A stretch of DNA of 64,000 nucleotides from Roseicella frigidaeris (lineage in GTDB: Bacteria; Pseudomonadota; Alphaproteobacteria; Acetobacterales; Acetobacteraceae), in assembly GCF_003258945.1 (NCBI RefSeq), contig NZ_QLIX01000013.1, forward strand, positions 62,001-126,000, read 5' to 3'. This document shows, piece after piece, positions 1 through 64,000 of the stretch. The translations under genes and the position numbers were made by a program. The notes beneath the pieces are model-generated. The model worked only from the letters and a program-made list of their open reading frames with translations. It ran no database searches and had not been told where the DNA came from. The first letter of the stretch is position 1; each line of letters begins with the position of its first letter.

Positions 1-122
1 GCGACCCGATGCGCGACTTCATGCAGGCGATGACCCGCGCGCTCGACGCCTATGCCGCGCAGAACAGGAGCAACAGCGGCACCTCCGCCACGGCCGCGGC
101 CAGCACCTCGGTCAGCGCCTGA
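1..122 (+). CDS. C-terminal end of an unidentified protein (partial)
   Basis: The reading frame is open from the window edge (first full codon at base 3) to a TGA at 120-122. It encodes about 39 residues: a mixed helical stretch followed by a tail rich in Ser, Thr and Ala. No family can be recognised from this fragment. It is convergent with the LysR gene that follows, with a strong palindrome between the two. Confidence 0.45.
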   Translation, partial: DPMRDFMQAMTRALDAYAAQNRSNSGTSATAAASTSVSA

Positions 123-332
123 GGCTGGGATGCGGCCGGCCCGGCAAAATGCCCGGTCCCCGCTGCCGCTCCTTCCCAGGCGAGCCGCTCCACGCCCCTC
201 CGCGACCGGCTCTGATCCCTGGTGCGCGACGTGCGGACCTGCGGCCCGCAGGGCCGAGCGCCCAACTGGACGCCGCGCCGCGCCGCGTGGCGCGACGCCA
301 AGCTGCCAGGGGCAGCGTCCGGCGCTTGCGGG

Positions 333-355
333 GCGCGACGGTGCGACCGTCGCGC
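333..355. terminator. Perfect palindrome between convergent genes
   Basis: Ten-base-pair perfect stem (GCGCGACGGT / ACCGTCGCGC) with a GCG loop. It lies between the converging partial gene and the LysR gene. There is no T-tract, so a terminator role is inferred from position and stem strength only. The rest of 123-372 shows nothing recognisable. Confidence 0.4.
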
Positions 356-372
356 GCTTGGCATGATACCCG

Positions 373-1284
373 TCACGGCGCCGGCTCGCTCTGCGGGAAG
401 ACCTGCCGCGCCACCTGCACCGCCAGGCGCGCCGCCTCGGTTTCGCGCTCGCCATTCCAGACCAGCGCGACGCCGACGGAATCGACCGGGCCGGCCAGCT
501 CGCGGAAGGCGACGCCCGGCGGCCGCAGCACCGCCATGCCGGAGCTGACCAGCGCGACGCCGAGCCCGGCCGCGACGAAGGCGAGCTGCGCCATCGCCGA
601 GGAGACCTCGCGCACCGGCACCGGCTCGAAGCCGGCGGCGCGGCAGGCGCTGATCTGGCGGTCGAAATAGGCCGGGCTGATACTGCGCGGCAGGAGCATC
701 AGCGGCTCCCGCGCCAGGGCGGCGAGCGGCAATGGGCCAGCCGTGCCGAGCAGCGCATGCCCGTCCGGCAGCGCCGCCACCAGCGCGTCCTTGCCGAGCG
801 GCAGGACATGCAGCGGCAGCCGGTCGTGGTCGAGGCGGGCCAGGGCGAAATCCACCTCGCCGCGCCGCAGCGCCTCCACCGCATCGGCGGTGTCCATCTC
901 CTGCACCGCCATGGCGGCGTCGGGCTGGGCGTCGCGCAGCGCCCGGACGAGCGGCGGCAGGAAATCGAAGAGGGCCGAGGTGACGCAGGCCAGCGCCATC
1001 GGCAACTGCCGGCCGGCGCGCAGCTCGCGGGCCAGCGCCTCGACCTGCTTGGCTTCCTCGGCGAGTCGGCGGATGACCGGCAGCAGCGCCTCGCCCTCGC
1101 GCGTCGGCCGCGCCCCCTTGCGCGTGCGCTCGAGCAGCCGCACGCCGAGCTCGGCCTCCAGCGCCTGGATCTGCGCCGAGAGCGGCGGCTGCGACAGGCC
1201 GAGCCGCGCCGCGGCTCGCCCGAAATGCCCCTCCTCCGCGACGGCGAGGAAATGCGCCATCCGCCGCAGCATGCGGAAATCCAT
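373..1284 (-). CDS. LysR family transcriptional regulator
   Basis: 303-residue LysR-type regulator of usual family length. A winged helix-turn-helix fills roughly residues 3-62, with the typical [12 protein letters not shown] recognition helix and the LGVRLLERT wing. A periplasmic-binding-like effector domain covers about residues 90-295. The ATG start is preceded by GGGGGA at a 6-base distance. It is divergent from prpD, and a T-N11-A LysR box lies between the two starts, so it probably controls the prpD/prpC genes and itself, with a propionate-pathway intermediate as likely effector. The target and effector are inferred from neighbourhood. In many bacteria prp operons are run by PrpR or GntR proteins, so a LysR regulator here is a variation. 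Confidence 0.9.
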
Positions 1285-1390
1285 GCGTCATCCCCCGCGG
1301 CGCCGGCTCGTCGTCCTGTCCGGCCGGCCCATCCCGCAGGCGCGGCCTGCCGGATCGCCCGCCGGCCGCCGCACCTTGCCTCGCATCGCC

Positions 1391-1407
1391 GATACGGAAA
1401 TCCTATC
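1391..1407. promoter_or_regulatory. Putative LysR operator (T-N11-A box)
   Basis: GATACGGAAATCCTATC is an interrupted dyad with GATA/TATC arms and contains the T-N11-A signature bound by LysR-type proteins. It sits 107 bases upstream of the lysR ATG and 181 upstream of the prpD ATG, in the divergent gap 1285-1587. No clear -35/-10 pair was found in the rest of that gap. Confidence 0.45.
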
Positions 1408-1587
1408 GATCCGCTGCGTCAATCGGAATGGACGAAGACCGGGCGCGGCGGGAGAAAGCCCGCGTCGTCCTTCGCCTCAGCCCCGGCAGGTCCCGGGGCA
1501 GGTCGAGCGGGCAGCACCACGTCCCGGAGCCAGGCCGCATGGCAGGCCCGGGGATCCCAAGGCCATCGAGAGGGAGCCAGGCCCGTC

Positions 1588-3126
1588 ATGCAGATGCACC
1601 CCGTGAAACTTCACCCGTCCAAGGCCATGTTGCCGCGCGAGGAGCAGCTCGCCTGGAAGATCGCGGGAGTCGCCGCCGACAAGGTCGCCGTCCAGAAGGA
1701 CGTGCAGGAGATGATCATCAACCGGATCATCGACAACGCCTCGGTCGCCATCGCCGCCATCAACCGCCGGCCGGTGGTCTCGGCCCGCGCCATGGCGCTC
1801 GGCCATCCGCGCAAAGGGGGGGCGACCATCTTCGGCCTGTCCAACGCCAAGGGCTTCTCGCCGGAATGGGCGGCCTGGGCGAACGGCACGGCGGTGCGCG
1901 AGCTCGACATGCACGACACCTTCCTCGCCGCCGACTACTCCCACCCCGGCGACAACATCCCGCCCATCCTGGCGGTCGCCCAGACCATGGAGAAGTCCGG
2001 CCGCGACCTGATCCGCGGCCTCGCCACCGGCTACGAGATCCAGATCGACCTGGTCCGCGCCATCTGCCTGCACGAGCACCGGGTGGACCACATCGCGCAT
2101 CTCTGCCCCTCGGCGGCGGCCGGCATCGGCGCGCTGCTCGGCCTGAAGCAGGAGGTGATCTTCCAGGCGGTGCAGCAGGCGCTGCATGTCTCGGTCTCCT
2201 TCCGGCAGAGCCGCAAGGGCGAGATCAGCTCCTGGAAGGCCTTCGCCCCGGCGCATGCCGGCAAGCTGGCGGTCGAGGCGGTGGACCGCGCCATGCGCGG
2301 GGAGGGGGCGCCGAGCCCGATCTACGAAGGCGAGGACAGCGTCATCGGCTGGGTGCTCTCCGGCCGCACCGAGGCCGACAAGCACGGCCGCGCCGCCGCC
2401 TATGAGCCGGTCTACTACCAGGTGCCGCTGCCCGGGCCCGGCGAGGCCAAGCGCGCCATCATGGACAGCTACACCAAGGAGCACTCGGCCGAGTACCAGT
2501 CCCAGGCCCTGATCGACCTCGCCTTCCGCATGCGCGAGCAGATCCAAGACCTCGAGGACATCGAGCGGATCGTCATCCACACCTCCCACCACACGCATTA
2601 CGTGATCGGGACCGGGGCGAACGATCCGCAGAAGATGGACCCGAAGGCGAGCCGCGAGACCCTCGACCACTCCATCATGTACATCTTCGCCGTCGCCCTG
2701 CAGGACGGGCGCTGGCACCATGTGGACAGCTACGCCCCGCGGCGGGCCGGGCGGGCGGACACCGTCAGGCTCTGGCACAAGATCGAGACCACCGAGGACC
2801 CGGAATGGACCCGCAAGTACCATTCGCGGGACCCGGAGGAGCTCGCCTTCGGCGGCCGGGTGGAGATCTTCTTCAAGGACGGCACCCGGCTGGTCGATGA
2901 GCTCGGCGTCGCCAACGCCCATCCGAACGGCGCCCGGCCCTTCGGGCGGGAGGACTACATCAACAAGTTCCGCACCCTGACGGACGGCATCATCTCCGCC
3001 CGCGAGGCGAACCGCTTCCTCGAGGTGGTGCAGGACCTGCCGCGGCTGCAGGCCGGCGAGCTGCACCTGGTGAACGTGGCGCTGCCCGCGGGCACACTGA
3101 CGGAAGGCAAGCCGGGCATCTTCTGA
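1588..3126 (+). CDS. prpD: MmgE/PrpD family protein, probable 2-methylcitrate dehydratase
   Basis: 512-residue member of the MmgE/PrpD family, near the usual length for PrpD. In the methylcitrate cycle PrpD dehydrates 2-methylcitrate to 2-methyl-cis-aconitate in the cytoplasm. Family hallmarks visible are RIIDNASVA (about 46-54), RELDMHDTF (104-112), the HPGDNIPP motif (119-126) and a His-rich SHHTHYV segment in the second half. The start at 1588 is supported by AGGGAG 11 bases upstream; an in-frame upstream extension reads through unrelated sequence. A second ATG two codons on is possible. prpC lies 441 bases downstream on the same strand, which supports PrpD over other MmgE/PrpD functions. 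No prpB or prpE is present in the window. Confidence 0.88.
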
Positions 3127-3145
3127 GCCCTGGCGGCGGGCGCGC

Positions 3146-3544
3146 ATGACGGGGCGGGGCAGCGGTGGCGGGGAGGGCGCGGCGCAGGTCGCGCTCCGTC
3201 CCGGCCATCCTGCGGCTGCCGCGGCGCGCGCCCGCATCCATCGCGCGGCACAGGCGGCGGCGCTGCCCGGCCTGCCCGGCCATCCAGGCCTCGATGCCAT
3301 GGCGGGGACGATCCTGCACCTCCATGTGGCGCCCCCCTGGCAGGGGTGCGGCATTGGGGGCAGGCTCCTGGCGGAGGCGGAGGCCGCCTCGCCCGGTGGC
3401 CTCGGCCGCCACGCCTTCCGGCGGAACCTCGCGGCACGCCGCTTCGACGAGCGCCAGGGGTTCCGCATCGCCGAATGCCGGGAGGCATCGGCCAAGGAGA
3501 AGGGGGAGCCGGACATCCGCTACGTCCTCTCCCCGCAAGGCTGA
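3146..3544 (+). CDS. Small GNAT-like protein, probably a decaying acetyltransferase
   Basis: 132-residue frame between prpD and prpC. The acetyl-CoA-binding P-loop of a GNAT acetyltransferase is visible as VAPPWQGCGIGGRLL (about 57-71), and a late NLAARRF..RQGF motif matches the family's NxxAxxFYExxGF. The N-terminal helix region runs almost directly into the P-loop strand, so about 40-50 residues of core sheet expected in a normal 150-170-residue GNAT appear missing. The usual Tyr of the FYE motif is also replaced (RFDE). It lies in the prp operon with 19 and 23 bases to its neighbours. It may be an internally deleted, non-functional remnant kept as operon spacer. No substrate can be proposed. 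Confidence 0.5.
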   Translation: MTGRGSGGGEGAAQVALRPGHPAAAAARARIHRAAQAAALPGLPGHPGLDAMAGTILHLHVAPPWQGCGIGGRLLAEAEAASPGGLGRHAFRRNLAARRFDERQGFRIAECREASAKEKGEPDIRYVLSPQG

Positions 3545-3567
3545 CCCTTTCCAGAGGAGCGCAGAGC

Positions 3568-4707
3568 ATGAGCGAGAAGAGCAACACGCCCGAGATCAAG
3601 AAGGGCCTGGTCGGCGTCTATGCCGATGTCTCCACCATCTCGAAGGTGATGCCGGAGACCAACAGCCTGACCTATGGCGGCTATGCCGTGCAGGACCTGT
3701 GCGAGTCTTGCAGCTTCGAGGAGGTCGCCTACCTCCTCTGGCACGGCGAGCTCCCCACCGCCGCCCAGCTCGAGGCCTTCAGGCGGGAGGAGGCGGCCCA
3801 GCGCGCCATCTCGCCGGCGCTGCACCGCGTCATCCGGGAGTTCCCGCATGACGGCCACCCGATGGACGCCATCCGCACCGCGGTGTCCTTCATGGGCCTC
3901 GAGGACCCCGAGGCGGGCGACGTGTCCGATGCCGCGCAGCGGCGCAAGGCGATGCGGCTGCTGGCGAAGATCCCGACCTGCATCGCCGCCGCCCATCGCG
4001 CCTCGAAGGGGCTGGAGCCGATCGAGCCGAACCCGGCCCACTCCTTCGGCGAGAATTTCTTCAACCTGGTCTTCGGCAAGGTTCCGCAGCCGGAGGTGCT
4101 GAAGGCCTTCGACGTCTCCCTGATCCTCTATGCCGAGCACACCTTCAACGCCTCTACCTACACCGCCCGGCTGGTGACCTCGACCGGGGCGGACATCCAC
4201 GGCGCCATCACCGCCGCCATCGCGGCGCTGAAGGGGCCGCTTCACGGCGGCGCGAACGAGGCCGTGATGCACATGCTGAAGGAGATCGGCGACCCGAAGA
4301 TCGCCCGGGAGTGGCTGCAGAGCCGCTTCGACCACAAGGCGCTGGTCATGGGCTTCGGCCACCGGGTCTACAAGAGCGGCGACAGCCGCGTGCCCACGAT
4401 GCGGAAATACGCCGAGAAGATGGCCGAGGTGGTGGGCGACCGCACCTGGATGGAGATCTCCCGCATCCTGGCCGACGAGATGCTGACCAAGAAGAACATC
4501 CACCCGAACCTCGATTTCCCGGCCGGGCCCGCCTACTACCTGATGGGCTTCGACATCCCGCTCTTCACCCCGATCTTCGTCGCCTCCCGCATCACAGGCT
4601 GGGCGGCGCATGTCTTCGAGCAGGGTGCCGACAACCGCCTGATCCGCCCGCTCTCCTGGTACACCGGGCCGGAGCAGCGGCCGGTGCCGGCGCTCGACGC
4701 GCGATGA
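3568..4707 (+). CDS. prpC: 2-methylcitrate synthase / citrate synthase
   Basis: 379-residue citrate-synthase-family enzyme. The length fits the short, PrpC-like (type II-small) class rather than the ~430-residue hexameric GltA. It condenses propionyl-CoA with oxaloacetate to 2-methylcitrate. Catalytic residues are in place: His226 in GPLHGGANE, His265 in GFGHRVYK and Asp316 in NLDFPAGP. The ATG start has AGAGGAG 9-12 bases upstream. It follows prpD and the GNAT-like frame on the same strand, so a methylcitrate role is favoured; PrpC enzymes usually also accept acetyl-CoA. A strong hairpin lies 47 bases after the stop. Confidence 0.92.
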   Translation: MSEKSNTPEIKKGLVGVYADVSTISKVMPETNSLTYGGYAVQDLCESCSFEEVAYLLWHGELPTAAQLEAFRREEAAQRAISPALHRVIREFPHDGHPMDAIRTAVSFMGLEDPEAGDVSDAAQRRKAMRLLAKIPTCIAAAHRASKGLEPIEPNPAHSFGENFFNLVFGKVPQPEVLKAFDVSLILYAEHTFNASTYTARLVTSTGADIHGAITAAIAALKGPLHGGANEAVMHMLKEIGDPKIAREWLQSRFDHKALVMGFGHRVYKSGDSRVPTMRKYAEKMAEVVGDRTWMEISRILADEMLTKKNIHPNLDFPAGPAYYLMGFDIPLFTPIFVASRITGWAAHVFEQGADNRLIRPLSWYTGPEQRPVPALDAR

Positions 4708-4753
4708 GGCCTCGCATCGCCGGGTGACGCCGCGGCGAGCGATCGACGACGGG

Positions 4754-4780
4754 ACGGCCGCCGGACTCTCCGGCGGCCGT
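4754..4780 (+). terminator. Hairpin after prpC
   Basis: ACGGCCGCCGG-ACTCT-CCGGCGGCCGT, a perfect 11-base-pair stem with a 5-base loop, 47 bases after the prpC stop. The bases after it (TTCGTGACT) are only weakly T-rich. It probably ends the prp transcript. Confidence 0.6.
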
Positions 4781-4890
4781 TCGTGACTCTGCCGCCTGCA
4801 GCAACGCGGCATGCATGCGAGGCGATGCACGGCGCGCCACGTCGCGCGAGATGCGCGCGCAAAAATTCGATGCGCAATTTGCGGTTTCTG

Positions 4891-4918
4891 TTGACACGGT
4901 GGTTGCGTGTGCAGATAG
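4891..4918 (+). promoter_or_regulatory. Sigma-70-like promoter ahead of the histone-like gene
   Basis: A perfect TTGACA at 4891-4896, a 16-base spacer, and AGATAG at 4913-4918 as a weak -10. The surrounding 4855-4920 is clearly less GC-rich than the rest of the window, as expected of a promoter. Transcription would start near 4925, about 380 bases before the next gene. Confidence 0.5.
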
Positions 4919-5304
4919 CGTGCAACTGCGCAGGATGTCGCACGCGATTCGCGCGATCTGGAATCGCCGAGTGCAGCGACGGAATGCTGCGGCAGGGAAG
5001 GACGGTCCATGGACCGCAGGCAGCACGGGATGGCGACGCGCCGCGTCGCAGGTCCCGCGCCGGTGCCGGGCAGAGACGCCTCGCCCGGCGAGGGAGACGC
5101 GACCGAGGGAGGCGGAATGCGGCCGAGCGCCGCCGATCGCCCCTGGCAGCGTTCCGCTCGCGCGACCTGGACAGCGACCACGACGGCGCCACGCGCTACG
5201 GGATCCGCGCGCCGCCGCCATCGCACGACCGATCCTGTCTCCACCTGGGATGTCCGCGCCGCGGCGTCCCGGCTCACCACGGAACGCGCAAGGAGATCCT
5301 GACC
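4919..5304 (+). other. Long non-coding leader with hairpin
   Basis: This stretch separates the putative promoter from the GTG of the histone-like gene. It holds a GCGATTC...GAATCGC inverted repeat at 4944-4967 with a 10-base loop. No credible protein is encoded: the frame that is open through it has an amino-acid content typical of a GC-rich shadow frame. It could be a structured 5' leader or a small RNA. Confidence 0.35.
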
Positions 5305-5925
5305 GTGACCGATACCCCCGAGACCCCGAAGGCGCAGGCGATGGCGATGTCGACCACGCGGCGCACCGCCAAGAAGCCCGCCACCGCGCGCGGCCGCGTG
5401 GCCGCGAAGAAGCCGGCCGCCCGCAAGGCCGCGCCGAAGAATGCGGCGGCGAAGAAGCCGGCCGCCCGCAAGCCGGCGGCGAAGAAGGCGACCACCGCGC
5501 GCAAGCCGGCCGCCCGCAAGGCGACGACGACCGCCCGCAAGCCGGCGGCGAAGAAGGCGACCACCGCGCGCAAGCCGGCCGCCCGCAAGGCCGCGACCAC
5601 CCGCAAGCCGGCGGCCCGCAAGGCGACGACGGCCAAGAAGGCCGTGGCGAAGAAGCCCGCCGCCCGCAAGGCGACGACGACCGCCCGCAAGCCGGCGGCG
5701 CGCAAGGCCACCACCGCGCGCAAGACCACCACCACCGCCGCGCGCAAGCCGGCCGCCGCCCGCAAGACCGCCGCGCCGAAGCGCGCCGCCGCCGCGAAGG
5801 CGGCCACCTCCTCGCGCTCGGAAGCCGCCAAGAAGGCCGCCGCGACCCGTGCCGCGAAGAAGGCTGCCGCCGCCAACCCGGCGCCCGCGCCGGAGGCGAT
5901 GAGCGAGGACAGCTCCGCGACCTGA
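5305..5925 (+). CDS. Histone H1-like DNA-binding protein (Lys/Ala/Pro-rich repeats)
   Basis: 206-residue, extremely basic protein built of irregular repeats of the type KPAARKATT, KKPAARKAA and RKPAAKKATT from about residue 24 to 165. An alanine-rich tail ends in acidic residues. Such proteins resemble the C-terminal domain of eukaryotic H1 and bacterial HC1/HC2/AlgP-type nucleoid proteins. They bind DNA without sequence preference and are predicted to be disordered. The GTG at 5305 is chosen because AGGAG lies 9 bases upstream; an ATG 12 codons later (5341) is the main alternative. The gene is monocistronic between a leader with its own promoter and a clear terminator. Repeat slippage could change its length between strains. 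Confidence 0.85.
   Translation: MTDTPETPKAQAMAMSTTRRTAKKPATARGRVAAKKPAARKAAPKNAAAKKPAARKPAAKKATTARKPAARKATTTARKPAAKKATTARKPAARKAATTRKPAARKATTAKKAVAKKPAARKATTTARKPAARKATTARKTTTTAARKPAAARKTAAPKRAAAAKAATSSRSEAAKKAAATRAAKKAAAANPAPAPEAMSEDSSAT
5398..5790 (+). repeat. Degenerate short repeats encoding the AAKKPAARK motif
   Basis: Imperfect tandem units such as AAGCCGGCCGCCCGCAAG and GCCCGCAAGGCGACGACG recur many times within the histone-like gene. Unit length varies (about 18-39 bases, always a multiple of three), so these are coding repeats, not a CRISPR or satellite array. Confidence 0.75.
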
Positions 5926-6025
5926 GCCGCGGCTGCAGCGGGGCGCGGCCCGGCCGGGGCCGCGGGTCGCTGCGTCCCCGGCGATCGTGCCGACCTGCGA
6001 TGCGCCGGTTTCCGATCCCGGCGAG

Positions 6026-6058
6026 AGGGCGCCGTCCTGCGAGGGACGACGCCCTTTT
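6026..6058 (+). terminator. Rho-independent terminator after the histone-like gene
   Basis: AGGGCGCCGTCC-TGCGAG-GGACGACGCCCT followed by TTT. Twelve stem positions with one mismatch and a T-run. It lies 100 bases after the stop and just before the converging nitroreductase stop at 6082. Confidence 0.8.
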
Positions 6059-6081
6059 CGCAGGAACCGGCGCGCCAGGTG

Positions 6082-6717
6082 TCAGCCGCGCCAGCCGCCG
6101 AAGAAGGCGAACGCCTCGATCGGGCGCCGCTGCCGGGGCGCCGTCTCGCGCGCCGCCAGCGCCTCCGGCAACGCCTCGGGCGGCCCGACCTCGCCGATGG
6201 CGATGGCGGCGACCGGGTCGAACCCCTCCGGGACGGCGAAGGCGCTGCGGGCGGCCGCGGCATCGAAGCCCGCCATCGCATGCGCCTGCAGCCCGAGCGC
6301 CGCCGCCTGCAACGCCAGGAGCGCGGTCGCCGCGCCGGTGTCGTGCCAGCCATGCCGCAGCGGGTTGCCGTTGGTCGGGTTGTGCGTGCGGGCGACCGAG
6401 AGCAGCAGCGCCCCCGCCTGCCGCGCCCAGTCCCGGTTGTTGGGCGAGAGCACGCCGAGCAGCGTGGCGAAGGCCTCCGGCTCGGCGTCGCGGCGGGCGA
6501 CGATGAAGTGCCAGGGTTGCAGGTTGTTGCTGCTCGCCGCCCAGCGGGCCGCCTCCAGCAGGCGCTCGATGGCGCCGGGCGGCAGCGGCGCGCCGGTGAA
6601 GCTGCGCGGGCTCCAGCGCTGGGCGATGAGCGGCGCGATGGGATGCGCGGCGGGCGCCTCGCGCCCAGGGGCGGGGGCGGGGGTGAGGGCGGCGTGGTGG
6701 GTCTCGGGATGGCTCAT
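6082..6717 (-). CDS. Nitroreductase family protein
   Basis: 211-residue FMN-dependent nitroreductase-family protein. These enzymes use NAD(P)H to reduce nitro compounds, quinones or enones and act as dimers in the cytoplasm. The FMN-binding RWSPRSF motif (about residues 34-40), a WAASSNNLQPWHFI stretch matching the SxxNxQPW signature, and a C-terminal GEVGPPE segment are visible. The start at 6717 is preferred over an ATG 14 codons upstream because the extra residues are low-complexity; AGGAG lies 13 bases before it. It stands alone between a terminator and the otn genes. The substrate is unknown. Confidence 0.88.
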   Translation of the reverse strand: MSHPETHHAALTPAPAPGREAPAAHPIAPLIAQRWSPRSFTGAPLPPGAIERLLEAARWAASSNNLQPWHFIVARRDAEPEAFATLLGVLSPNNRDWARQAGALLLSVARTHNPTNGNPLRHGWHDTGAATALLALQAAALGLQAHAMAGFDAAAARSAFAVPEGFDPVAAIAIGEVGPPEALPEALAARETAPRQRRPIEAFAFFGGWRG

Positions 6718-6786
6718 GGCGGCTTCTCGTCTCCTGCCGCCATGCTCCGCGCCCGGCACGCCCGGTCAAGGGCGCGCCGGCCTGCC

Positions 6787-7419
6787 TCAGCCGAAGGTCG
6801 AGAGCAGGTCCTCGACCTCGGCCGGCGTCAGGCTGCGGGGCTGGCGGCCCTGCAGCAGCAGGGCGAGCTTCGCCGCCTCCTCCAGCTCCTCGGCGGCGTA
6901 GACCGCCTCGTCGAGCGTCCGGCCGCTGACGACCGGCCCGTGATTGGCGAGCAGCATCGCCCGTGCTCCCTGCGCCGCGGCGGCGATCGCCGGCGCCATC
7001 GCCGCATCGCCCGGGCGGTAGTAGCGCACCACCGGCAGGACGCGGCCGATCCGCATGACGAAATAGGGCGTCAGCGGCGGGATCGGCGCCGGCTCGCCCG
7101 GCGCGGCGAGACAGGCGATGGCCGTCGCATGCGTCGAGTGCAGATGCACCACGGCGCCCGCCTCCGGCCGCGTCTCCAGCACCGCGCGGTGCATGAAGAC
7201 CTCCTTCGAGGGCGCGTCGCCCGAGACGTGCCGCCAGCCCGGATCGAGCTTGCTGATCCGCGCCGGATCGAGCCGGCCGAGGCAGGCGTTGGTGGGCGTC
7301 ATCAGGTAGCCGTCCGGCAGGCGGACGCTGATGTTGCCGGCGCTGCCCACCGCATAGCCGCGGCCGAAAAGCAGGCGGCCATGCGCGGCGATCGCCTCGC
7401 GGAGCTCGGTTTCGTTCAT
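6787..7419 (-). CDS. otnC: Class II aldolase/adducin family, 3-oxo-tetronate 4-phosphate decarboxylase
   Basis: 210-residue class II aldolase-fold protein. The zinc ligands are recognisable: HLHS (His92, His94) and NHG (His160), with Glu73 as probable catalytic acid and SAGNIS (26-31) as phosphate-binding loop. It lies 19 bases downstream of a DUF1537 kinase (otnK) on the same strand. That pairing is characteristic of the four-carbon acid sugar pathway, in which OtnK phosphorylates 3-oxo-tetronate and OtnC decarboxylates the product to dihydroxyacetone phosphate. AGGAGG sits 5 bases before the ATG. The dehydrogenase and isomerase of the pathway are not in the window. Confidence 0.85.
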   Translation of the reverse strand: MNETELREAIAAHGRLLFGRGYAVGSAGNISVRLPDGYLMTPTNACLGRLDPARISKLDPGWRHVSGDAPSKEVFMHRAVLETRPEAGAVVHLHSTHATAIACLAAPGEPAPIPPLTPYFVMRIGRVLPVVRYYRPGDAAMAPAIAAAAQGARAMLLANHGPVVSGRTLDEAVYAAEELEEAAKLALLLQGRQPRSLTPAEVEDLLSTFG

Positions 7420-7438
7420 CGCGGCCTCCTGCCCTGTG

Positions 7439-8704
7439 TCAGGCGTCGAACGCCTTGAGGAAGAAGTCGCGGGCGCCGAAGTTGCCGCTCTTCAGCGCCA
7501 GGTGCAGCCCGCCGGAGGGAGAGGCGATCTCGGCATGGGTCCAGGGCACGCCCGGATCGATCTCCGGCCCGATGCGCAGCGAGGCGACGTCGAGGCGCGA
7601 GACCACCGCGCCCGAGGTCTCGCCGCCCGCCACCACCAGCCGGCGCACGCCGCGCTCGACCAGCCCCGCCGCGATGGCGGAGAGCGCCTCCTCCACCAGC
7701 GCCCCGGCGGCGTCGCGGCCGAGCTTCGCCTGCAGGGCCGCCACCTTCTCCGGCGGCGCGCTGGCGGCGATGACGACGGGCTGCGCCCCGAGCTTGCCCG
7801 CCGCCCAGTCCAGCGCCTCCGCCACCAGCGCCGCCGCCTCCGGCCGCGCCAGCACGTCCAGCTCCAGCACCGGCGCATGATCGCGGGCGTAGCCGATCTG
7901 CCCGAGCGTGGCGCGCGAGCAGGACCCGGCCAGCACCGCGGCATGGCCAGTCATCGGCGGCAGCGCCGCCGCCGCCTCGCCGCGCTCGGGCAGCAGCCCC
8001 CTGGCGCGGAAATTCGCCGGCAGCCCCATGGCGACGCCGGAGCCACCGGTGATCAGCGCATGCTCAGCCGCCGCCTCGCCGATCGCCAGCAGATGCGCAT
8101 CCGTCACCGCATCGACGATGGCGTAGCGCCGGCCGCTCTCCTTCAGCACGGTCATCGCCCGACGGATGGCCGCCGCGCCCTGCTCGACGGTGGCGAAGGG
8201 CACGAGGCCGACGGCGCCGTCGGTCTGTCGGCCGAGGACGCGGACGAGGTTGGCGTCCCGCATCGGGGTGAGCGGGTGGTTCTCCATCCTGCTCTCGTTC
8301 AGCAGCGCCTGGCCGACGAAGAGATGACCCTGGTAGACGGTGCGGCCATTGGTGGGGAAGGCCGGGTTCGCCAGGGCGAAGCCGCAGTCCAGCCGCCGCA
8401 CCAGGGCGTCGGCGACCGGGCCGATATTGCCCGCCTCGGTGCTGTCGAAGGTGGAGCAGTACTTGAAGAAGATCTGCCGCGCCCCGGCGGCGAGCAGCCC
8501 CTCGCAGGCGGCCAGGCTCTCGGCCACCGCCTCCCGCACCGGCGCGGTGCGCGACTTGAGCGCGACGATGACGGCATCCGCCTCGGGCAAGGGGCCGGAG
8601 GGCACGCCGATCACCTGCACGGCCGTCATGCCGCCCTTGACCAGGGTGTTCGCCAGGTCGGTGGCGCCGGTGAAGTCATCGGCGATGCAGCCGAGCAGGG
8701 GCAT
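7439..8704 (-). CDS. otnK: 3-oxo-tetronate kinase (four-carbon acid sugar kinase family)
   Basis: 421 residues, the usual length of the DUF1537 kinase family. The N-terminal domain starts with GCIADDFTGATDLA (5-18), its substrate-binding signature. The C-terminal nucleotide-binding domain shows VAGGETSGAVV and a late SGNFG motif. The enzyme would phosphorylate 3-oxo-tetronate (L-erythronate, D-threonate type sugars) at C4 with ATP. It is the first gene of a two-gene operon with otnC; GGGAGAG precedes the ATG. No regulator or transporter for the sugar is adjacent. Confidence 0.9.
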   Translation of the reverse strand: MPLLGCIADDFTGATDLANTLVKGGMTAVQVIGVPSGPLPEADAVIVALKSRTAPVREAVAESLAACEGLLAAGARQIFFKYCSTFDSTEAGNIGPVADALVRRLDCGFALANPAFPTNGRTVYQGHLFVGQALLNESRMENHPLTPMRDANLVRVLGRQTDGAVGLVPFATVEQGAAAIRRAMTVLKESGRRYAIVDAVTDAHLLAIGEAAAEHALITGGSGVAMGLPANFRARGLLPERGEAAAALPPMTGHAAVLAGSCSRATLGQIGYARDHAPVLELDVLARPEAAALVAEALDWAAGKLGAQPVVIAASAPPEKVAALQAKLGRDAAGALVEEALSAIAAGLVERGVRRLVVAGGETSGAVVSRLDVASLRIGPEIDPGVPWTHAEIASPSGGLHLALKSGNFGARDFFLKAFDA

Positions 8705-8816
8705 GGTCGTCTCTCTCCCGTGAGCCTGCGGCGCAATCTAGCCCGGCCGGGACCCTGCGGCGATGACCTGCGGCGATGCCCCGCTGCGGATGCTCCGCTG
8801 CGTCAGGGCCGCCCGC

Positions 8817-9260
8817 TCAGGGCGCATCCTCCGTCAGCCGCTTGCGCAGGAAGAGGCGCTCGCCCTGCGGCGGATAGGGCAGGCGGGCGAACTCGACATA
8901 GCCCTGCTTCTCGTAGAAGCCCGGCGCCTGGAAGCTGAAGGTGTCCACCCAGGCGGAGTGGCAGCCGCTCGCCTGCGCCCGGCGCTCGGCGGTGGCGATG
9001 ATGCGGCGGCCGAGCCCGGCGCCGCGCAGCCCCTCCTCGAGCCAGAAATAGCGCAGGAACAGCCAGCCGGCATACATCTCGGCCTGCAAGCCGCCGGCGA
9101 CGCGGCCATCCTGGCGGGCCAGGACATGGATCGCCTGCCAGGGCTGGTGCCCGGGCCATCGCTGCTCGTTATAGGCCTCCAGCCCCTTCGGCAGGGCGTC
9201 GAGATCCTCCTTCGACGGGGCATCCTCGATGCCGAAGCTCAGCCCTGGCGGCAGCGTCAT
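8817..9260 (-). CDS. GNAT family N-acetyltransferase
   Basis: 147-residue GNAT acetyltransferase with all expected elements: a WLEEGLRGAGLGRRII segment (strand 4 and acetyl-CoA P-loop) and the late APGFYEKQGYVEF motif. It would acetylate an amine with acetyl-CoA. The ATG at 9260 is chosen over one at 9272 because the AGGAG site would touch the latter. It is the last gene of the co-oriented 13.5-8.8 kb set, 22 bases after the methyltransferase. It may tailor the product of that cluster or simply be a passenger. Confidence 0.87.
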   Translation of the reverse strand: MTLPPGLSFGIEDAPSKEDLDALPKGLEAYNEQRWPGHQPWQAIHVLARQDGRVAGGLQAEMYAGWLFLRYFWLEEGLRGAGLGRRIIATAERRAQASGCHSAWVDTFSFQAPGFYEKQGYVEFARLPYPPQGERLFLRKRLTEDAP

Positions 9261-9282
9261 GGCGGCACCCATCTCCTTCGGT

Positions 9283-10185
9283 TCAGCGGCGCCGCGGCGG
9301 CAGCGCCAGCAGGTCGTGATGCGCGATCCGCGCCGAGAGCCGCCCGGCCTCGACCTGGGCCAAGCGCGCCGCGGTCCAGGACTGGATGCGCCGGAGGCCG
9401 CGCGGGTCCTGCCGGGCGGCGGCCTCGGCATGGCCCTGCACCAGCTCGGAGAGCAACGCATCGGCATTGGCGCGGAGCGCCGGATGCAGCACCGGGCCGC
9501 GCTGCCGCACCTCCCAGTCGCTCGGCGCCCGCTCCACCGTGAAGCCCCGCGCCGCGAAGATCTCGGCGATCGCGGCCGGGGCGCGCGGCCCGAGCGCGGC
9601 GCCACCGAAGCCCTTGTCGCGCGCCTGATCGCGGCGGAAGCCGGCGGCGACCGGCGCATCGGCCGGGTGCGGCGGGGCGAAGCGCTCGCGCCCCTCGACG
9701 CAGAGCGCCGCATAGAAGGGCAGGCGCAGCGCCGCCGCCATGCGCTCCAGCCAGGGGCGGGAGACGAGGTCGCAGAGCGCCGAGCTCACCACCGCATCGG
9801 CATTCGCCAGCGGCAGGTTGTCCGGCGCCTCGGCGAGATCGGTGATGAGCGTCTCGATCCGCCAGGCGCCGCCGGGGGCGTGCACCAGCAGGGTGCGCCG
9901 GTTGGGCGCGGTGACCGGGAAGCCGATCTGGTCGGCGCGGTCGGCGATGGTGTCGAAGGCGGCCTCGGCCATGTCGCGGCTGCTGTCGACCAGCGTCCAG
10001 ACCTGGGCGCGGCCGAGCCGGGGCGCCAGCCAGCGCAGCAGGCTGCCGGTGCCGGCGCCGAGATCGATGAAGCGCGGCCGCGCCGGCAGCAGCGCCAGCA
10101 GCCGCGCCGCCAGCGTCTCCGACCGCGCCGCGGCATCGAAGGGCTCGCGCAGGTCGAGCCAGTCGAGGGCGAACTCCTCCGCCAT
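9283..10185 (-). CDS. Class I SAM-dependent methyltransferase
   Basis: 300-residue protein with a Rossmann-like methyltransferase core. SAM-binding motif I is FIDLGAGTGSLL (39-50), followed by an acidic motif II (LVDSSRDM) and an alanine-rich second half. The ATG at 10185 has GGAG 7 bases upstream; a TTG one codon earlier is unlikely. It starts 43 bases after the glycosyltransferase stop and precedes the acetyltransferase, so it belongs to the putative biosynthetic operon. It may methylate a sugar or heterocycle made by the upstream enzymes; the substrate is unknown. Confidence 0.85.
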   Translation of the reverse strand: MAEEFALDWLDLREPFDAAARSETLAARLLALLPARPRFIDLGAGTGSLLRWLAPRLGRAQVWTLVDSSRDMAEAAFDTIADRADQIGFPVTAPNRRTLLVHAPGGAWRIETLITDLAEAPDNLPLANADAVVSSALCDLVSRPWLERMAAALRLPFYAALCVEGRERFAPPHPADAPVAAGFRRDQARDKGFGGAALGPRAPAAIAEIFAARGFTVERAPSDWEVRQRGPVLHPALRANADALLSELVQGHAEAAARQDPRGLRRIQSWTAARLAQVEAGRLSARIAHHDLLALPPRRR

Positions 10186-10228
10186 CAACCGTCTCCGCGC
10201 TGCTGGCCGGCCGCGTCGCGGTGCCGCA

Positions 10229-11269
10229 TCACGCGCGCTCCAGCTCGGCGGCGAAGGCGGCGGCGCGGTCGGACCAGCGCGGCAGGCGCTGGCCGGCCTG
10301 CCAGGCAGCCTCGGCCATCTCCCGGCGCATCTCGGTATCGGCGAGCATCCGCCGCAGCGCCTTGGTCAGGGAGACGACATCGCCGGGCGGCGAGACGGCG
10401 CCGGCCTCCATCGGCACGAGATCGGCGATGGCGCCGCCGGCGGTGATGGCGATCGGCAACCCACGCGCCAGCGCCTCGGCCGCCGCCATGCCGTAGCCCT
10501 CCCACCAGGTGGCGAGGGCGAAGAGGTCGGCGCCGCGATAGAGCGCCTCCAGCGCCTCGCCATCGACTTCGCCGGCGAAGGTGACGCGGCGGGTGAGGCC
10601 GAGCGTCTCGGCCAGGGCCTGCAGCCCCTCGGCATGCACCGGGTTGCGGTCGTTGCCGCCGGCGATGGTCAGTGTCCAATCGAGATCCAGCAGCCCGGCC
10701 AGGGCCCGCATCAGCACGTCGTGCCCCTTGCGCGGCACCAGCGTGCCGACGGAGAGGATCGCCGTGCCGGGGCCGCCGGAGCCCGTCGCGCGCGGCGCCG
10801 GATCGGTGCCGGGCTCGACCACGCCGAGGCGCGCCGCCGGCAACTCGAACTCGGCGGCGAGGCGCTGCGCGGTGTGGGGCGAGGTGGCGACGAGGCGGGC
10901 GAGGCGCGGGAAGAGGTCCCGCTCGATGCCGCGCAGCGCCTCCCGGTCCTCCTGCGGCGCGCCGTGCTCGAGGGCCGTCGGGTGGTGGATCAGGCCGATG
11001 GCATGGCGGGCGGCGAGCGGCTCCGCGAGAGCGGCGAAGGCGGGCAGGCCAAGGCCGTCGATGACCGGGCGCGTGTCGGCCGGCAGCGCCTCGAGCGCGG
11101 CGCGCGCCGCGGCCTCGGCCGCTGCGTCGGGCAGCGGATGCCGGCCGGCGAGCTCCACCACCTCGACCGCATGGCCGAGGTCGCGCAGGCCCTCCACCAT
11201 GCGGCGATCATAGATATAGCCACCCGAGAGGGTGGCGAAGGGCCCGGGGAGGATCAGCGCGATCCGCAT
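10229..11269 (-). CDS. Glycosyltransferase family 4 protein
   Basis: 346-residue GT-B fold transferase. The N-terminal acceptor domain opens with RIALILPGP and a Gly-rich SGGYIYDR turn (15-22). The C-terminal donor domain has VGTLVPRKGH (174-183) and the GT4 retaining motif E-x7-E in EGYGMAAAE (257-265). It should transfer a sugar from a nucleotide-sugar donor. The ATG at 11269 is taken because the reading frame upstream is low-complexity and MRIALIL is the natural family start. It follows the PTPS-like gene by 37 bases. In this setting the acceptor is more likely a small molecule than a polysaccharide, which is an inference from its neighbours. Confidence 0.85.
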   Translation of the reverse strand: MRIALILPGPFATLSGGYIYDRRMVEGLRDLGHAVEVVELAGRHPLPDAAAEAAARAALEALPADTRPVIDGLGLPAFAALAEPLAARHAIGLIHHPTALEHGAPQEDREALRGIERDLFPRLARLVATSPHTAQRLAAEFELPAARLGVVEPGTDPAPRATGSGGPGTAILSVGTLVPRKGHDVLMRALAGLLDLDWTLTIAGGNDRNPVHAEGLQALAETLGLTRRVTFAGEVDGEALEALYRGADLFALATWWEGYGMAAAEALARGLPIAITAGGAIADLVPMEAGAVSPPGDVVSLTKALRRMLADTEMRREMAEAAWQAGQRLPRWSDRAAAFAAELERA

Positions 11270-11306
11270 GCGCACCCCCCGCGCGGCCGTCGCGCCAGGC
11301 GCCGCG

Positions 11307-11708
11307 TCATGCGACGGCGCCCTCATAGGCGGCCCAGGCATTCGGGCTCTCGCGCAGCAGCACCTTCAGCGCCGTCACCTGCCCACCCTGGGGACCGAGC
11401 CGGCCCTCGCGCAGCGCGGCGCAGAGTAGCTGGTGGATGTGCCGGCAGAGATATTCGGTGGTGGTGTTCTGCCCGGCGAATTGCCCCTCGTCGTCGAGGT
11501 TGCGGTAGTCGAGCGTATCGAGGGCGCGGCGCAGCTCCGTCTTGGCCAGGCCGATATCCACCAGCAGGTGCAGATGGTCGAGCTGCGGCGCGCGGAATTC
11601 CGCCTCCACCGCGAAGGTGGCGCCGTGCAGGCGCTGGGCCGGGCCGAACTCGGCCCCGCGGAAGCTGTGCGCCACCATGATGTGGTCGCAGACGGTGAGC
11701 GAGAACAT
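11307..11708 (-). CDS. 6-pyruvoyl-tetrahydropterin synthase/QueD-fold protein lacking the catalytic residues
   Basis: 133 residues, the normal size of the PTPS/QueD family. Fold markers are retained: AHSF (His14), LHG (His28), the conserved VDIGLAK (50-56), NTTTEYL (81-87), and Glu120 in RESPNAWAAYEG, which anchors the pterin in true enzymes. The catalytic triad is not kept: Cys is Ala24, His of the LDH motif is Tyr68, and the third zinc ligand of HGH is Ala30. It is therefore unlikely to make tetrahydropterin or carboxytetrahydropterin by the standard route. It may bind or transform a different pteridine-like substrate. It starts 11 bases after the dehydrogenase stop and is followed by the glycosyltransferase, so it belongs to the same operon. 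Confidence 0.78.
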   Translation of the reverse strand: MFSLTVCDHIMVAHSFRGAEFGPAQRLHGATFAVEAEFRAPQLDHLHLLVDIGLAKTELRRALDTLDYRNLDDEGQFAGQNTTTEYLCRHIHQLLCAALREGRLGPQGGQVTALKVLLRESPNAWAAYEGAVA

Positions 11709-11719
11709 CGCGATACCTT

Positions 11720-12718
11720 CTAGGGATAGGTGATGACGGGGCAAGGGGGGGGGGCGGCGCCGGGGGCGAGCAGGCCGGGCAGCCGTTCGGGCAGCTCGGC
11801 GAAGCCGGCGACCGGCGCGCAGAGCGCATCGAGCCGCGGATCCTCGAGCAGGGCGAGGGCGAGGGCGAGCCGCTCCGCATGGCTGCGGCGGCCGCGCATG
11901 GCGGGGGCGACGGCGCCGACCTGCGAGGAGAGCAGGGAGAGCCGCCGGGCATGGAAGGCCTCGCCGAGCGGCAGCGGCACGACGCGGTCGCCATGCCAGC
12001 TCGCCTCGACGATCCGCGCCTCGAAGGCGGCGCGCTCGAGGGCGAGCCGCAGCCCGGCGGCGCTGGCGCTGGCATGGATGATGAGCTCCTGCTCGCCCGG
12101 CGCCGCCTCGGGCAGGGCGAAGCGGGCGCCGATGGCGGCGGCGAGGGCGGCGCGGCCGGGATCGAGATCCACCAACACCGGCGCGAGGCCCGGCATGCGC
12201 GCCAGCAGCGCCGCCACCAGCAGCCCGACCAGGCCGGCGCCGATGACGAGGACGCGCTCGCCGGGCAAGGGGCGCGCATCCCAGAGGATGTTGAGCGCCG
12301 TCTCCATGTTGGCGGCGAGCACCGCGCGATGGTCCGGTACCGCCTCCGGCACCGGGATGCACATGCTTGCCGGGGCGAGGAAGCGGTCCTGGTGCGGGTG
12401 CAGGACGAAGACGCGGCGCCCCTGCAGCGCCGGCGGCCCGGCCTCCACCACCCCCATGGCGCAGTAGCCGTACTTCACCGGGAAGGGGAACTCGCCCGCC
12501 ATCAGCGGCGCGCGCATGGCGGCATGCTGGCTCGGCGGCACGCGGCCCTCGAGGACCAGCCGTTCGGTGCCGCGGGAGAGGGCGGAGGCTCGGCAGCGCA
12601 CCAGCGCCTGGTCCGGCGCGGGCGGCGGCAGCGTCTCCTCGCGCAGCTCCGCCCGGCCGGGCGCCACGATCCAGAGCGCCCGGGCCTGGCGGCCCGGCTC
12701 CGGCGCGGGTGCCGTCAT
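11720..12718 (-). CDS. MDR-superfamily dehydrogenase without zinc ligands
   Basis: 332-residue medium-chain dehydrogenase/reductase. The GroES-like N-terminal half has SRGTERLV (48-55) where zinc enzymes carry the Cys of CGTD, so the catalytic zinc site is absent. A KYGY segment (82-85), an LHPHQ segment and NMETALN follow. The Rossmann nucleotide site is VLVIGAGLVG (156-165). Such enzymes reduce or oxidise without metal, like quinone or enoyl reductases. Its ATG overlaps the stop of the RibD-like gene by 4 bases (ATGA), so translation is coupled. The close link to PTPS- and RibD-type proteins suggests a redox step on a pteridine- or pyrimidine-derived intermediate. Confidence 0.8.
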   Translation of the reverse strand: MTAPAPEPGRQARALWIVAPGRAELREETLPPPAPDQALVRCRASALSRGTERLVLEGRVPPSQHAAMRAPLMAGEFPFPVKYGYCAMGVVEAGPPALQGRRVFVLHPHQDRFLAPASMCIPVPEAVPDHRAVLAANMETALNILWDARPLPGERVLVIGAGLVGLLVAALLARMPGLAPVLVDLDPGRAALAAAIGARFALPEAAPGEQELIIHASASAAGLRLALERAAFEARIVEASWHGDRVVPLPLGEAFHARRLSLLSSQVGAVAPAMRGRRSHAERLALALALLEDPRLDALCAPVAGFAELPERLPGLLAPGAAPPPCPVITYP

Positions 12719-13503
12719 CGCGTCGCCGCGCCCGGCCGCGCCCGGTCGAGCGCGATGTCGAAGAGCACGTCGGGGCCGAGCGGATGGACCGTCCAGGCGA
12801 AGCGCAGCCCGTCGGCGATGCGGGCCACCTCGGGCAGGGTGAAGGCGGGCACGCCCGAGCCGAGCAGCACCGGCGCCACCGTCACATGCAGCCGGTCGAG
12901 GCAGCCGGCGGCGAGGAAGCGGCTGACCGTGACGCCGCCGCCCTCGACGAAGATGCGGGTGAGGCCGCGCGCGGCCAGCGCGGCGAGGATGGCGGGGACG
13001 CGCAGCCCGCCATGCGTGGCATCGCGCGGCAGCCGCAGCACCTCGGCCATGCCCAGCCGCTGCGGTCCGGCCGCGTCCTCGGCGCAGAGGAGGAGGGTCG
13101 GCGGCCCGTCACGGAACACGCCGAACGCGGCGCCGAGCCGGCGGTCGGTGTCGAGGATCACCCGCACCGGGCTCGGCCCGGTGCAGTCGCGCGTGGTCAG
13201 CCGCGGATCGTCCTGCCGGACCGTCCCGGCGCCGATGACGACGGCGTGGCAGAGGGCGCGCAGCCGGTGCGTGTGCAGGATGTCGCCGCGGCCGCCGATC
13301 CATTGCGAGGAGCCGGAGGCGGTGGCGATGCGCCCGTCCAGGGTCTGCGCCAGGCGGCCGACGACGATGCAGCCATCGGCGGCGCGCGGCGGGGCAAGCA
13401 GCGGGCCGAACAGCGCGCCGAGCGGGCCGCCGGGCAGCGGGCCGGGCGCGTCGCGCAGCCGCAGCAGCGACTCCCAGTCGGTGTGGCGAGCGGTTCCATC
13501 CAT
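12715..13503 (-). CDS. RibD C-terminal domain (pyrimidine reductase-like) protein
   Basis: 262-residue protein with the RibD_C / dihydrofolate-reductase-like fold and no deaminase domain. Motifs are QTLDGRIA (53-60), GAGTVRQDDP (91-100) and the NADPH-binding VEGGG (186-190). Family members reduce the ribosyl chain of a diaminopyrimidinone in riboflavin synthesis, but free-standing versions act in other pathways. The start is uncertain: the ATG at 13503 has no obvious ribosome-binding site, though residues before it look non-homologous. Its stop overlaps the dehydrogenase start (ATGA). It is the first gene of the cluster, 131 bases downstream of mobA. Confidence 0.82.
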   Translation of the reverse strand: MDGTARHTDWESLLRLRDAPGPLPGGPLGALFGPLLAPPRAADGCIVVGRLAQTLDGRIATASGSSQWIGGRGDILHTHRLRALCHAVVIGAGTVRQDDPRLTTRDCTGPSPVRVILDTDRRLGAAFGVFRDGPPTLLLCAEDAAGPQRLGMAEVLRLPRDATHGGLRVPAILAALAARGLTRIFVEGGGVTVSRFLAAGCLDRLHVTVAPVLLGSGVPAFTLPEVARIADGLRFAWTVHPLGPDVLFDIALDRARPGAATR

Positions 13504-13634
13504 CGGGCGCGGACCATGCGGGAAGGCGGGCAGGGATGCCAGCGGATCGAGGCGCCGGGAAGGCGGGCAGCGCCCGGCCGGCACCGGATCGTGGCGAGGC
13601 GCGAACGCCGCGGGAGCGCGGGTGTTCGCCGGCC

Positions 13635-14282
13635 TCAGGCGGGCAGGCCGGGCAGCATCGCCTCCGCCCGGGCCAGGTCCTCCGGCGTGTTGGCGTTGAA
13701 GAAAGGATCGCAGGGCGTCGTCGGCCACGTCGCCGTGGCGCAGCCGAGATGGGCCGCGATCCGGCCGGCCCGGCGCTCGCCGGCCTGCAACGCATCCCGC
13801 AGGGCATGGCGCAGGCCGACCGGCCAGAGGGCGATGGGCGGATGCTGCCGCCCGGCGGAGGCGGCGCAGGCGATGGGCAGGCCGGCATCGCGCCGCGCCG
13901 CCGCGAGCCGCGTCGCCAGGTCGGCAGGCAGGAAGGGCGTGTCGCCGGGAACGGAGAGCAGGTCCGGCAGGTCCGGGCGATGCGCCGCCGCCCAGTCGAG
14001 CGCGGCCAGCACGCCGGCCAGCGGCCCGGGATGCCCGGGCAGGGAATCCGCCACCACCGGCAGGGCGAGGTCGGCGAAGCGCGCGGCCTCGCCATTGGCG
14101 TTGAGGATGACTGCGGCGACCTGCGGCCGCAGCCGCGCCAGGACATGGCCCAGCAGGGGGCGGCCGCCGAGTTGGCGCAGCGGCTTGTCGCCGCCGCCCA
14201 TGCGCCGCGCCAGGCCGCCGGCCAGGATCACGCCGAGGATGGCGGGCGCCGCCGAGGCAGGGCTGGGTGCGGCCTGCCTCAT
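13635..14282 (-). CDS. mobA: Molybdenum cofactor guanylyltransferase
   Basis: 215-residue nucleotidyltransferase. The GTP-binding signature LAGGLARRMGGGDK (20-33) and a VPGDTPFLP motif containing the metal-binding Asp identify MobA. It attaches GMP from GTP to Mo-molybdopterin to give the bis-MGD precursor. The ATG at 14282 is preferred; an upstream ATG would add about 32 low-complexity residues. It may share a promoter with the RibD-like gene downstream, but the 131-base gap makes this uncertain. Confidence 0.9.
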   Translation of the reverse strand: MRQAAPSPASAAPAILGVILAGGLARRMGGGDKPLRQLGGRPLLGHVLARLRPQVAAVILNANGEAARFADLALPVVADSLPGHPGPLAGVLAALDWAAAHRPDLPDLLSVPGDTPFLPADLATRLAAARRDAGLPIACAASAGRQHPPIALWPVGLRHALRDALQAGERRAGRIAAHLGCATATWPTTPCDPFFNANTPEDLARAEAMLPGLPA

Positions 14283-14374
14283 GGCGACCGCCCATGGCGC
14301 GCCGCCAGGGCGCCTGGCCGCGGCCGGAGATGGGGTGGCATGCCGACACAGGGTGGCGAGCCGCCCGGCCCCGC

Positions 14375-14400
14375 GCAACCCGGCCGGTGGCGGTGACGTT
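14375..14400 (+). promoter_or_regulatory. EcfG-like promoter (one mismatch)
   Basis: GCAAC at 14375-14379, 17 bases, then CGTT at 14397-14400. This differs by one base from the alphaproteobacterial general-stress consensus GGAAC-N16/17-CGTT. The ATG of the BON-LysM gene is 26 bases further on, a plausible leader length. Confidence 0.35.
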
Positions 14401-14426
14401 TATCGGCCACAATCGGGAGGACATCC

Positions 14427-14972
14427 ATGCCCACCTATCGCTTCCCCGCCGAGGCCGGCCTGGCCCTGGACGGAGGAGCGCTGACCGCCGATGCCATCAA
14501 CCACCGGCTCAGCGCCCTCGGCTTGACGCGCGAGGGGATCACGGTCAGCCGGAACGACGACGCCGTCACCCTGGAAGGCCGGCTGCCGGATGAGGCGACG
14601 CGGGAGCGGGTGCTGCTCGCGGTGGGCAATCTGCAGGGTGTGGCGCGCGTCGATGACCGGATGACGGTGGCGCAAGCCCGGGAGGGCCTGCTCGGCACGC
14701 TCGGCGCCTTCGCCCGGCTGCCCTCCGGGAGCGCCACTATCGAGGCGGCGGAGCGCGCGGTGCATGCGGCGCGGCCTGATCCCGATGCGCGGTTCGGTCC
14801 GGGCGGCAGCATCCTGCACGTGGTGCAGCCGGGGGAGACGCTGGAGGCGATCGCGGCCCGGCACTACCACGACACCGCGGCGGCCGGCTGGATCCTGGAA
14901 TCCAACGATCCCGTGGTGTCCGACGCCGCGTCGCTGCGGCCGGGCATGGTGCTGCGATTGCCGCCCCGTTAG
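14427..14972 (+). CDS. BON and LysM domain protein
   Basis: 181-residue protein with a BON domain (about 20-82; LEGRLPDEATRERV and LQGVARVDDRM are typical) and a C-terminal LysM domain (130-179; HVVQPGETLEAIA...LRPGMVLRLP). This architecture matches YgaU/LysM-type proteins, which bind peptidoglycan or potassium and rise under osmotic or stationary stress. No signal peptide is visible, as in YgaU. GGGAGGA is placed 5 bases before the ATG. A near-consensus EcfG promoter lies just upstream. It is divergent from mobA. Confidence 0.88.
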   Translation: MPTYRFPAEAGLALDGGALTADAINHRLSALGLTREGITVSRNDDAVTLEGRLPDEATRERVLLAVGNLQGVARVDDRMTVAQAREGLLGTLGAFARLPSGSATIEAAERAVHAARPDPDARFGPGGSILHVVQPGETLEAIAARHYHDTAAAGWILESNDPVVSDAASLRPGMVLRLPPR

Positions 14973-15398
14973 ACCGCGATCCGCCAGTGCCGGTTCGCAG
15001 GCCATCAACCAGAACGGGAAGATCTGCCGGGGAGGGCTCTCGCCATGCCCCGGCATCGCCGGTGCCAGCGCCATCGGTTTCAACCGGAAGCCGTGCGATC
15101 CCATTGGGCAACCGAGACTTGACTTGCCTCCGTGGCGATGCCTAGGAACGCGGTTACCGCTGAGGTCCATGCCACAGTTGCAACCCTGCTCCGTCAATTG
15201 CGCAGCGGGGCTGGCAGGGTTCGGCGTTTATCACCACATCCCTCGCGCGCCCCGATGCTGCGCGACCCTCCTGACGGCTGATCCGCTCCCGTGCCGCTTC
15301 GCGGTGTCGCGGGCCTGTGGTCGTTGAAGGTGGGACGTCGCCGGGGCACGGACCGACATGGAGGCGGATCGCGGGATCTGCCGGGAGTGGATCGAGTG
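14973..15398 (+). other. Intergenic region upstream of the sigma factor
   Basis: 426 bases without a credible gene. GCCGGGG at 15026-15032 pairs with CCCCGGC at 15048-15054 and may end the BON-LysM transcript. TTGACT at 15119-15124 resembles a -35 but has only a poor -10 (TAGGAA, 18-base spacing). Several short GC-rich dyads are present. The sigma-factor promoter is probably here but cannot be fixed by eye. Confidence 0.3.
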
Positions 15399-17090
15399 AT
15401 GGACGGGTTTGTCACCGAGACGATGCTGGACGAGAACGAGGCCGAGGTGCGCGTCTCGCGGCCCCTTGGCGCGCCGGCCTTCGAGGCGCTGGTCGCTCGC
15501 GTCCCGGGTGGTGACGAGATGCCCGCCTGGGAGGAGGGTGACGGCGCCGAGGACGCTCCGGGCGATCTCGCCGCCGAGGCCGAGGAGGGCGAGGGCGATG
15601 CCCCCGTGGCCGAGACCGAGGTCGTCGCCCCGACGACCGGCAATTACGACGAGGCCTCGCTCGGCCGTACCGATGACCCGGTCCGGATGTTCCTGCGCGA
15701 GGCGTCGCGCACGGAGCTGCTGACGCGCGAGCAGGAAGTGGAGCTGGCGCAGCGCATCGAGGCGGGGCGCGAGGCGATGCTGGGCGCTCTCGGGGCCTGC
15801 CCGACCACGCGCCAGTCGCTCGCCGGCTGGCGCGACGCGGTCGCGGCGGGCGGGCTGCCGCTGCGGGATCTGGTCGAGCTCGAGGCGATGGCCGCGGCGG
15901 CTGAGGCGCCGGCCGAGGGCAGTGAGGAGGGCGAGGCCGCCGAGGGCACGCTTGACCAGCGGCTGCGGCCGGAGATCCTGGCGGCCTTCGACGCGGCGCT
16001 GGCCGCCGCGGCCACCGGCCCGGCCGTCGAGATCGCCGGGCTGATCGCGGCGCTGCGGCTGCGGGCCGACCGGATCGAGACGCTGATCGAGCAGGTGCGC
16101 GGCGCGCATCGCCGGCTGACCGGCCTCGATGGCCGGGCGCTGCGGCTGGCGATGGCGGCGAAGCTTGGGCGCGAGGCCTTCCTGAAGCTCTGGGATGCCG
16201 GCGAGGACGGGACGGCCAAGCTGGCCGCCAAGCTCAAGGGGGCCGGGCCGGAGCTGCTCGAGATCCGCGCCGAGGTGGCGCGGATCGAGGCGGAGACCGG
16301 TCTCGCCGCGCCGATGCTGCGGCAGCTGCATGCCGAGATGAGCCGCGGCGAGCGCGACATTCGCAAGGCCAAGGAGGAGCTCACCCGGGCGAACCTGCGG
16401 CTGGTGGTGCATATCGCGCGCAAGTACCGCAACCGCGGGTTGCTGCTGGGCGACCTGATCCAGGAGGGGAATATCGGCCTCATGCGCGCGGTCGAGAAGT
16501 TCGACTGGCGCAAGGGCTTCAAGTTCTCCACCTATGCCACCTGGTGGGTGCGCCAGGCGATGACGCGCGCCATCGCCGACCAGGCGCGGACCATCCGCGT
16601 GCCGGTGCACATGGCGGAGACCGCCTCGAAGATCGCCCGGCTCGGCCGCATCCTCGCCCACCGGACGGGGCGCGAGCCGACGGCGGAGGAGCTTGCCCAG
16701 CGGCTCGGCGTGCCGACCGAGAAGGTGAAGTCGGTGCAGGGGATCGTGCGCGAGCCGGTCAGCCTGGATACGCCGATCGGCGAGGAGGAGGATGGGCGCC
16801 TCGGCGACCTGATCGAGGACCGCAACGCGGTGCACCCCTTCGACGCGGTCGCCCGTTCCGGCCTGCGCGAGGCGGCGGCACGGGTGCTCTCCGACCTGAC
16901 GCCGCGCGAGGAGCGCATCCTGCGCATGCGCTTCGGCATCGGCATGGAGCGCGACCACACGCTGGAGGAGGTCGGCAAGACCTTCCACGTGACCCGCGAG
17001 CGCATCCGGCAGATCGAGGCCAAGGCGCTCAAGAAGCTGCAGAACGGCCAGCGCGGCCGGGCGCTGCGGAGCTATCTGGACCGCAGCTGA
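15399..17090 (+). CDS. RpoD-like sigma-70 factor lacking region 1.1
   Basis: 563-residue sigma factor. An acidic N-terminus (about 1-90, many Glu/Asp) replaces region 1.1. Region 1.2 is [12 protein letters not shown] (92-103). An acidic non-conserved insert covers about 130-310. Region 2 (about 325-395) has [15 protein letters not shown] and [17 protein letters not shown] for -10 recognition and melting. Region 3 is about 400-480. Region 4 ends with [18 protein letters not shown] for -35 binding. Regions 2-4 closely resemble RpoD, so it should read housekeeping-type promoters, but it is shorter than the 650-residue alphaproteobacterial RpoD. It may be a second, stress- or phase-specific RpoD paralogue; being the primary factor is not excluded. 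The ATG at 15399 has GGGAG 11 bases upstream. Confidence 0.88.
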
Positions 17091-17112
17091 GCTGGCCTCG
17101 CGGCATGGGAAA

Positions 17113-17134
17113 GGGCGACCCTTCGGGGTCGCCC
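17113..17134. terminator. Hairpin with UUCG tetraloop between convergent genes
   Basis: GGGCGACCC-TTCG-GGGTCGCCC, a nine-base-pair stem closed by a C(UUCG)G tetraloop, the most stable RNA loop type. It lies 22 bases after the sigma-factor stop and 16 bases beyond the dctA stop on the other strand. It probably ends both transcripts. Confidence 0.75.
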
Positions 17135-17150
17135 GTCCTGTGTCCGCCGC

Positions 17151-18446
17151 TCAGGCCGGCCTTCGCGTCGGGACGTAGGTCTCGATGTCGCTCGCGGCAT
17201 CCGCCGCATCCTCGGGCTCCGGCGTCATCTCGCCCTCCCATTTGCCGACCACGGCGGTGGCGAGCGAGTTGCCGATGACGTTGGTCGCCGAGCGGCCCAT
17301 GTCGAGGAACTGGTCGATGCCGATGATCAGCAGCAGCCCGGCCTCGGGGATGTTGAAGGTGGTCAGCGTCGCCGCGATGACGACGAGCGAGGCGCGCGGC
17401 ACGCCGGCCATGCCCTTGCTGGTCAGCATCAGCAGCAGCAGCATCGTCGCCTGCTGGCCCCAGGACAGCTCGATGTTGTAGGCCTGCGCGATGAAGAGCG
17501 TCGCGAAGGTGCAGTACATCATCGAGCCGTCGAGGTTGAAGGAATAGCCGAGCGGCAGCACGAAGCTGATCACCTTGCGGCTGACCGGGAAGCGGACGAG
17601 CTGCTCCATCAACTGCGGATAGGCCGCCTCGCTGCTTGCCGTGCTGAAGGCCAGCAGGAAGGGCTGCCGGATCAGGCTGATCAGCTCGAAGACCCGGCGG
17701 CCGAAGATGAGGAAGCCGACCGCGGCGAGCAGGCACCAGAGGATGGCGAGGCCGAGATAGAACTCGGCGACGAACTTGCCGTAGGTGACCAGGATGCCGA
17801 GGCCCTGGGTGGTGATGATCGCCGCCATGGAGGCGAAGACCGCGATCGGCGCGAGGCCCATGATGTAGCCGGTCACCTTCAGGATGACGTGGCTGAGCTC
17901 CTCGGTCCAGGCGACGATCGTCTTCGCCTTCTCCCCGAGCGCGGCGCAGGCGACGCCGAAGAAGATGGAGAAGACGACGATCTGCAGGATCTCGTTGGTC
18001 GCCATCGCCTCGAAGATCGAGCGCGGCACCAGATGCGTCACGAAATCCTTGAGCGAGAGCGAGCTGGTGCCGACGCCGCTCGCCGCATGCGCGTCCGGCA
18101 GCGGCAGGTCGAGCCTCGCGCCGGGCTGCAGGATGTTCACCAGCAGCAGGCCGAGCAGCAGCGAGACGAGCGAGGCGCTGATGAACCAGGCCATGGCCTT
18201 GGCGCCGATGCGCCCCACGGCGCGGGTGTCGCCCATATGCGCGACGCCGACCACGAGGGTCGAGAAGACCAGCGGCGCGATGATCATCTTGATCAGGCGG
18301 AGGAAGATGTCGGTGATGAGGGAAATGTAACCGGAGATGGCTTTCGCGGTGTCCGGGTTGGGCCAGAGCATGTGGCAGAAATGGCCGGCGATGATCCCGA
18401 GCACCATGCCTACCATGATGAGCAAGGTCAGCCGCTGGGTGCGCAA
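17151..18446 (-). CDS. dctA: C4-dicarboxylate:cation symporter DctA
   Basis: 431-residue inner-membrane symporter of the DAACS family, importing succinate, fumarate and malate with protons or sodium. Several hydrophobic segments start at residue 6, and the signature ATNVIGNSLAT near the C-terminus is DctA-like. The TTG at 18446 is chosen as start because AGGAGG lies 7 bases before it and the protein then begins RTQRLTLL, as in the family; an ATG at 18497 gives a longer frame but has no ribosome-binding site. A TTG start suggests modest expression. No dctBD two-component genes are adjacent. Confidence 0.9.
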   Translation of the reverse strand: MRTQRLTLLIMVGMVLGIIAGHFCHMLWPNPDTAKAISGYISLITDIFLRLIKMIIAPLVFSTLVVGVAHMGDTRAVGRIGAKAMAWFISASLVSLLLGLLLVNILQPGARLDLPLPDAHAASGVGTSSLSLKDFVTHLVPRSIFEAMATNEILQIVVFSIFFGVACAALGEKAKTIVAWTEELSHVILKVTGYIMGLAPIAVFASMAAIITTQGLGILVTYGKFVAEFYLGLAILWCLLAAVGFLIFGRRVFELISLIRQPFLLAFSTASSEAAYPQLMEQLVRFPVSRKVISFVLPLGYSFNLDGSMMYCTFATLFIAQAYNIELSWGQQATMLLLLMLTSKGMAGVPRASLVVIAATLTTFNIPEAGLLLIIGIDQFLDMGRSATNVIGNSLATAVVGKWEGEMTPEPEDAADAASDIETYVPTRRPA

Positions 18447-18614
18447 GGGGTGCCCTCCTGCTTCGCCCGGCGCCGCCGGGAATCGTGACGGGAGCATGGA
18501 GGAAGCCCTGTTGGCGCAGGAGTGGGCGCAGTCCCGGTGACGGAATTGTGTAGATCGGCCGTATCGATCCCGCAGCGGCCCGGCAGCGGCCGGTGGATGC
18601 GCGCCGCAAGGGTA

Positions 18615-18639
18615 GGAACGATGACGCGAAGGGCGCATT
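18615..18639 (+). promoter_or_regulatory. EcfG-like promoter ahead of hsp20 (one mismatch)
   Basis: GGAAC at 18615-18619, 16 bases, CATT at 18636-18639, one base off GGAAC-N16-CGTT. The hsp20 ATG follows 55 bases later. No heat-shock sigma-32 sequence was found upstream. Confidence 0.3.
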
Positions 18640-18694
18640 CTTTCGGGCGGAGGCCGCCACCGATGCGGCGGGCAGGAGCGGGGCGCGTAACGGC

Positions 18695-19108
18695 ATGACG
18701 AGGGACGACCCGGAAGCCTGGATGTGGGCCGAGGCCTGTGACGCGGTGACGCGCGCGGAGCGCCTGCACCGCCGCTTCTTCGAGCTGCGCCCGGGGCCGG
18801 CGGCGGGCCCCCCGCTCTGGCAGCCGCCGGCGGATGTGCTGGAGACGGCGCGCAGCGTGCTGGTGATGGTCGCGCTGCCGGGCGTCGATCCCACGGGCAT
18901 CGAGGCGGTGATCGAGGGCGGGGCGTTGCGCGTCGCGGGCGTGCGGCGCCTGCCGCCGGAATGGCGGGATGCCGCCATCCATCGCCTGGAATTGCCGCAG
19001 GGCCGGTTCGAGCGGCGGGTGTCGCTGCCGCCCGGCCGCTACAGCGCCGCGGTGCGCCACACCATGTTGAATGGCTGCCTGCTGGTCAGCCTCGACAAGA
19101 CCGCCTGA
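18695..19108 (+). CDS. Hsp20/alpha-crystallin family small heat-shock protein
   Basis: 137-residue small chaperone. The alpha-crystallin domain occupies about residues 45-137, with strands around VLVMVALPGVDP and GALRVAGVRR. The final FERRVSLP...AVRHTMLNGCLLVSL matches the F-x-R-x-x-x-LP and A-x-x-x-NGvL signatures. It binds unfolding proteins without ATP. The ATG at 18695 is favoured, though AGGAG is about 16 bases away. The lon start follows 8 bases after its stop, making an hsp20-lon-ftsH operon for holding, degrading and membrane quality control. Confidence 0.87.
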   Translation: MTRDDPEAWMWAEACDAVTRAERLHRRFFELRPGPAAGPPLWQPPADVLETARSVLVMVALPGVDPTGIEAVIEGGALRVAGVRRLPPEWRDAAIHRLELPQGRFERRVSLPPGRYSAAVRHTMLNGCLLVSLDKTA

Positions 19109-19116
19109 GGTCCATC

Positions 19117-23372
<4,256 letters not shown>

Positions 23373-23386
23373 CCATCAGGGGCGCC

Positions 23387-23529
23387 TCAGGCCGGCCCGA
23401 AGAGGTCGAGATGGGCGTCCAGCCCCGGCTCCCGCCAGAGCGGCCGCGCCAGCCGACATAGCCGTCCGGCCGCGCCAGATGGCAGGCCGGGGCCGGCCCG
23501 GCGCCGACCACCAGGACGTCGTCCACCAT
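23387..23529 (-). pseudogene. Remnant of an FAD-dependent monooxygenase
   Basis: The frame starting at 23529 reads MVDDVLVVGAGPA, the N-terminal FAD-binding GxGxxG start of a PHBH-type hydroxylase. It then jumps directly to ARPDGYVGWRG, the C-terminal signature of the same family. A one-base shift moves the reading frame to LWREPGLDAHLDLFGPA and a TGA at 23387-23389, a natural C-terminal end. So about 450-500 central residues are deleted and a frameshift has followed. It lies between ftsH and the NMT1-type binding protein. Confidence 0.65.
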
Positions 23530-23551
23530 GCCCTCGCTGCCGCCGGCACGG

Positions 23552-24589
23552 TCAGGCCTTGCCGATGCCCCTGTTCACTAGCGAGAGGTCGAAAGCCTTC
23601 CGCCAGTCGAGATCCTTCGGCAGCACGCCCACCTCGGCCATGGCGGCATGGAAGCGGCCCCACCGTTCCTCGGTCATGGCGCCGATGCCGAGCCGGCCGG
23701 CATCGCCGGAGCGGACGATGCCGGCCTCGTTCATCATGCGCGTGCCGAAGGCGATGAGATCGTCGCCCATCTCGGGGTTCTGCGCCTTGATCAGGGCATT
23801 GGCGGCTGCCGTGTCGACGCCGCCGGCCGGGCCCTTCAGATACTGGTCCCAGCCCTCCATCGAGGCGTCGAGGAAGCGCTGGATCACCTCGCGCCGCTCG
23901 GCGAGCGTCTTGGCGCCGATATTGATGGTGGTGCCGTAATTCTCGAAGCCGGCATCGTGCAGCAGCAGCGTCTCCGGCGTCATGCCGGCCTGCCGGAGGG
24001 AGAAGGGCTCGCTGCCGAGATAGCCCTGCTGCACCAGCATCCGGTCGGCCAGGAAGGGCTGCAGGTTGAAGGTGTAGGGGCGGATCTGCTCGTCCTTCAG
24101 CCCGTATTTCTGCCGCAGGAAGGGCCACCAGGTCACCCGCGGCTCGGCGCTGATCAGGATGGTGCGGCCGCGCAGCGCCTCGAAGCCGCTGAAGCCGGTG
24201 CCCGGATGGCCGATCAGCACCACCATGTCCTTCTGGAAGATCGCCCCGATGCAGAGGAAGGGCAGCTTCTCCTGCACGAAATTCAGCGCGCCGAGGCCGT
24301 TGCCCATGGACATGTCGACCCGCCCGCCGAGGAGGAGCTGCGCCGGGTTGATCTGCGGTCCGCCGGTGCGGAGATCGACCTCCAGCCCCGCCTTGCGGTA
24401 CAGCCCGGCCGCCTGGGCCTGGTAGAAGCCGCCATGCTCGGCCTGGGCGCGCCAGTTGGTGATGAAGCTCACCTTGTCGAGGCGCGGCTGCGCCCGGACG
24501 GGACCGGGCGCGGGCAGCAGCAGCGGCGCCCCGGCGCCGAGCAGGCCGAGCGCCGCGCGGCGCGAGACGATGTGACGGTGCACGGACAT
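23552..24589 (-). CDS. ABC transporter substrate-binding protein (NMT1/SsuA-like)
   Basis: 345-residue exported binding protein. The N-terminus SRRAALGLLGAGAPLLL ending near RAQ is a Tat-like signal peptide of about 33 residues. The mature part starts VSFITNWRAQAEHGGFYQAQAAG, typical of NMT1/THI5-like proteins that bind pyrimidines, sulfonates or other aromatic ligands. GGGGGA is 6 bases before the ATG at 24589. No ABC permease or ATPase gene is next to it, so it must work with a distant transporter. The ligand is unknown. Confidence 0.85.
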   Translation of the reverse strand: MSVHRHIVSRRAALGLLGAGAPLLLPAPGPVRAQPRLDKVSFITNWRAQAEHGGFYQAQAAGLYRKAGLEVDLRTGGPQINPAQLLLGGRVDMSMGNGLGALNFVQEKLPFLCIGAIFQKDMVVLIGHPGTGFSGFEALRGRTILISAEPRVTWWPFLRQKYGLKDEQIRPYTFNLQPFLADRMLVQQGYLGSEPFSLRQAGMTPETLLLHDAGFENYGTTINIGAKTLAERREVIQRFLDASMEGWDQYLKGPAGGVDTAAANALIKAQNPEMGDDLIAFGTRMMNEAGIVRSGDAGRLGIGAMTEERWGRFHAAMAEVGVLPKDLDWRKAFDLSLVNRGIGKA

Positions 24590-24664
24590 GCGGTCTCCCC
24601 CGACGGGCCGGGAGGCAGGGTGCCACGCCCCGCCGCCGGCGCAAACGCCGGGCATCGGGGTCCC

Positions 24665-25105
24665 TCAGGGCCGCAGGTGCAGCGGCCGGATCAGCATGAG
24701 GGCGGTGCCGAAGCCCCAGGCCCCGTTGTAGAGCAGGCCGCGCCAGGGGATGGCGCCGTTCCAGAGCGGCAGCCCCTTCAGCCAGGGCACCAGCGACACC
24801 GCGACCGCCGTCAGGGCGAGCGCCCCGAACAGGGTCGAGAACAGGATCGCCCGCGGCCGGACCCCGGTGAGCAGCAGGGCCAGCAACGCCCCCCAGGCGC
24901 CGCCCCAGAAGCTCTGCGACAGGACCGTCGGCACGCCGAGCGGCCGGGTGGGCGCCATGTTGAAGGGGGGCGCGGTCCGGCCGAGGGCGGCGACCACCGC
25001 GGGGATGTCATTGCCGAGGTGGTGGAGCAGGAAGGCGGTGCCCTGATGGAAGACGAGCACGGCCAGGGCGCCGGCGATGAAGCCGGCCAGGATCGTTCGC
25101 ACCAT
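24665..25105 (-). CDS. Small integral membrane protein of unknown function
   Basis: 146 residues with four probable transmembrane helices (about 5-25, 63-82, 87-107 and 125-142). No catalytic motif is visible. Similar small proteins occur widely in Roseomonas-type genomes and are often left as hypothetical. It lies 75 bases upstream of the binding-protein gene and is divergent from the thiamine-diphosphate enzyme. No function is proposed. Confidence 0.72.
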   Translation of the reverse strand: MVRTILAGFIAGALAVLVFHQGTAFLLHHLGNDIPAVVAALGRTAPPFNMAPTRPLGVPTVLSQSFWGGAWGALLALLLTGVRPRAILFSTLFGALALTAVAVSLVPWLKGLPLWNGAIPWRGLLYNGAWGFGTALMLIRPLHLRP

Positions 25106-25204
25106 CGGCCTTGGATTCCCCCTCTGCCCTGCCGGCCGGTCCCTTGCCGTGCGGCTCCGGCCCGCGCACCCTGACAGGACGTGATGTCCTGGAAGGGGAA
25201 CGCC

Positions 25205-26743
25205 GTGAACGGAGCCGAGAGCCTGGTCAAGACCTTGTTGGGAAGCGGCGTCGATGTCTGCTTCGCCAATCCGGGCACCAGCGAGATGCATTTCGTCGCC
25301 GCGCTGGATCGGGTTCCCGGCATGCGGTGCGTCCTCGGCCTGCAGGAGAACATCGTCACCGGCGCGGCCGACGGCTACTGGCGCATGGCGGAAAAGCCGG
25401 CCTGCACCCTGCTGCATTGCGGCCCGGGCCTCGCCAACGGCCTCGCCGGGCTGCACGATGCCCGCCGCGCCCGCTCGGGCATCGTCAACGTCGTCGGCGA
25501 CCAGGCGGTCTATCACCGGCCCTTCGACGCGCCGCTGACCGCCGATACCGAGGGCTGGGCGCGCGGCGCCTCGGCCTGGGTGCGCACCTCCAGCCGGTCC
25601 GAGGATGTCGGCGCCGATGCGGCCGTCGCGGTGCAGGCGGCGCGGACCTCGCCCGGCCAGGTGGCGACGCTGATCCTGCCCTCCGACAGTTCCTGGAACG
25701 AGGGCGGGGTGGTGGCGGCCGCCCTGCCGGTGCCGGCGGTGCCGCAGGCCGATCCGCATGCCATCCGCCAGGCGGCCCGGCTGCTGCGCGAGAAGCGCAA
25801 CGTCCTGCTCCTGCTCGGCGGCCTGGCGCTCCGCGAGGGGGCGCAGCAGCAGGCCCAGCGCATCGCCGCCGCGACCGGGGCGAAGCTGCTGGCCGAGGGC
25901 TCGAATGCCCGCATCCAGCGCGGCCGGGGCCGCCTGCCGCTCGAGCGGGTCCCCTATGTGAACGAGCTCGCGGTGAAGGCGCTCGAGCCCTACGAGCACA
26001 TCATCCTGGTCAATGCGAAGGAGCCGATCGGCTTCTTCGGCTATCCCGGCAAGCCCAGCCGCTTCTGGCGGGAGGGCTGCGAGCTGCATGCGCTGACCCG
26101 GCTGGAGCAGGATGCCGAGACGGCGCTGCGGGCGCTGGCCGAGGAGCTCGGCGCGCCGGCCGCCGCCATGCCCGATCCCGGCCCGCGGCCGGAGGCGCCG
26201 CGGGGATCGCTGAGCCCGGAGGGGCTGGCCCGCGCCGTCGCCGCGCTGATGCCCGACGGGGCGGTGGTGGTCGACGAATCCGTCACCTATGGCCGGGGCT
26301 TCTTCTCCGAGAGCCATGCCGCGCCGCCGCATGACTGGCTGCAGAATTGCGGCGGCGCCATCGGCTATGGGCCGCCGGTCGCGGTCGGGGCGGCGATCGG
26401 CGCCGGGGGGCGCCGGATCATCGCCCTGCAGGCCGATGGCAGCGCCATGTACACGCTGCAGGCCCTCTGGACCCAGGCGCGGGAGCGGCTGCCGGTGACG
26501 ACGGTGATCCTCTCGAACCGCAAGTACCAGATCCTGATCGGCGAGTATCAGAATGTCGGCGCCAATCCGGGCCGGACGGCGATGGACATGCTCGATCTCG
26601 GCAATCCCGATATCGGCTGGGTGCAGCTGGCCAACAGCCTGGGGGTCGAGGCGGCGCAGGCGGCCAATCTGGAGACGCTCGGCGACCTGATGGCGCAGTC
26701 CTTCAGCCGGCCCGGGCCCTTCCTGATCGAGCTGCTGATCTGA
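25205..26743 (+). CDS. Thiamine-diphosphate enzyme, acetolactate synthase-like
   Basis: 512-residue enzyme with the three-domain fold of TPP-dependent decarboxylases/carboligases. The N-terminal Pyr domain has CFANPGTSEMHFV and Glu in LQENIVTGAADGY, the catalytic glutamate. The C-terminal PP domain has ADGSAMYTLQALW followed by SNRKY, close to the GDG-x26-N metal-binding motif with the first Gly changed to Ala. It resembles the ilvB/mdlC-like subgroup annotated as acetolactate synthase large subunit without a small subunit. The GTG at 25205 is chosen because GGAAGGGGA is 5 bases upstream and MNGAESLV is the family's start. The substrate is unclear. Confidence 0.86.
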   Translation: MNGAESLVKTLLGSGVDVCFANPGTSEMHFVAALDRVPGMRCVLGLQENIVTGAADGYWRMAEKPACTLLHCGPGLANGLAGLHDARRARSGIVNVVGDQAVYHRPFDAPLTADTEGWARGASAWVRTSSRSEDVGADAAVAVQAARTSPGQVATLILPSDSSWNEGGVVAAALPVPAVPQADPHAIRQAARLLREKRNVLLLLGGLALREGAQQQAQRIAAATGAKLLAEGSNARIQRGRGRLPLERVPYVNELAVKALEPYEHIILVNAKEPIGFFGYPGKPSRFWREGCELHALTRLEQDAETALRALAEELGAPAAAMPDPGPRPEAPRGSLSPEGLARAVAALMPDGAVVVDESVTYGRGFFSESHAAPPHDWLQNCGGAIGYGPPVAVGAAIGAGGRRIIALQADGSAMYTLQALWTQARERLPVTTVILSNRKYQILIGEYQNVGANPGRTAMDMLDLGNPDIGWVQLANSLGVEAAQAANLETLGDLMAQSFSRPGPFLIELLI

Positions 26744-26752
26744 CCGCCGCGG

Positions 26753-26784
26753 CGCCATGGTCCCTCGATCGCCGGACCATGGCG
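26753..26784 (+). terminator. Hairpin after the TPP enzyme
   Basis: CGCCATGGTCC pairs with GGACCATGGCG (11 perfect base pairs, 10-base loop), starting 10 bases after the stop codon. There is no T-run after it. Confidence 0.55.
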
Positions 26785-26801
26785 TCTCCGCTGCCTGGGC
26801 C

Positions 26802-26882
26802 AAGTCTCAATAGGGCCGATGTTGTGCCGCAACATGAGACTTCGCGCGTGAAACAAGCTTTCCTAGCGTTCAGGTTTCGCGC
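26802..26882. promoter_or_regulatory. Two nested inverted repeats upstream of the efflux operon
   Basis: AAGTCTC (26802-26808) and ATGTTG (26819-26824) pair with the contiguous CAACAT-GAGACTT (26830-26842). A second dyad, GCGCGTGAAAC (26844-26854) with GTTTCGCGC (26874-26882), follows with one bulged base. They lie in a less GC-rich patch 145-225 bases before the adaptor gene. They may be operator sites for a metal-responsive regulator, or part of a leader. No such regulator is encoded nearby. No clear -35/-10 was found. Confidence 0.4.
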
Positions 26883-27025
26883 AATGTCGGGGTAAGCCGC
26901 TTGGGCGCATGGTCACGCTGCGCCGGGATAATTGGTGTCCCGGCACGCCCTCCTGCGTTATTTCGGCACGTCGAGGCAGGGCAGGGGGCACGGGACATGC
27001 GGCAGGCGGTGAGTTTCGAGCAGAC

Positions 27026-28384
27026 ATGAATATGGTCCACCAGCCGCATCCAGTGCCGGAGGCCAAGGTCGCACGACCGGCGGTGCCGCATTCCGTGCCG
27101 CCGTCCCAGCCCGCGCCCGCCGTCGAGGCCGCCCCCGGCCCGCCGGAAGCCCCGGCCGAGGCCGCGCCCCCGGCCCGCCGCCTCTGGCTGCCCTCGGCGC
27201 TGCTGCTGGTGGCCGCCATCGGGGCCGGCGCCTACTACATCACGCATCGCGAGCGCCCGGTGCCGACCTCGCCGCCCGCGACGGTCACCGAGCCGCTCTC
27301 GCAGGGCGAGTTCCGCCTCTCGGACAACGAGATGCGGGCGCTGCGGATCGAGGAGATGCAGCTCCGGGACTTCCGGGCCGAGCGGATCGCCGAGGGCCGG
27401 ATCGCCTACAACGAAGACCGCGCCACCCCCGTCTTCTCGCCGTTCAACGGCCGCGTGGTCCGCGCCGAGGCGCGCATGGGCGATACGGTGAAGGCCGGCG
27501 ACACCCTGCTTGAGATCGAGACCACCGACCTCGCCGGCGCGGCCAACGACCTGCTCTCGGCGGCCGACGCCGCCAACAAGGCCCGCGCCACCCTCGACCA
27601 GGCGAAGCGGGAGGAAACCCGCCAGGCGAACCTCTTCTCCGCCCGCGCCGCCTCGCAGCGTGATGTCGAGCAGGCCCGGGTCTCTGCCGGGACCGCGGCC
27701 GACGACCTGCGCAGCGCCCAGGCGACGCTGGCCGCCGCCCGCGACAAGCTCCGCGTGCTCGGCCGCAGCCCGGAGGAGATCGCCCGCATCGAGCAGACCC
27801 GCATGGTGAATGCGGTGGTGCCGGTGCTCGCCCCGATCGGCGGCACGGTGACGCAGCGCAAGGTCGGGCCCGGGCAGTGGCTCTCGAGCGGTGCCGCCGA
27901 TCCCATCTACACCATCGCCGACCTCTCCACCATGTGGCTGATCGCCGCGGTGCGGGAGCTCGACGCCCCGCTCATCCGGGTCGGCCAGCAGGTGAAGGTC
28001 TCGGTCGGCGCCCTGCCGGACCGGGTCTTCGATGCGCAGGTCACCGCGACCAGCGCCGGGCTCGACCCGGCCACGCGCCGGATGACGGTGCGGGCCGAGG
28101 TGAAGGACCCCGACCGCCTGCTGAAGCCCGAGATGTTCGCCACCTTCCGCATCGAGGTGGGCGAGGAGCAGCGCGCCGTCGCGGTGCCGGTGAACGCCCT
28201 GATCTTCCGCGGCCCCGAGGCGAGCGTCTGGGTGGCGCTCGACGGCAACCGCTTCATGCTGCGCAAGGTCAAGGTCGGCATCCGCAGCGGCGACATGATC
28301 GAGGTGACGGAAGGGCTGAAGGAGGGCGAGCACGTGGTGACGGGCGGCGCCCTGTTCATCGACCGGGCCGCGAGGATCGACTGA
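27026..28384 (+). CDS. RND efflux periplasmic adaptor subunit
   Basis: 452-residue membrane-fusion protein of the CusB/CzcB type. A proline/alanine-rich cytoplasmic N-terminus of about 50 residues precedes a signal-anchor (about 54-72, LWLPSALLLVAAIGAG). The lipoyl domain (SPFNGRVV...GDTVKAGDTLLEIET) brackets an alpha-hairpin coiled coil (about 180-250). A beta-barrel and membrane-proximal domain follow. It links the inner-membrane pump to the outer-membrane channel. No His-rich metal-binding N-terminus is present. It is the first gene of the adaptor-pump-channel operon. The cytoplasmic extension is unusually long. Confidence 0.9.
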   Translation: MNMVHQPHPVPEAKVARPAVPHSVPPSQPAPAVEAAPGPPEAPAEAAPPARRLWLPSALLLVAAIGAGAYYITHRERPVPTSPPATVTEPLSQGEFRLSDNEMRALRIEEMQLRDFRAERIAEGRIAYNEDRATPVFSPFNGRVVRAEARMGDTVKAGDTLLEIETTDLAGAANDLLSAADAANKARATLDQAKREETRQANLFSARAASQRDVEQARVSAGTAADDLRSAQATLAAARDKLRVLGRSPEEIARIEQTRMVNAVVPVLAPIGGTVTQRKVGPGQWLSSGAADPIYTIADLSTMWLIAAVRELDAPLIRVGQQVKVSVGALPDRVFDAQVTATSAGLDPATRRMTVRAEVKDPDRLLKPEMFATFRIEVGEEQRAVAVPVNALIFRGPEASVWVALDGNRFMLRKVKVGIRSGDMIEVTEGLKEGEHVVTGGALFIDRAARID

Positions 28385-28478
28385 CCGGCTTCCACGGCTG
28401 GCGGAACCGGGGTCGATTCGGTCATGATGCCGCCAGGCGCCGCATCAGGCCGCGCCGCACGCGGCCAGGACAAGAGCA

Positions 28479-31400
28479 ATGCGCCAGATCGTCGCTTTCT
28501 CCCTACAGCGTCGACCGCTGGTCATCCTGCTGTTCTTCGTCTTCATCATCCTCGGCCTGATCGGCTTCACCCGCCTGAACATCGAGGCCTATCCCGATCC
28601 GGTGCCGCCGCAGGTGGTCATCGTCACCCAGAACCCCGGGCAGAGCGCCGAGGAGATAGAGCGCTACGTCACCATCCCCGTCGAGGTGGCGATGGCCGGC
28701 CTGCCGAACCTGACCTCGGTGCGCTCGACCAGCCTCTTCGGCCTCTCGGACGTGCGGGTGCAGTTCAATTTCAACTTCACCTATGACCAGGCGCTGCAGC
28801 AGGTGCTGAACCGGCTCGGCCAGCTCCAGGGCCTGCCCGAGGGGGTGGAGCCGGAGATCTCGCCGCTCAGCCCGATCGGCGAGATCATGCGCTATCGCCT
28901 GGTCGGGCCGCCCGGCTACTCGCTGGCCGACCTCAAGACCCTGCAGGACTGGGTGCTCGACCGCCGCTTCAAGCGGGTGCCGGGGGTGATCGACGTCACC
29001 TCCTTCGGCGGCCTGACCAAGAGCTACAACATCATCATCGACCTGCACCGCATGGCGGCGCACGGCCTCGCCCTGCCGCAGGTGATCGAGGCGGTGCGGG
29101 CGGGCAATGCCACGGTCGGGGCGGGCGTCATCCGCATCGGGCCGCAGGCGGCGGTGGTGCAGGGGATCGGGCTGATCCGCAACCTCGACGACATCCGCGG
29201 CGTGGTGGTGGCGGCGGGCGGCGGCATGCCGGTGCTGCTCTCCGACATCGCCGAGATCGAGATCGGCAACATGCCGCGACTCGGCATCGCCGGCCATGAG
29301 GGGGATGACGACGTGGTGCTGGCCACGGTGCTGATGCGCCGCGGCGAGCAGACCCTGCCGACCATCCGCGGCGTGCAGCGGGAGGTGGAGCGCATCAATG
29401 CCGGCGGCATCCTGCCGCCCGGGGTGCGGATCCATCCCCTCTACGACCGGGAGGACCTGGTGAAGATCACCACCCGGACGGTGGTGCACAACATCATCGA
29501 GGGCGTGCTGCTGATCCTGGTGATCCAGTACCTCTTCCTCGGCGATCTCCGCGGCGCCCTGGTGGTGGCGGCGACCATTCCCTTCGCCTTCCTCTTCGCC
29601 ATCCTGCTGATGCTCATCCGGGGCGAGAGCGCCAACCTGCTCTCGCTCGGCGCCCTCGATTTCGGCCTGCTGGTGGATGCCACCGTCATCATGGTGGAGA
29701 ACATCTACCGCCATCTCGGCCTCGCCCGGCAATCGGCGCATCGCTACGTGCCGCCGGCCGGGACGAAGGAGCTCTCCGGCCTCTCGCTCACCGTGCTGCG
29801 GGCGGCCGGCGAGGTGGACAAGGCGATCTTCTTCTCGGCCCTCATCATCATCGCCGCCTTCATCCCGCTCTTCACCCTCGGCGGCATCGAGGGGCGGATC
29901 TTCGGCCCGATGTCGAAGACCTATGCCTATGCGATCATCGGCGCCCTGCTGGCGACCTTCACCATCACCCCCGCCCTGGCCGCGGCGATGCTGAAGGAGG
30001 ACAGCCAGGAGCGGGACACGCCGGTGGTCCGGGTGCTGCGTTGGGGGCATCGCCGGCTCTACGGCCTCGCCATGCGCGCCCGGGCGCTCTGCCTCGGCCT
30101 CGCCGCCCTCACCTTCGCCACGGCGATCCTGCTGCTCTCGACGCTCGGCGCCGAATTCCTGCCGACGCTCGAGGAGGGCAATCTCTGGGTCCGCGCCACC
30201 ATGCCGGGCACCATCTCCCTCGAGGAGGGCAACGGCACGGTCAACCGCATCCGCGCCGTGCTGCTCGAATTCCCCGAGGTGGTCACCGCCACCTCGCAGC
30301 AGGGCCGGCCGGATGACGGCACCGACAGCGCCGGCTTCTTCAATGCCGAGTTCTTCCTGCCGCTGAAGCCGCCCGAGGCCTGGACCACGGCGACCAACCG
30401 CGACGGGTTGGTGCACGCCATGCAGGAGCGGCTCTCGCGCGAGTTCGTCGGCATCGAGTTCAGCTACGCCCAGGCGATCAGCGACAACGTCCAGGAGGCC
30501 GCCTCGGGCGTGAAGGGCGCCAATGCCATCAAGGTCTTCGGGCCGGAGCTCGACATCATCGCCCGCAAGGCGGAGGAGATCCGCCGGGTCCTGGCCGGGG
30601 TGGAGGGGGTGGCCGACCTCGCCGTCTTCCGCTCCCTCGGCCAGCCGACCGTGGCGGTGCAGATCGACCGCGCCCGGGCGGCGCGATTCGGCCTCTCGGT
30701 CGGCGACATCAACGAGGTGGTGCAGGCGGCGATCGGCGGCGCCGAGGCCGGGCGGGTCTACGAGCCGGGCGGCGACCGCAATTTCCCGCTCGTCGTCCGC
30801 CTCGCCGCGCCCTTCCGCGACAGCCTCGATGCCATCGCCCGCATCCCGGTCGGCGGCGGCGGCGCGGCGACGCTGGCCGATGTGGCGCGGATCCGCCTCA
30901 TCTCGGGCGTCTCCTACATCTACCGCGAGGATGCCAGCCGCTACGTCCCCATCCGCTTCTCGGTCCGCGGCCGCGACCCGGCCAGCACGGTCGCCGAGGC
31001 GCAGGAGCTGGTGGCGCAGCAGGTCGAGCTGCCGCCCGGCTACCGGCTGGACTGGGTGGGCGAGTTCCGCAACCTCCAGGAGGCGATCGGGCGCCTGATG
31101 GTGGTGGTGCCGGCGGCGCTCGCCCTCATCCTGGTGCTGCTCTACGTGCAGTTCAACACGCTGCGGGAGACGCTGCTGGTCTTCGCCATCGTGCCGCTCT
31201 CCCTCACCGGCGGCATCGCGGCGCTGGCGGTGGCCGGGCTCAATTTCTCGGTGCCGGCGGCGATCGGCTTCCTCGCCCTCTTCGGCATCACGGTGATGGA
31301 GGGCATCATCATGCTCTCGCACTTCAACCATCTCCGGCTGGAGGGCATGCCCTGGCGCACCGCCCTCGACCAGGCCGGCACCGACCGCATGCGGCCGGTC

Positions 31401-31625
31401 TTCATGACCTGCTTCGCCTCCTTCACCGGCCTGCTGCCCATGGCGCTGGCCACCGGCATCGGCGCCGATGTGCAGAAGCCGCTCGCCCTCGTCGTCGTCG
31501 GCGGTATCGGCCTGGTGCCGCTCTTCATCCTCGTGGTCTTCCCCGTCATGATCGATCTCTTCGGCAAGCCGCGGCATCTGCGGCAGGATTCCTCCCAGGT
31601 CCGCTCTCTGGGCCTGCGGGCATGA
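28479..31625 (+). CDS. Heavy-metal-type RND efflux pump (CzcA/CusA family)
   Basis: 1048-residue inner-membrane pump, usual HME-RND length, with 12 predicted helices and two large periplasmic loops. The start RQIVAFSLQRRPLVIL and the GLPNLTSVRSTS segment are family hallmarks. The proton-relay helix 4 carries DFGLLVDATVIMVEN (from about residue 394), matching the DFGxxVD motif of the CzcA-like divalent-metal group rather than the Cu/Ag CusA group. Substrate metal cannot be fixed from sequence alone. AGGAC precedes the ATG, 94 bases after the adaptor. The stop overlaps the next gene (ATGA). Confidence 0.93.
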   Translation: MRQIVAFSLQRRPLVILLFFVFIILGLIGFTRLNIEAYPDPVPPQVVIVTQNPGQSAEEIERYVTIPVEVAMAGLPNLTSVRSTSLFGLSDVRVQFNFNFTYDQALQQVLNRLGQLQGLPEGVEPEISPLSPIGEIMRYRLVGPPGYSLADLKTLQDWVLDRRFKRVPGVIDVTSFGGLTKSYNIIIDLHRMAAHGLALPQVIEAVRAGNATVGAGVIRIGPQAAVVQGIGLIRNLDDIRGVVVAAGGGMPVLLSDIAEIEIGNMPRLGIAGHEGDDDVVLATVLMRRGEQTLPTIRGVQREVERINAGGILPPGVRIHPLYDREDLVKITTRTVVHNIIEGVLLILVIQYLFLGDLRGALVVAATIPFAFLFAILLMLIRGESANLLSLGALDFGLLVDATVIMVENIYRHLGLARQSAHRYVPPAGTKELSGLSLTVLRAAGEVDKAIFFSALIIIAAFIPLFTLGGIEGRIFGPMSKTYAYAIIGALLATFTITPALAAAMLKEDSQERDTPVVRVLRWGHRRLYGLAMRARALCLGLAALTFATAILLLSTLGAEFLPTLEEGNLWVRATMPGTISLEEGNGTVNRIRAVLLEFPEVVTATSQQGRPDDGTDSAGFFNAEFFLPLKPPEAWTTATNRDGLVHAMQERLSREFVGIEFSYAQAISDNVQEAASGVKGANAIKVFGPELDIIARKAEEIRRVLAGVEGVADLAVFRSLGQPTVAVQIDRARAARFGLSVGDINEVVQAAIGGAEAGRVYEPGGDRNFPLVVRLAAPFRDSLDAIARIPVGGGGAATLADVARIRLISGVSYIYREDASRYVPIRFSVRGRDPASTVAEAQELVAQQVELPPGYRLDWVGEFRNLQEAIGRLMVVVPAALALILVLLYVQFNTLRETLLVFAIVPLSLTGGIAALAVAGLNFSVPAAIGFLALFGITVMEGIIMLSHFNHLRLEGMPWRTALDQAGTDRMRPVFMTCFASFTGLLPMALATGIGADVQKPLALVVVGGIGLVPLFILVVFPVMIDLFGKPRHLRQDSSQVRSLGLRA

Positions 31626-33154
31626 CGCCTCGGCTGCTCCCGCTGCTGCTTGGCCTCGGCCTGTTGGTGTCGCCGGGTCTCGGACCGCCGGCCCTGGCGC
31701 AATCGGGCCCGCGGGCGATGCCGGGCGGCCTGCCGCTGCCGGTCGGGCAGGGGGCGCAGCCGCTGACGCTCGACGCGGCGGAGCGGCTGCTGATCGACCG
31801 CAACCTCGTCCTCCTCGCGGCGCGGCGCGGCGTCGATGCCGCCCGCGCCAACCGGCTGGTCGCCTCCTCCCTGCCGCCGCCGCAGGTGCAGGTCGGCAAC
31901 AGCTTCGCGCAGTTCAACGAAACCGCGGCCGGCGCCATCAAGGGCGCCCGCTTCCTCAGCCCATCGAACAACATCAGCGTCGGCCTGCAGGTGCTGGTCG
32001 AGCGCGGCAACAAGCGGAGCCTGCGCACCCGGCTCTCCGAGGACCAGATCGGCACCGCCGAGGCGCAGGTGCTGGACGCGCTGCGCACCCAGCTCTTCAC
32101 CCTGCGCCAGGCCTTCCTCGGCGCGCTGCTGGCGCGGGCCAATCTCGAGGTCGCGCTCGGCAACCGGCTGAGCCTCGACCGGACCGAGACGCTGCTGCGG
32201 CGCCAGCTCCGCGACGGCGCGATCCCGGAGGGCGACCTGCTGCGCTTCCAGGCGAGCCGGCTGCAATTCGAGCCCGACGTCACCAACAACGCCCAGGCCT
32301 ATGCCGCCGGCATCGCCTCGGTCGCGGCGCTGCTCGCCGCCGATCCGGCCGCCTTCCAGCCCGGGGCCGGGCAGATCCAGGCGCTCGGCATCCGCCCGAG
32401 CGTGCCCGCCTCCCTGGCGCCGCCGCCGCCCGGCCCGCGCGGCCCCGCCGGCACCCCGCCCGGCCCGGCCAGCGCGCCGACCAGCGTGCAGACCATCCTC
32501 TCGCCCGTCGCCTTCGACCTGCGCGGCCGCTTCGACCTGGTGCCGGCGCTCGGCATCTCCCGCGACGAGCTGGCCCAGGCGATCGAGAACCGGGCCGATG
32601 TGGTGGCGGCGCAGCGCCAGGTGGCCGCGGCCAATTCCAACCGGCAACTGGCCGAGGCGTCGCGGTCGCGCGACGTCACCGTGAATGGCGGCTGGTCCCG
32701 CTCCCGCCTGTCGCAGGACCTGCCGAATTCCCGCGACCAGCTCAACGCGACCGACAGCTTCGGCATCCAGCTCTCGATGCCGATCTTCACGCGCCAGATC
32801 ACCGAGGGGAATGTCGGGATCGCGGCCGCGCAGGCCGGGCAGGCGGAGGCGCAGGCGCGCGCCGCCCTGCTGCAGGCGCGGGCCGACTTCGCCACCGCCT
32901 GGGCGAGCTACGAGCAGGCGCGGGCCTTGCTGAACCTCTATACCGGCGGGGCGCTGAACCGCGCCGAGGAGGCCTATCGCAGCACCGAGCAGGCCTATCT
33001 GGCGGGCGGGCGGACGCTGCTCGACGTGCTGGATGCGCTGCGGACGCTGAACGCGACGCGGGTCCAGGCGAATCAGGCGCGCTACGCCTATCTCCTCGCC
33101 CTGGCGCAACTCGAACAGGCGACGGGCGTCTCCGGCATCGCGCCACGGCTGTGA
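31622..33154 (+). CDS. TolC/CzcC family outer-membrane efflux channel
   Basis: 510 residues. A signal peptide (about 1-26, ending PALAQ) is followed by two repeats of the outer-membrane-factor fold, each with long helices such as LRTQLFTLRQAFLGALLA and QARADFATAWASYEQA. An insert rich in Pro, Gly and Ala (about 255-290) separates them. It forms the trimeric outer-membrane tunnel of the tripartite pump. The ATG overlaps the pump's stop by 4 bases, so the subunits are translationally coupled. Confidence 0.9.
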   Translation: MTPRLLPLLLGLGLLVSPGLGPPALAQSGPRAMPGGLPLPVGQGAQPLTLDAAERLLIDRNLVLLAARRGVDAARANRLVASSLPPPQVQVGNSFAQFNETAAGAIKGARFLSPSNNISVGLQVLVERGNKRSLRTRLSEDQIGTAEAQVLDALRTQLFTLRQAFLGALLARANLEVALGNRLSLDRTETLLRRQLRDGAIPEGDLLRFQASRLQFEPDVTNNAQAYAAGIASVAALLAADPAAFQPGAGQIQALGIRPSVPASLAPPPPGPRGPAGTPPGPASAPTSVQTILSPVAFDLRGRFDLVPALGISRDELAQAIENRADVVAAQRQVAAANSNRQLAEASRSRDVTVNGGWSRSRLSQDLPNSRDQLNATDSFGIQLSMPIFTRQITEGNVGIAAAQAGQAEAQARAALLQARADFATAWASYEQARALLNLYTGGALNRAEEAYRSTEQAYLAGGRTLLDVLDALRTLNATRVQANQARYAYLLALAQLEQATGVSGIAPRL

Positions 33155-33276
33155 CGCGATTGCACCAGGTCGTGGCGAAGCGGGCATCACCCGCAGGGGA
33201 GGCTGCCCTTCGCCCGGTTGCGGCGGCAATGATCCGGCCCCACCCTGTGGGGGAGTACCAAAAGGGAGAATCGCGC

Positions 33277-33399
33277 ATGGTCCGTATCGTCTTCGCCGTC
33301 GGCGTCCTCGGCCTCCTGGCGGCCTGCAGCCCGAGCTTCGGCAGCGGCCAGCCGCGCGAGGTCGTCTACGTGCCGGCGGGCAGCGCGCCGCCGCGCTGA
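33277..33399 (+). CDS. Very small lipoprotein
   Basis: 40-residue peptide starting with a signal sequence (MVRIVFAVGVLGLLAAC) and a lipobox LLAAC, so the mature form is a 24-residue lipid-anchored tail starting at Cys17. GGGAG lies 9 bases before the ATG. The mature part is Ser/Gly/Pro-rich without known motifs. It may belong to the efflux operon (122 bases after the channel gene) or be independent. The role is unknown. Confidence 0.65.
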   Translation: MVRIVFAVGVLGLLAACSPSFGSGQPREVVYVPAGSAPPR

Positions 33400-33453
33400 G
33401 GCCGGCAGGGCGCCGCCGCGGGGCCTGACGCGCCCCGCCAGGCCGCGGAATGC

Positions 33454-34200
33454 TCAGCCCCCTTGGCTCGCCGGGTCCCCTCGCGGGCCCGGCAACCGGG
33501 GCCGTGCCGTGGCAGCGGCGTCCTCCCATCTCAGGCCGGCCAGGCGCGGTTGCGGCGGGTCTGCCGCGCAGGCGATGGGCGCGAGCTGGTCGAGCACCGC
33601 CCCGGCGAAGAGCGCCCCCTCCGGCCGCACCGGCAACCCCGCCGCCTGCAGCCCCTCCGCGGCCCAGCGATTGCACGTGTAGATCAGCGAATAGCCGCGC
33701 GCGGCCCTGTAGAAGAAGCTGCCCATCAGCGCCTCCTCGCGGGCCGGGATCAGCCGGTCCTCGGCATCCCAGGCGAAGCTGTCGGCGAGGAAGCGGACCA
33801 GCCCCTCGCGCCCCCCGGGCGGCAAGGCGAGGGCGAGCACGCGGCCCGGATAGGCCTCCGGCGGCGGCACGAGCAGCCCGGTCACCTGGATGACGCCATC
33901 GCCCGGGATGGGACCGAGCAGCCATTCCTCGAAGGCGCCGTTCCCGGCCAGCATGAACCCGTATTTCCCGAAGCCGAAGGCCAGCGCATCGGCGCCGGGG
34001 AAGGCCGCGGCGAGCCGGGCGAGACGGCCCCGCAGCGCGGTGCGACGCAGCGCCAGTTCCAGATGCCAGCCATGGCTGACCACCCAGGCCTCCGTCTCGG
34101 TCGCCGCGCCCGCCGGGCAGCGGGGGGGCGGCCGCGAGCAGCCGGCGAGGGCGCCAAGGGCGAGCGGCGTGAGCAGGGCCAAGGCCTTGCGACGTCCCAT
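33454..34200 (-). CDS. DUF2459 family lipoprotein
   Basis: 248-residue protein with a signal peptide and lipobox (LGALAGC). Family marks are VVSHGWHLEL (about 40-49), FGFGKYGFML, and YTCNRWAAEGL near the C-terminus with a conserved Cys and Asn. DUF2459 (TIGR02117) proteins are conserved but uncharacterised. The His and Cys pattern recalls NlpC/CHAP-like cysteine hydrolases; that is only a suggestion. The ATG at 34200 is preferred over one 12 codons upstream because MGRRKALALL is a proper signal start. Confidence 0.78.
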   Translation of the reverse strand: MGRRKALALLTPLALGALAGCSRPPPRCPAGAATETEAWVVSHGWHLELALRRTALRGRLARLAAAFPGADALAFGFGKYGFMLAGNGAFEEWLLGPIPGDGVIQVTGLLVPPPEAYPGRVLALALPPGGREGLVRFLADSFAWDAEDRLIPAREEALMGSFFYRAARGYSLIYTCNRWAAEGLQAAGLPVRPEGALFAGAVLDQLAPIACAADPPQPRLAGLRWEDAAATARPRLPGPRGDPASQGG

Positions 34201-34316
34201 GGCCTTGCGACACCCCGGAGCGAAGCGGATAGTCATGCCGAATGCCGGGATCCTGCGCAGCCCGCGGCGGTGGATCGCATGCGGCGGGGGAGGGCGGCAA
34301 GCGGGAGAGACGATCC

Positions 34317-35090
34317 ATGGACATGCAGATCCGCGGCAAGCGGGTGCTGATCACCGGCGGCTCGAAGGGCATCGGCCTCGCCTGCGCCGAGGCCTTCGCG
34401 GCGGAGGGGTGCGACCTCGTCCTCGCCTCGCGCGATGCGGCGGCACTGGACAAGGCGGCGGGCGCCATCCGCAGCCGGCATCAGGTGAACATCGCCACCC
34501 AGGCCGGCGATCTCGGCGACCCGGCGGCGCGCCTCGCGCTGCACGCGGCGCATCCGGAGATCGACGTGCTGGTGAACAACGCCGGCGCCATCCCCGGCGG
34601 CACGCTGCAGGACATCAGCCTGGAGCGCTGGCAGCAGGCCTGGGCGCTGAAGGTCTTCGGCTACATCCACCTGACCCAGCTCTACCTGCCGGCCATGGAG
34701 ACGCGCAAGGACGGCGTCGTCGTCAACATCATCGGCATGGCCGGCCGGGCGCCGCAGGCCGACTACATCTGCGGCGCCGCCGGCAACGCCTCGCTCATCG
34801 CCTTCACCGCGGCGCTCGGCGGCAAGGCGCCGGACAGCAATGTCCGCGTCGTCGGCATCGCGCCCGGCGCCACCATGACGGAGCGGATCATCACCCTCTC
34901 GAAGTCGCGGGCGAAGACGAAATGGGGCGATGAGGGGCGCTGGGAGGAGATGCTCGCCGGCCTGCCGCTCGGCCGGGCGGGCAAGCCGGAGGAGATCGCC
35001 GACCTCGCCGTCTTCTGCGCCAGCCCGCGCGGCGGCTATCTTTCCGGCACGACCATCGAGGTGGATGCCGGCGCGCAGTACCGGGGCTAG
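34317..35090 (+). CDS. SDR family oxidoreductase with altered active site
   Basis: 257-residue short-chain dehydrogenase fold. The cofactor loop TGGSKGIG (13-20) and NNAG (87-90) are standard. The active site is not: Tyr150 is present (DYICGAAGN), but the Lys four residues later is Ala154, and no Ser lies about 13 residues before it (NIIG). A related subgroup in Rhizobiales and Rhodospirillales shows the same YIxGxAGN motif. It may not catalyse classical ketone reduction. GGGAGA sits 7 bases before the ATG. The acyl-CoA dehydrogenase starts 3 bases after its stop, so the two act in one degradation pathway. Confidence 0.85.
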   Translation: MDMQIRGKRVLITGGSKGIGLACAEAFAAEGCDLVLASRDAAALDKAAGAIRSRHQVNIATQAGDLGDPAARLALHAAHPEIDVLVNNAGAIPGGTLQDISLERWQQAWALKVFGYIHLTQLYLPAMETRKDGVVVNIIGMAGRAPQADYICGAAGNASLIAFTAALGGKAPDSNVRVVGIAPGATMTERIITLSKSRAKTKWGDEGRWEEMLAGLPLGRAGKPEEIADLAVFCASPRGGYLSGTTIEVDAGAQYRG

Positions 35091-35093
35091 ACG

Positions 35094-36260
35094 ATGGAAT
35101 TCCGCCTGACCGAGGCGCAGCGCGCCCTGATCGCGCCGGTGCGGGAGATGGCGCAGAGCCGCTTCCGCGCGCGCGCGCTCCGCTGGATGGATGGCAGCTT
35201 CCCCTGGGAGAACATCCGCGACCTGGCCGGACTCGGCGTGCTCGGGATGACGGTGCCGGAGGAGTATGGCGGCCTCGGCCTGCCGGTCTTCGAGACGGCG
35301 CTGATCCTCGAGGAGATCGCCAAGGTCTGCTACCCGACCGCCATGGCCGTGCTGGGCGAGGCCGGGGTGCAGACGCGGGTGATCGCCCGCTACGCGCCCG
35401 AGGGCATCCGCGCCCGCATCCTGCCGGCCGTGGTCAGCGGCGACTGCATCCTCTCGATCTGCATGACCGAGCCGCATGCCGGCACGGATGTGGCGAATTA
35501 CCGCACCAACGCGGCGATCAAGGGCGATCGCGTCGTGGTGAACGGCGCCAAGACCCTGATCAGCCGCGCCGAGGAGGCGGGGATGTTCGTGGTCTTCACC
35601 CGCATCGACGGCAGGCCGGGGCGCGAGGGCATCGGCTGCGTGCTGGTCGAGCGCGGCACGCCCGGCCTCGCCGTCACCGGCACCTACCACACCATGGGCG
35701 GGGAGAACCTGCACGAGGTGCGCTTCGAGGATGTCGAGCTGCCCATCGAGAACCTCGTCATCCGCGAGGACGGGTTCAAACGGCTGCTCTCCGCCTTCAA
35801 CACCCAGCGCTGCCTCAACCCGGCGATCAGCCTCGGCCTCGCCGAGGGCGCCTTCGACGAGGCGCTGCGCTATGTGCGGGACCGCCCGGTCTTCGGCCGG
35901 CCGATCGCCGATTTCCAGGGCGTGCGCTGGAAGCTCGCCGACATGTACAAGGAGATCGAGGCGGCGCGCGGGTTGCTCTGGCGCGCCTGCATGACGGCCG
36001 ATCCCTTCCCGGACCCGTTCCTGGCTGCGACGGCCAAGATCTTCTGCAACGAGATGGCGATCCGGGTGACGAGCGAGGCGGTGCAGCTGCATGGCGGCTT
36101 CGGCTTCACCGACGAGTACCCGGTCTCCCGCCTGTATCGCGGCGCCCGCTACGGCAGCCTCGGCGGCGGCGCCACCGAGACGCTGCGCGACCTCATCGGC
36201 CGCCGGCTCGCCGGCGAGGATCCCGGCCCCGATGGCATCATGGGCCTCGGCTACTTCTAA
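35094..36260 (+). CDS. Acyl-CoA dehydrogenase family protein
   Basis: 388-residue flavoprotein of normal family length. Domains: N-terminal helical (1-120), beta domain with CMTEPHAGTDVA (the CxTEPxAGSD signature), and C-terminal helical domain with RPVFGRPIADFQ and LHGGFGFTDEYPVSRLYR. It would form an alpha,beta-double bond in an acyl-CoA, passing electrons to ETF. Where most short- and medium-chain members have the catalytic Glu (YEGT), this one reads GGGAT near residue 360, so the base must be elsewhere (as in isovaleryl-CoA dehydrogenase) or the activity differs. Paired with the SDR 3 bases upstream; substrate unknown. Confidence 0.88.
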   Translation: MEFRLTEAQRALIAPVREMAQSRFRARALRWMDGSFPWENIRDLAGLGVLGMTVPEEYGGLGLPVFETALILEEIAKVCYPTAMAVLGEAGVQTRVIARYAPEGIRARILPAVVSGDCILSICMTEPHAGTDVANYRTNAAIKGDRVVVNGAKTLISRAEEAGMFVVFTRIDGRPGREGIGCVLVERGTPGLAVTGTYHTMGGENLHEVRFEDVELPIENLVIREDGFKRLLSAFNTQRCLNPAISLGLAEGAFDEALRYVRDRPVFGRPIADFQGVRWKLADMYKEIEAARGLLWRACMTADPFPDPFLAATAKIFCNEMAIRVTSEAVQLHGGFGFTDEYPVSRLYRGARYGSLGGGATETLRDLIGRRLAGEDPGPDGIMGLGYF

Positions 36261-36265
36261 GAACT

Positions 36266-36296
36266 CCCCGCAAAACCGCTTCGCGGCTTTGCGGGG
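36266..36296 (+). terminator. Hairpin after acyl-CoA dehydrogenase
   Basis: CCCCGCAAA-A-CCGC pairs with GCGG-C-TTTGCGGGG around a TTC loop (13 pairs and one mismatch), starting 5 bases after the stop. No T-tract follows. Confidence 0.6.
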
Positions 36297-36385
36297 ACCC
36301 CATGGTCCCCTCTTGTCCAAGGGGCGTCACAGCCTGCCGTGGCAAAGCCGCGTCAGGACAACGAGCAGCGACGGTTTCGATAGGC

Positions 36386-36444
36386 GCTCTGACGCAGTTT
36401 ACGGTCAGAGCAGCTTCGCCCCATCTGATGGGGATCTGCTCTGA
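36386..36444. repeat. Palindromic repeat cluster at the 3' end of cinA (family A)
   Basis: GCTCTGAC (36386-36393) pairs with GTCAGAGC (36404-36411). CAGAGCAG (36406-36413) pairs with CTGCTCTG (36436-36443) and encloses CCCCAT/ATGGGG. The right side, CTGATGGGGATCTGCTC, recurs with one mismatch in the palindrome at 60184-60227. The repeat encodes the last 12 residues of the CinA-like protein. It looks like a REP/BIME-type element that also ends the gene. Confidence 0.55.
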
Positions 36445-36929
36445 GGCGCCGCCTCCAGCGCCGCGACCAGAAGCTGCAAGAGCTCCCGGCCGAAGGCGCG
36501 CATGTTGGCGACGCGGTCGGGGCTGCCGGTCTCGATGGTGAGGGTCTTCGCCACCGGCCCGGCGACGGCGAAGACGCCATGCCCGGCGGCATGGCCGTAG
36601 CGGTTGCCGGTCGGCCCGGTGGCGCCCGCCTCGCCGAGCGCCCAGGTGGTGCCGAGGCGGCTGCGCGCGCCCTCGGCCAGCAGCGCCGCCATCTGCTCCG
36701 AGGCCGGGGCGGCGCCCTTCAGCGCGGCGGTGGGGATGCCGAGCAGCCCCTCCCGCGCCGCGCGCGTATAGACCACCGTGCCGCCGAGGAAATAGGCCGA
36801 GGCGCCGGGCACCGCGAGCAGCGCGGCCGAGACGAGGCCGCCGCTCGAACTCTCGGCGACGGCGATGGTCTCGCCGCGCGCCTTCAGCAGCGCCCCGGCG
36901 CGGGCGGCGATCGGAAGCAGGCTGTCCAT
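36405..36929 (-). CDS. CinA-like C-terminal domain protein (NMN amidohydrolase type)
   Basis: 174-residue stand-alone CinA C-terminal domain, as in PncC/YgaD, which hydrolyses nicotinamide mononucleotide to nicotinate mononucleotide. Motifs are VAESSSGGLVSA (the ESxTGG-like active-site loop with nucleophilic Ser, about 24-35), GGTVVYTRAAREGLLGI, and GEAGATGPTG. Compared with typical ESCTGG/GIAGPxG the loops are altered (ESSSGG, GEAGATG), so activity is not certain. AGGGGAGG lies 7 bases upstream of the ATG. The last 12 residues come from a palindromic repeat, implying that the original C-terminus was changed by a repeat insertion. Confidence 0.85.
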   Translation of the reverse strand: MDSLLPIAARAGALLKARGETIAVAESSSGGLVSAALLAVPGASAYFLGGTVVYTRAAREGLLGIPTAALKGAAPASEQMAALLAEGARSRLGTTWALGEAGATGPTGNRYGHAAGHGVFAVAGPVAKTLTIETGSPDRVANMRAFGRELLQLLVAALEAAPQSRSPSDGAKLL

Positions 36930-37017
36930 GGTGGTCCTCCCCTGTCGCCGCGAAGGCTATCGCGGCGGCGCGCCGGGCGAAACCGCAGCGCCTTCGGGGA
37001 TGGCGCGCCGGACTCCT

Positions 37018-37047
37018 TTGCGCAGGCGGATGATTGACAGATATATC
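37018..37047 (+). promoter_or_regulatory. Weak candidate promoter of the PhyH-TRAP operon
   Basis: TTGCGC (37018-37023), 18 bases, TATATC (37042-37047). An alternative -35-like TTGACA at 37034-37039 has no matching -10. The patch GATTGACAGATATATCA is AT-rich for this genome, which supports a control region 57-86 bases before the first gene. Confidence 0.3.
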
Positions 37048-37103
37048 ACGGCCGTGCTCGGCTCCGTCACAAGCCCCGGCATGGGGCGCGGAGGACGTCG
37101 CGC

Positions 37104-37955
37104 ATGCCCGCATCCCTGTCCGAGGCCGCGGTCGAGGAATACCGGCGCCTCGGCTATCACTTCCCGATCCGGGTCTTCCCGGCCGCGGAGGCGGAGGGCC
37201 TCCTGGCCAGGCTGCGGGCGACGGAGGCGAGGCTCGGCGGCAGCCTCTCCGGCCGCATGAACCAGAAGCCGCATCTCCTCTTCCCCTGGGCGCATGCCCT
37301 CGTCACCCATCCGGCGGTGCTGGATGCGGTGGAGAGCGTGCTGGGCCCCGACCTGCTCTGCTGGGGCAGCCAGTTCTTCATGAAGGGCGCGCGCGACCCG
37401 GCCTATGTCTCCTGGCACCAGGACGGCACCTATTGGGGCCTCTCCAGCCCCGATGTGGTCACCGCCTGGATCGCCCTCACCCCGAGCGTGCCGGAGAGCG
37501 GCAACATGCGCGTGGTGCCGGGGACGCATCTCTCGCAGGTGCCGCATACCGATACCTTCGCCGCCGACAACCTGCTCTCGCGGGGGCAGGAGGTGGCGGT
37601 CGAGGTGGACGAGAAGGACGCGGTCGACATCACGCTGCAGCCCGGCGAGATGAGCCTGCACCACGTGCTGATCGTGCATGGCTCGGAGCCGAACCGGGCG
37701 AGCTGGCCGCGCATCGGCTTCGCCATCCGCTACGTCCCGACCCATGTCCGCCAGCAGGGCGGCGAGAAGGACAGCGCGCTGCTCGTCCGCGGCACCGACC
37801 GCCATGGGAATTTCGAGCTCGAGACGGCGCCCGAGGAGGAGCTGCATCCGGCGGCCCTGGCGCGGCATGCGGCCATTCTCGACCGCCAGCTCGCCATCCT
37901 CTACCGCGGCGCCGGGCAGGCGGGAAAGCTCGGGGCGACCGTCACGGCGATGTAG
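37104..37955 (+). CDS. Phytanoyl-CoA dioxygenase family (PhyH) protein
   Basis: 283-residue Fe(II)/2-oxoglutarate-dependent oxygenase. The iron triad is His105 and Asp107 in WHQDGTYW and His192 in VHGS, with Arg209 (FAIRY) for 2-oxoglutarate. It should hydroxylate a small organic substrate in the cytoplasm. GGAGGA is 8 bases before the ATG. It heads a six-gene operon with TRAP transporter, Bug binding protein and CoA-transferase genes, so its substrate is probably the compound they import. The compound is unknown. Confidence 0.9.
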   Translation: MPASLSEAAVEEYRRLGYHFPIRVFPAAEAEGLLARLRATEARLGGSLSGRMNQKPHLLFPWAHALVTHPAVLDAVESVLGPDLLCWGSQFFMKGARDPAYVSWHQDGTYWGLSSPDVVTAWIALTPSVPESGNMRVVPGTHLSQVPHTDTFAADNLLSRGQEVAVEVDEKDAVDITLQPGEMSLHHVLIVHGSEPNRASWPRIGFAIRYVPTHVRQQGGEKDSALLVRGTDRHGNFELETAPEEELHPAALARHAAILDRQLAILYRGAGQAGKLGATVTAM

Positions 37956-37980
37956 CGCCGGCCAGCCGGGGGAGGGACGC

Positions 37981-38955
37981 ATGAGAACCACACGCCGCGC
38001 GGTGCTCGCCGCGACGCTGGCCGCGCCGGCCCTGGCACGGGCGCAATCGACCATCCGCATCCGCTTCGCCCACAGCCTCTCGACCGTCGAGCCGGCGCAT
38101 CAGGCGGCGGAGTTCTTCGCGAAGAACGTCGCGGCGCGGACCAACAACCGCGTGCAGATCGAGGTCTTCCCGGGCGAGCAGCTCGGCAGCGGCCGCGACG
38201 TGAACGAGATGATCCGCCAGGGCGCCAACGTGATGAACATCACGGATCCTGGCTACCTCTCGGATTTCGTGCCGGATGTCGGCATCCTGAACGGCCCCTA
38301 CCTGGTCCAGGAATACGACCAGTTCGGCCGACTGCTCGACAGCGACTGGTATCGCGGCGTGGATGCGGCGCTGCAGAAGGCGGGCTTCCGGATGATCATG
38401 ATGGGGGCCTATTTCGGCGCCCGGCACATGATCGCCGACCGGCCGATCCGCCGCCCGGCCGAGATGGCCGGCATGACGGTGCGCGTGCCGCCGAACCAGA
38501 TGTGGATCGAGACCTTCCGCAGCCTCGGCGCCCGGCCGACCACCGTGCAGTGGAGCGAGATCTACAACGCGCTGCAGCAGAACGTGGTGCAGGCGGCGGA
38601 GGCGCCCTATGGCTCGCTCTGGGGCGCCCGGCTGCAGGAGGTGCGCAAGGTCATCTCCACCACCGGGCATTTCCAGGCCCTGACCGGCTGGCCGATCAAC
38701 AACGGCTACTTCAACCGCCTGCCGGCCGATGTGCGGGCCGTGCTGCTCGAGGAGGGCGGCAAGGCGCAGCAGGAGCAGACCCGGCTGACCCGGGAGCAGG
38801 AGGCCGGCTTCGTCGAGCGCTTCCGCGGCGCCGGCGTCGAGATCGTGAGCGATCTCGACATCCCGGCCTTCCAGGCCGCCTCGGCCGCGACCTACAAGGC
38901 CTTCCCCAAATGGACGCCCGGCCTCTACGACACCGTGCGGAAGCTGCTGGCATGA
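37981..38955 (+). CDS. dctP: TRAP transporter substrate-binding protein DctP
   Basis: 324-residue periplasmic binding protein. The signal peptide ends ALARAQ near residue 22. IRIRFAHSLSTVEPAHQAAEFFA and the EVFPGEQLGSGRDVNEMIRQG segment are standard DctP features, and an Arg in the GMTVRVPP stretch is positioned to bind a carboxylate. It delivers ligand to the DctQM membrane pair encoded directly downstream (4-base overlap). The usual substrates of this class are C4-dicarboxylates, keto acids or sugar acids. Confidence 0.92.
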   Translation: MRTTRRAVLAATLAAPALARAQSTIRIRFAHSLSTVEPAHQAAEFFAKNVAARTNNRVQIEVFPGEQLGSGRDVNEMIRQGANVMNITDPGYLSDFVPDVGILNGPYLVQEYDQFGRLLDSDWYRGVDAALQKAGFRMIMMGAYFGARHMIADRPIRRPAEMAGMTVRVPPNQMWIETFRSLGARPTTVQWSEIYNALQQNVVQAAEAPYGSLWGARLQEVRKVISTTGHFQALTGWPINNGYFNRLPADVRAVLLEEGGKAQQEQTRLTREQEAGFVERFRGAGVEIVSDLDIPAFQAASAATYKAFPKWTPGLYDTVRKLLA

Positions 38956-39434
38956 GCGCCGGGCTGCGCCGGGCCCTCGGCCAGGCGGACGAGCTGATCG
39001 CCGTGCTCGCCCTGCTGGTCACCGTCGCCGCGGTCGGCTGGGGCGTGGTGACGCGCTACGTCACCTCCCAGCCCGCCGTCTGGTCGAGCGAGGTCGCCGC
39101 CATCGCCTTCGCCTGGCTGACCTTCTTCGGCGCCTCCGCCTGCTTCCGCCACAACGCGCATCCCTCGATCGACATGCTGGTGCAGCGCCTGCCGCCCGGC
39201 CCGCAACGCTGGGTGCGCCTCGGGGTCGATCTGCTGGTGGCCGGCTTCCTCGCCTATTTCTGCTGGCTGGGGGTGGAGTTCTCCCTGGCCGCCTGGGACA
39301 ACCCGACCGCCGTGCTGCGCCTGCCGATGACCGTGGTCTATGCGCCGGTCACCCTGGCGACGGCGATGATGCTGGCCCGCCACCTGTCCAACATGCGCCG
39401 CCCGCTCGCCCTGCCCGAGAGGGCAATGGCATGA
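38952..39434 (+). CDS. dctQ: TRAP transporter small permease DctQ
   Basis: 160 residues with four membrane helices (about 13-33, 47-65, 83-103 and 123-143). The SSEVAAIAFAWLTFFGAS segment is typical. It joins DctM to form the sodium-driven importer. The ATG overlaps the dctP stop (ATGA), and dctM starts 28 bases after. Confidence 0.9.
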   Translation: MSAGLRRALGQADELIAVLALLVTVAAVGWGVVTRYVTSQPAVWSSEVAAIAFAWLTFFGASACFRHNAHPSIDMLVQRLPPGPQRWVRLGVDLLVAGFLAYFCWLGVEFSLAAWDNPTAVLRLPMTVVYAPVTLATAMMLARHLSNMRRPLALPERAMA

Positions 39435-39462
39435 GGCGCCGCCGGCCCGGGGGCGCCGTCCC

Positions 39463-40752
39463 ATGACAGTGGCGCTGCCCTCGATCCTGCTGGTCCTGCT
39501 CTTCGCGCTGAACCTGCCGGTCGCCTTCGCCATCGCCATCTCGGCGCTCTCCTTCTTCTTCCTCGCCGACGGGCTGCCGCTCGACATCTTCTTCCAGAAG
39601 ATGGTCGCCGCGACCGAGAGCTACCCGCTGCTCGCCGTGCCCTTCTTCGTGCTCGCCGGCTCGCTGATGAACGCCGCCGGCATCACCCGGCGCCTGCTGC
39701 ACCTGGCGGATGCGCTGGTCGGGCACCTGACCGGCGCGCTCGCCCAGGCCTGCACGGTGCTGGCGACGCTGCTCGGCGGCCTCACCGCCTCCTCCTCGGC
39801 CGATGCGGCGATGCTCTCCAAGCTGTTCGGGCCGGAGATGCTGCGCCGCGGCTATTCCGCCGCCTTCGCCGCCGCCATCACCTCCTCGGCCGCCATCATC
39901 ACGGCGCTGATCCCGCCGGGGATCGGGCTCATCATCTATGGCTATCTGGCGGATGTCTCGGTCGGGCGGCTTTTCCTCGCCGGCGTCGTGCCCGGGCTGC
40001 TGCTCGCCGGCTCGCTCTTCCTCACCACCTGGTGGATCGCCCGGCGCCGCGGCTACCGGCCGACGCGGCCGCATTTCGCCGGCTGGGGCGAGGTCGGGCG
40101 GGCGGCGAAGGAGGCGGTCTGGGCGCTGCTGATCCCGGTCTTCATCATCCTCGGCCTGCGCTACGGCATCTTCACCACCACCGAGGCGGGGGCCATCACC
40201 GTCCTCATCACCCTCCTGATCGGCGCGCTGGTCTATCGCGAGCTCTCCTGGGCCAAGCTGCCCGGCGTGCTGCGGGAGACGGTGCTCGACACCTCCTCGG
40301 TGATGCTGCTGATCTGCGCCGCCTCGGCCTTCGGCTTCTACCTGGCCTGGGAACGGCTGCCGCCGGCGATGGCGAGCTGGATGGTCGGGCTGACGCGCGA
40401 CCCGCAGATGCTGCTGCTGCTGATCAACGTGCTGCTGATCGTGCTGGGGACGGCGGTGGAGGGCACCGCGGCGCTGATCATCCTGACGCCGATCTTCGTG
40501 CCGGTGATCCTGCAATTCGGCATCGACCCGGTGCAGTTCGGCATCGTGCTGGTCACCAACCTGACCATCGCCGGCATCACGCCGCCGGTCGGGCAGATGA
40601 TGTTCATCTCCTGCGCCGTGCTGCGGGTGCCGATGGAGGTCTACACGGTCGAGATCCTGCCCTTCCTCGCCGCCATGACGGCGGTGCTGCTGCTGATCAC
40701 CTTCCTGCCCGGTCTCTCGCTCTGGCTGCCCGATCTGGTGATGGGGCCCTGA
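39463..40752 (+). CDS. dctM: TRAP transporter large permease DctM
   Basis: 429-residue, strongly hydrophobic permease with about 12 helices. Typical stretches are PLLAVPFFVLAG and ASSSADAAMLSKL, and the GTAVEGTAALIILTPIFVP motif near residue 330. It translocates the substrate from the DctP protein with sodium co-transport. It ends 65 bases before the Bug binding protein. Confidence 0.93.
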   Translation: MTVALPSILLVLLFALNLPVAFAIAISALSFFFLADGLPLDIFFQKMVAATESYPLLAVPFFVLAGSLMNAAGITRRLLHLADALVGHLTGALAQACTVLATLLGGLTASSSADAAMLSKLFGPEMLRRGYSAAFAAAITSSAAIITALIPPGIGLIIYGYLADVSVGRLFLAGVVPGLLLAGSLFLTTWWIARRRGYRPTRPHFAGWGEVGRAAKEAVWALLIPVFIILGLRYGIFTTTEAGAITVLITLLIGALVYRELSWAKLPGVLRETVLDTSSVMLLICAASAFGFYLAWERLPPAMASWMVGLTRDPQMLLLLINVLLIVLGTAVEGTAALIILTPIFVPVILQFGIDPVQFGIVLVTNLTIAGITPPVGQMMFISCAVLRVPMEVYTVEILPFLAAMTAVLLLITFLPGLSLWLPDLVMGP

Positions 40753-40817
40753 GCGCCGGCGCGCGGGCGTTGACGCGGCGCCCGGGACTGCCAGGATCGG
40801 CGCGAGGAGGAGGCGCC

Positions 40818-41858
40818 ATGCCGAGGATCGAGCCGGATACCAGGCAGCGGGGCGCCGCGACCGGGCCGGAAGCCGGCGCGGCCCTACCTCGCCGCGCCCT
40901 GCTCGGCGCGGCGCTTGCCGTGCCGCATCTCGCCCGGGCGCAGGGCAGGGCCTGGCCGGACCGGCCGGTGCGCATCGTCGTGCCCTTCCCGCCGGGCGGC
41001 TCCAACGACGTGGTGGCGCGGCCGCTGGCCGAGCGGCTGCAGGCGAAGCTCGGCCTGCCCTTCGTCATCGAGAATCGCGGCGGCGCGGGGGGCGCCATTG
41101 GCGCCGCCCAGGTCGCGCAGGCGGCGGCGGATGGCTCCACGCTGATGGTCACCTCCTCCTCCTTCGCCACCACCGCCGTGGTGCAGAAGCCGGCCTGGGA
41201 TGCCGAGGGCAGCTTCGATGCCATCGCCGTCCTCGCCCGCGCGCCCTTCTTCGTCATGCTGAACCCGGAGGTGCCGGCGCGCGACCTGCCGGGGCTGATC
41301 CGCCTGGCGCGCGAGACGCCGGGCGGGCTCGACTACGGCAGCTCGGGCGCCGGCGGGATCAACCACTTCATCAGCGAGTATTTCTGCCAGGCGGCCGGCA
41401 TCCGCATGAACCACGTGCCCTATCGCGGCACCGCGCCGGCGGTGACCGACCTCGTCGCCGGCAACATCCAGGTGATGATCACCACCGTCGCCAGCGCCAA
41501 TGCCGCGATCCGCGACGGGCGGGTGCGGGTCATCGCCGCCACCGCCCCGAGCCCGGCCGAGCGCGGCGGCCTGCCGCCCGAGGTGCCGGCGGTGCCAACG
41601 GCCCGCGAGGTCGGCGTCGATTACGAGGTGGCGATCTGGTGGGGGCTGCTGGCGCCGAAGGCCGTGCCGCCGGCGATCCGCCAGGCCATCCATGCCGCGG
41701 CCAATGAGGCGCTGGCCGATCCCGGCCTGAGGCGCGTCTACGACGCCGAGGGGGCCGTGCCTGCGCCGGGCCCGCCCGAGGCCTTCGCCGGCGTCCTGCA
41801 CGCCGATCTGGACCGCTGGCGCAAGCTCGCCGAGGCGGCCAATATCCGGGCAGAATGA
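40818..41858 (+). CDS. Bug/TctC family tripartite tricarboxylate transporter receptor
   Basis: 346-residue exported receptor. A twin-arginine-like signal (about 24-42, PRRALLGAALAVPHLARA) precedes WPDRPVRIVVPFPPGGSNDVVARPLA, the Bug hallmark. Bug proteins bind carboxylates or amides. GGAGGAGG lies 6 bases before the ATG. No TctA or TctB genes are present, and it sits inside an operon that already has a complete TRAP transporter. It may serve a remote permease or act as a sensor. The stop overlaps the CoA-transferase start by 4 bases. Confidence 0.9.
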   Translation: MPRIEPDTRQRGAATGPEAGAALPRRALLGAALAVPHLARAQGRAWPDRPVRIVVPFPPGGSNDVVARPLAERLQAKLGLPFVIENRGGAGGAIGAAQVAQAAADGSTLMVTSSSFATTAVVQKPAWDAEGSFDAIAVLARAPFFVMLNPEVPARDLPGLIRLARETPGGLDYGSSGAGGINHFISEYFCQAAGIRMNHVPYRGTAPAVTDLVAGNIQVMITTVASANAAIRDGRVRVIAATAPSPAERGGLPPEVPAVPTAREVGVDYEVAIWWGLLAPKAVPPAIRQAIHAAANEALADPGLRRVYDAEGAVPAPGPPEAFAGVLHADLDRWRKLAEAANIRAE

Positions 41859-43090
41859 CCCAGCAGCCGACCCCGCATCGCCGCGAATTCGATCCCGACG
41901 CCACCGGCGCCCTGCAGGGGCTCCGGGTGGTCGATCTCTCCCGCCTCGTCGCGGGCAACCTGCTGACCAAGGTGCTGGCCGACCACGGGGCGGAGGTCAT
42001 CAAGGTGGAGCCGCCCGAGGGCGACACGCTGCGCGCCTGGCGGACCCAGGGCCTGTCCCTCGACTGGAAGGCGCTCAGCCGCAACAAGCTCTCGGTCTGC
42101 CTGGCGCTGCGCGATCCCGCGGCGGTCGAGGTGGTGAAGCAGCTAGCCGCGACGGCCGCCCTCTTCGTCGAGAGCTTCCGCCCCGGCGTGCTGGAGGCGA
42201 TGGGGCTGGCGCCGGAGACGCTGCTGGCGATCAACCCGCGCCTCGTCATCACCCGGGTCAGCGGCTGGGGCCAGGACGGGCCCTACCGGCACAAGCCCGG
42301 CTTCGGCACGCTGGTCGAGGGCTATTCCGGCTTCGCCGCCGTCAACGGCTTCGCCGACCGCGAGCCGGTGCTGCCGCCCATGTACATGGCGGATGGCTAT
42401 GCCGGGCTCTATGGCGCCGCGGCGGCGATGATCGCGCTGCGCCATGCCGAGGCGACGGGGCAGGGGCAGGTGATCGACCTCGCCCTCTTCGACCCCATCC
42501 ATGTGATGATGGAGCCGCAGCACGCGAAGTGGCAGCTCACCCATAAGCTGAAGCCGCGCACCGGCAGCCGCAGCACCAATGCTGTGCCGCGCAACGCCTA
42601 TCGCACCCGGGATGGCGGCTGGGTCTGCCTCTCCGCCTCGACCCAGGGGATGACGGAGAAGCTGCTGCGCTCCATCGGCCGGGAGGAGCTGATCGCCGAT
42701 CCCCGCTTCCGCACCAATGCCGACCGCGTCCGGCATGCCGAGGCGCTGGATTCCATCATCGCCGACTACATCGCGGCGATGACGCTCGAGGAAACCTTGG
42801 CGCATTTCGACCGGGCCGGCGTCACCATCGGCCCGATCATGGATGCCGAGATGCTCTCGCATGACCGCTACGCCATCGAGCGCGAGGCGCTCATCGAGGT
42901 GCCGGATGCCGAGATGCCCTCGGGCTTCTTCCCGATGCACGGCATGGTGCCGCGCCTGTCCGGCACGCCGGGCATCCTGGCCCGGCCGGCGCCGCGGCTC
43001 GGCGAGCACAACGAGGCGATCCTCGCGCCGGTGCTGGGCGAGGCGGAGCTGGCGCGGCTGCGCCGGGCGGGGGTGGTGCGGGACGCCTGA
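41855..43090 (+). CDS. CaiB/BaiF class III CoA-transferase
   Basis: 411 residues. RVVDLSRLVAGNLLTKVLADHGAEVIKVEPPEGD (in sections about 24-57) is the N-terminal CoA-binding signature, and Asp180 in MADGYAGLYG is the nucleophile that forms the acyl-enzyme anhydride. It would transfer CoA between an organic acid pair, activating the imported substrate. The tight coupling with the Bug gene and the upstream PhyH and TRAP genes suggests a catabolic module: import, oxidation and CoA activation. Confidence 0.92.
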   Translation: MTQQPTPHRREFDPDATGALQGLRVVDLSRLVAGNLLTKVLADHGAEVIKVEPPEGDTLRAWRTQGLSLDWKALSRNKLSVCLALRDPAAVEVVKQLAATAALFVESFRPGVLEAMGLAPETLLAINPRLVITRVSGWGQDGPYRHKPGFGTLVEGYSGFAAVNGFADREPVLPPMYMADGYAGLYGAAAAMIALRHAEATGQGQVIDLALFDPIHVMMEPQHAKWQLTHKLKPRTGSRSTNAVPRNAYRTRDGGWVCLSASTQGMTEKLLRSIGREELIADPRFRTNADRVRHAEALDSIIADYIAAMTLEETLAHFDRAGVTIGPIMDAEMLSHDRYAIEREALIEVPDAEMPSGFFPMHGMVPRLSGTPGILARPAPRLGEHNEAILAPVLGEAELARLRRAGVVRDA

Positions 43091-43155
43091 GGCCGCGCCC
43101 GGTCCCGCGGCCGGGCCGTTCCCATCCGCCCGGGGGTGCTAAAAAGCCCGGATGC

Positions 43156-43180
43156 GGAACCAGTTTCCGGGCCCGGGGTT
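43156..43180 (+). promoter_or_regulatory. EcfG-like promoter ahead of the metallopeptidase (one mismatch)
   Basis: GGAAC at 43156-43160, 16 bases, GGTT at 43177-43180. One mismatch to GGAAC-N16-CGTT. The next ATG is 38 bases downstream, a reasonable leader. Confidence 0.35.
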
Positions 43181-43217
43181 TGGCCTTGAGTGGCGATGCG
43201 TCAGGAGGGAGCCCATC

Positions 43218-44102
43218 ATGCGCCTCGAAGGGGAACGCGAGAGCGAGAACGTCGAGGACCGTCGTGGCAGCGGCGGCTTCGGTGGTGGCGGGCGGGGGAT
43301 CCCGATCGGGGTGACGGGCGGCGGCCTCGGCACGGTCGCCATCATCCTCCTGGCGCTCTTCTTCGGCGTCGATCCGCGCGTCATCCTCGGCGGCGGCGAC
43401 GGGGCGCCCCCGCAAAGCCAGGTGACGGAGAGCCGGCCGGCGCCCGATGCCGCCCAGGATGAGGGCCAGCGCCGCTTCGTGGCGCAGGTGCTGGCGACGA
43501 CCGAGGATACCTGGACCGACATCTTCCGCCGCGCCAACCGGCAGTACAACCCGCCGAACCTGGTGCTGTTCAGCGGCGGCACCCAGAGCGCCTGCGGCTT
43601 CGCCCAGACCGCGGTCGGCCCCTTCTATTGCCCGAACGACCGCAAGGTCTATCTCGACACCGCCTTCTTCCGCGACATGGAGCGCAAGCTCGGCGCCCCC
43701 GGCGAGTTCGCCCGGGCCTATGTCATCGCGCATGAGGTCGGCCACCACGTGCAGAACGAGCTCGGCATCCTGCAGCGCGTCGCGCAGGAGCGGCGCGGCA
43801 TGGGCGAGGCGGAGTCGAACGCGCTGCAGGTGCGCGTCGAGTTGCAGGCGGATTGCTTCGCCGGGATCTGGGCGAACCACACCGAGCAGATGCGCCGCTT
43901 CCTCGAGCCGGGCGATGTCGAATCCGGCATCGGCGCTGCCGCTGCCGTCGGCGATGACCGGCTGCAGCGCCGCGCCCAGGGCTATGTGGTGCCGGAGAGC
44001 TTCACCCATGGCAGCTCGGCGCAGCGCGTGCGCTGGTTCCGCACGGGGCTCGAAAGCGGCGACATCCGGCGCTGCGATACCTTCAGCACTGACCGGTTGT
44101 GA
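43218..44102 (+). CDS. KPN_02809-type neutral zinc metallopeptidase
   Basis: 294-residue membrane-anchored peptidase. A glycine-rich cytoplasmic N-terminus is followed by one helix (about 36-51, LGTVAIILLALFFGV). The peptidase domain has GGTQSACGFAQTAVGPFYCP and the zinc motif HEVGH at 172-176, then QADCFAGIWA with a further zinc ligand. Members are uncharacterised envelope peptidases. AGGAGGGA lies 8 bases before the ATG at 43218. It stands upstream of two stress-type genes and has a near-consensus EcfG promoter, so it may belong to the same response. Confidence 0.9.
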   Translation: MRLEGERESENVEDRRGSGGFGGGGRGIPIGVTGGGLGTVAIILLALFFGVDPRVILGGGDGAPPQSQVTESRPAPDAAQDEGQRRFVAQVLATTEDTWTDIFRRANRQYNPPNLVLFSGGTQSACGFAQTAVGPFYCPNDRKVYLDTAFFRDMERKLGAPGEFARAYVIAHEVGHHVQNELGILQRVAQERRGMGEAESNALQVRVELQADCFAGIWANHTEQMRRFLEPGDVESGIGAAAAVGDDRLQRRAQGYVVPESFTHGSSAQRVRWFRTGLESGDIRRCDTFSTDRL

Positions 44103-44103
44103 C

Positions 44104-44128
44104 GGAACGCGTCGTGTGAAGCGCCGTT
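44104..44128 (+). promoter_or_regulatory. EcfG (general stress sigma) promoter, exact consensus
   Basis: GGAAC at 44104-44108, exactly 16 bases, CGTT at 44125-44128. This is an exact match to the alphaproteobacterial general-stress promoter read by the EcfG-type ECF sigma factor. It is 57 bases before the first ATG of a stress-type gene pair. It also starts right at the stop codon of the metallopeptidase gene. Confidence 0.6.
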
Positions 44129-44184
44129 AGAGGGAGGCTCGCGGGCGTCAAGCCCGCACCGACCAGTCAAACGGGAAAATGCAA

Positions 44185-44652
44185 ATGCGCACGACGTTCT
44201 TTCGCCTGGCGCTGCTGGGCACGGTGGTTGCTGCCCCGGCCCTGGCGCAAACCTCCCCCGCAACGCCCGACCGCACGGCGCCGCCCGCTGCCACCGAAGG
44301 CAGCACGCGCCCTGGCATGACCCCGGCGACGCCCGATACGCGCAGCGGCGCCACGATGCCGGGCCGCGACGCCACGACCGGCGCCACCTCGCCGAACCGC
44401 GGCAATGACAGCAGCAATGCCGCGGTGCGGCTCGATGACGGCAACCGCACCGCCGCCTCGCCCGCGGCCGGGGCCAACAGCTTCACCGAAGGCCAGGCCA
44501 AGAGCCGCATCGAGGCCGCCGGCTTCACCAATGTCTCCGACCTGCAGAAGGACGACCAGGGCGTCTGGCGCGGCCGGGCGCAGCGCAACGGCCAGCAGGT
44601 GAGCGTGGGGCTCGACTACCAGGGCAACGTCGTCCCGAACGCCGGCCGCTGA
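44185..44652 (+). CDS. Secreted Thr/Ala/Pro-rich protein with PepSY-like C-terminus
   Basis: 155-residue exported protein. A signal peptide (about 1-21, ending ALAQ) leads into a disordered region rich in Thr, Ala, Pro and Ser (22-95). The C-terminal 60 residues hold FTEGQAKSRIEAAGFTNVSDLQKDDQGVW followed by VSVGLDYQGNV (given here in parts of a PepSY-like fold). No enzyme motif is seen. The second ATG (44185) is preferred because GGGA is 9 bases before it, whereas the first (44179) is too close. It is the first gene behind an exact EcfG promoter, 27 bases before the next stress gene. Confidence 0.72.
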   Translation: MRTTFFRLALLGTVVAAPALAQTSPATPDRTAPPAATEGSTRPGMTPATPDTRSGATMPGRDATTGATSPNRGNDSSNAAVRLDDGNRTAASPAAGANSFTEGQAKSRIEAAGFTNVSDLQKDDQGVWRGRAQRNGQQVSVGLDYQGNVVPNAGR

Positions 44653-44679
44653 CGCAAACCCAGGAAACGGAGCACCCCC

Positions 44680-45603
44680 ATGGCGACCCGCACCATTGCG
44701 CGTCTCTTCGACAGCTACGCCGATGCCTCCGCAGCCGTGAGCGATCTCGAGGCCGCGGGCTTCGAGCGCGACGATATCAGCCTGATCGCCAATCGCGGCG
44801 ATGAGGCATCGGCCGACGGCACCGGGACCACCTCTCACGAGACCTCCAGCGGCGCCGGCACCGGCGCGACGCTCGGCACCATCGTCGGCGGCGGCGCCGG
44901 CCTGCTCGCCGGCCTCGGCTCGCTGGCCATCCCCGGCATCGGCCCGATCGTCGCGGCGGGCTGGCTCGTCGCGGCCGTGACCGGCGCCGGCGTCGGCGCC
45001 GCGGCGGGCGGATTGCTCGGCGCGCTCACCGGCTCCGGCCTCTCCGAAGAGGAGAGCCATGTCTATGCCGAGGGCGTCCGCCGCGGCGGCAACCTGGTGA
45101 CCGTACGCGCCGATGAGAGCCGGGCCAGCGAGGCCGAGACGATCATGGCCCGGCACAATGCCACGACGGCCGAGGCGCGCGGCGCGGATTACCGGGCCGG
45201 TGGCTGGAGCCGCTACGACGACACGGCCGATCCCGCCACGGGTCTCGGCACCGGGGCCGGCGTCGGCACCACCACCGCGGCCGGGCAGATGGGCACGCGG
45301 ACCAGCGACTATCCCGCCACCGACGCCGCGATCGCCGGGCGCCCCGACGGCAGCCCGGGCAACCCGCCCGGCACCAAGCTGTCGCGCGCGGCCGATGACA
45401 CGCTCGGGACGAATATGAGCGGGGCGCGGCCGGAGAACGAGGCGAACCACAGCTCGCCGCCGGACGGCACCCCGGGCAACCCGCCGGGCACCAAGCTGTC
45501 GCGCGCGGCCGACGATGCGCTCGGCACCAACATCAGCGGTGCGCGGCCGGAGAACGAGACGCGGCCCGAGACCCGCGACGCCGAGCCGCGCATCGGGCGG
45601 TAA
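44680..45603 (+). CDS. General-stress (YflT/GsiB-like) protein with glycine-zipper and C-terminal repeats
   Basis: 307 residues. The N-terminal 30 residues (TIARLFDSYADASAAVSDLEAAGF) match the YflT/heat-induced general stress domain. A long Gly/Ala-rich membrane-like segment (about 56-118) with glycine-zipper patterns follows, then an AEGVRRGGNLVTVRA strand. The last 90 residues contain two 39-residue repeats beginning PDGSPGNPPGTKLSRA. Part of the same transcript as the previous gene. Its link to the EcfG promoter fits a stress role; the biochemical action is unknown. Confidence 0.78.
   Translation: MATRTIARLFDSYADASAAVSDLEAAGFERDDISLIANRGDEASADGTGTTSHETSSGAGTGATLGTIVGGGAGLLAGLGSLAIPGIGPIVAAGWLVAAVTGAGVGAAAGGLLGALTGSGLSEEESHVYAEGVRRGGNLVTVRADESRASEAETIMARHNATTAEARGADYRAGGWSRYDDTADPATGLGTGAGVGTTTAAGQMGTRTSDYPATDAAIAGRPDGSPGNPPGTKLSRAADDTLGTNMSGARPENEANHSSPPDGTPGNPPGTKLSRAADDALGTNISGARPENETRPETRDAEPRIGR
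45343..45561 (+). repeat. Tandem 117-base coding repeat
   Basis: Two copies, 45343-45459 and 45460-45561 (second slightly short), about 85-90% alike. Each encodes a 39-residue unit with PDG-PGNPPGTKLSRAADD-LGTN-SGARPENE. The period is a multiple of three, so expansion or loss would keep frame. Confidence 0.8.
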
Positions 45604-45677
45604 GGTCACCGCTGCGGCCGAGGGTCCTGGACCGCCTGGTTCAGGGCCCCGGCACGGGCCGGGTTCGCCTGGCCCCA

Positions 45678-46541
45678 TTACCGGGCGCGGGCCAGCAGGC
45701 GCCGCGCCCGCTCCACGACCGGCTCGTCGATCATCTGGCCCTCGAAGGCGACGGCGCCGAGACCCTGGGCCAGCGCGGACTCGAAGGCCGTGACCATGCG
45801 TGCCGCGCGCTCCACCTCCTCCGGCTGGGCGCCGTACTCCGCATTCACCACCGGCACCTGGGCCGGATGCACGCAGCTCGCGCAGGCGAAGCCAAGGGCG
45901 CGGGAACGCCTGAGCATGGCGCGATAGCCCTCGAGATCCGCAATCCCGGCGACGGTGCCGATGAAGCCCAGCGGCAGGATGCCCGCCGCGCGCGCCGCCA
46001 GCACCGCCAGCATCTTCGGCACGTAGAGCGCATCCGGCGTCGGCTCCATGCCGAGATCGGTCGCCATGTCCTCGCCGCCGGCGCCCAGCGCGACCAGCCT
46101 TGCCTCGGCGCGGGCGATCGCCTCCATGACGCTCAGCGCCGCCGCCGTCTCGACCAGCCCGATGAAGCGGGTGCGTCCCACCGGGACGCCATGCGCCGCC
46201 TCGGATTCGCCCGTCATCTCGCCGAGCAGGCGCACATGGTCGGGGCCCATCAGCTTGGTCAGCACCAGCACATCCGCGCCCGCGGCGACGGCGGCATCGA
46301 TATCCTGCGCCGCCATCCGCAGCGGCCGGTTGATGCGCACGCAGACATCGGCGCCGCCCTGCCGCACCATCGGCACCGCCCGGGCCAGGGCGGCGCGCGC
46401 CGCCGGCTTCTCGGCCGGGGCGACGGCATCCTCGAGATCAAGGATGATCGCATCCGCGCCGCGGGTATGGGCCTTGGCGACGAAGCTCTCGCGGGTGGCC
46501 GGGACGTAGAGGAGGGATCGCCAGGTCGGGAGGGTGCGCAT
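45678..46541 (-). CDS. HpcH/HpaI aldolase / citrate lyase beta-like (CitE) protein
   Basis: 287-residue TIM-barrel lyase. RSLLYVPATR (8-17) with catalytic Arg, LDLEDAV (35-41), RIN (69-71), an ETA segment with the metal-binding Glu, and GGEDMATDLG with the metal Asp are present. Such proteins cleave or form malyl-CoA, citramalyl-CoA or related beta-hydroxyacyl-CoA. No CitD/CitF subunits are adjacent, so it is likely a stand-alone CoA-ester lyase, such as L-malyl-CoA or citramalyl-CoA lyase. It has its own promoter region upstream near a repeat at 46550. Confidence 0.88.
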   Translation of the reverse strand: MRTLPTWRSLLYVPATRESFVAKAHTRGADAIILDLEDAVAPAEKPAARAALARAVPMVRQGGADVCVRINRPLRMAAQDIDAAVAAGADVLVLTKLMGPDHVRLLGEMTGESEAAHGVPVGRTRFIGLVETAAALSVMEAIARAEARLVALGAGGEDMATDLGMEPTPDALYVPKMLAVLAARAAGILPLGFIGTVAGIADLEGYRAMLRRSRALGFACASCVHPAQVPVVNAEYGAQPEEVERAARMVTAFESALAQGLGAVAFEGQMIDEPVVERARRLLARAR

Positions 46542-46549
46542 GGCGGCAG

Positions 46550-46592
46550 GCTAGAGCGTGATCGCCGGGGGTGGAATCACCGAAGGCGTGAC
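46550..46592. repeat. Dispersed palindromic repeat (family B)
   Basis: Begins GCTAGAGC and ends CGAAGGCGTGAC, with an internal GGTG-GAAT-CACC dyad. The same head and tail, with a diverged middle, occur at 52163-52206. It lies just upstream of the CitE-like gene, between two minus-strand genes, in a 133-base gap that otherwise shows nothing. Confidence 0.5.
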
Positions 46593-46674
46593 TCAAACGA
46601 CCGGACACGGCGCCGGACCGTGCTCCAGCGCGCCTCGGCCGCCGGGTCGGACGCCCCCTGCCGCCCGGCAGGGC

Positions 46675-47499
46675 TCAGCCGCGCAGGAAGGCCAGGATGT
46701 CGGCGTTGATCGTCTCGGCATGGGTGGTGTGCATGCCGTGCGGCAGGCCCTGATAGGTCTTCAGCGTGCCGTTGCGCAGCAACTTCGCCGCCTTCGGCCC
46801 GGCCGCGGCATAGGGGACGATCTGGTCGTCCTCGCTGTGCATGACCAGCACCGGGATGCTGATCCGGCGCAGGCTGTCCGAAAGGTCGGTCTGCGAGAAG
46901 GCGACGATGCCGTCATGCTGCGCCTTGGCGCCGCCCATCATGCCCTGGCGCCACCAGTTGCGGATGCTGCCCTCGGAGGGCTTCGCCCCCGGCTGGTCGA
47001 AGCCGTAGAAGGGGCCGGTCGGCACGTCGAGGTAGAACTGCGCCCGGTTGGCGGCAAGCTGCGCCTGGAACTCGTCGAAGACCGATTTCGGCGTCCCCTC
47101 CGGATTGCCCTCGGTCTGCAGCATGAAGGGCGTGACGGCGCTGACCAGCACCGCCTTGGCCACGCCCTGGTCGCCATGCCGGCCGAGGTAATGCGCCACC
47201 TCGCCGCCGCCGGTGGAATGGCCGATATGGATGGCGTCGCGCAGGCCGAGATGCTCGGTCACCGCCTTCAGGTCATCGGCGTAATGGTCCATGTCGTGCC
47301 CCTCCGCCACCTGGCTGGAGCGGCCATGGCCCCGGCGGTCATGGGCGATCACGCGATAGCCCTGGCCGAGGAAGAACAGCATCTGCGCGTCCCAGTCGTC
47401 GCCGGATAGCGGCCAGCCATGGCTGAAGACGATCGGCTGGCCCGATCCCCAGTCCTTGTAGAAGATCTCCACGCCGTCGCGTGTCGTGACATAGGGCAT
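46675..47499 (-). CDS. Alpha/beta hydrolase, non-haem chloroperoxidase type
   Basis: 274 residues, usual length for this family. The nucleophile is Ser95 in GHSTGGGE, the acid is Asp224 or 225 in HSEDDQIVP, and the base is His254 in GLPHGM; HGWPLSGDDW forms the oxyanion region. These enzymes are esterases with perhydrolase activity rather than true halogenases. AGGAG is 8 bases before the ATG. It is divergent from the GntR gene. The physiological substrate is unknown. Confidence 0.9.
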   Translation of the reverse strand: MPYVTTRDGVEIFYKDWGSGQPIVFSHGWPLSGDDWDAQMLFFLGQGYRVIAHDRRGHGRSSQVAEGHDMDHYADDLKAVTEHLGLRDAIHIGHSTGGGEVAHYLGRHGDQGVAKAVLVSAVTPFMLQTEGNPEGTPKSVFDEFQAQLAANRAQFYLDVPTGPFYGFDQPGAKPSEGSIRNWWRQGMMGGAKAQHDGIVAFSQTDLSDSLRRISIPVLVMHSEDDQIVPYAAAGPKAAKLLRNGTLKTYQGLPHGMHTTHAETINADILAFLRG

Positions 47500-47734
47500 G
47501 CGGTGCGCTCCTGGGAGGAAGGCCGGACCTGCGTCATGCCCCGAAGGGGCGCCTTCGCCGGGCAGGACGCAGCAGGCGCAACGCGCGGCGGGCGCTTCGG
47601 TCGCCGCGCGCGGAGGGAGCCTGCCGGCGCCGGGCGAGGTCGGCGGACAGGCTCCGCCAAGGGCGGCGAGGGACAGCCGCCCAGCCGGGCGGACATCTCT
47701 TGCCGAATGCGCGCATGCGCCCGTATGCAGGCGG

Positions 47735-48403
47735 ATGCGCCATGCTGCCGCCTCCCCGACGCCGACCCAAGCCGGCAGTCTCGCCGAGCGGGCCTATGAC
47801 CTGTTCCGCGACGGGCTGCGGACCGGCGCCTTCCGGCCCGGGCAGCGGCTGCTCGAGACCGAGCTCGCCGAGCAGCTCGGCATGAGTCGCACGCCGGTGC
47901 GCGAGGCGATCCGCCGGCTGCAGTCGGAAGGGCTGGTCGCCCATCTCCCGGCCCGCGGCCTCTGCGTCGCCATCTACGACGCGGCGGAGGTGGATGAGCT
48001 CTACGTGATGCGCGAGGCGCTGGAAGGCACCGCCGCCCGGCTCGCCGCTCAGCATGCCGGCGCGGCGGAGATCGCGCTGCTGCAGGGCATTCTGGCGCAG
48101 GAGCAGGGGCTGGTCGGCATGGCGGCCGCCGAGCAGAACCGGCGCTTCCATCGCGCCCTGCATCAGGCGGCGCACAACCGCTACCTGCTGCGCTCGCTGT
48201 CGGCGATCTCGGATGCGCTGCTGCTGCTCGGCCCGACCACGCTGGAGCTGCCCGGCCGGGCGGCGGCGGCGCTGGAGGAGCATGGGCGGATCGTCGCCGC
48301 CGTCGCCCGGCGCGACAGCGCGGCGGCGGAACAGGCGGCGCGGGCGCATATCGCCGCGGCGCATGCGGCGCGGCTGGCCCTGGCAGCGGCCGCGCCAGCC
48401 TGA
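47735..48403 (+). CDS. GntR family transcriptional regulator, FCD domain
   Basis: 222-residue regulator. The N-terminal winged helix (about 15-80) has LAEQLGMSRTPVREAIRRLQSEGLV, the GntR signature (quoted in family terms, about 40-62). The C-terminal FCD ligand domain follows, with FHRALHQAAHNRYL among the metal-binding His residues. It typically represses genes for organic-acid catabolism. A GTATAC dyad, the FCD-type operator core, overlaps the predicted promoter of the next gene, so it probably represses the flavoprotein gene downstream. The start at 47735 is uncertain; the upstream frame to 47498 is low-complexity. The gap 47500-47734 shows only short GC-rich dyads. Confidence 0.87.
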   Translation: MRHAAASPTPTQAGSLAERAYDLFRDGLRTGAFRPGQRLLETELAEQLGMSRTPVREAIRRLQSEGLVAHLPARGLCVAIYDAAEVDELYVMREALEGTAARLAAQHAGAAEIALLQGILAQEQGLVGMAAAEQNRRFHRALHQAAHNRYLLRSLSAISDALLLLGPTTLELPGRAAAALEEHGRIVAAVARRDSAAAEQAARAHIAAAHAARLALAAAAPA

Positions 48404-48469
48404 GCCTCCTGCCCCGGGGCCGCCGCGCGGCCCCTGGACGCCCGCCGGGCTTGCGCCGCGGAAGGGCGA

Positions 48470-48497
48470 TGGACACTCTGGCGCATCCCTGTATACA
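48470..48497 (+). promoter_or_regulatory. Promoter with overlapping GntR-type operator
   Basis: TGGACA (48470-48475), 16 bases, TATACA (48492-48497) form a sigma-70-like promoter. TGTATACA at 48490-48497 is a perfect palindrome around GTATAC, a core recurrent in FCD-subfamily GntR operators. Binding there would cover the -10 element. The flavoprotein ATG is 36 bases downstream. Confidence 0.55.
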
Positions 48498-48532
48498 TGC
48501 GTGCACAAGAAGGCGCCAGGAAGGATAGGCGA

Positions 48533-50068
48533 ATGGCCGCGACCGCTAGCGACAGCTTCGACGTCATCGTGGTGGGGGGCGGCAATGCCGCCTTCTGTGC
48601 CGCCCTCTCGGCCCAGGAGCAGGGCGCGCGGGTCGTGGTGCTGGAGCGGGCGCCGGAGGAGGAGGCGGGCGGCAACACCCGCTTCACCGCCGGCAATATC
48701 CGCTTCGCCTATCGCGGCGTCGAGGATCTGAAGGCGATCATGCCCGACCTCACCGAGGCGGAGATCGCCATCACCGATTTCGGCACCTACACCGAAGAGC
48801 AATTCTTCGACGACATGTTCCGCGTCACCCGCAACCGCACGGACCCCGATCTCTGCGAGATCCTGGTGCGCCGCAGCTTCGAGACGATGAAGTGGCTGCA
48901 CGGCAAGGGGGTGAAATTCGCGCCGATCTGGGGGCAGCAGGCCTTCAAGATCGATGGCAAGTTCAAGTTCTGGGGCGGCCTGACCGTCTCCGCCTATGGC
49001 GGCGGGCCGGGCCTGGTGCAGGCCGAGACCGAGGCGGCGAAGAAGCGCGGCATCGAGATCCGCTATGCCAGCCGCGCCACCAAGATCCTCTATGACGGCT
49101 TCAAGGTGCAGGGGGTGCAGGTGAAGGCGCCCGGCCGCATCTACGACATCGCCGCGCCCTGCGTCATCCTCGCCGCCGGCGGCTTCCAGGGCGATGCCGA
49201 GTGGCGCACCCGCTATCTCGGCCCGGGCTGGGAGCTGGCGAAGGTCCGTGGCACCCGCTTCAACACCGGCGACGGCATCAAGATGGCGCTCGAGATCGGC
49301 GCCTCGCCCTTCGGCAATTTCTCCGGCTGCCACGCCGTGCAATGGGATTTCAACGCGCCGGAATATGGCGACCTCGCGGTCGGCGATGCCTTCCAGAAGC
49401 ATTCCTACCCCTGGTCGGTGCTGATCAACGCCAATGGCCGCCGCTTCCTCGATGAGGGCGCCGATTTCCGCAACTACACCTATGCGAAATACGGCCGCGT
49501 GGTGTTGGAGCAGCCGGGGAATTTCGCCTGGCAGGTCTTCGACGCGAAGGTGCAGAAGCAGCTCCGCGACGAGTACCGCATCAAGCAGGTGACCAAGGTC
49601 CGGGCCGACACGCTGGAGGAGCTGGCGGAGAAGCTCGAGGGCGTCGACGGCAAGGCCTTCCTGGAGGAGATCCGCGCCTACAACGCGGCGGTGCGCAAGG
49701 ACATCCCCTTCAACCCGAACGTCAAGGACGGGCGCTGCACCGAGGGGCTTGCCGTCAACAAGTCGAACTGGGCCAACACCATCGAGGACGGGCCCTTCGA
49801 GGCCTTCCAGGTCGGCTGCGGCATCACCTTCACCTTCGGCGGCCTGCGCATCGACACCGAGGCGCGGGTGCTGGATGCCGACCAGGCGCCGATCCCGGGC
49901 CTCTATGCCTGCGGCGAACTCGTCGGCGGCATCTTCTATTTCAACTATCCGGGCGGCTCCGGCCTCATCAACGGCGCGGTCTTCGGCAAGCTGGCCGGCG
50001 CGACGGCGATGGGCGATCTGCGATCCAATGCCGCCGGGCTGGCGGCCCCGGTCGCGGCCGGCGGCTGA
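48533..50068 (+). CDS. tcuA: FAD-dependent tricarballylate dehydrogenase-like protein
   Basis: 511-residue flavoprotein of the succinate-dehydrogenase/fumarate-reductase flavoprotein family. FAD binding is by DVIVVGGGNAAFCAA (8-22) with VLERAP. The GGLRID...LYACGEL segment near residue 440-465 and the YPGGSGL motif match TcuA, which oxidises tricarballylate to cis-aconitate. Other small-carboxylate oxidases share these motifs. GGAAGGA is 7 bases before the ATG. The GntR gene just upstream and a Bug-type receptor convergent downstream suggest a tricarboxylate catabolic locus. TcuB, the electron carrier, is not adjacent. Confidence 0.85.
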   Translation: MAATASDSFDVIVVGGGNAAFCAALSAQEQGARVVVLERAPEEEAGGNTRFTAGNIRFAYRGVEDLKAIMPDLTEAEIAITDFGTYTEEQFFDDMFRVTRNRTDPDLCEILVRRSFETMKWLHGKGVKFAPIWGQQAFKIDGKFKFWGGLTVSAYGGGPGLVQAETEAAKKRGIEIRYASRATKILYDGFKVQGVQVKAPGRIYDIAAPCVILAAGGFQGDAEWRTRYLGPGWELAKVRGTRFNTGDGIKMALEIGASPFGNFSGCHAVQWDFNAPEYGDLAVGDAFQKHSYPWSVLINANGRRFLDEGADFRNYTYAKYGRVVLEQPGNFAWQVFDAKVQKQLRDEYRIKQVTKVRADTLEELAEKLEGVDGKAFLEEIRAYNAAVRKDIPFNPNVKDGRCTEGLAVNKSNWANTIEDGPFEAFQVGCGITFTFGGLRIDTEARVLDADQAPIPGLYACGELVGGIFYFNYPGGSGLINGAVFGKLAGATAMGDLRSNAAGLAAPVAAGG

Positions 50069-50075
50069 CAGGGGA

Positions 50076-50099
50076 GGGAGGGGGGAAGCGACCCCTCCC
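50076..50099. terminator. Hairpin between convergent genes
   Basis: GGGAGGGG pairs with CCCCTCCC across an 8-base loop, between the tcuA-like stop and the converging Bug gene stop. Purine/pyrimidine asymmetry is notable. Confidence 0.5.
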
Positions 50100-50100
50100 C

Positions 50101-51075
50101 CTATTCCGGCCGGATATTGGCCGCCTTCACCACCGGCCCCCAGCGTTCGTACTCGGCCGCGACGAAGCGGCCGGTCTCCGACGGGGCCATCCAGATCGGC
50201 TCGCTGCCCATGTCGTTCAGCCGCTGGGTGGTCGCCGGGACGGCCATGATCTCCTGCAGGGCCGGGGCCAGCTTCGCCGCCACCTCGGGCGGCGTGCCGC
50301 GCGGGGCGAAGAGGCCGGTCCAGGACCGCACCGCGTAATCCGGCACGCCCTGCTCCTGGATGGTCGGGATCTCCGGCCGGCTGCGCACCCGCTCCGCCGA
50401 GCCCACGCCGAGCATGCGCACCTGGCCGGCCGCGGCGGGACCGGAGACGGTGGGCAGGTTGAGGAAGACCATCGGCACCGTGCCGGAGATGAGGTCGGCG
50501 ATCGCCTGGCCGCCGCCGCGATAGGGCACATGCGTCATGTCGAGGCCGGTGCGCAGCCTGAACAGCTCGCCCGCCAGATGGTTGGAGGAGCCGACGCCGG
50601 AGGAACCGAAGCTGACCCCGCCCTTGCTGGCGCGCGCCTTCTCGATCAGGGCCGGCACGCTGTCGACGCCGTAATCCTTCGCCACCGCGAGGACGTTCGG
50701 CACGTCGACCAGCATGCAGACCGGCTCCAGCGCCTGCTGCACGTCGTAGCCGAGGTCGCGGGCGATCAGCGGGTGGAAGACATGGTTCGAGGCGGAGGAG
50801 ACGAGCAGCGTCAGCCCGTCCGGCCGCGCCCGCGCCGCGATGCCCATGCCGAGGCTGCCGCCGCCGCCCGGCCGGTTCTCCACCACGAAGGGTTGGCCGA
50901 AGCGTGCCTCGAGCGCCGGGGCGAGCAGCCGCGCGGCGACGTCGTTCGATCCCCCTGGCGCCCAGGGGACGATGAGGGTGACCGGCCGCGAGGGCCAGGC
51001 CTCCTGCGCCCGGCCCGGGCGCGACAGCAGAAGGGCAGGGGCGGCAAGGGTGGCGCGGCGGCCGATGCCCGGCAT
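50101..51075 (-). CDS. Bug/TctC family tripartite tricarboxylate transporter receptor
   Basis: 324 residues. Signal peptide with GRRATLAAPALLLSRPGRA, then WPSRPVTLIVPWAPGGSNDVAARLLA, the family signature. Binds a carboxylic acid in the periplasm. The ATG at 51075 has GGAG 9 bases upstream; one six codons earlier has its ribosome-binding site too close. It lacks neighbouring TctA/TctB permeases. Being convergent with the tricarballylate-dehydrogenase-like gene, it may bind the same acid. Confidence 0.9.
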   Translation of the reverse strand: MPGIGRRATLAAPALLLSRPGRAQEAWPSRPVTLIVPWAPGGSNDVAARLLAPALEARFGQPFVVENRPGGGGSLGMGIAARARPDGLTLLVSSASNHVFHPLIARDLGYDVQQALEPVCMLVDVPNVLAVAKDYGVDSVPALIEKARASKGGVSFGSSGVGSSNHLAGELFRLRTGLDMTHVPYRGGGQAIADLISGTVPMVFLNLPTVSGPAAAGQVRMLGVGSAERVRSRPEIPTIQEQGVPDYAVRSWTGLFAPRGTPPEVAAKLAPALQEIMAVPATTQRLNDMGSEPIWMAPSETGRFVAAEYERWGPVVKAANIRPE

Positions 51076-51178
51076 GCAGGGTGTCTCCGTCATTCCCTCG
51101 TCGCCACGCTATAGGACCGGGCGGCGAGGCGCGGAAGCGCCGGGCTTCGGCCGGGCGAGGGCCGCCATGCCGGAGGGA

Positions 51179-52015
51179 TCAGCCCTTGAACAGGCTGAGC
51201 AGCGATTGCGGCGCCGAATTGGCGATGCCGAGCGCCTGGGTGCCGAGCTGCTGGCGGATCTGCAGCGCCTGCAGCCTGGCGCTCTCCTTCGCCATGTCGG
51301 CATCGACCAGGGCCCCGAGGCCGCTCTCCTGGGCATCGAGAATCGACTTGTTGTAGTTGATCTGGCTGTCGATGTAGTTCGAATAGGACCCGAAATTATT
51401 GAGCTGGGTCAGGGTGCTGGTGATCGCCTTGCCGATGGCGCCGCCCGAGGTGAGGGCGCTGTTCGCCGCCCCCGCGCTCCAGGCCTGGGCGCCCGAGACG
51501 GCGTTGTAGACCTGGTTCAGTGCCGAGAAGCTGTCGAAGCTGTAATAGGTGCCGCTGCCGTTCGAGACCACCTTGATGGTGGTGGCATTGGCATCGTCGA
51601 GGATGTTCAGGCCGTTGTAGCTGGCGTCCTGGATGAAGGCCTTGATGTTGGAGGTCAGCTCCTTCGCGGTGGCTTGGTACTGCGTCCGCTGGTCGGCCGT
51701 GAGGGTGCCGTCGGCGAGCTTGACGGCAATGGTCTTGAGCGATTGCAGCGTGGTCGAGACCTTGTCGAGGGCGGCCTGGGTGACATCCAGCAACCCCTTC
51801 ACGCCGCCGAGCTGCTGGTTGGCCGAGGTCGTGGCCGCCATGTCGCCCCGGATCCGCTCGGCCACCGCATAGGCGGCGCCGTCGTCCCGCGCATCGGCGA
51901 CGCGATAGCCGGTCGAGATGCGCTTCTGGGTCGCCGAGAGCTCGTCGGAGGTCCTGTTGAGGGACTGCAGCGCCACCATGGCGCCGGTATTGGTATTGAC
52001 CGAATTCAACGGCAT
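51179..52015 (-). CDS. Flagellin
   Basis: 278-residue flagellin. The conserved N-terminal D0/D1 part (1-140) begins SVNTNTGAMVALQSLN and has LSATQKRISTGYRV; the C-terminal D1/D0 part (about 200-278) has DSQINYNKSILDAQESGLG and ends SLLSLFKG. The variable centre is short, so the filament is thin-walled like other alphaproteobacterial ones. It forms the extracellular flagellar filament. GGAG is 9 bases before the ATG. No other flagellar gene is in the window. It is divergent from the dTDP-rhamnose genes. A short GACCC-GGGTC dyad lies in the leader. Confidence 0.92.
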   Translation of the reverse strand: MPLNSVNTNTGAMVALQSLNRTSDELSATQKRISTGYRVADARDDGAAYAVAERIRGDMAATTSANQQLGGVKGLLDVTQAALDKVSTTLQSLKTIAVKLADGTLTADQRTQYQATAKELTSNIKAFIQDASYNGLNILDDANATTIKVVSNGSGTYYSFDSFSALNQVYNAVSGAQAWSAGAANSALTSGGAIGKAITSTLTQLNNFGSYSNYIDSQINYNKSILDAQESGLGALVDADMAKESARLQALQIRQQLGTQALGIANSAPQSLLSLFKG

Positions 52016-52374
52016 GGAGATTTTCTCCGCAGGGACGACCCACTTGCGGGTCTTCGTCCGGGAGCATCGGGGGGGTGGGGTGAAGATGCGGTTAAGCCTG
52101 GCGGGAAATCCCGGGCGGCCTTCGGCACGCAAAGATGTGACCCCCGACCGCGCCTCCAGGCCGCTAGAGCCGGTCGCCGCGGGGCGAAAGCGCCCGAAGG
52201 CGTGACATCGGCCCTGCGATCCATGGCCCGCGACCCGACCCGGCGGCCTCCCCGCCTGGACGGGCCGCACCGGCGATCCAAGGCGGAGCGGCGGCCGGCC
52301 AGGGCGTGGAGCAACGCGCGAACCGGCAGCACGGGGCTTGACGCGGGATTGCCGGAGAGACGACTGACACGGCC
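52016..52374. other. Divergent control region between flagellin and rfbC
   Basis: 359 bases without a gene. It holds the flagellin leader with its small hairpin (GACCC/GGGTC, about 52037-52052), a family B palindromic repeat at 52163-52206, and then the rfbC upstream sequence. No consensus sigma-28 or sigma-54 promoter could be read with confidence on the flagellin side. Confidence 0.4.
52163..52206. repeat. Dispersed palindromic repeat (family B), second copy
   Basis: GCTAGAGC at the left and CCGAAGGCGTGAC at the right match the copy at 46550-46592. The middle, TCGCCGCGGGGCGAAAGCGC, can fold as a stem. Lies between the flagellin and rfbC promoters. Confidence 0.5.
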
Positions 52375-52959
52375 ATGAGCGATGCTGCCTGCCGATCCGG
52401 CAATTTCACCGCCACCCGTTTCGCCATCCCCGGACCCGTCCTGGTGACGCCGAAGCGGTTCGGCGACCACCGCGGCTTCTTCCTGGAGACCTACAGCGCC
52501 CGCGACTTCGCCGCGCTCGGCATCCCCGACCTCTTCGTGCAGGACAACCACTCGCTCTCGGCCCTGCCGGGGACGATCCGGGGCATGCATTTCCAGTTGC
52601 CGCCGCATCCGCAGGCCAAGCTGGTGCGGGTGCTGCGCGGCGCCATCCTCGACATCGCGGTGGATATCCGGCGTGCCTCGCCCTCCTATGGGCGGCATGT
52701 GGCGGTCGAGCTCACCGCGGAGAATGCCCAGCAGCTCTACGTGCCGGTCGGCTTCGCGCATGGCTTCTGCACCTTGGTCCCGGAGACCGAGGTGGCCTAC
52801 AAGGTCACCGATCTCTACGCGCCGGACTGCGATCGCGGCATCGCCTGGAACGATCCCGACCTGGCGCTGCCCTGGCCCTTCGATGCCGGCGCGGTCCAGC
52901 TCTCCGACAAGGATCGCCGCGCGCCGCGGCTGCGCGACCTCGCCACGGGCTTCGACTGA
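52375..52959 (+). CDS. rfbC: dTDP-4-dehydrorhamnose 3,5-epimerase
   Basis: 194-residue cupin-fold epimerase. The catalytic base is His72 in RGMHFQ, Tyr142 lies in the VAYKVTD strand, and [12 protein letters not shown] (29-40) is the substrate strand. It converts dTDP-4-keto-6-deoxyglucose to the L-rhamno form. It is first in the order rfbC-rfbB-rfbD-rfbA, the complete set for dTDP-L-rhamnose. The gap of 149 bases to rfbB is larger than the other spacings. Confidence 0.94.
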
Positions 52960-53108
52960 GACGATGCCATGGCCGGGACGGTGATGGCGCCCCCGGGCCG
53001 TGCCGGCCGCCCCGGAACGCGCCCCTCGCTCCGCAAGGCCAGCCGATGACCGGCACCCCGTCCGCCTCGGGCAGGCGGCTTCCGACGGACCAGACAGAGG
53101 TTTCCCGC

Positions 53109-54182
53109 ATGCGTATCCTGGTCACCGGCGGCGCCGGCTTCATCGGCTCCGCCGTCACGCGGCTGCTGGTGCTGGAGCGCGGCGCCACGGTGCTCGTCGT
53201 CGACAAGCTCACCTATGCCGGCGACCGCCGCTCCATCCGCGACTGCGAGGGCCGGCACGGCTTCCGCTTCCTCGAGGCGGATATCTGCGACCTGGAGCGC
53301 ATGCGCGCGACGATGGCGGAGTTCCGCCCCGATGCGGTGATGCACCTCGCCGCCGAGAGCCATGTCGACCGCTCCATCACCGGCGCGGCGGATTTCATCC
53401 AGACCAACATCAACGGCACCTTCGCGATGCTGGAGGCGGCGCGCGCCTACCATGCCGGGCTGGACGCGGCCGGGCAGGCCGGCTTCCGCTTCCACCACAT
53501 CTCGACCGACGAGGTCTTCGGCTCGCTCGGGCCGGAAGGCGCCTTCAGCGAGACCACCGCCTATGACCCGCGCTCGCCCTATTCGGCCAGCAAGGCGGCC
53601 TCCGACCACCTGGTGCGCGCCTGGCACGAGACCTATGGGCTGCCGGTGCTGGTCACCAATTGCTCGAACAATTACGGCCCCTACCATTTCCCCGAGAAGC
53701 TGATCCCGCTCATCATCCTCAATGCGCTCGAGGGCAAGCCCCTGCCGGTCTATGGCGACGGCAGCAACATCCGCGACTGGCTGCATGTCGAGGACCATGC
53801 CCGCGCCCTGGCCCTGGTGGTCGAGCGCGGCCGGGTCGGCGAGACCTATTGCATCGGCGGCCGGGCGGAGCGGCGGAACCTGCAGGTGGTCGAGACCATC
53901 TGCGACCTGCTCGACCAGCGCCGGCCGGGCGCGGCGCCGCGGCGCGGGCTGATCCGCTTCGTCGCCGACCGCCCGGGCCATGACCGGCGCTACGCCATCG
54001 ATTGCGGCAAGATCGAGCAGGAGCTCGGCTGGCGGCAGCAGCAGAGCTTCGAGAGCGGCATCGCCGCCACCATCGACTGGTACCTGGCGAATGAGTGGTG
54101 GTGGCGCCCGCTGCGCGAGGGGAAATACGCCGGCGAGCGGCTCGGCCTGCTCCCGCAGGCGGCCGGGCAGGGGGCGGGCTGA
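53109..54182 (+). CDS. rfbB: dTDP-glucose 4,6-dehydratase
   Basis: 357-residue extended [11 protein letters not shown] (7-14) binds NAD; STDEVFG carries the catalytic Asp-Glu pair; [10 protein letters not shown] contains the YxxxK motif. It produces dTDP-4-keto-6-deoxyglucose. The start at 53109 is preferred (MRILVTGG); AGAGG is about 9 bases upstream. Its TGA overlaps the rfbD ATG by one base. Confidence 0.95.
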
Positions 54183-55075
54183 TGCGGGTTCTCGTCATCG
54201 GCCGCACCGGCCAGATCGCCACCGAGCTGCTGCCGCGCCTCGCGGCCGCCGGCCATGAGGCGGTGGCGCTGGAGCCGCCGGAATTCGACCTGACCGATGC
54301 CGGCCAGGTCGCCGCCGCCTTCGCCCGCCACCGCCCCGAGGCGGTGGTGAACTGCGCCGCCTACACCGCCGTCGACCGGGCCGAGGAGGAGCGCGACCTC
54401 GCCTTCGCCGTGAATGCGACGGGCCCCCGCCTGCTCGGCGAGGCGGCGGCCGAGGCCGGCGTGCCGGTGGTCCACTACTCCACCGACTACGTCTTCGACG
54501 GCAGCAAGGCCGCGCCCTATACCGAGGCCGATCCGCCGAACCCGGTCGGGGTCTACGGCGCCTCGAAGCTCGCCGGGGAGCAGGCGCTGCACGCGGCGCA
54601 GCCGCGCTCGGTCACGCTGCGCACCGCCTGGGTCTGCTCGCCGCACGGCAACAATTTCGTCAAGACCATGCTGCGCTTCGGCCGCGAGCGGCCGGAGATG
54701 CGCGTCGTCGCCGACCAGCATGGCGCGCCGACCTTCGCCGCCGACCTCGCCGCGGCCGCGGTCGCCCTGCTGCCGCGCCTCGCCGCGGCGTCGGCGGGCG
54801 ACCCGGTCTTCGGCGTCACCCATCTCACCGGCATGCCCTACACCACCTGGCACGGCTTCGCCGAGGCGATCTTCGCCGGCGCGGCGCGGCGCGGCCAGAC
54901 GGCGCCGCAGCTCACCGCCATCACCACGGCCGAGTATCCGACCAAGGCACGGCGCCCGGCCAATTCCCGGCTCGACTGCACGCGCGCCGCGCGCGTGCTC
55001 GGCCTGCCGCCGCAGGACTGGCGCGCCGGGCTGGAACGCTGCCTCGACGCATTGATGAAGGGATCCGCAGCATGA
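54182..55075 (+). CDS. rfbD: dTDP-4-dehydrorhamnose reductase
   Basis: 297-residue NADPH-dependent reductase, last step of dTDP-L-rhamnose synthesis. GRTGQIA (7-13) is the nucleotide loop, YSTDYVFDG contains the catalytic Thr, and YGASKLAGE gives YxxxK. Its stop overlaps the rfbA start by 4 bases. Confidence 0.94.
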
Positions 55076-55944
55076 AGGGCATCGTCCTCGCCGGCGGCAG
55101 CGGCACGCGGCTCTACCCGGCGACGCTCGCCGTCTCCAAGCAGCTGCTGCCGGTCTACGACAAGCCGATGGTCTACTACCCGCTCTCGGTGCTGATGCTG
55201 GCCGGGATCCGGGAGATCATGGTGATCTCCACGCCGCATGACATGCCGCTGTTCCAGCGCCTGCTCGGCGATGGCAGCCAATGGGGCATCCGGCTGGAAT
55301 ACATGGTGCAGGAGACGCCGAACGGCATCGCCATGGCGCTGGTCCTCGCCGAGGAATTCCTCGCCGGCGGCCCCTCCGCCCTGGTCCTCGGCGACAACAT
55401 CTTCCATGGCGACGAGCTCGATGCCCGCATGGCCTCGGTCGCCACCGAGCGCGGCGCCGCCGTCTTCGCCTATCGCGTCGCCGATCCCGAGCGCTACGGC
55501 GTCGCGGAGTTCGATGCCGAGGGCCGGGCGCTGTCGATCGAGGAGAAGCCGGCCAAGCCGAAATCCGACTGGGCGGTGACCGGGCTGTATTTCTACGACG
55601 GCCGCGCCCCGGCCATCGCCCGCCAGCTCAAGCCCTCGCCGCGCGGCGAGCTCGAGATCACCGATCTCAACAAGGCCTATCTCGCCGAGGGCACGCTGCG
55701 CGTCGCCCGCCTCGGCCGCGGCTATGCCTGGCTCGACACCGGCACGCATGACAGCATGCTGGAGGCGGCCGAGTTCGTCCGCGCCATCGAGAAGCGCACC
55801 GGCCAGAAGGTCGCCTCCCCCGAGGAGGTGGCCTGGCGCAAGGGCTTCATCACCGACGAGCAGCTGCTGCAGGTGGCGCGGCCGCTGCGCAACAGCGGCT
55901 ATGGCCGCTACCTGGAATACCTGCTGCAGCACGCGAACGGCTGA
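55072..55944 (+). CDS. rfbA: Glucose-1-phosphate thymidylyltransferase
   Basis: 290 residues, full length. [11 protein letters not shown] (5-15) and [12 protein letters not shown] (24-35) form the active-site signature. It makes dTDP-glucose from dTTP and glucose-1-phosphate, the first step of the pathway though last in the operon. A hairpin follows at once. Downstream acceptor of rhamnose (O-antigen, exopolysaccharide or flagellin) is not encoded here. Confidence 0.96.
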
Positions 55945-55946
55945 TG

Positions 55947-55964
55947 CCGGGCCTGCCGGCCCGG
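55947..55964. terminator. Hairpin between rfbA and the sensor kinase
   Basis: CCGGGCC-TGCC-GGCCCGG, seven perfect pairs, 2 bases after the rfbA stop and 38 before the converging kinase stop. Confidence 0.5.
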
Positions 55965-56001
55965 GGCGGCCGCGGCAGGGCGGGTCCCGCGAAGGCCAGG
56001 G

Positions 56002-57600
56002 TCAGGCCGCGGCCTCGACCGGCCCCGGGCGCAGGCTGGTCGGCGGCAGGTGGATGACGCAGCGCAGCCCCTGATCCCAGCTGCGCTCGATCCGGCCGCC
56101 GAGCTGGTCGCGCACCGTCGCCTCGACGATCCGGGTCCCGAGGCCGCCTCGGGCCGGCGCCGGGGCCGGCGCCGGTTCGGCCGCCGCCTCCTCCCAGGCC
56201 AGCATGAGCCCGCCATCCGCGGCCAGCGACCAGCGGATGGCGAGTTGCCCGTCCGGCCGCGACAGGGCGCCATCCTGCCGCGCCTGGCTCGCCAGCTCAT
56301 GCACCACCATGGCGAGCGGCTGCGCCGCGACCGCCGCCAGCATCACCGCCGGCCCCTCGAGCCGGGGCCCGGCGGCGCCCTCGCCGGCCGGGCGGCCGAA
56401 CTCGCCCTCCAGCAGCCGCCGCAGCGGCGCGCCCTGCCAGCGGGATTGCGCCAGCAGCGTATGCGCCCGCGCCATGGCGGCGATGCGCGCCTCCACCCGC
56501 GGCACCAGCGTCGCCGGGTCCTCGTTGCGCGTCAGCCGCAGCAGGGCCTGCACCACGGCGAGGGTGTTCTTCGCCCGGTGGTCCACCTCCCGCAGCAGCA
56601 GGTGCTGCTCCTCCTCCGCCCGGTGGCGGTCGGTGATGTCGGCGAGCACGCCATGCCAGGTGATGCCATCCGGCCCCTCGGTCGCCTGGGCGCGCAGCTC
56701 GATCCAACGTGTGGCGCGGCCGGGCCGGACATCGAGCCGCAGGGTGCAATGCGCCGGCGCGTCCTGGCGCCGGGCCGCGTCGAGACAGGCGGCGAGGCGC
56801 GGCCGGTCCGCCGGGTCGGCGCAGTCCGCCAGGCTGGCGAGGCTGCCGCCGCCGCCGGACCAGCCGAGGATCGCCGCGGCCCGGGCATCGCAGCGCAGCC
56901 GGTCGGTGGCCTCCTCCCAGGACCAGCAGCCGAGCCCCGAGGCGCCGAGCGCGAGGCGGAGCTGCGCCGCGGCCTCGGCCATCGCCGCGGCCTGCTGCCG
57001 CGCGCCGCGGGCCGCGGTCCGGGCGGCGAGGACGGCGAGTTGCTCGCGTCGGTGCACCAGCAGGGCAAGGCCGAGCAGGGCCAGGGCCAGCAGGCCGGCC
57101 GCGAGCGGCAGCAGGCCCGCCTGGGGCGGCGGCGCGGCACGCAGGGCGCGGATGCGCAGCGGCCAGCCGGGCACCGCCTGCTCCACGCTGAGCAGGTTCG
57201 CGGGGCGCTCCGCCGGCAGGGCGGGGCTGCGGCCCAGCACCCGCCCCTCCGCATCGAGCAGCGTGATCCAGGCATCGGCCGGGGCGGTCTCGGCGAGCAG
57301 CGCCGCCAGCGCCGGCATCTCGGCAGGGCGCTGGCCAGCCGCCGGCGGCGGCGGCAGGGCCTCGGCAAGCCGGATGGCCGCCTCTCCCGCCTGGCGCGAC
57401 AGCCGGGCCGCCTCGGTGGCGAGCAGCGGGCTGACCTGGCTCAGCGGCAGCAAGGCCGGCGGCAGCAGGACCGCCAGGAGCAGCAGCAGGGTGGAGGCCC
57501 GCAGGCGCCACGATCCTGCCGGCCTCTCGGCCGCGGCATCGGGTCCTGCTGCCTGGGGCATCCTATGCATGGTCGCGCTGAAGCCCACTGAGGCGCCCAT
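56002..57600 (-). CDS. HWE/HisKA_2-type sensor histidine kinase
   Basis: 532-residue membrane kinase. One helix near the N-terminus (about 34-53) and a second (about 158-180) bound a periplasmic sensor of about 105 residues. A PAS-like domain follows (about 205-320; LGCWSWEEATDRLRCD). The H-box is REVDHRAKNTLAVVQ, typical of HWE kinases, and LAWEEA supplies the W-x-E motif. The N-box is altered: HELASQARQDGAL instead of HELATNA, so the Asn that holds Mg-ATP is Gln. GTRIVEATVRDQLGG ends the kinase domain. ATP binding may be weak. No response regulator is adjacent. The ATG at 57600 has GGAG 5 bases upstream. Confidence 0.85.
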   Translation of the reverse strand: MGASVGFSATMHRMPQAAGPDAAAERPAGSWRLRASTLLLLLAVLLPPALLPLSQVSPLLATEAARLSRQAGEAAIRLAEALPPPPAAGQRPAEMPALAALLAETAPADAWITLLDAEGRVLGRSPALPAERPANLLSVEQAVPGWPLRIRALRAAPPPQAGLLPLAAGLLALALLGLALLVHRREQLAVLAARTAARGARQQAAAMAEAAAQLRLALGASGLGCWSWEEATDRLRCDARAAAILGWSGGGGSLASLADCADPADRPRLAACLDAARRQDAPAHCTLRLDVRPGRATRWIELRAQATEGPDGITWHGVLADITDRHRAEEEQHLLLREVDHRAKNTLAVVQALLRLTRNEDPATLVPRVEARIAAMARAHTLLAQSRWQGAPLRRLLEGEFGRPAGEGAAGPRLEGPAVMLAAVAAQPLAMVVHELASQARQDGALSRPDGQLAIRWSLAADGGLMLAWEEAAAEPAPAPAPARGGLGTRIVEATVRDQLGGRIERSWDQGLRCVIHLPPTSLRPGPVEAAA

Positions 57601-57851
57601 CACTGCTCCGCTGCACACCACGCGCAGCGCCGTCGCTTCGAAGTCTTACCGATTGCGCTGCGTATCGAGAGTAGAAAGACCGTGAGAGAAACTATCCCCT
57701 CTCTCGGGCCCGGGCGGCGCCGCATCGACAGCCCCGCCGGGTCTCCCTATCCTGCGGCGACACCGCAGCCCGGCCCGGGCCTCGGGCGTTCCGAGCCGAT
57801 GGGTCCGATGCCGGCCTCTCGGCGCCCCGACCGCGGCGGAGATCCGACCGG

Positions 57852-58886
57852 ATGCCCGATGCCCCCCGTGACCTCGCCCATGACGCCCCGGCCCCCGGCG
57901 AGGTGCGCCTGGTGCAGCCCGGGCTGCTCCGGGCGCGCATGCCGCTGCCCTTCCCGCCGAGCCATGTGAACATCTGGCTGCTGGAGCATGCTGGCGGCTG
58001 GCTGGCGATCGACACCTCCGTCTCCGGCCGCGCCTCGCGCGAGCTCTGGGAGCAGGTGCTGGCGCAGCCGCTGCTCGGCGGCCGGCCGCTGACCGCGCTG
58101 CTGGTCACGCATTTCCACCCCGACCATATCGGCCTGACCGGCTGGCTCTGCGCCCGCTTCGGCCTGCTGCCGATGATGACCCGCATCGAATGGCTGATGG
58201 CCCGGGCGCTCTGGTACGACAGCGGGCCGGACATGATGGCGCAGCAGATCGCGCACTACACCCGCGCCGGCTGCCCGGCCGACTACCTCTCCTTCGTCGA
58301 GGGCCGCGGCGCCCTCTACCAGCGCGCCGTCGGCGAGCTGCCGCGCGCCTTCCACGCGCTGAAGGACGGGCGGGAGGTGCGGATCGGCGGCTCCGCCTGG
58401 CAGGTCATCACCGGCGCCGGCCATGCGCCCGACATGGCGACGCTGTTCTGCGCCGAGCGCGGCGTGCTGATCTCGGCCGACCAGATCCTGCCGCGCATCT
58501 CGCCCTATATCGGCCTGCATCCGGGCGAGCCGGAGGCCGATCCGCTCGGCGATTTCCTCGCCAGCAACGAGCGCTTCCGCGCCCTGCCGGAGGACACGCT
58601 GGTGCTGCCCTCGCATGGCGAGCCCTTCTCGACCCTGCATCGCCGCCTCGACCAGCTCGCCAGCCACCATGCCGAGCGGCTCGACACCCTGGCCGAGGCC
58701 TGCCGCGAGCCGCTGACCGCCTTCGAGGCGGCGCAGGTGCTCTTCCCCCGCGCCTCGGGCGAGATCGCGCAGACCGGCTTCACGGTGGGCGAGACGCTGG
58801 CGCATCTGCGCCGGCTGGAGCGGCAGGGCCGGCTGGAGGTCGAGCCCGGCCCCGGCGAGGCGGTGCGGTTCCGGACACGGAGTTAA
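57852..58886 (+). CDS. MBL-fold metallohydrolase
   Basis: 344 residues. The metal motif is HFHPDH (87-92), with further His in GAGHAP, Asp in SADQ and His in PSHGEP. An extended C-terminal helical part (about 260-340) resembles the winged-helix tail of LACTB2-type hydrolases that act on thioesters or nucleic acids. It probably hydrolyses a thioester or lactone. The amine oxidase begins 15 bases after its stop, so the two may be co-transcribed. Upstream 57601-57851 is a less GC-rich patch shared with the kinase gene as divergent control region. Confidence 0.89.
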   Translation: MPDAPRDLAHDAPAPGEVRLVQPGLLRARMPLPFPPSHVNIWLLEHAGGWLAIDTSVSGRASRELWEQVLAQPLLGGRPLTALLVTHFHPDHIGLTGWLCARFGLLPMMTRIEWLMARALWYDSGPDMMAQQIAHYTRAGCPADYLSFVEGRGALYQRAVGELPRAFHALKDGREVRIGGSAWQVITGAGHAPDMATLFCAERGVLISADQILPRISPYIGLHPGEPEADPLGDFLASNERFRALPEDTLVLPSHGEPFSTLHRRLDQLASHHAERLDTLAEACREPLTAFEAAQVLFPRASGEIAQTGFTVGETLAHLRRLERQGRLEVEPGPGEAVRFRTRS

Positions 58887-58901
58887 TGCCCCCGGCGCTG
58901 C

Positions 58902-60179
58902 ATGGAGCCTGACGTCCTCGTCATCGGCGCCGGCGCGGCCGGCATCGCCGCCGCGCGGCATCTGCAGGCCCTCGGCCGCAGCGTCCGGCTGCTGGAGGCC
59001 GGGCGGCGCCTCGGCGGCCGCGCCTGGACCGAGGCGGCGCAACTCGGCGCCCCCTTCGACCATGGCGCCTCCTGGATCCATGTCGCCGAGCGCAACCCGC
59101 TGACGCCGATCGCCCGCCGCCTCGGCTTCACCCTGCGCGACGAGCGGCGGCGGGTGCGCGACATCCTGCTCTGGCGCGGCCAAGTGGCGGGCACGGCCGA
59201 ACGCGCCGCGCATGACGCCGCCTGCGAGGCCTGGGAAGCGGCGGCGGAGGCCGAGGATGCCCGCCGCCGCGCCGCCGGCGCGCCGGACATCGCCCTCGCC
59301 GCCGCGGTGCCGCGCGACGGACCCTGGGATGCCACCGTCTCGCACTGGTTCAGCGACATCATCTCGGGCGTGGAGGCGGCGCGGTTCAGCTTGCGCGACT
59401 ATGTCGCCACCGCCCTCGACGGCGCCAACCTGCAACTCGCCGAGGGGTTCGGCACGCTGGTCGCCCGGCTCGGCGAGGGGTTGCCGACCAGCTTCGGCAG
59501 CCGGGTCGAGCGGCTGCGCTGGGACGGGCCGGGCATGGTGGCCGAGGGCGGGTTCGGCGCGCTGCGCGCCGGGGCCGCGATCGTCACCGTCTCGACCGGC
59601 GTGCTGGCGGCGGGCGGCCTCCGCTTCGCGCCCGATCTGCCGGCGCCGGTGCAGGCGGCGATCGAGGGCCTGCCGCAGGGGCTGCTGAGCAAGGTGGCGC
59701 TGCGCGCCGCCGGCCCCGGCCGGCTTGGACTCGGCGATTTCGCCCGGCTCGGCCGCAGCCTGGACGCGCCGGGCGACGCGCCCTTCTCCTGGCTGCTCTG
59801 GCCCTGGGGGCGCGACCACGTCATCGGCTTCATCGGCGGCGCGGCGGCCTGGGCGCTGGCGCGCGAGGGGACGGCGGCGGCCGAGGCGGCGGCGCGGGCC
59901 GAGCTCGCCCGCTATGTCGGCGCCGCCGAGGTGGCGCGCTGCCTCGCCCCGGGGGCGGTGGTGACCGGCTGGGCGGAGGACCCGCTCTTCCTCGGCGCCT
60001 ACAGCCATGCCCGCATCGGCTGCCACGGCGCCCGCGCCGCGCTGCGCGATGCCGAACTCGCCGGCGGCCGGCTGCGCTTCGCCGGCGAGGCCTGCCACAG
60101 CCGCCTCGCCGGCACGGTCGGCGACGCCTGGGAGAGCGGCGAGCGGGCGGCGGCGGCGGTGCACGCGGCGCTGGGTTGA
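58902..60179 (+). CDS. FAD-dependent amine oxidase (flavin monoamine oxidase family)
   Basis: 425 residues. The FAD site VIGAGAAGIAAARHL (6-20) is followed by RRLGGRAWT; the C-terminal FAGEACHSRLAGTVGDAWESG segment is the second FAD-contact motif of the family. It would oxidise an amine to the imine with oxygen, giving H2O2 and aldehyde. Polyamine or amino-acid substrates are possible. It sits behind the MBL-fold gene. The protein lacks a signal sequence, so it acts in the cytoplasm. Confidence 0.9.
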   Translation: MEPDVLVIGAGAAGIAAARHLQALGRSVRLLEAGRRLGGRAWTEAAQLGAPFDHGASWIHVAERNPLTPIARRLGFTLRDERRRVRDILLWRGQVAGTAERAAHDAACEAWEAAAEAEDARRRAAGAPDIALAAAVPRDGPWDATVSHWFSDIISGVEAARFSLRDYVATALDGANLQLAEGFGTLVARLGEGLPTSFGSRVERLRWDGPGMVAEGGFGALRAGAAIVTVSTGVLAAGGLRFAPDLPAPVQAAIEGLPQGLLSKVALRAAGPGRLGLGDFARLGRSLDAPGDAPFSWLLWPWGRDHVIGFIGGAAAWALAREGTAAAEAAARAELARYVGAAEVARCLAPGAVVTGWAEDPLFLGAYSHARIGCHGARAALRDAELAGGRLRFAGEACHSRLAGTVGDAWESGERAAAAVHAALG

Positions 60180-60183
60180 GCCA

Positions 60184-60227
60184 GAGCAGATCCCGATCAG
60201 GTGCGTCCGCCTGATCGGGATCTGCTC
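60184..60227. repeat. Perfect 18-bp inverted repeat (family A)
   Basis: GAGCAGATCCCGATCAGG, an 8-base loop, then its exact complement. It begins 5 bases after the amine oxidase stop and could act as terminator. The right arm matches the element at 36425-36441 with one mismatch. Confidence 0.75.
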
Positions 60228-60318
60228 CAGGACCGCCGGCCGGGCGCCTGGACGGCCCTCCCGGGGCGGGCCATGCTGGAGGCAATGCCGCGCCGACACC
60301 GCGGCCTGCTGGGACGCC

Positions 60319-61254
60319 ATGTCGACATCGCCACGCGCGGCCGCCGCGCCAGCCCCGCCGGCCGCGGCCCTGCCGACCGCCACCGCTGCCGCGGCGGCGG
60401 GCAACGTGCCGCGGGCCATGCTGTGGATGCTGGGCTCCGGCCTGCTCTTCACCGTGCTGAACGCGCTGCTGCGCGGCCTGGCGCAGCAGCTCGACCCCTT
60501 CGTCGTGCAGTTCCTCCGCTATGCCGCGGGGGCGCTGGTGATGCTGCCCTTCATCCTGCGCGCCGGCCTCGCCGCCTATCGCCCGAAGGGCGTCGCCGGC
60601 CAGCTCTGGCGCGGCGCGGTGCATGCCTCCGGCCTGGTGCTCTGGTTCTTCGCCATCCCGCATGTGCCGCTGGCGGAGATGACGGCGCTCGGCTTCACCA
60701 CGCCGCTGTTCATCATGCTCGGCGCCATCCTCTTCCTCGGCGAGCGGATGGTGGCGGCGCGGTGGCTGGCGGCGCTGGCCGGCTTCCTCGGCGTGCTGGT
60801 GGTGGTCTCGCCGGGGCTGAGCGGGGCGGGCGGGCCCTATGGGCTGGTGATGCTCGCCTCCTCGCCGCTCTTCGCCGCCTCCTTCCTCATCACCAAGGCG
60901 CTGACCCGGCGCGACCCGCCGCAGGTGATCGTGGTCTGGCAGGCGCTGACGGTCATGCTGTTCAGCCTGCCGCTGGCGCTGCTCGCCTGGGACTGGCCGA
61001 CGCCGCTGCAATGGGGGCTGTTCCTGGTGGCCGGCATGCTCGGCTCGGCCGGGCATTTCTGCCTGACGCGCGCCTTCTCGCTGGCCGATCTCTCGGCGAC
61101 GCAGCCGGTGAAATTCCTCGAGCTGCTCTGGTCGGCCGGCGCCGGCTTCCTGATCTGGGGCGAGGTGCCGGGCCCGGCGACGCTGCTCGGCGGCGCCATC
61201 ATCTTCGCCGCGACGAGCTGGATCGCGCGGCGGGAGTCGCGCCGGCGGCGGTGA
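60319..61254 (+). CDS. EamA/DMT family transporter
   Basis: 311-residue inner-membrane protein of the drug/metabolite superfamily, with two EamA repeats and ten predicted helices after a 30-residue Ala/Pro-rich cytoplasmic start. Motifs are VVQFLRYAAGALVMLPF, EMTALGFTTPLF and ATQPVKFLELLWSAG. It exports a small metabolite or amino acid; substrate unknown. The ATG at 60319 is within a low-complexity run, so a later start such as the Met before LWMLGSGLLF is possible. Confidence 0.86.
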   Translation: MSTSPRAAAAPAPPAAALPTATAAAAAGNVPRAMLWMLGSGLLFTVLNALLRGLAQQLDPFVVQFLRYAAGALVMLPFILRAGLAAYRPKGVAGQLWRGAVHASGLVLWFFAIPHVPLAEMTALGFTTPLFIMLGAILFLGERMVAARWLAALAGFLGVLVVVSPGLSGAGGPYGLVMLASSPLFAASFLITKALTRRDPPQVIVVWQALTVMLFSLPLALLAWDWPTPLQWGLFLVAGMLGSAGHFCLTRAFSLADLSATQPVKFLELLWSAGAGFLIWGEVPGPATLLGGAIIFAATSWIARRESRRRR

Positions 61255-61270
61255 CACGGCGCGCGGGATG

Positions 61271-61298
61271 CCGGGCGCCTGCGAACACAGGCGTCCGG
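61271..61298. terminator. Hairpin between EamA and glcB genes
   Basis: CCGGGCGCCTG-CGAACA-CAGGCGTCCGG. Eleven pairs, one of them G-U on the plus strand, 17 bases after the transporter stop. Nothing else is recognised in 61255-61465. Confidence 0.55.
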
Positions 61299-61465
61299 CC
61301 CGTGCGGCTTGGCGTCGCCGCGTCGCGCCGCGAGGCGCGCCTCATGGCGCGACCGGCGGCGCCGGTTCGGGCGCTCGGCCCCGCGAGCCGCAGGCCGGGA
61401 CGCCATGCGCCCGGCATGAACCGCCGGGTCGGGCGGGGCCGCGCTCCGGCCCCGCCGCGCCGCGC

Positions 61466-63637
61466 TTAGCCGCGCGCCTTCGCCTCGCGCCGGCGCTTGT
61501 GCAGGATGAACTCGGTATAGCCGTTGGGCTGGGTGGTGCCCTCGAAGACCAGGTCGCGGGCCGCCTTGAAGGCCGGGCCGTCGAAGCCGGGCGCCATCGG
61601 CCGGTAGGCCGGGTCGCCGGCATTCTGCTTGTCGACCACGGCGGCCATGCGGCGCAGCGTCTCCTCCACCTGCTCGCGCGTGGCGATGCCGTGGCGCAGC
61701 CAGTTGGCGATGTGCTGGGCGCTGATGCGCAAGGTCGCGCGGTCCTCCATCAGCCCGACATCGTTGATGTCCGGCACCTTGGAGCAGCCGACGCCCTGAT
61801 CGACCCAGCGGACCACATAGCCGAGGATGCCCTGGGCGTTGTTGTCGAGCTCCGCCTTCACCGCCTCGGCGGGGAAATTGGTGTCGGCGGCCAGCGGCAG
61901 GGTGAGGATGTCGCCGAGCTTGGCCCGCGGCCCACCCTTGGCGATCTCCTCCTGCCGCGCCGCCACGTCCACCTCGTGGTAGTGCAGCGCATGCAGCGTC
62001 GCCGCGGTGGGGGAGGGGACCCAGGCGGTGTTGGCGCCGGCCTTCGGATGGCCGACCTTCTGCTCCAGCATCGCCGCCATGGCGTCCGGCGCCGCCCACA
62101 TGCCCTTGCCGATCTGCGCCCGGCCGCGCAGCCCACAGGCGAGGCCGGTATCGACGTTGTTGTCCTCGTAGGCCTTGATCCAGGCCGCGCCCTTCATGTC
62201 GTTCTTGCGGATGACCGGGCCGGCCTCCATGGCGGTGTGGATCTCGTCGCCGGTGCGGTCGAGGAAGCCGGTGTTGATGAACACCACCCGGTCGCGCGCC
62301 GCGCGGATGCATTCCTTGAGGTTCACCGTGGTGCGGCGCTCCTCGTCCATGATGCCCATCTTGATCGTGTCGCGCGGCAGGCCGAAGGCGTCCTCCACCC
62401 GGCCGAACAGCGCGTTCGCCCAGGCGACCTCCTCCGGCCCGTGCATCTTCGGCTTGACGATGTAGACGCTGCCGGTGCGGCTGTTGCGGCCCTTGCCGGC
62501 GCCGCGCAGGTCATGCAGCGCGATCGCCACGGTGCACATGGCGTCGAGGATGGTCTCGGGCGTCTCCTGGCCATCCAGTGTCACCACGTCGGTCATCATG
62601 TGGTGGCCGACATTGCGCACCAGCATGAGCGAGCGGCCATGCAGCGACACCGCCCCGCCGGCGGGCTTCAGGTAGCTGCGGTCCGGGTTCAGCTTGCGGA
62701 CCAGGGTCTTGCCGCCCTTGTCGAAGCTGGCCTCGAGCGAGCCGTTCATCAGGCCGAGCCAGTTGCGGTAGACCTCGACCTTGTCCTCGGCATCCACCGC
62801 CGCGACGCTGTCCTCGCAGTCGACGATGGTGGTGACGGCGCTCTCCAGCACCAGGTCGGCGATGCCGGCCGGGTCGTCCTTGCCGATCGGGTGGTCGCGG
62901 TCGATCCGCAGCTCGGCATGCAGCCCGTTATGGACGAAGAGGATCGCCTCCGGCGCCGCCGGCTCGCCCTGGTAGCCGACGCATTGCCCGGGCTGGGCGA
63001 GGCCGATGCTGCGGCCATCCTTCAGCGTGACGGCGAGCGCCCCGGCGGTGATGGCGTAGCCCTTGGCGTCGCGGTGCGAGGCGCCGCCGGCGAGCGGCGC
63101 GATGCGGTCCAGCACGGAGCGGGCGAAGTCGATCACCTTCTTGCCGCGCGCCGGGTTGTAGCCCTTGCCGCGGGCGGCGCCGTCGCTCTCCGGGATGGCG
63201 TCCGTGCCGTAGAGCGCATCGTAGAGGCTGCCCCAGCGGGCATTGGCGGCGTTCAGCGCGTAGCGGGCGTTGGAGACCGGGACGACGAGCTGCGGGCCGG
63301 CGATCTGGCCGAACTCGGCATCGACATCGGTGGTGCCGACCTGGAAATCCGGCCCGGGCGGGACGAGGTAGCCGATCTCCTCGAGGAAGGCCTTGTAGGC
63401 CGCGGCATCCACCGGCTTCGCCGGATGCGCCTTGTGCCAGGCATCGATCTTCGCCTGGATCTCGTCGCGCTTCCGCAGCAGCGCGGCGTTCCGCGGGCCG
63501 AGATCCTTCAGGATGGCGGCGTAGGAGGACCAGAAGCGGTCGGAGGTCACGCCGGTGCCGGGCAGGGCCTCCTTGTCCAGGAAGTCGTACAGGCTCCGCG
63601 CGACCTTGAGGCCCGCAACCTCCATCGTATCCGCCAT
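61466..63637 (-). CDS. glcB: Malate synthase G
   Basis: 723 residues, the length of the monomeric G isoform. It condenses glyoxylate with acetyl-CoA to malate. Recognisable segments include [14 protein letters not shown], the [16 protein letters not shown] region with catalytic Arg, [17 protein letters not shown] with the Mg-binding Glu, and [28 protein letters not shown] lies 6 bases before the ATG. It is divergent from an amidase gene and not linked to isocitrate lyase or glycolate oxidase genes in this window. It complements the nearby C2/C3 assimilation functions. Confidence 0.97.
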
Positions 63638-63905
63638 TGCTCGCCTCCATCGATGGGAGTCCCGGCCGGGCCGGGCATAGGATGGGCATGCCCCGGGGGC
63701 GGTCGGCCGCTGCCGGCGCCGCCCCGGGCCGCTGCCCGGTGATCCGCTGGGCGCCGCGGCCCGATGCGGCCGCGGCGGCGAGACCACTAGGCGGAAACCC
63801 GGGCGGGCGCAAAGGGAGAAGCAGCGGCGGCTGCCATGCCCGGCGCGGGGCTTCCGCCGCCCCTCGCCGGGCCCCAAATGCCGCTTCGCAGGCTGAGGAG
63901 CCGTG

Positions 63906-64000
63906 ATGACGCCGACCGATCCCGCCCTGATGTCCGCCGAGACGCTGCTCGGCCTCTATGCGCGCCGAGCGCTCTCGCCGGTGGAGACCCTGCAGGCGGT
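63906..64000 (+). CDS. Amidase family protein, N-terminal fragment (runs off the window)
   Basis: The first 31 codons read [24 protein letters not shown] from residue 9, the start motif of amidase-signature enzymes (GatA-like). GGAG is 5 bases before the ATG; a GTG one codon upstream is also possible. The gene continues beyond base 64000, so the catalytic Ser-Ser-Lys region is not visible. It is divergent from glcB; the 268-base gap 63638-63905 holds a small GGGGC/GCCCC dyad and no clear promoter. Confidence 0.6.

Follow-up and report, generated by a model that had tools for sequence, protein, structure and literature searches.

A 64,000-nucleotide stretch of the Roseicella frigidaeris genome, here called the window, contains a conserved unit of five genes: a RibD_C reductase, a zinc-less MDR dehydrogenase, a PTPS-like protein, a GT4 glycosyltransferase and a methyltransferase. 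The unit probably makes a small molecule, sugar-bearing and methylated, that is related to pterins or riboflavin. We consider this class of pathway moderately likely, and the individual steps proposed below are a reconstruction.

The genes lie within a tightly spaced run of six on the minus strand at 8817-13503, all of them open reading frames free of internal stops. The first core gene encodes the reductase (P0001; 12715-13503; Pfam RibD_C, E = 2.5e-38) and shares a 4-base ATGA overlap with the MDR gene (11720-12718). After a gap of 11 bases comes the PTPS-like T-fold protein (P0003; 11307-11708; Pfam PTPS, 8.5e-23), followed after 37 bases by the GT4-family glycosyltransferase (P0004; 10229-11269; Glycos_transf_1, PF00534, E = 6.9e-30) and after 43 bases by a class I SAM-dependent methyltransferase (9283-10185, with its ATG at 10185; weak Methyltransf_25 match, 5.3e-6). 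A further gap of 22 bases separates it from a downstream neighbour outside the conserved core, a GNAT acetyltransferase (8817-9260; Acetyltransf_1, 1.5e-11). A preliminary description of this DNA had given the same order, overlap and gaps, exact to the base. A pattern scan of 8600-14500 found neither sigma-70-type promoters nor intrinsic terminators.

We compared the cluster with 103 relative loci, 61 found by PTPS and 42 by MDR (22 from a sample of the class and 20 on plasmids). Conserved co-occurrence in other genomes, by which the preliminary description had proposed that its cluster be judged, was found for five genes: all five stand together in 36/61 PTPS-found, 16/22 class-sample and 11/20 plasmid loci, across phyla, and the MDR gene lies directly upstream of PTPS in 57/61, 21/22 and 18/20, respectively, counts that are not independent because 42 loci were found by MDR, the thresholds of the profiles were chosen manually and the loci include seven closely related rhizobial plasmids. 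Full sets include those of Thiodictyon (L094), Streptomyces globisporus (L111) and Microbacterium (L099); Arthrobacter and haloarchaea have partial sets. The large size of the superfamilies to which most of these genes are assigned would suit a chance adjacency of unrelated housekeeping genes, but the recurrence of the five-gene set effectively refutes that explanation. Among 100 genomes sampled from the window's family, 44 have the PTPS-like gene, and among 190 sampled from its class, 23 have a close MDR (E of 1e-40 or better); both counts include the window's own genome.

The sixth gene of the cluster as first described did not hold up as a member: GNAT is near 10/61 PTPS-found and 0/42 MDR-found loci. 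Two other neighbours were rejected as parts of the unit on similar counts, mobA (12/61 and 0/42) and otnK (39/61 and 0/42), and all three accompany the core solely among close relatives. The frequency of otnK among PTPS-found loci, together with the scores of OtnK and OtnC, which exceed the cut-offs of their NCBIfam equivalogs, could place the core genes, together with their neighbours otnK and otnC, in the catabolism of 3-oxo-tetronate, a sugar acid. Since otnK is near none of the MDR-found loci, however, the adjacency looks like local synteny, and we find a role in tetronate catabolism very improbable.

The reductase belongs to a RibD_C subfamily separate from riboflavin RibD. It falls short of both NCBIfam cut-offs for the riboflavin enzyme (132.4 against 150.15 bits for TIGR00227; 112.7 against 156.35 for TIGR00326), and the Pfam deaminase domain is not matched in it. 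Its conserved Q-x-LDG and H-x-HRLRA stretches differ from those of the same genome's other RibD, on contig 12, so its substrate may differ. In common with riboflavin biosynthesis (RibA/RibD), the cluster has a RibD_C-type reductase, although one of a different subfamily, and GCH II as a recurrent neighbour in relatives. The gene is present in 54/61 PTPS-found, 17/22 class-sample and 12/20 plasmid loci, and RibD is missing beside the cluster in 5/5 haloarchaeal and 5/22 class-sample loci. Of the five class-sample genomes, two have elsewhere a RibD 52-55% identical to P0001, one has a best match of 43% and one of 36%, and the last, 68% complete, has none.

Pfam gives no match to the MDR protein at E = 1e-3. 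In NCBIfam the top match is BchC of bacteriochlorophyll synthesis (TIGR01202, 6.4e-13), an assignment we rejected, the 48.5 bits lying far under the cut-off of 291.25. Foldseek with its AlphaFold model (pLDDT 90.4) ranks alcohol and polyol dehydrogenases first, the top matches being RspB, a Sinorhizobium dehydrogenase and L-idonate 5-dehydrogenase. The top ten also contain VAT-1, a relative of zinc-less quinone reductases, and the fold matches alone therefore fix no polyol substrate. At the presumed positions of the two catalytic zinc ligands, Cys and His, the protein has Ser48 and Tyr85, each conserved in 99 of 100 family rows; this argues against a zinc-dependent MDR and agrees with the description of the enzyme as zinc-less. 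The MDR tree (52 rows) was midpoint-rooted for drawing only, with 21 of its 49 inner branches open and the bootstrap not settled.

The PTPS-like protein is, by its similarity, a member of the SCO6650 family. The family is not a new one: it already has Streptomyces coelicolor SCO6650 (PDB 3d7j), which matches P0003 over residues 1-131 of 133 (E = 1.4e-39), is its only PDB sequence match at 1e-3 and shares with it the stretch FGPAQRLHGATF. SCO6650 is reported to have a pterin-type pocket and no PTPS activity, and we know of no activity assigned to it. The earlier characterization of P0003 as catalytically altered is borne out: it has alanine at residue 24, the place of the catalytic Cys, and at residue 30, the place of the second His of HGH and a zinc ligand, as do 97 and 96 of 102 rows. 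Residues H14, H28, E85 and E120 are kept (102 rows), and the Glu at what we presume to be the pterin-anchoring place is kept in 101/102. The motif reads AxxxHGA in the window and ExxxHSH in haloarchaea (three rows covering the site): in bacterial members both the catalytic Cys and the second zinc His are missing, and haloarchaeal ones retain the latter.

P0003 belongs, above cut-off, to the same Pfam family as PTPS/QueD (COG0720), but the motifs differ. The published motifs of PTPS-I, -II and -III are CxxxHGH, CxxxxxHGH and ExxHGH, and PTPS-V is termed 'still unclear' (PMC5041015). Against these motifs, AxxxHGA fits neither PTPS-I (QueD) nor PTPS-II nor PTPS-III, and we rejected the haloarchaeal proteins as PTPS-III because in the three rows covering the site their Glu sits at the Cys place instead of one residue later.

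The last two core enzymes would decorate the product. The glycosyltransferase, present in 47/61 PTPS-found, 20/22 class-sample and 16/20 plasmid loci, carries the stretch EGYGMAAAE, which we take to be the E-x7-E motif of GT4 enzymes. The methyltransferase, present in 41/61, 20/22 and 18/20, matched no PDB sequence; its AlphaFold model (pLDDT 95.8) retrieved many class I methyltransferases by Foldseek (best E = 5.4e-11) and no specific lead. In 12 of the 61 PTPS-found loci a crotonase after PTPS replaces both genes, and one locus (L042) has neither GT4 nor crotonase there.

The window contains no GTP cyclohydrolase, as had been noted, and the genome's matches to GCH I and GCH II are all on other contigs. 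GCH II is beside 0/61 PTPS-found loci. Among the 42 MDR-found loci, GCH II is near 16 and GCH IIa near 3, where a rough model would predict about 0.6. A phmmer search of the 103 relative loci for GCH I (1e-5, with this genome's two folE as queries and run without a positive control) gave no match. The recurrence of GCH II and GCH IIa, set beside this result for GCH I, suggests that the GCH II product may be the entry point of the pathway. On contig 34 this genome encodes a stand-alone GCH II whose motifs are canonical; in the copy near ribD, on contig 12, the motif cysteines are gone.

In 14 proteobacterial cluster-linked GCH II proteins the motif cysteines and the equivalent of E. coli Tyr105 are intact. 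Two Streptomyces plasmids share the MDR, PTPS, GT4 and methyltransferase genes with the window's cluster and carry GCH II and creatininase as well; the two Streptomyces cluster-linked GCH II have Met at the Tyr105 place, with the creatininase adjoining. SCO6655, a GCH II that presumably belongs to the SCO6650 neighbourhood in S. coelicolor, has Met at this place and is said to make FAPy. The window's cluster differs from such loci in that it has neither GCH II nor creatininase beside it, and GNAT and otnK come after it. The idea that creatininase, as FAPy deformylase, is strictly paired with FAPy-forming GCH II is weakened by L145, the one of the 14 with Tyr-type GCH II that has a creatininase, and by L143, which, like L101, has one without GCH II. 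Against the MftE model the L095 creatininase reaches 141 bits (cut-off 172), more than its 37 bits against ArfB (cut-off 180).

Reading these protein families together, we see an even chance that the product of the unit is a glycosylated, methylated small molecule of pteridine type, derived from GTP. The preliminary description had suggested a glycosylated, methylated pteridine or ribityl-type product; the recurrent partner GCH II fits such a route, and the product and reactions stay conjectural. In our proposal, GCH II encoded elsewhere in the genome would open GTP to ribosylaminopyrimidine phosphate, the RibD-like enzyme would convert the ribosyl group into a ribityl chain by reduction, and the MDR would oxidise the C2' hydroxyl to a ketone. 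The resulting 1-deoxy-ribulosylamino (keto-sugar) intermediate would be the one that arises through an Amadori rearrangement in the GCH I reaction. With its zinc site lost and its presumed pterin-binding Glu kept, the PTPS-like T-fold protein could then close the ring to a dihydroneopterin-type pterin, to which GT4 would add a sugar and the methyltransferase a methyl group. Conserved gene order, the GCH II/IIa partners, the negative GCH I search, the canonical GCH II on contig 34, the resemblance of the MDR model to polyol and alcohol dehydrogenases and the four kept PTPS residues favour the pathway; the distance of any cyclohydrolase from the window's cluster, the non-independent locus counts, the departures of the reductase from the genome's other RibD, the quinone-reductase relatives among the MDR fold matches, the loci that lack RibD and the crotonase variant count against it.

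GCH II and RibD are riboflavin-type enzymes, and a PTPS-like protein that lacks the canonical catalytic residues, in a family whose studied member reportedly has no PTPS activity, might bind or isomerise its ligand without closing a ring. The product would then be a decorated ribitylaminopyrimidine or lumazine-like compound instead of a pterin, with GCH II and the RibD-like reductase making the ribityl compound and the MDR oxidising its chain. We think this possible but doubtful: it leaves the retention of the PTPS fold unexplained, and the near-invariant Glu, if indeed pterin-anchoring, speaks against it.

Other neighbours point to the membrane. A CDP-alcohol phosphatidyltransferase is near 20/42 MDR-found loci (6/22 class-sample, 14/20 plasmid), and LPG-synthase-TM, cytochrome b561 and MdoH-type glycosyltransferase genes are near 9, 11 and 6 of the 42. 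The molecule might accordingly be a membrane-lipid head group or carried part, attached by the CDP-alcohol enzyme and moved or reduced by the flippase-like and cytochrome b561 partners. But this enzyme is near just 1/61 PTPS-found loci, and the cluster-type profile matched nothing around the three CDP-alcohol genes of this genome. The lipid link would be an add-on of other taxa and not part of the window's pathway; as a general account it is improbable. A broader form of the pterin pathway proposed above is somewhat less improbable, though still unlikely: a GCH I-free second route to pterins, common to bacteria and haloarchaea, in which GCH II and the reductase-dehydrogenase pair replace the Amadori step and ring closure falls to a zinc-less relative of PTPS, with an unrelated GCH IIa and a PTPS retaining the second zinc His in haloarchaea, and in many lineages tied to membrane lipid through CDP-alcohol phosphatidyltransferase.

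Cyanobacterial pterin glycosides (cyanopterin and BH4-glucoside, made with PgtA/BGluT) have the idea of a glycosylated pterin in common with this proposal, but the accessible part of their description mentions no MDR, RibD or zinc-less PTPS partner (PMC3546692). We found no paper on such a pathway in the open-licence literature (PMC), and the main text of a 2026 review of bacterial pterins contains none of the terms cyclohydrolase II, PTPS, gene cluster, 6-pyruvoyl and RibD (PMC13259868).

Annotation masks the unit: in some database records the PTPS-like gene carries the name 6-carboxytetrahydropterin synthase and a note on queuosine, although the QueD motif is missing from the window's protein. 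Its conserved partners open the unit's function to enzyme-by-enzyme testing. The unit recurs in many bacteria and partly in haloarchaea, with relatives across domains, and because it is so widespread, its compound is likely to be of general use.

The six minus-strand genes at 8817-13503 are spaced exactly as the preliminary description reported: one pair overlaps by 4 bases, and the intervals between the others measure 11, 37, 43 and 22 bases. Read from the upstream end, they encode a RibD_C reductase (P0001, 12715-13503), a medium-chain dehydrogenase/reductase (MDR, 11720-12718), a PTPS-like protein (P0003, 11307-11708), a GT4 protein (P0004, 10229-11269), a methyltransferase (9283-10185) and a GNAT protein (8817-9260). 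Pfam backed the families already assigned to the RibD_C, PTPS, GT4 and GNAT proteins and, weakly, that of the methyltransferase, whose AlphaFold model (pLDDT 95.8) matched class I methyltransferases. The source assembly comprises 5.8 Mb in 87 contigs.

The loci of three samples were mapped using seed-built profiles and hand-set cut-offs. Scanning genome contigs with the PTPS-like protein yielded 61 PTPS-found loci, some cut by contig ends. Most came from named Acetobacteraceae genera or were labelled Acetobacteraceae, Rhodospirillales or Alphaproteobacteria; there were a few others, including one Myxococcales MAG. The full five-gene core was present in 36 of the 61, and the MDR gene lay directly upstream of PTPS in 57; RibD was found in 54, GT4 in 47 and the methyltransferase in 41. 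In the class sample, 23 of 190 genomes (the window's own included) had an MDR match with an E value of 1e-40 or better. Among the loci of the 22 other genomes, taken with their flanks, 16 contained all five core genes and 21 had MDR and PTPS adjacent. From 33 plasmid records with an MDR match we analysed 20, five of them without annotation; 11 carried all five genes and 18 the adjacent pair. Their taxa include Thiodictyon, Streptomyces, Microbacterium, Methylosinus, Agrobacterium, Rhizobium and Palleronia, and only partial core sets were seen in Arthrobacter and the haloarchaea. Within the window's own family, the PTPS-like gene was present in 44 of the 100 genomes sampled, counting that of the window. 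In the MDR tree, a single alphaproteobacterial row joins the Streptomyces pair (96/92); the haloarchaeal rows make up one clade (100/100), placed next to the Myxococcales MAG (99/98). Judging from this tree, in which 21 of 49 inner branches are open, transfer across phyla, whichever its direction, is likely.

The GNAT gene had been counted as a cluster member, an assignment that the survey did not bear out: it lies near 10 of the 61 PTPS-found loci and none of the 42 MDR-found loci (class and plasmid samples together). Two flanking genes were likewise rejected as parts of the unit. The molybdenum cofactor guanylyltransferase gene mobA (13635 to about 14282, minus strand), just upstream and above its equivalog cut-off, was near 12 of 61 and 0 of 42 loci, respectively. 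The 3-oxo-tetronate kinase gene otnK was near 39 of 61 and 0 of 42; downstream of the cluster it accompanies the 3-oxo-tetronate 4-phosphate decarboxylase gene otnC (together 6787-8704, minus strand), both above their equivalog cut-offs. Within a plus-strand open reading frame at 4783-5925, a frame with many Lys/Ala/Arg/Thr repeats (KKPAARKATTARKPA type) resembles histone-H1-like proteins. Twelve of the 61 PTPS-found loci (L027, L029, L031, L035, L041, L043, L044, L049 and L053-L056) have a crotonase-family gene following PTPS, directly in ten and with further-overlapping ORF frames in two, and at the cut-offs used none of the 12 contained GT4 or the methyltransferase. Because of these loci, RibD-MDR-PTPS may constitute an inner module. 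In seven of the 12, the next frame is related to a second methyltransferase frame, a UbiE-like one.

The PTPS-like protein shares 95% identity with its Roseicella sp. DB1501 counterpart, and its only PDB sequence match at 1e-3 was Streptomyces coelicolor SCO6650 (3d7j), by which the family is already known as a solved structure. In an alignment of 102 rows, with catalytic and zinc-binding roles assigned to positions by assumption, H14 and H28 were each kept in 100 (gaps in two), and Ala occupied the catalytic-Cys place in 97 and the second zinc His place in 96. Position 68 was Tyr in 95, Glu85 was kept in all 102 and Glu120 in 101. The second zinc His was absent from every bacterial row covering that place and present in four rows, all from haloarchaeal plasmids (L100, L101, L107 and L109). 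Three of these cover the whole motif and read ExxxHSH, with Glu at the catalytic-Cys place; L101 starts later. As an alignment control, the genome's second PTPS, on contig 56, has Cys and HGH at these places. The PTPS-I, -II and -III motifs given in PMC5041015 match neither the bacterial nor the haloarchaeal form.

Two stretches, Q-x-LDG and H-x-HRLRA, are common to the RibD proteins of the clusters. The window genome's other RibD differs at both and P0001 falls below the RibD cut-offs, so the cluster reductase may act on a different substrate. RibD was absent beside 5 of the 22 class-sample clusters. Among these five genomes, G028 and G035 encode a RibD with 55% and 52% identity to P0001 elsewhere; the best match was 43% in G175 and 36% in G096, and G064 (68% complete) gave none. 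For the MDR protein, Pfam gave nothing at 1e-3, and all its NCBIfam matches, led by BchC, stayed below threshold. The top matches of its AlphaFold model (pLDDT 90.4) were MDR alcohol dehydrogenases, among them RspB and L-idonate 5-dehydrogenase; VAT-1 and other zinc-less quinone-reductase relatives ranked just below. At the positions we take to be zinc-ligand places, 99 of 100 rows have Ser and Tyr; His109 is kept in 99, and Glu139 and His256 in all 100.

Among the recurrent partners, GTP cyclohydrolase (GCH) II was found near 16 of the 42 MDR-found loci (nine plasmid, seven class sample); the cut-off excluded a weak, degenerate match at L140 (68 bits). A rough model (three genes per 3.5 Mb, 17 kb windows) predicts about 0.6 of 42, the loci not being independent. 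Archaeal GCH IIa was near three of the 42, and GCH II near none of the 61 PTPS-found loci. A GCH I search with the window genome's two folE genes, run without a positive control, gave no match in any mapped locus. Other partners near the 42 loci were CDP-alcohol phosphatidyltransferase (20), cytochrome b561 (11), sulfatase-like (10), FkbM (10), LPG-synthase-TM (9), MdoH (6) and creatininase (5); all-against-all clustering of the predicted genes found no additional family in more than five loci.

The position of Tyr105 in E. coli RibA, located by alignment to 2bz0, is Met in both Streptomyces cluster GCH II proteins, each adjoined by creatininase, and Tyr in the remaining 14, with creatininase at one such locus (L145). 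SCO6655 reportedly also has Met here and yields the formylated intermediate FAPy, as GCH IIa likewise does. The window genome has three GCH II matches. The first, on contig 34, stands alone, shows canonical motifs and carries Tyr at this place. The second is a frame near ribD on contig 12 (L151) from which the motif cysteines are missing, and the third, on contig 87, is divergent and retains three cysteines. Given the loss on contig 12, the contig 34 protein may therefore serve riboflavin synthesis too.

In S. coelicolor, the PTPS-like family is reportedly known alongside a GCH II encoded in its cluster. In the open-licence literature we found no paper describing the cluster as a pathway. We infer a possible mechanism starting from the GCH II product. 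The RibD-type enzyme would reduce it to give a ribityl chain, whose C2' the MDR would oxidise, producing a keto intermediate identical to that of GCH I, which reaches it by Amadori rearrangement. The PTPS-like T-fold would then close the ring to a dihydroneopterin-type pterin, on which GT4 and the methyltransferase would perform finishing steps. Three features weigh against a simple form of this series: the altered reductase, the lack of RibD in haloarchaeal neighbourhoods, and the crotonase variant. The proposed route would explain why a reductase occurs with a dehydrogenase, why GCH II is present instead of GCH I, and why the T-fold is zinc-less.
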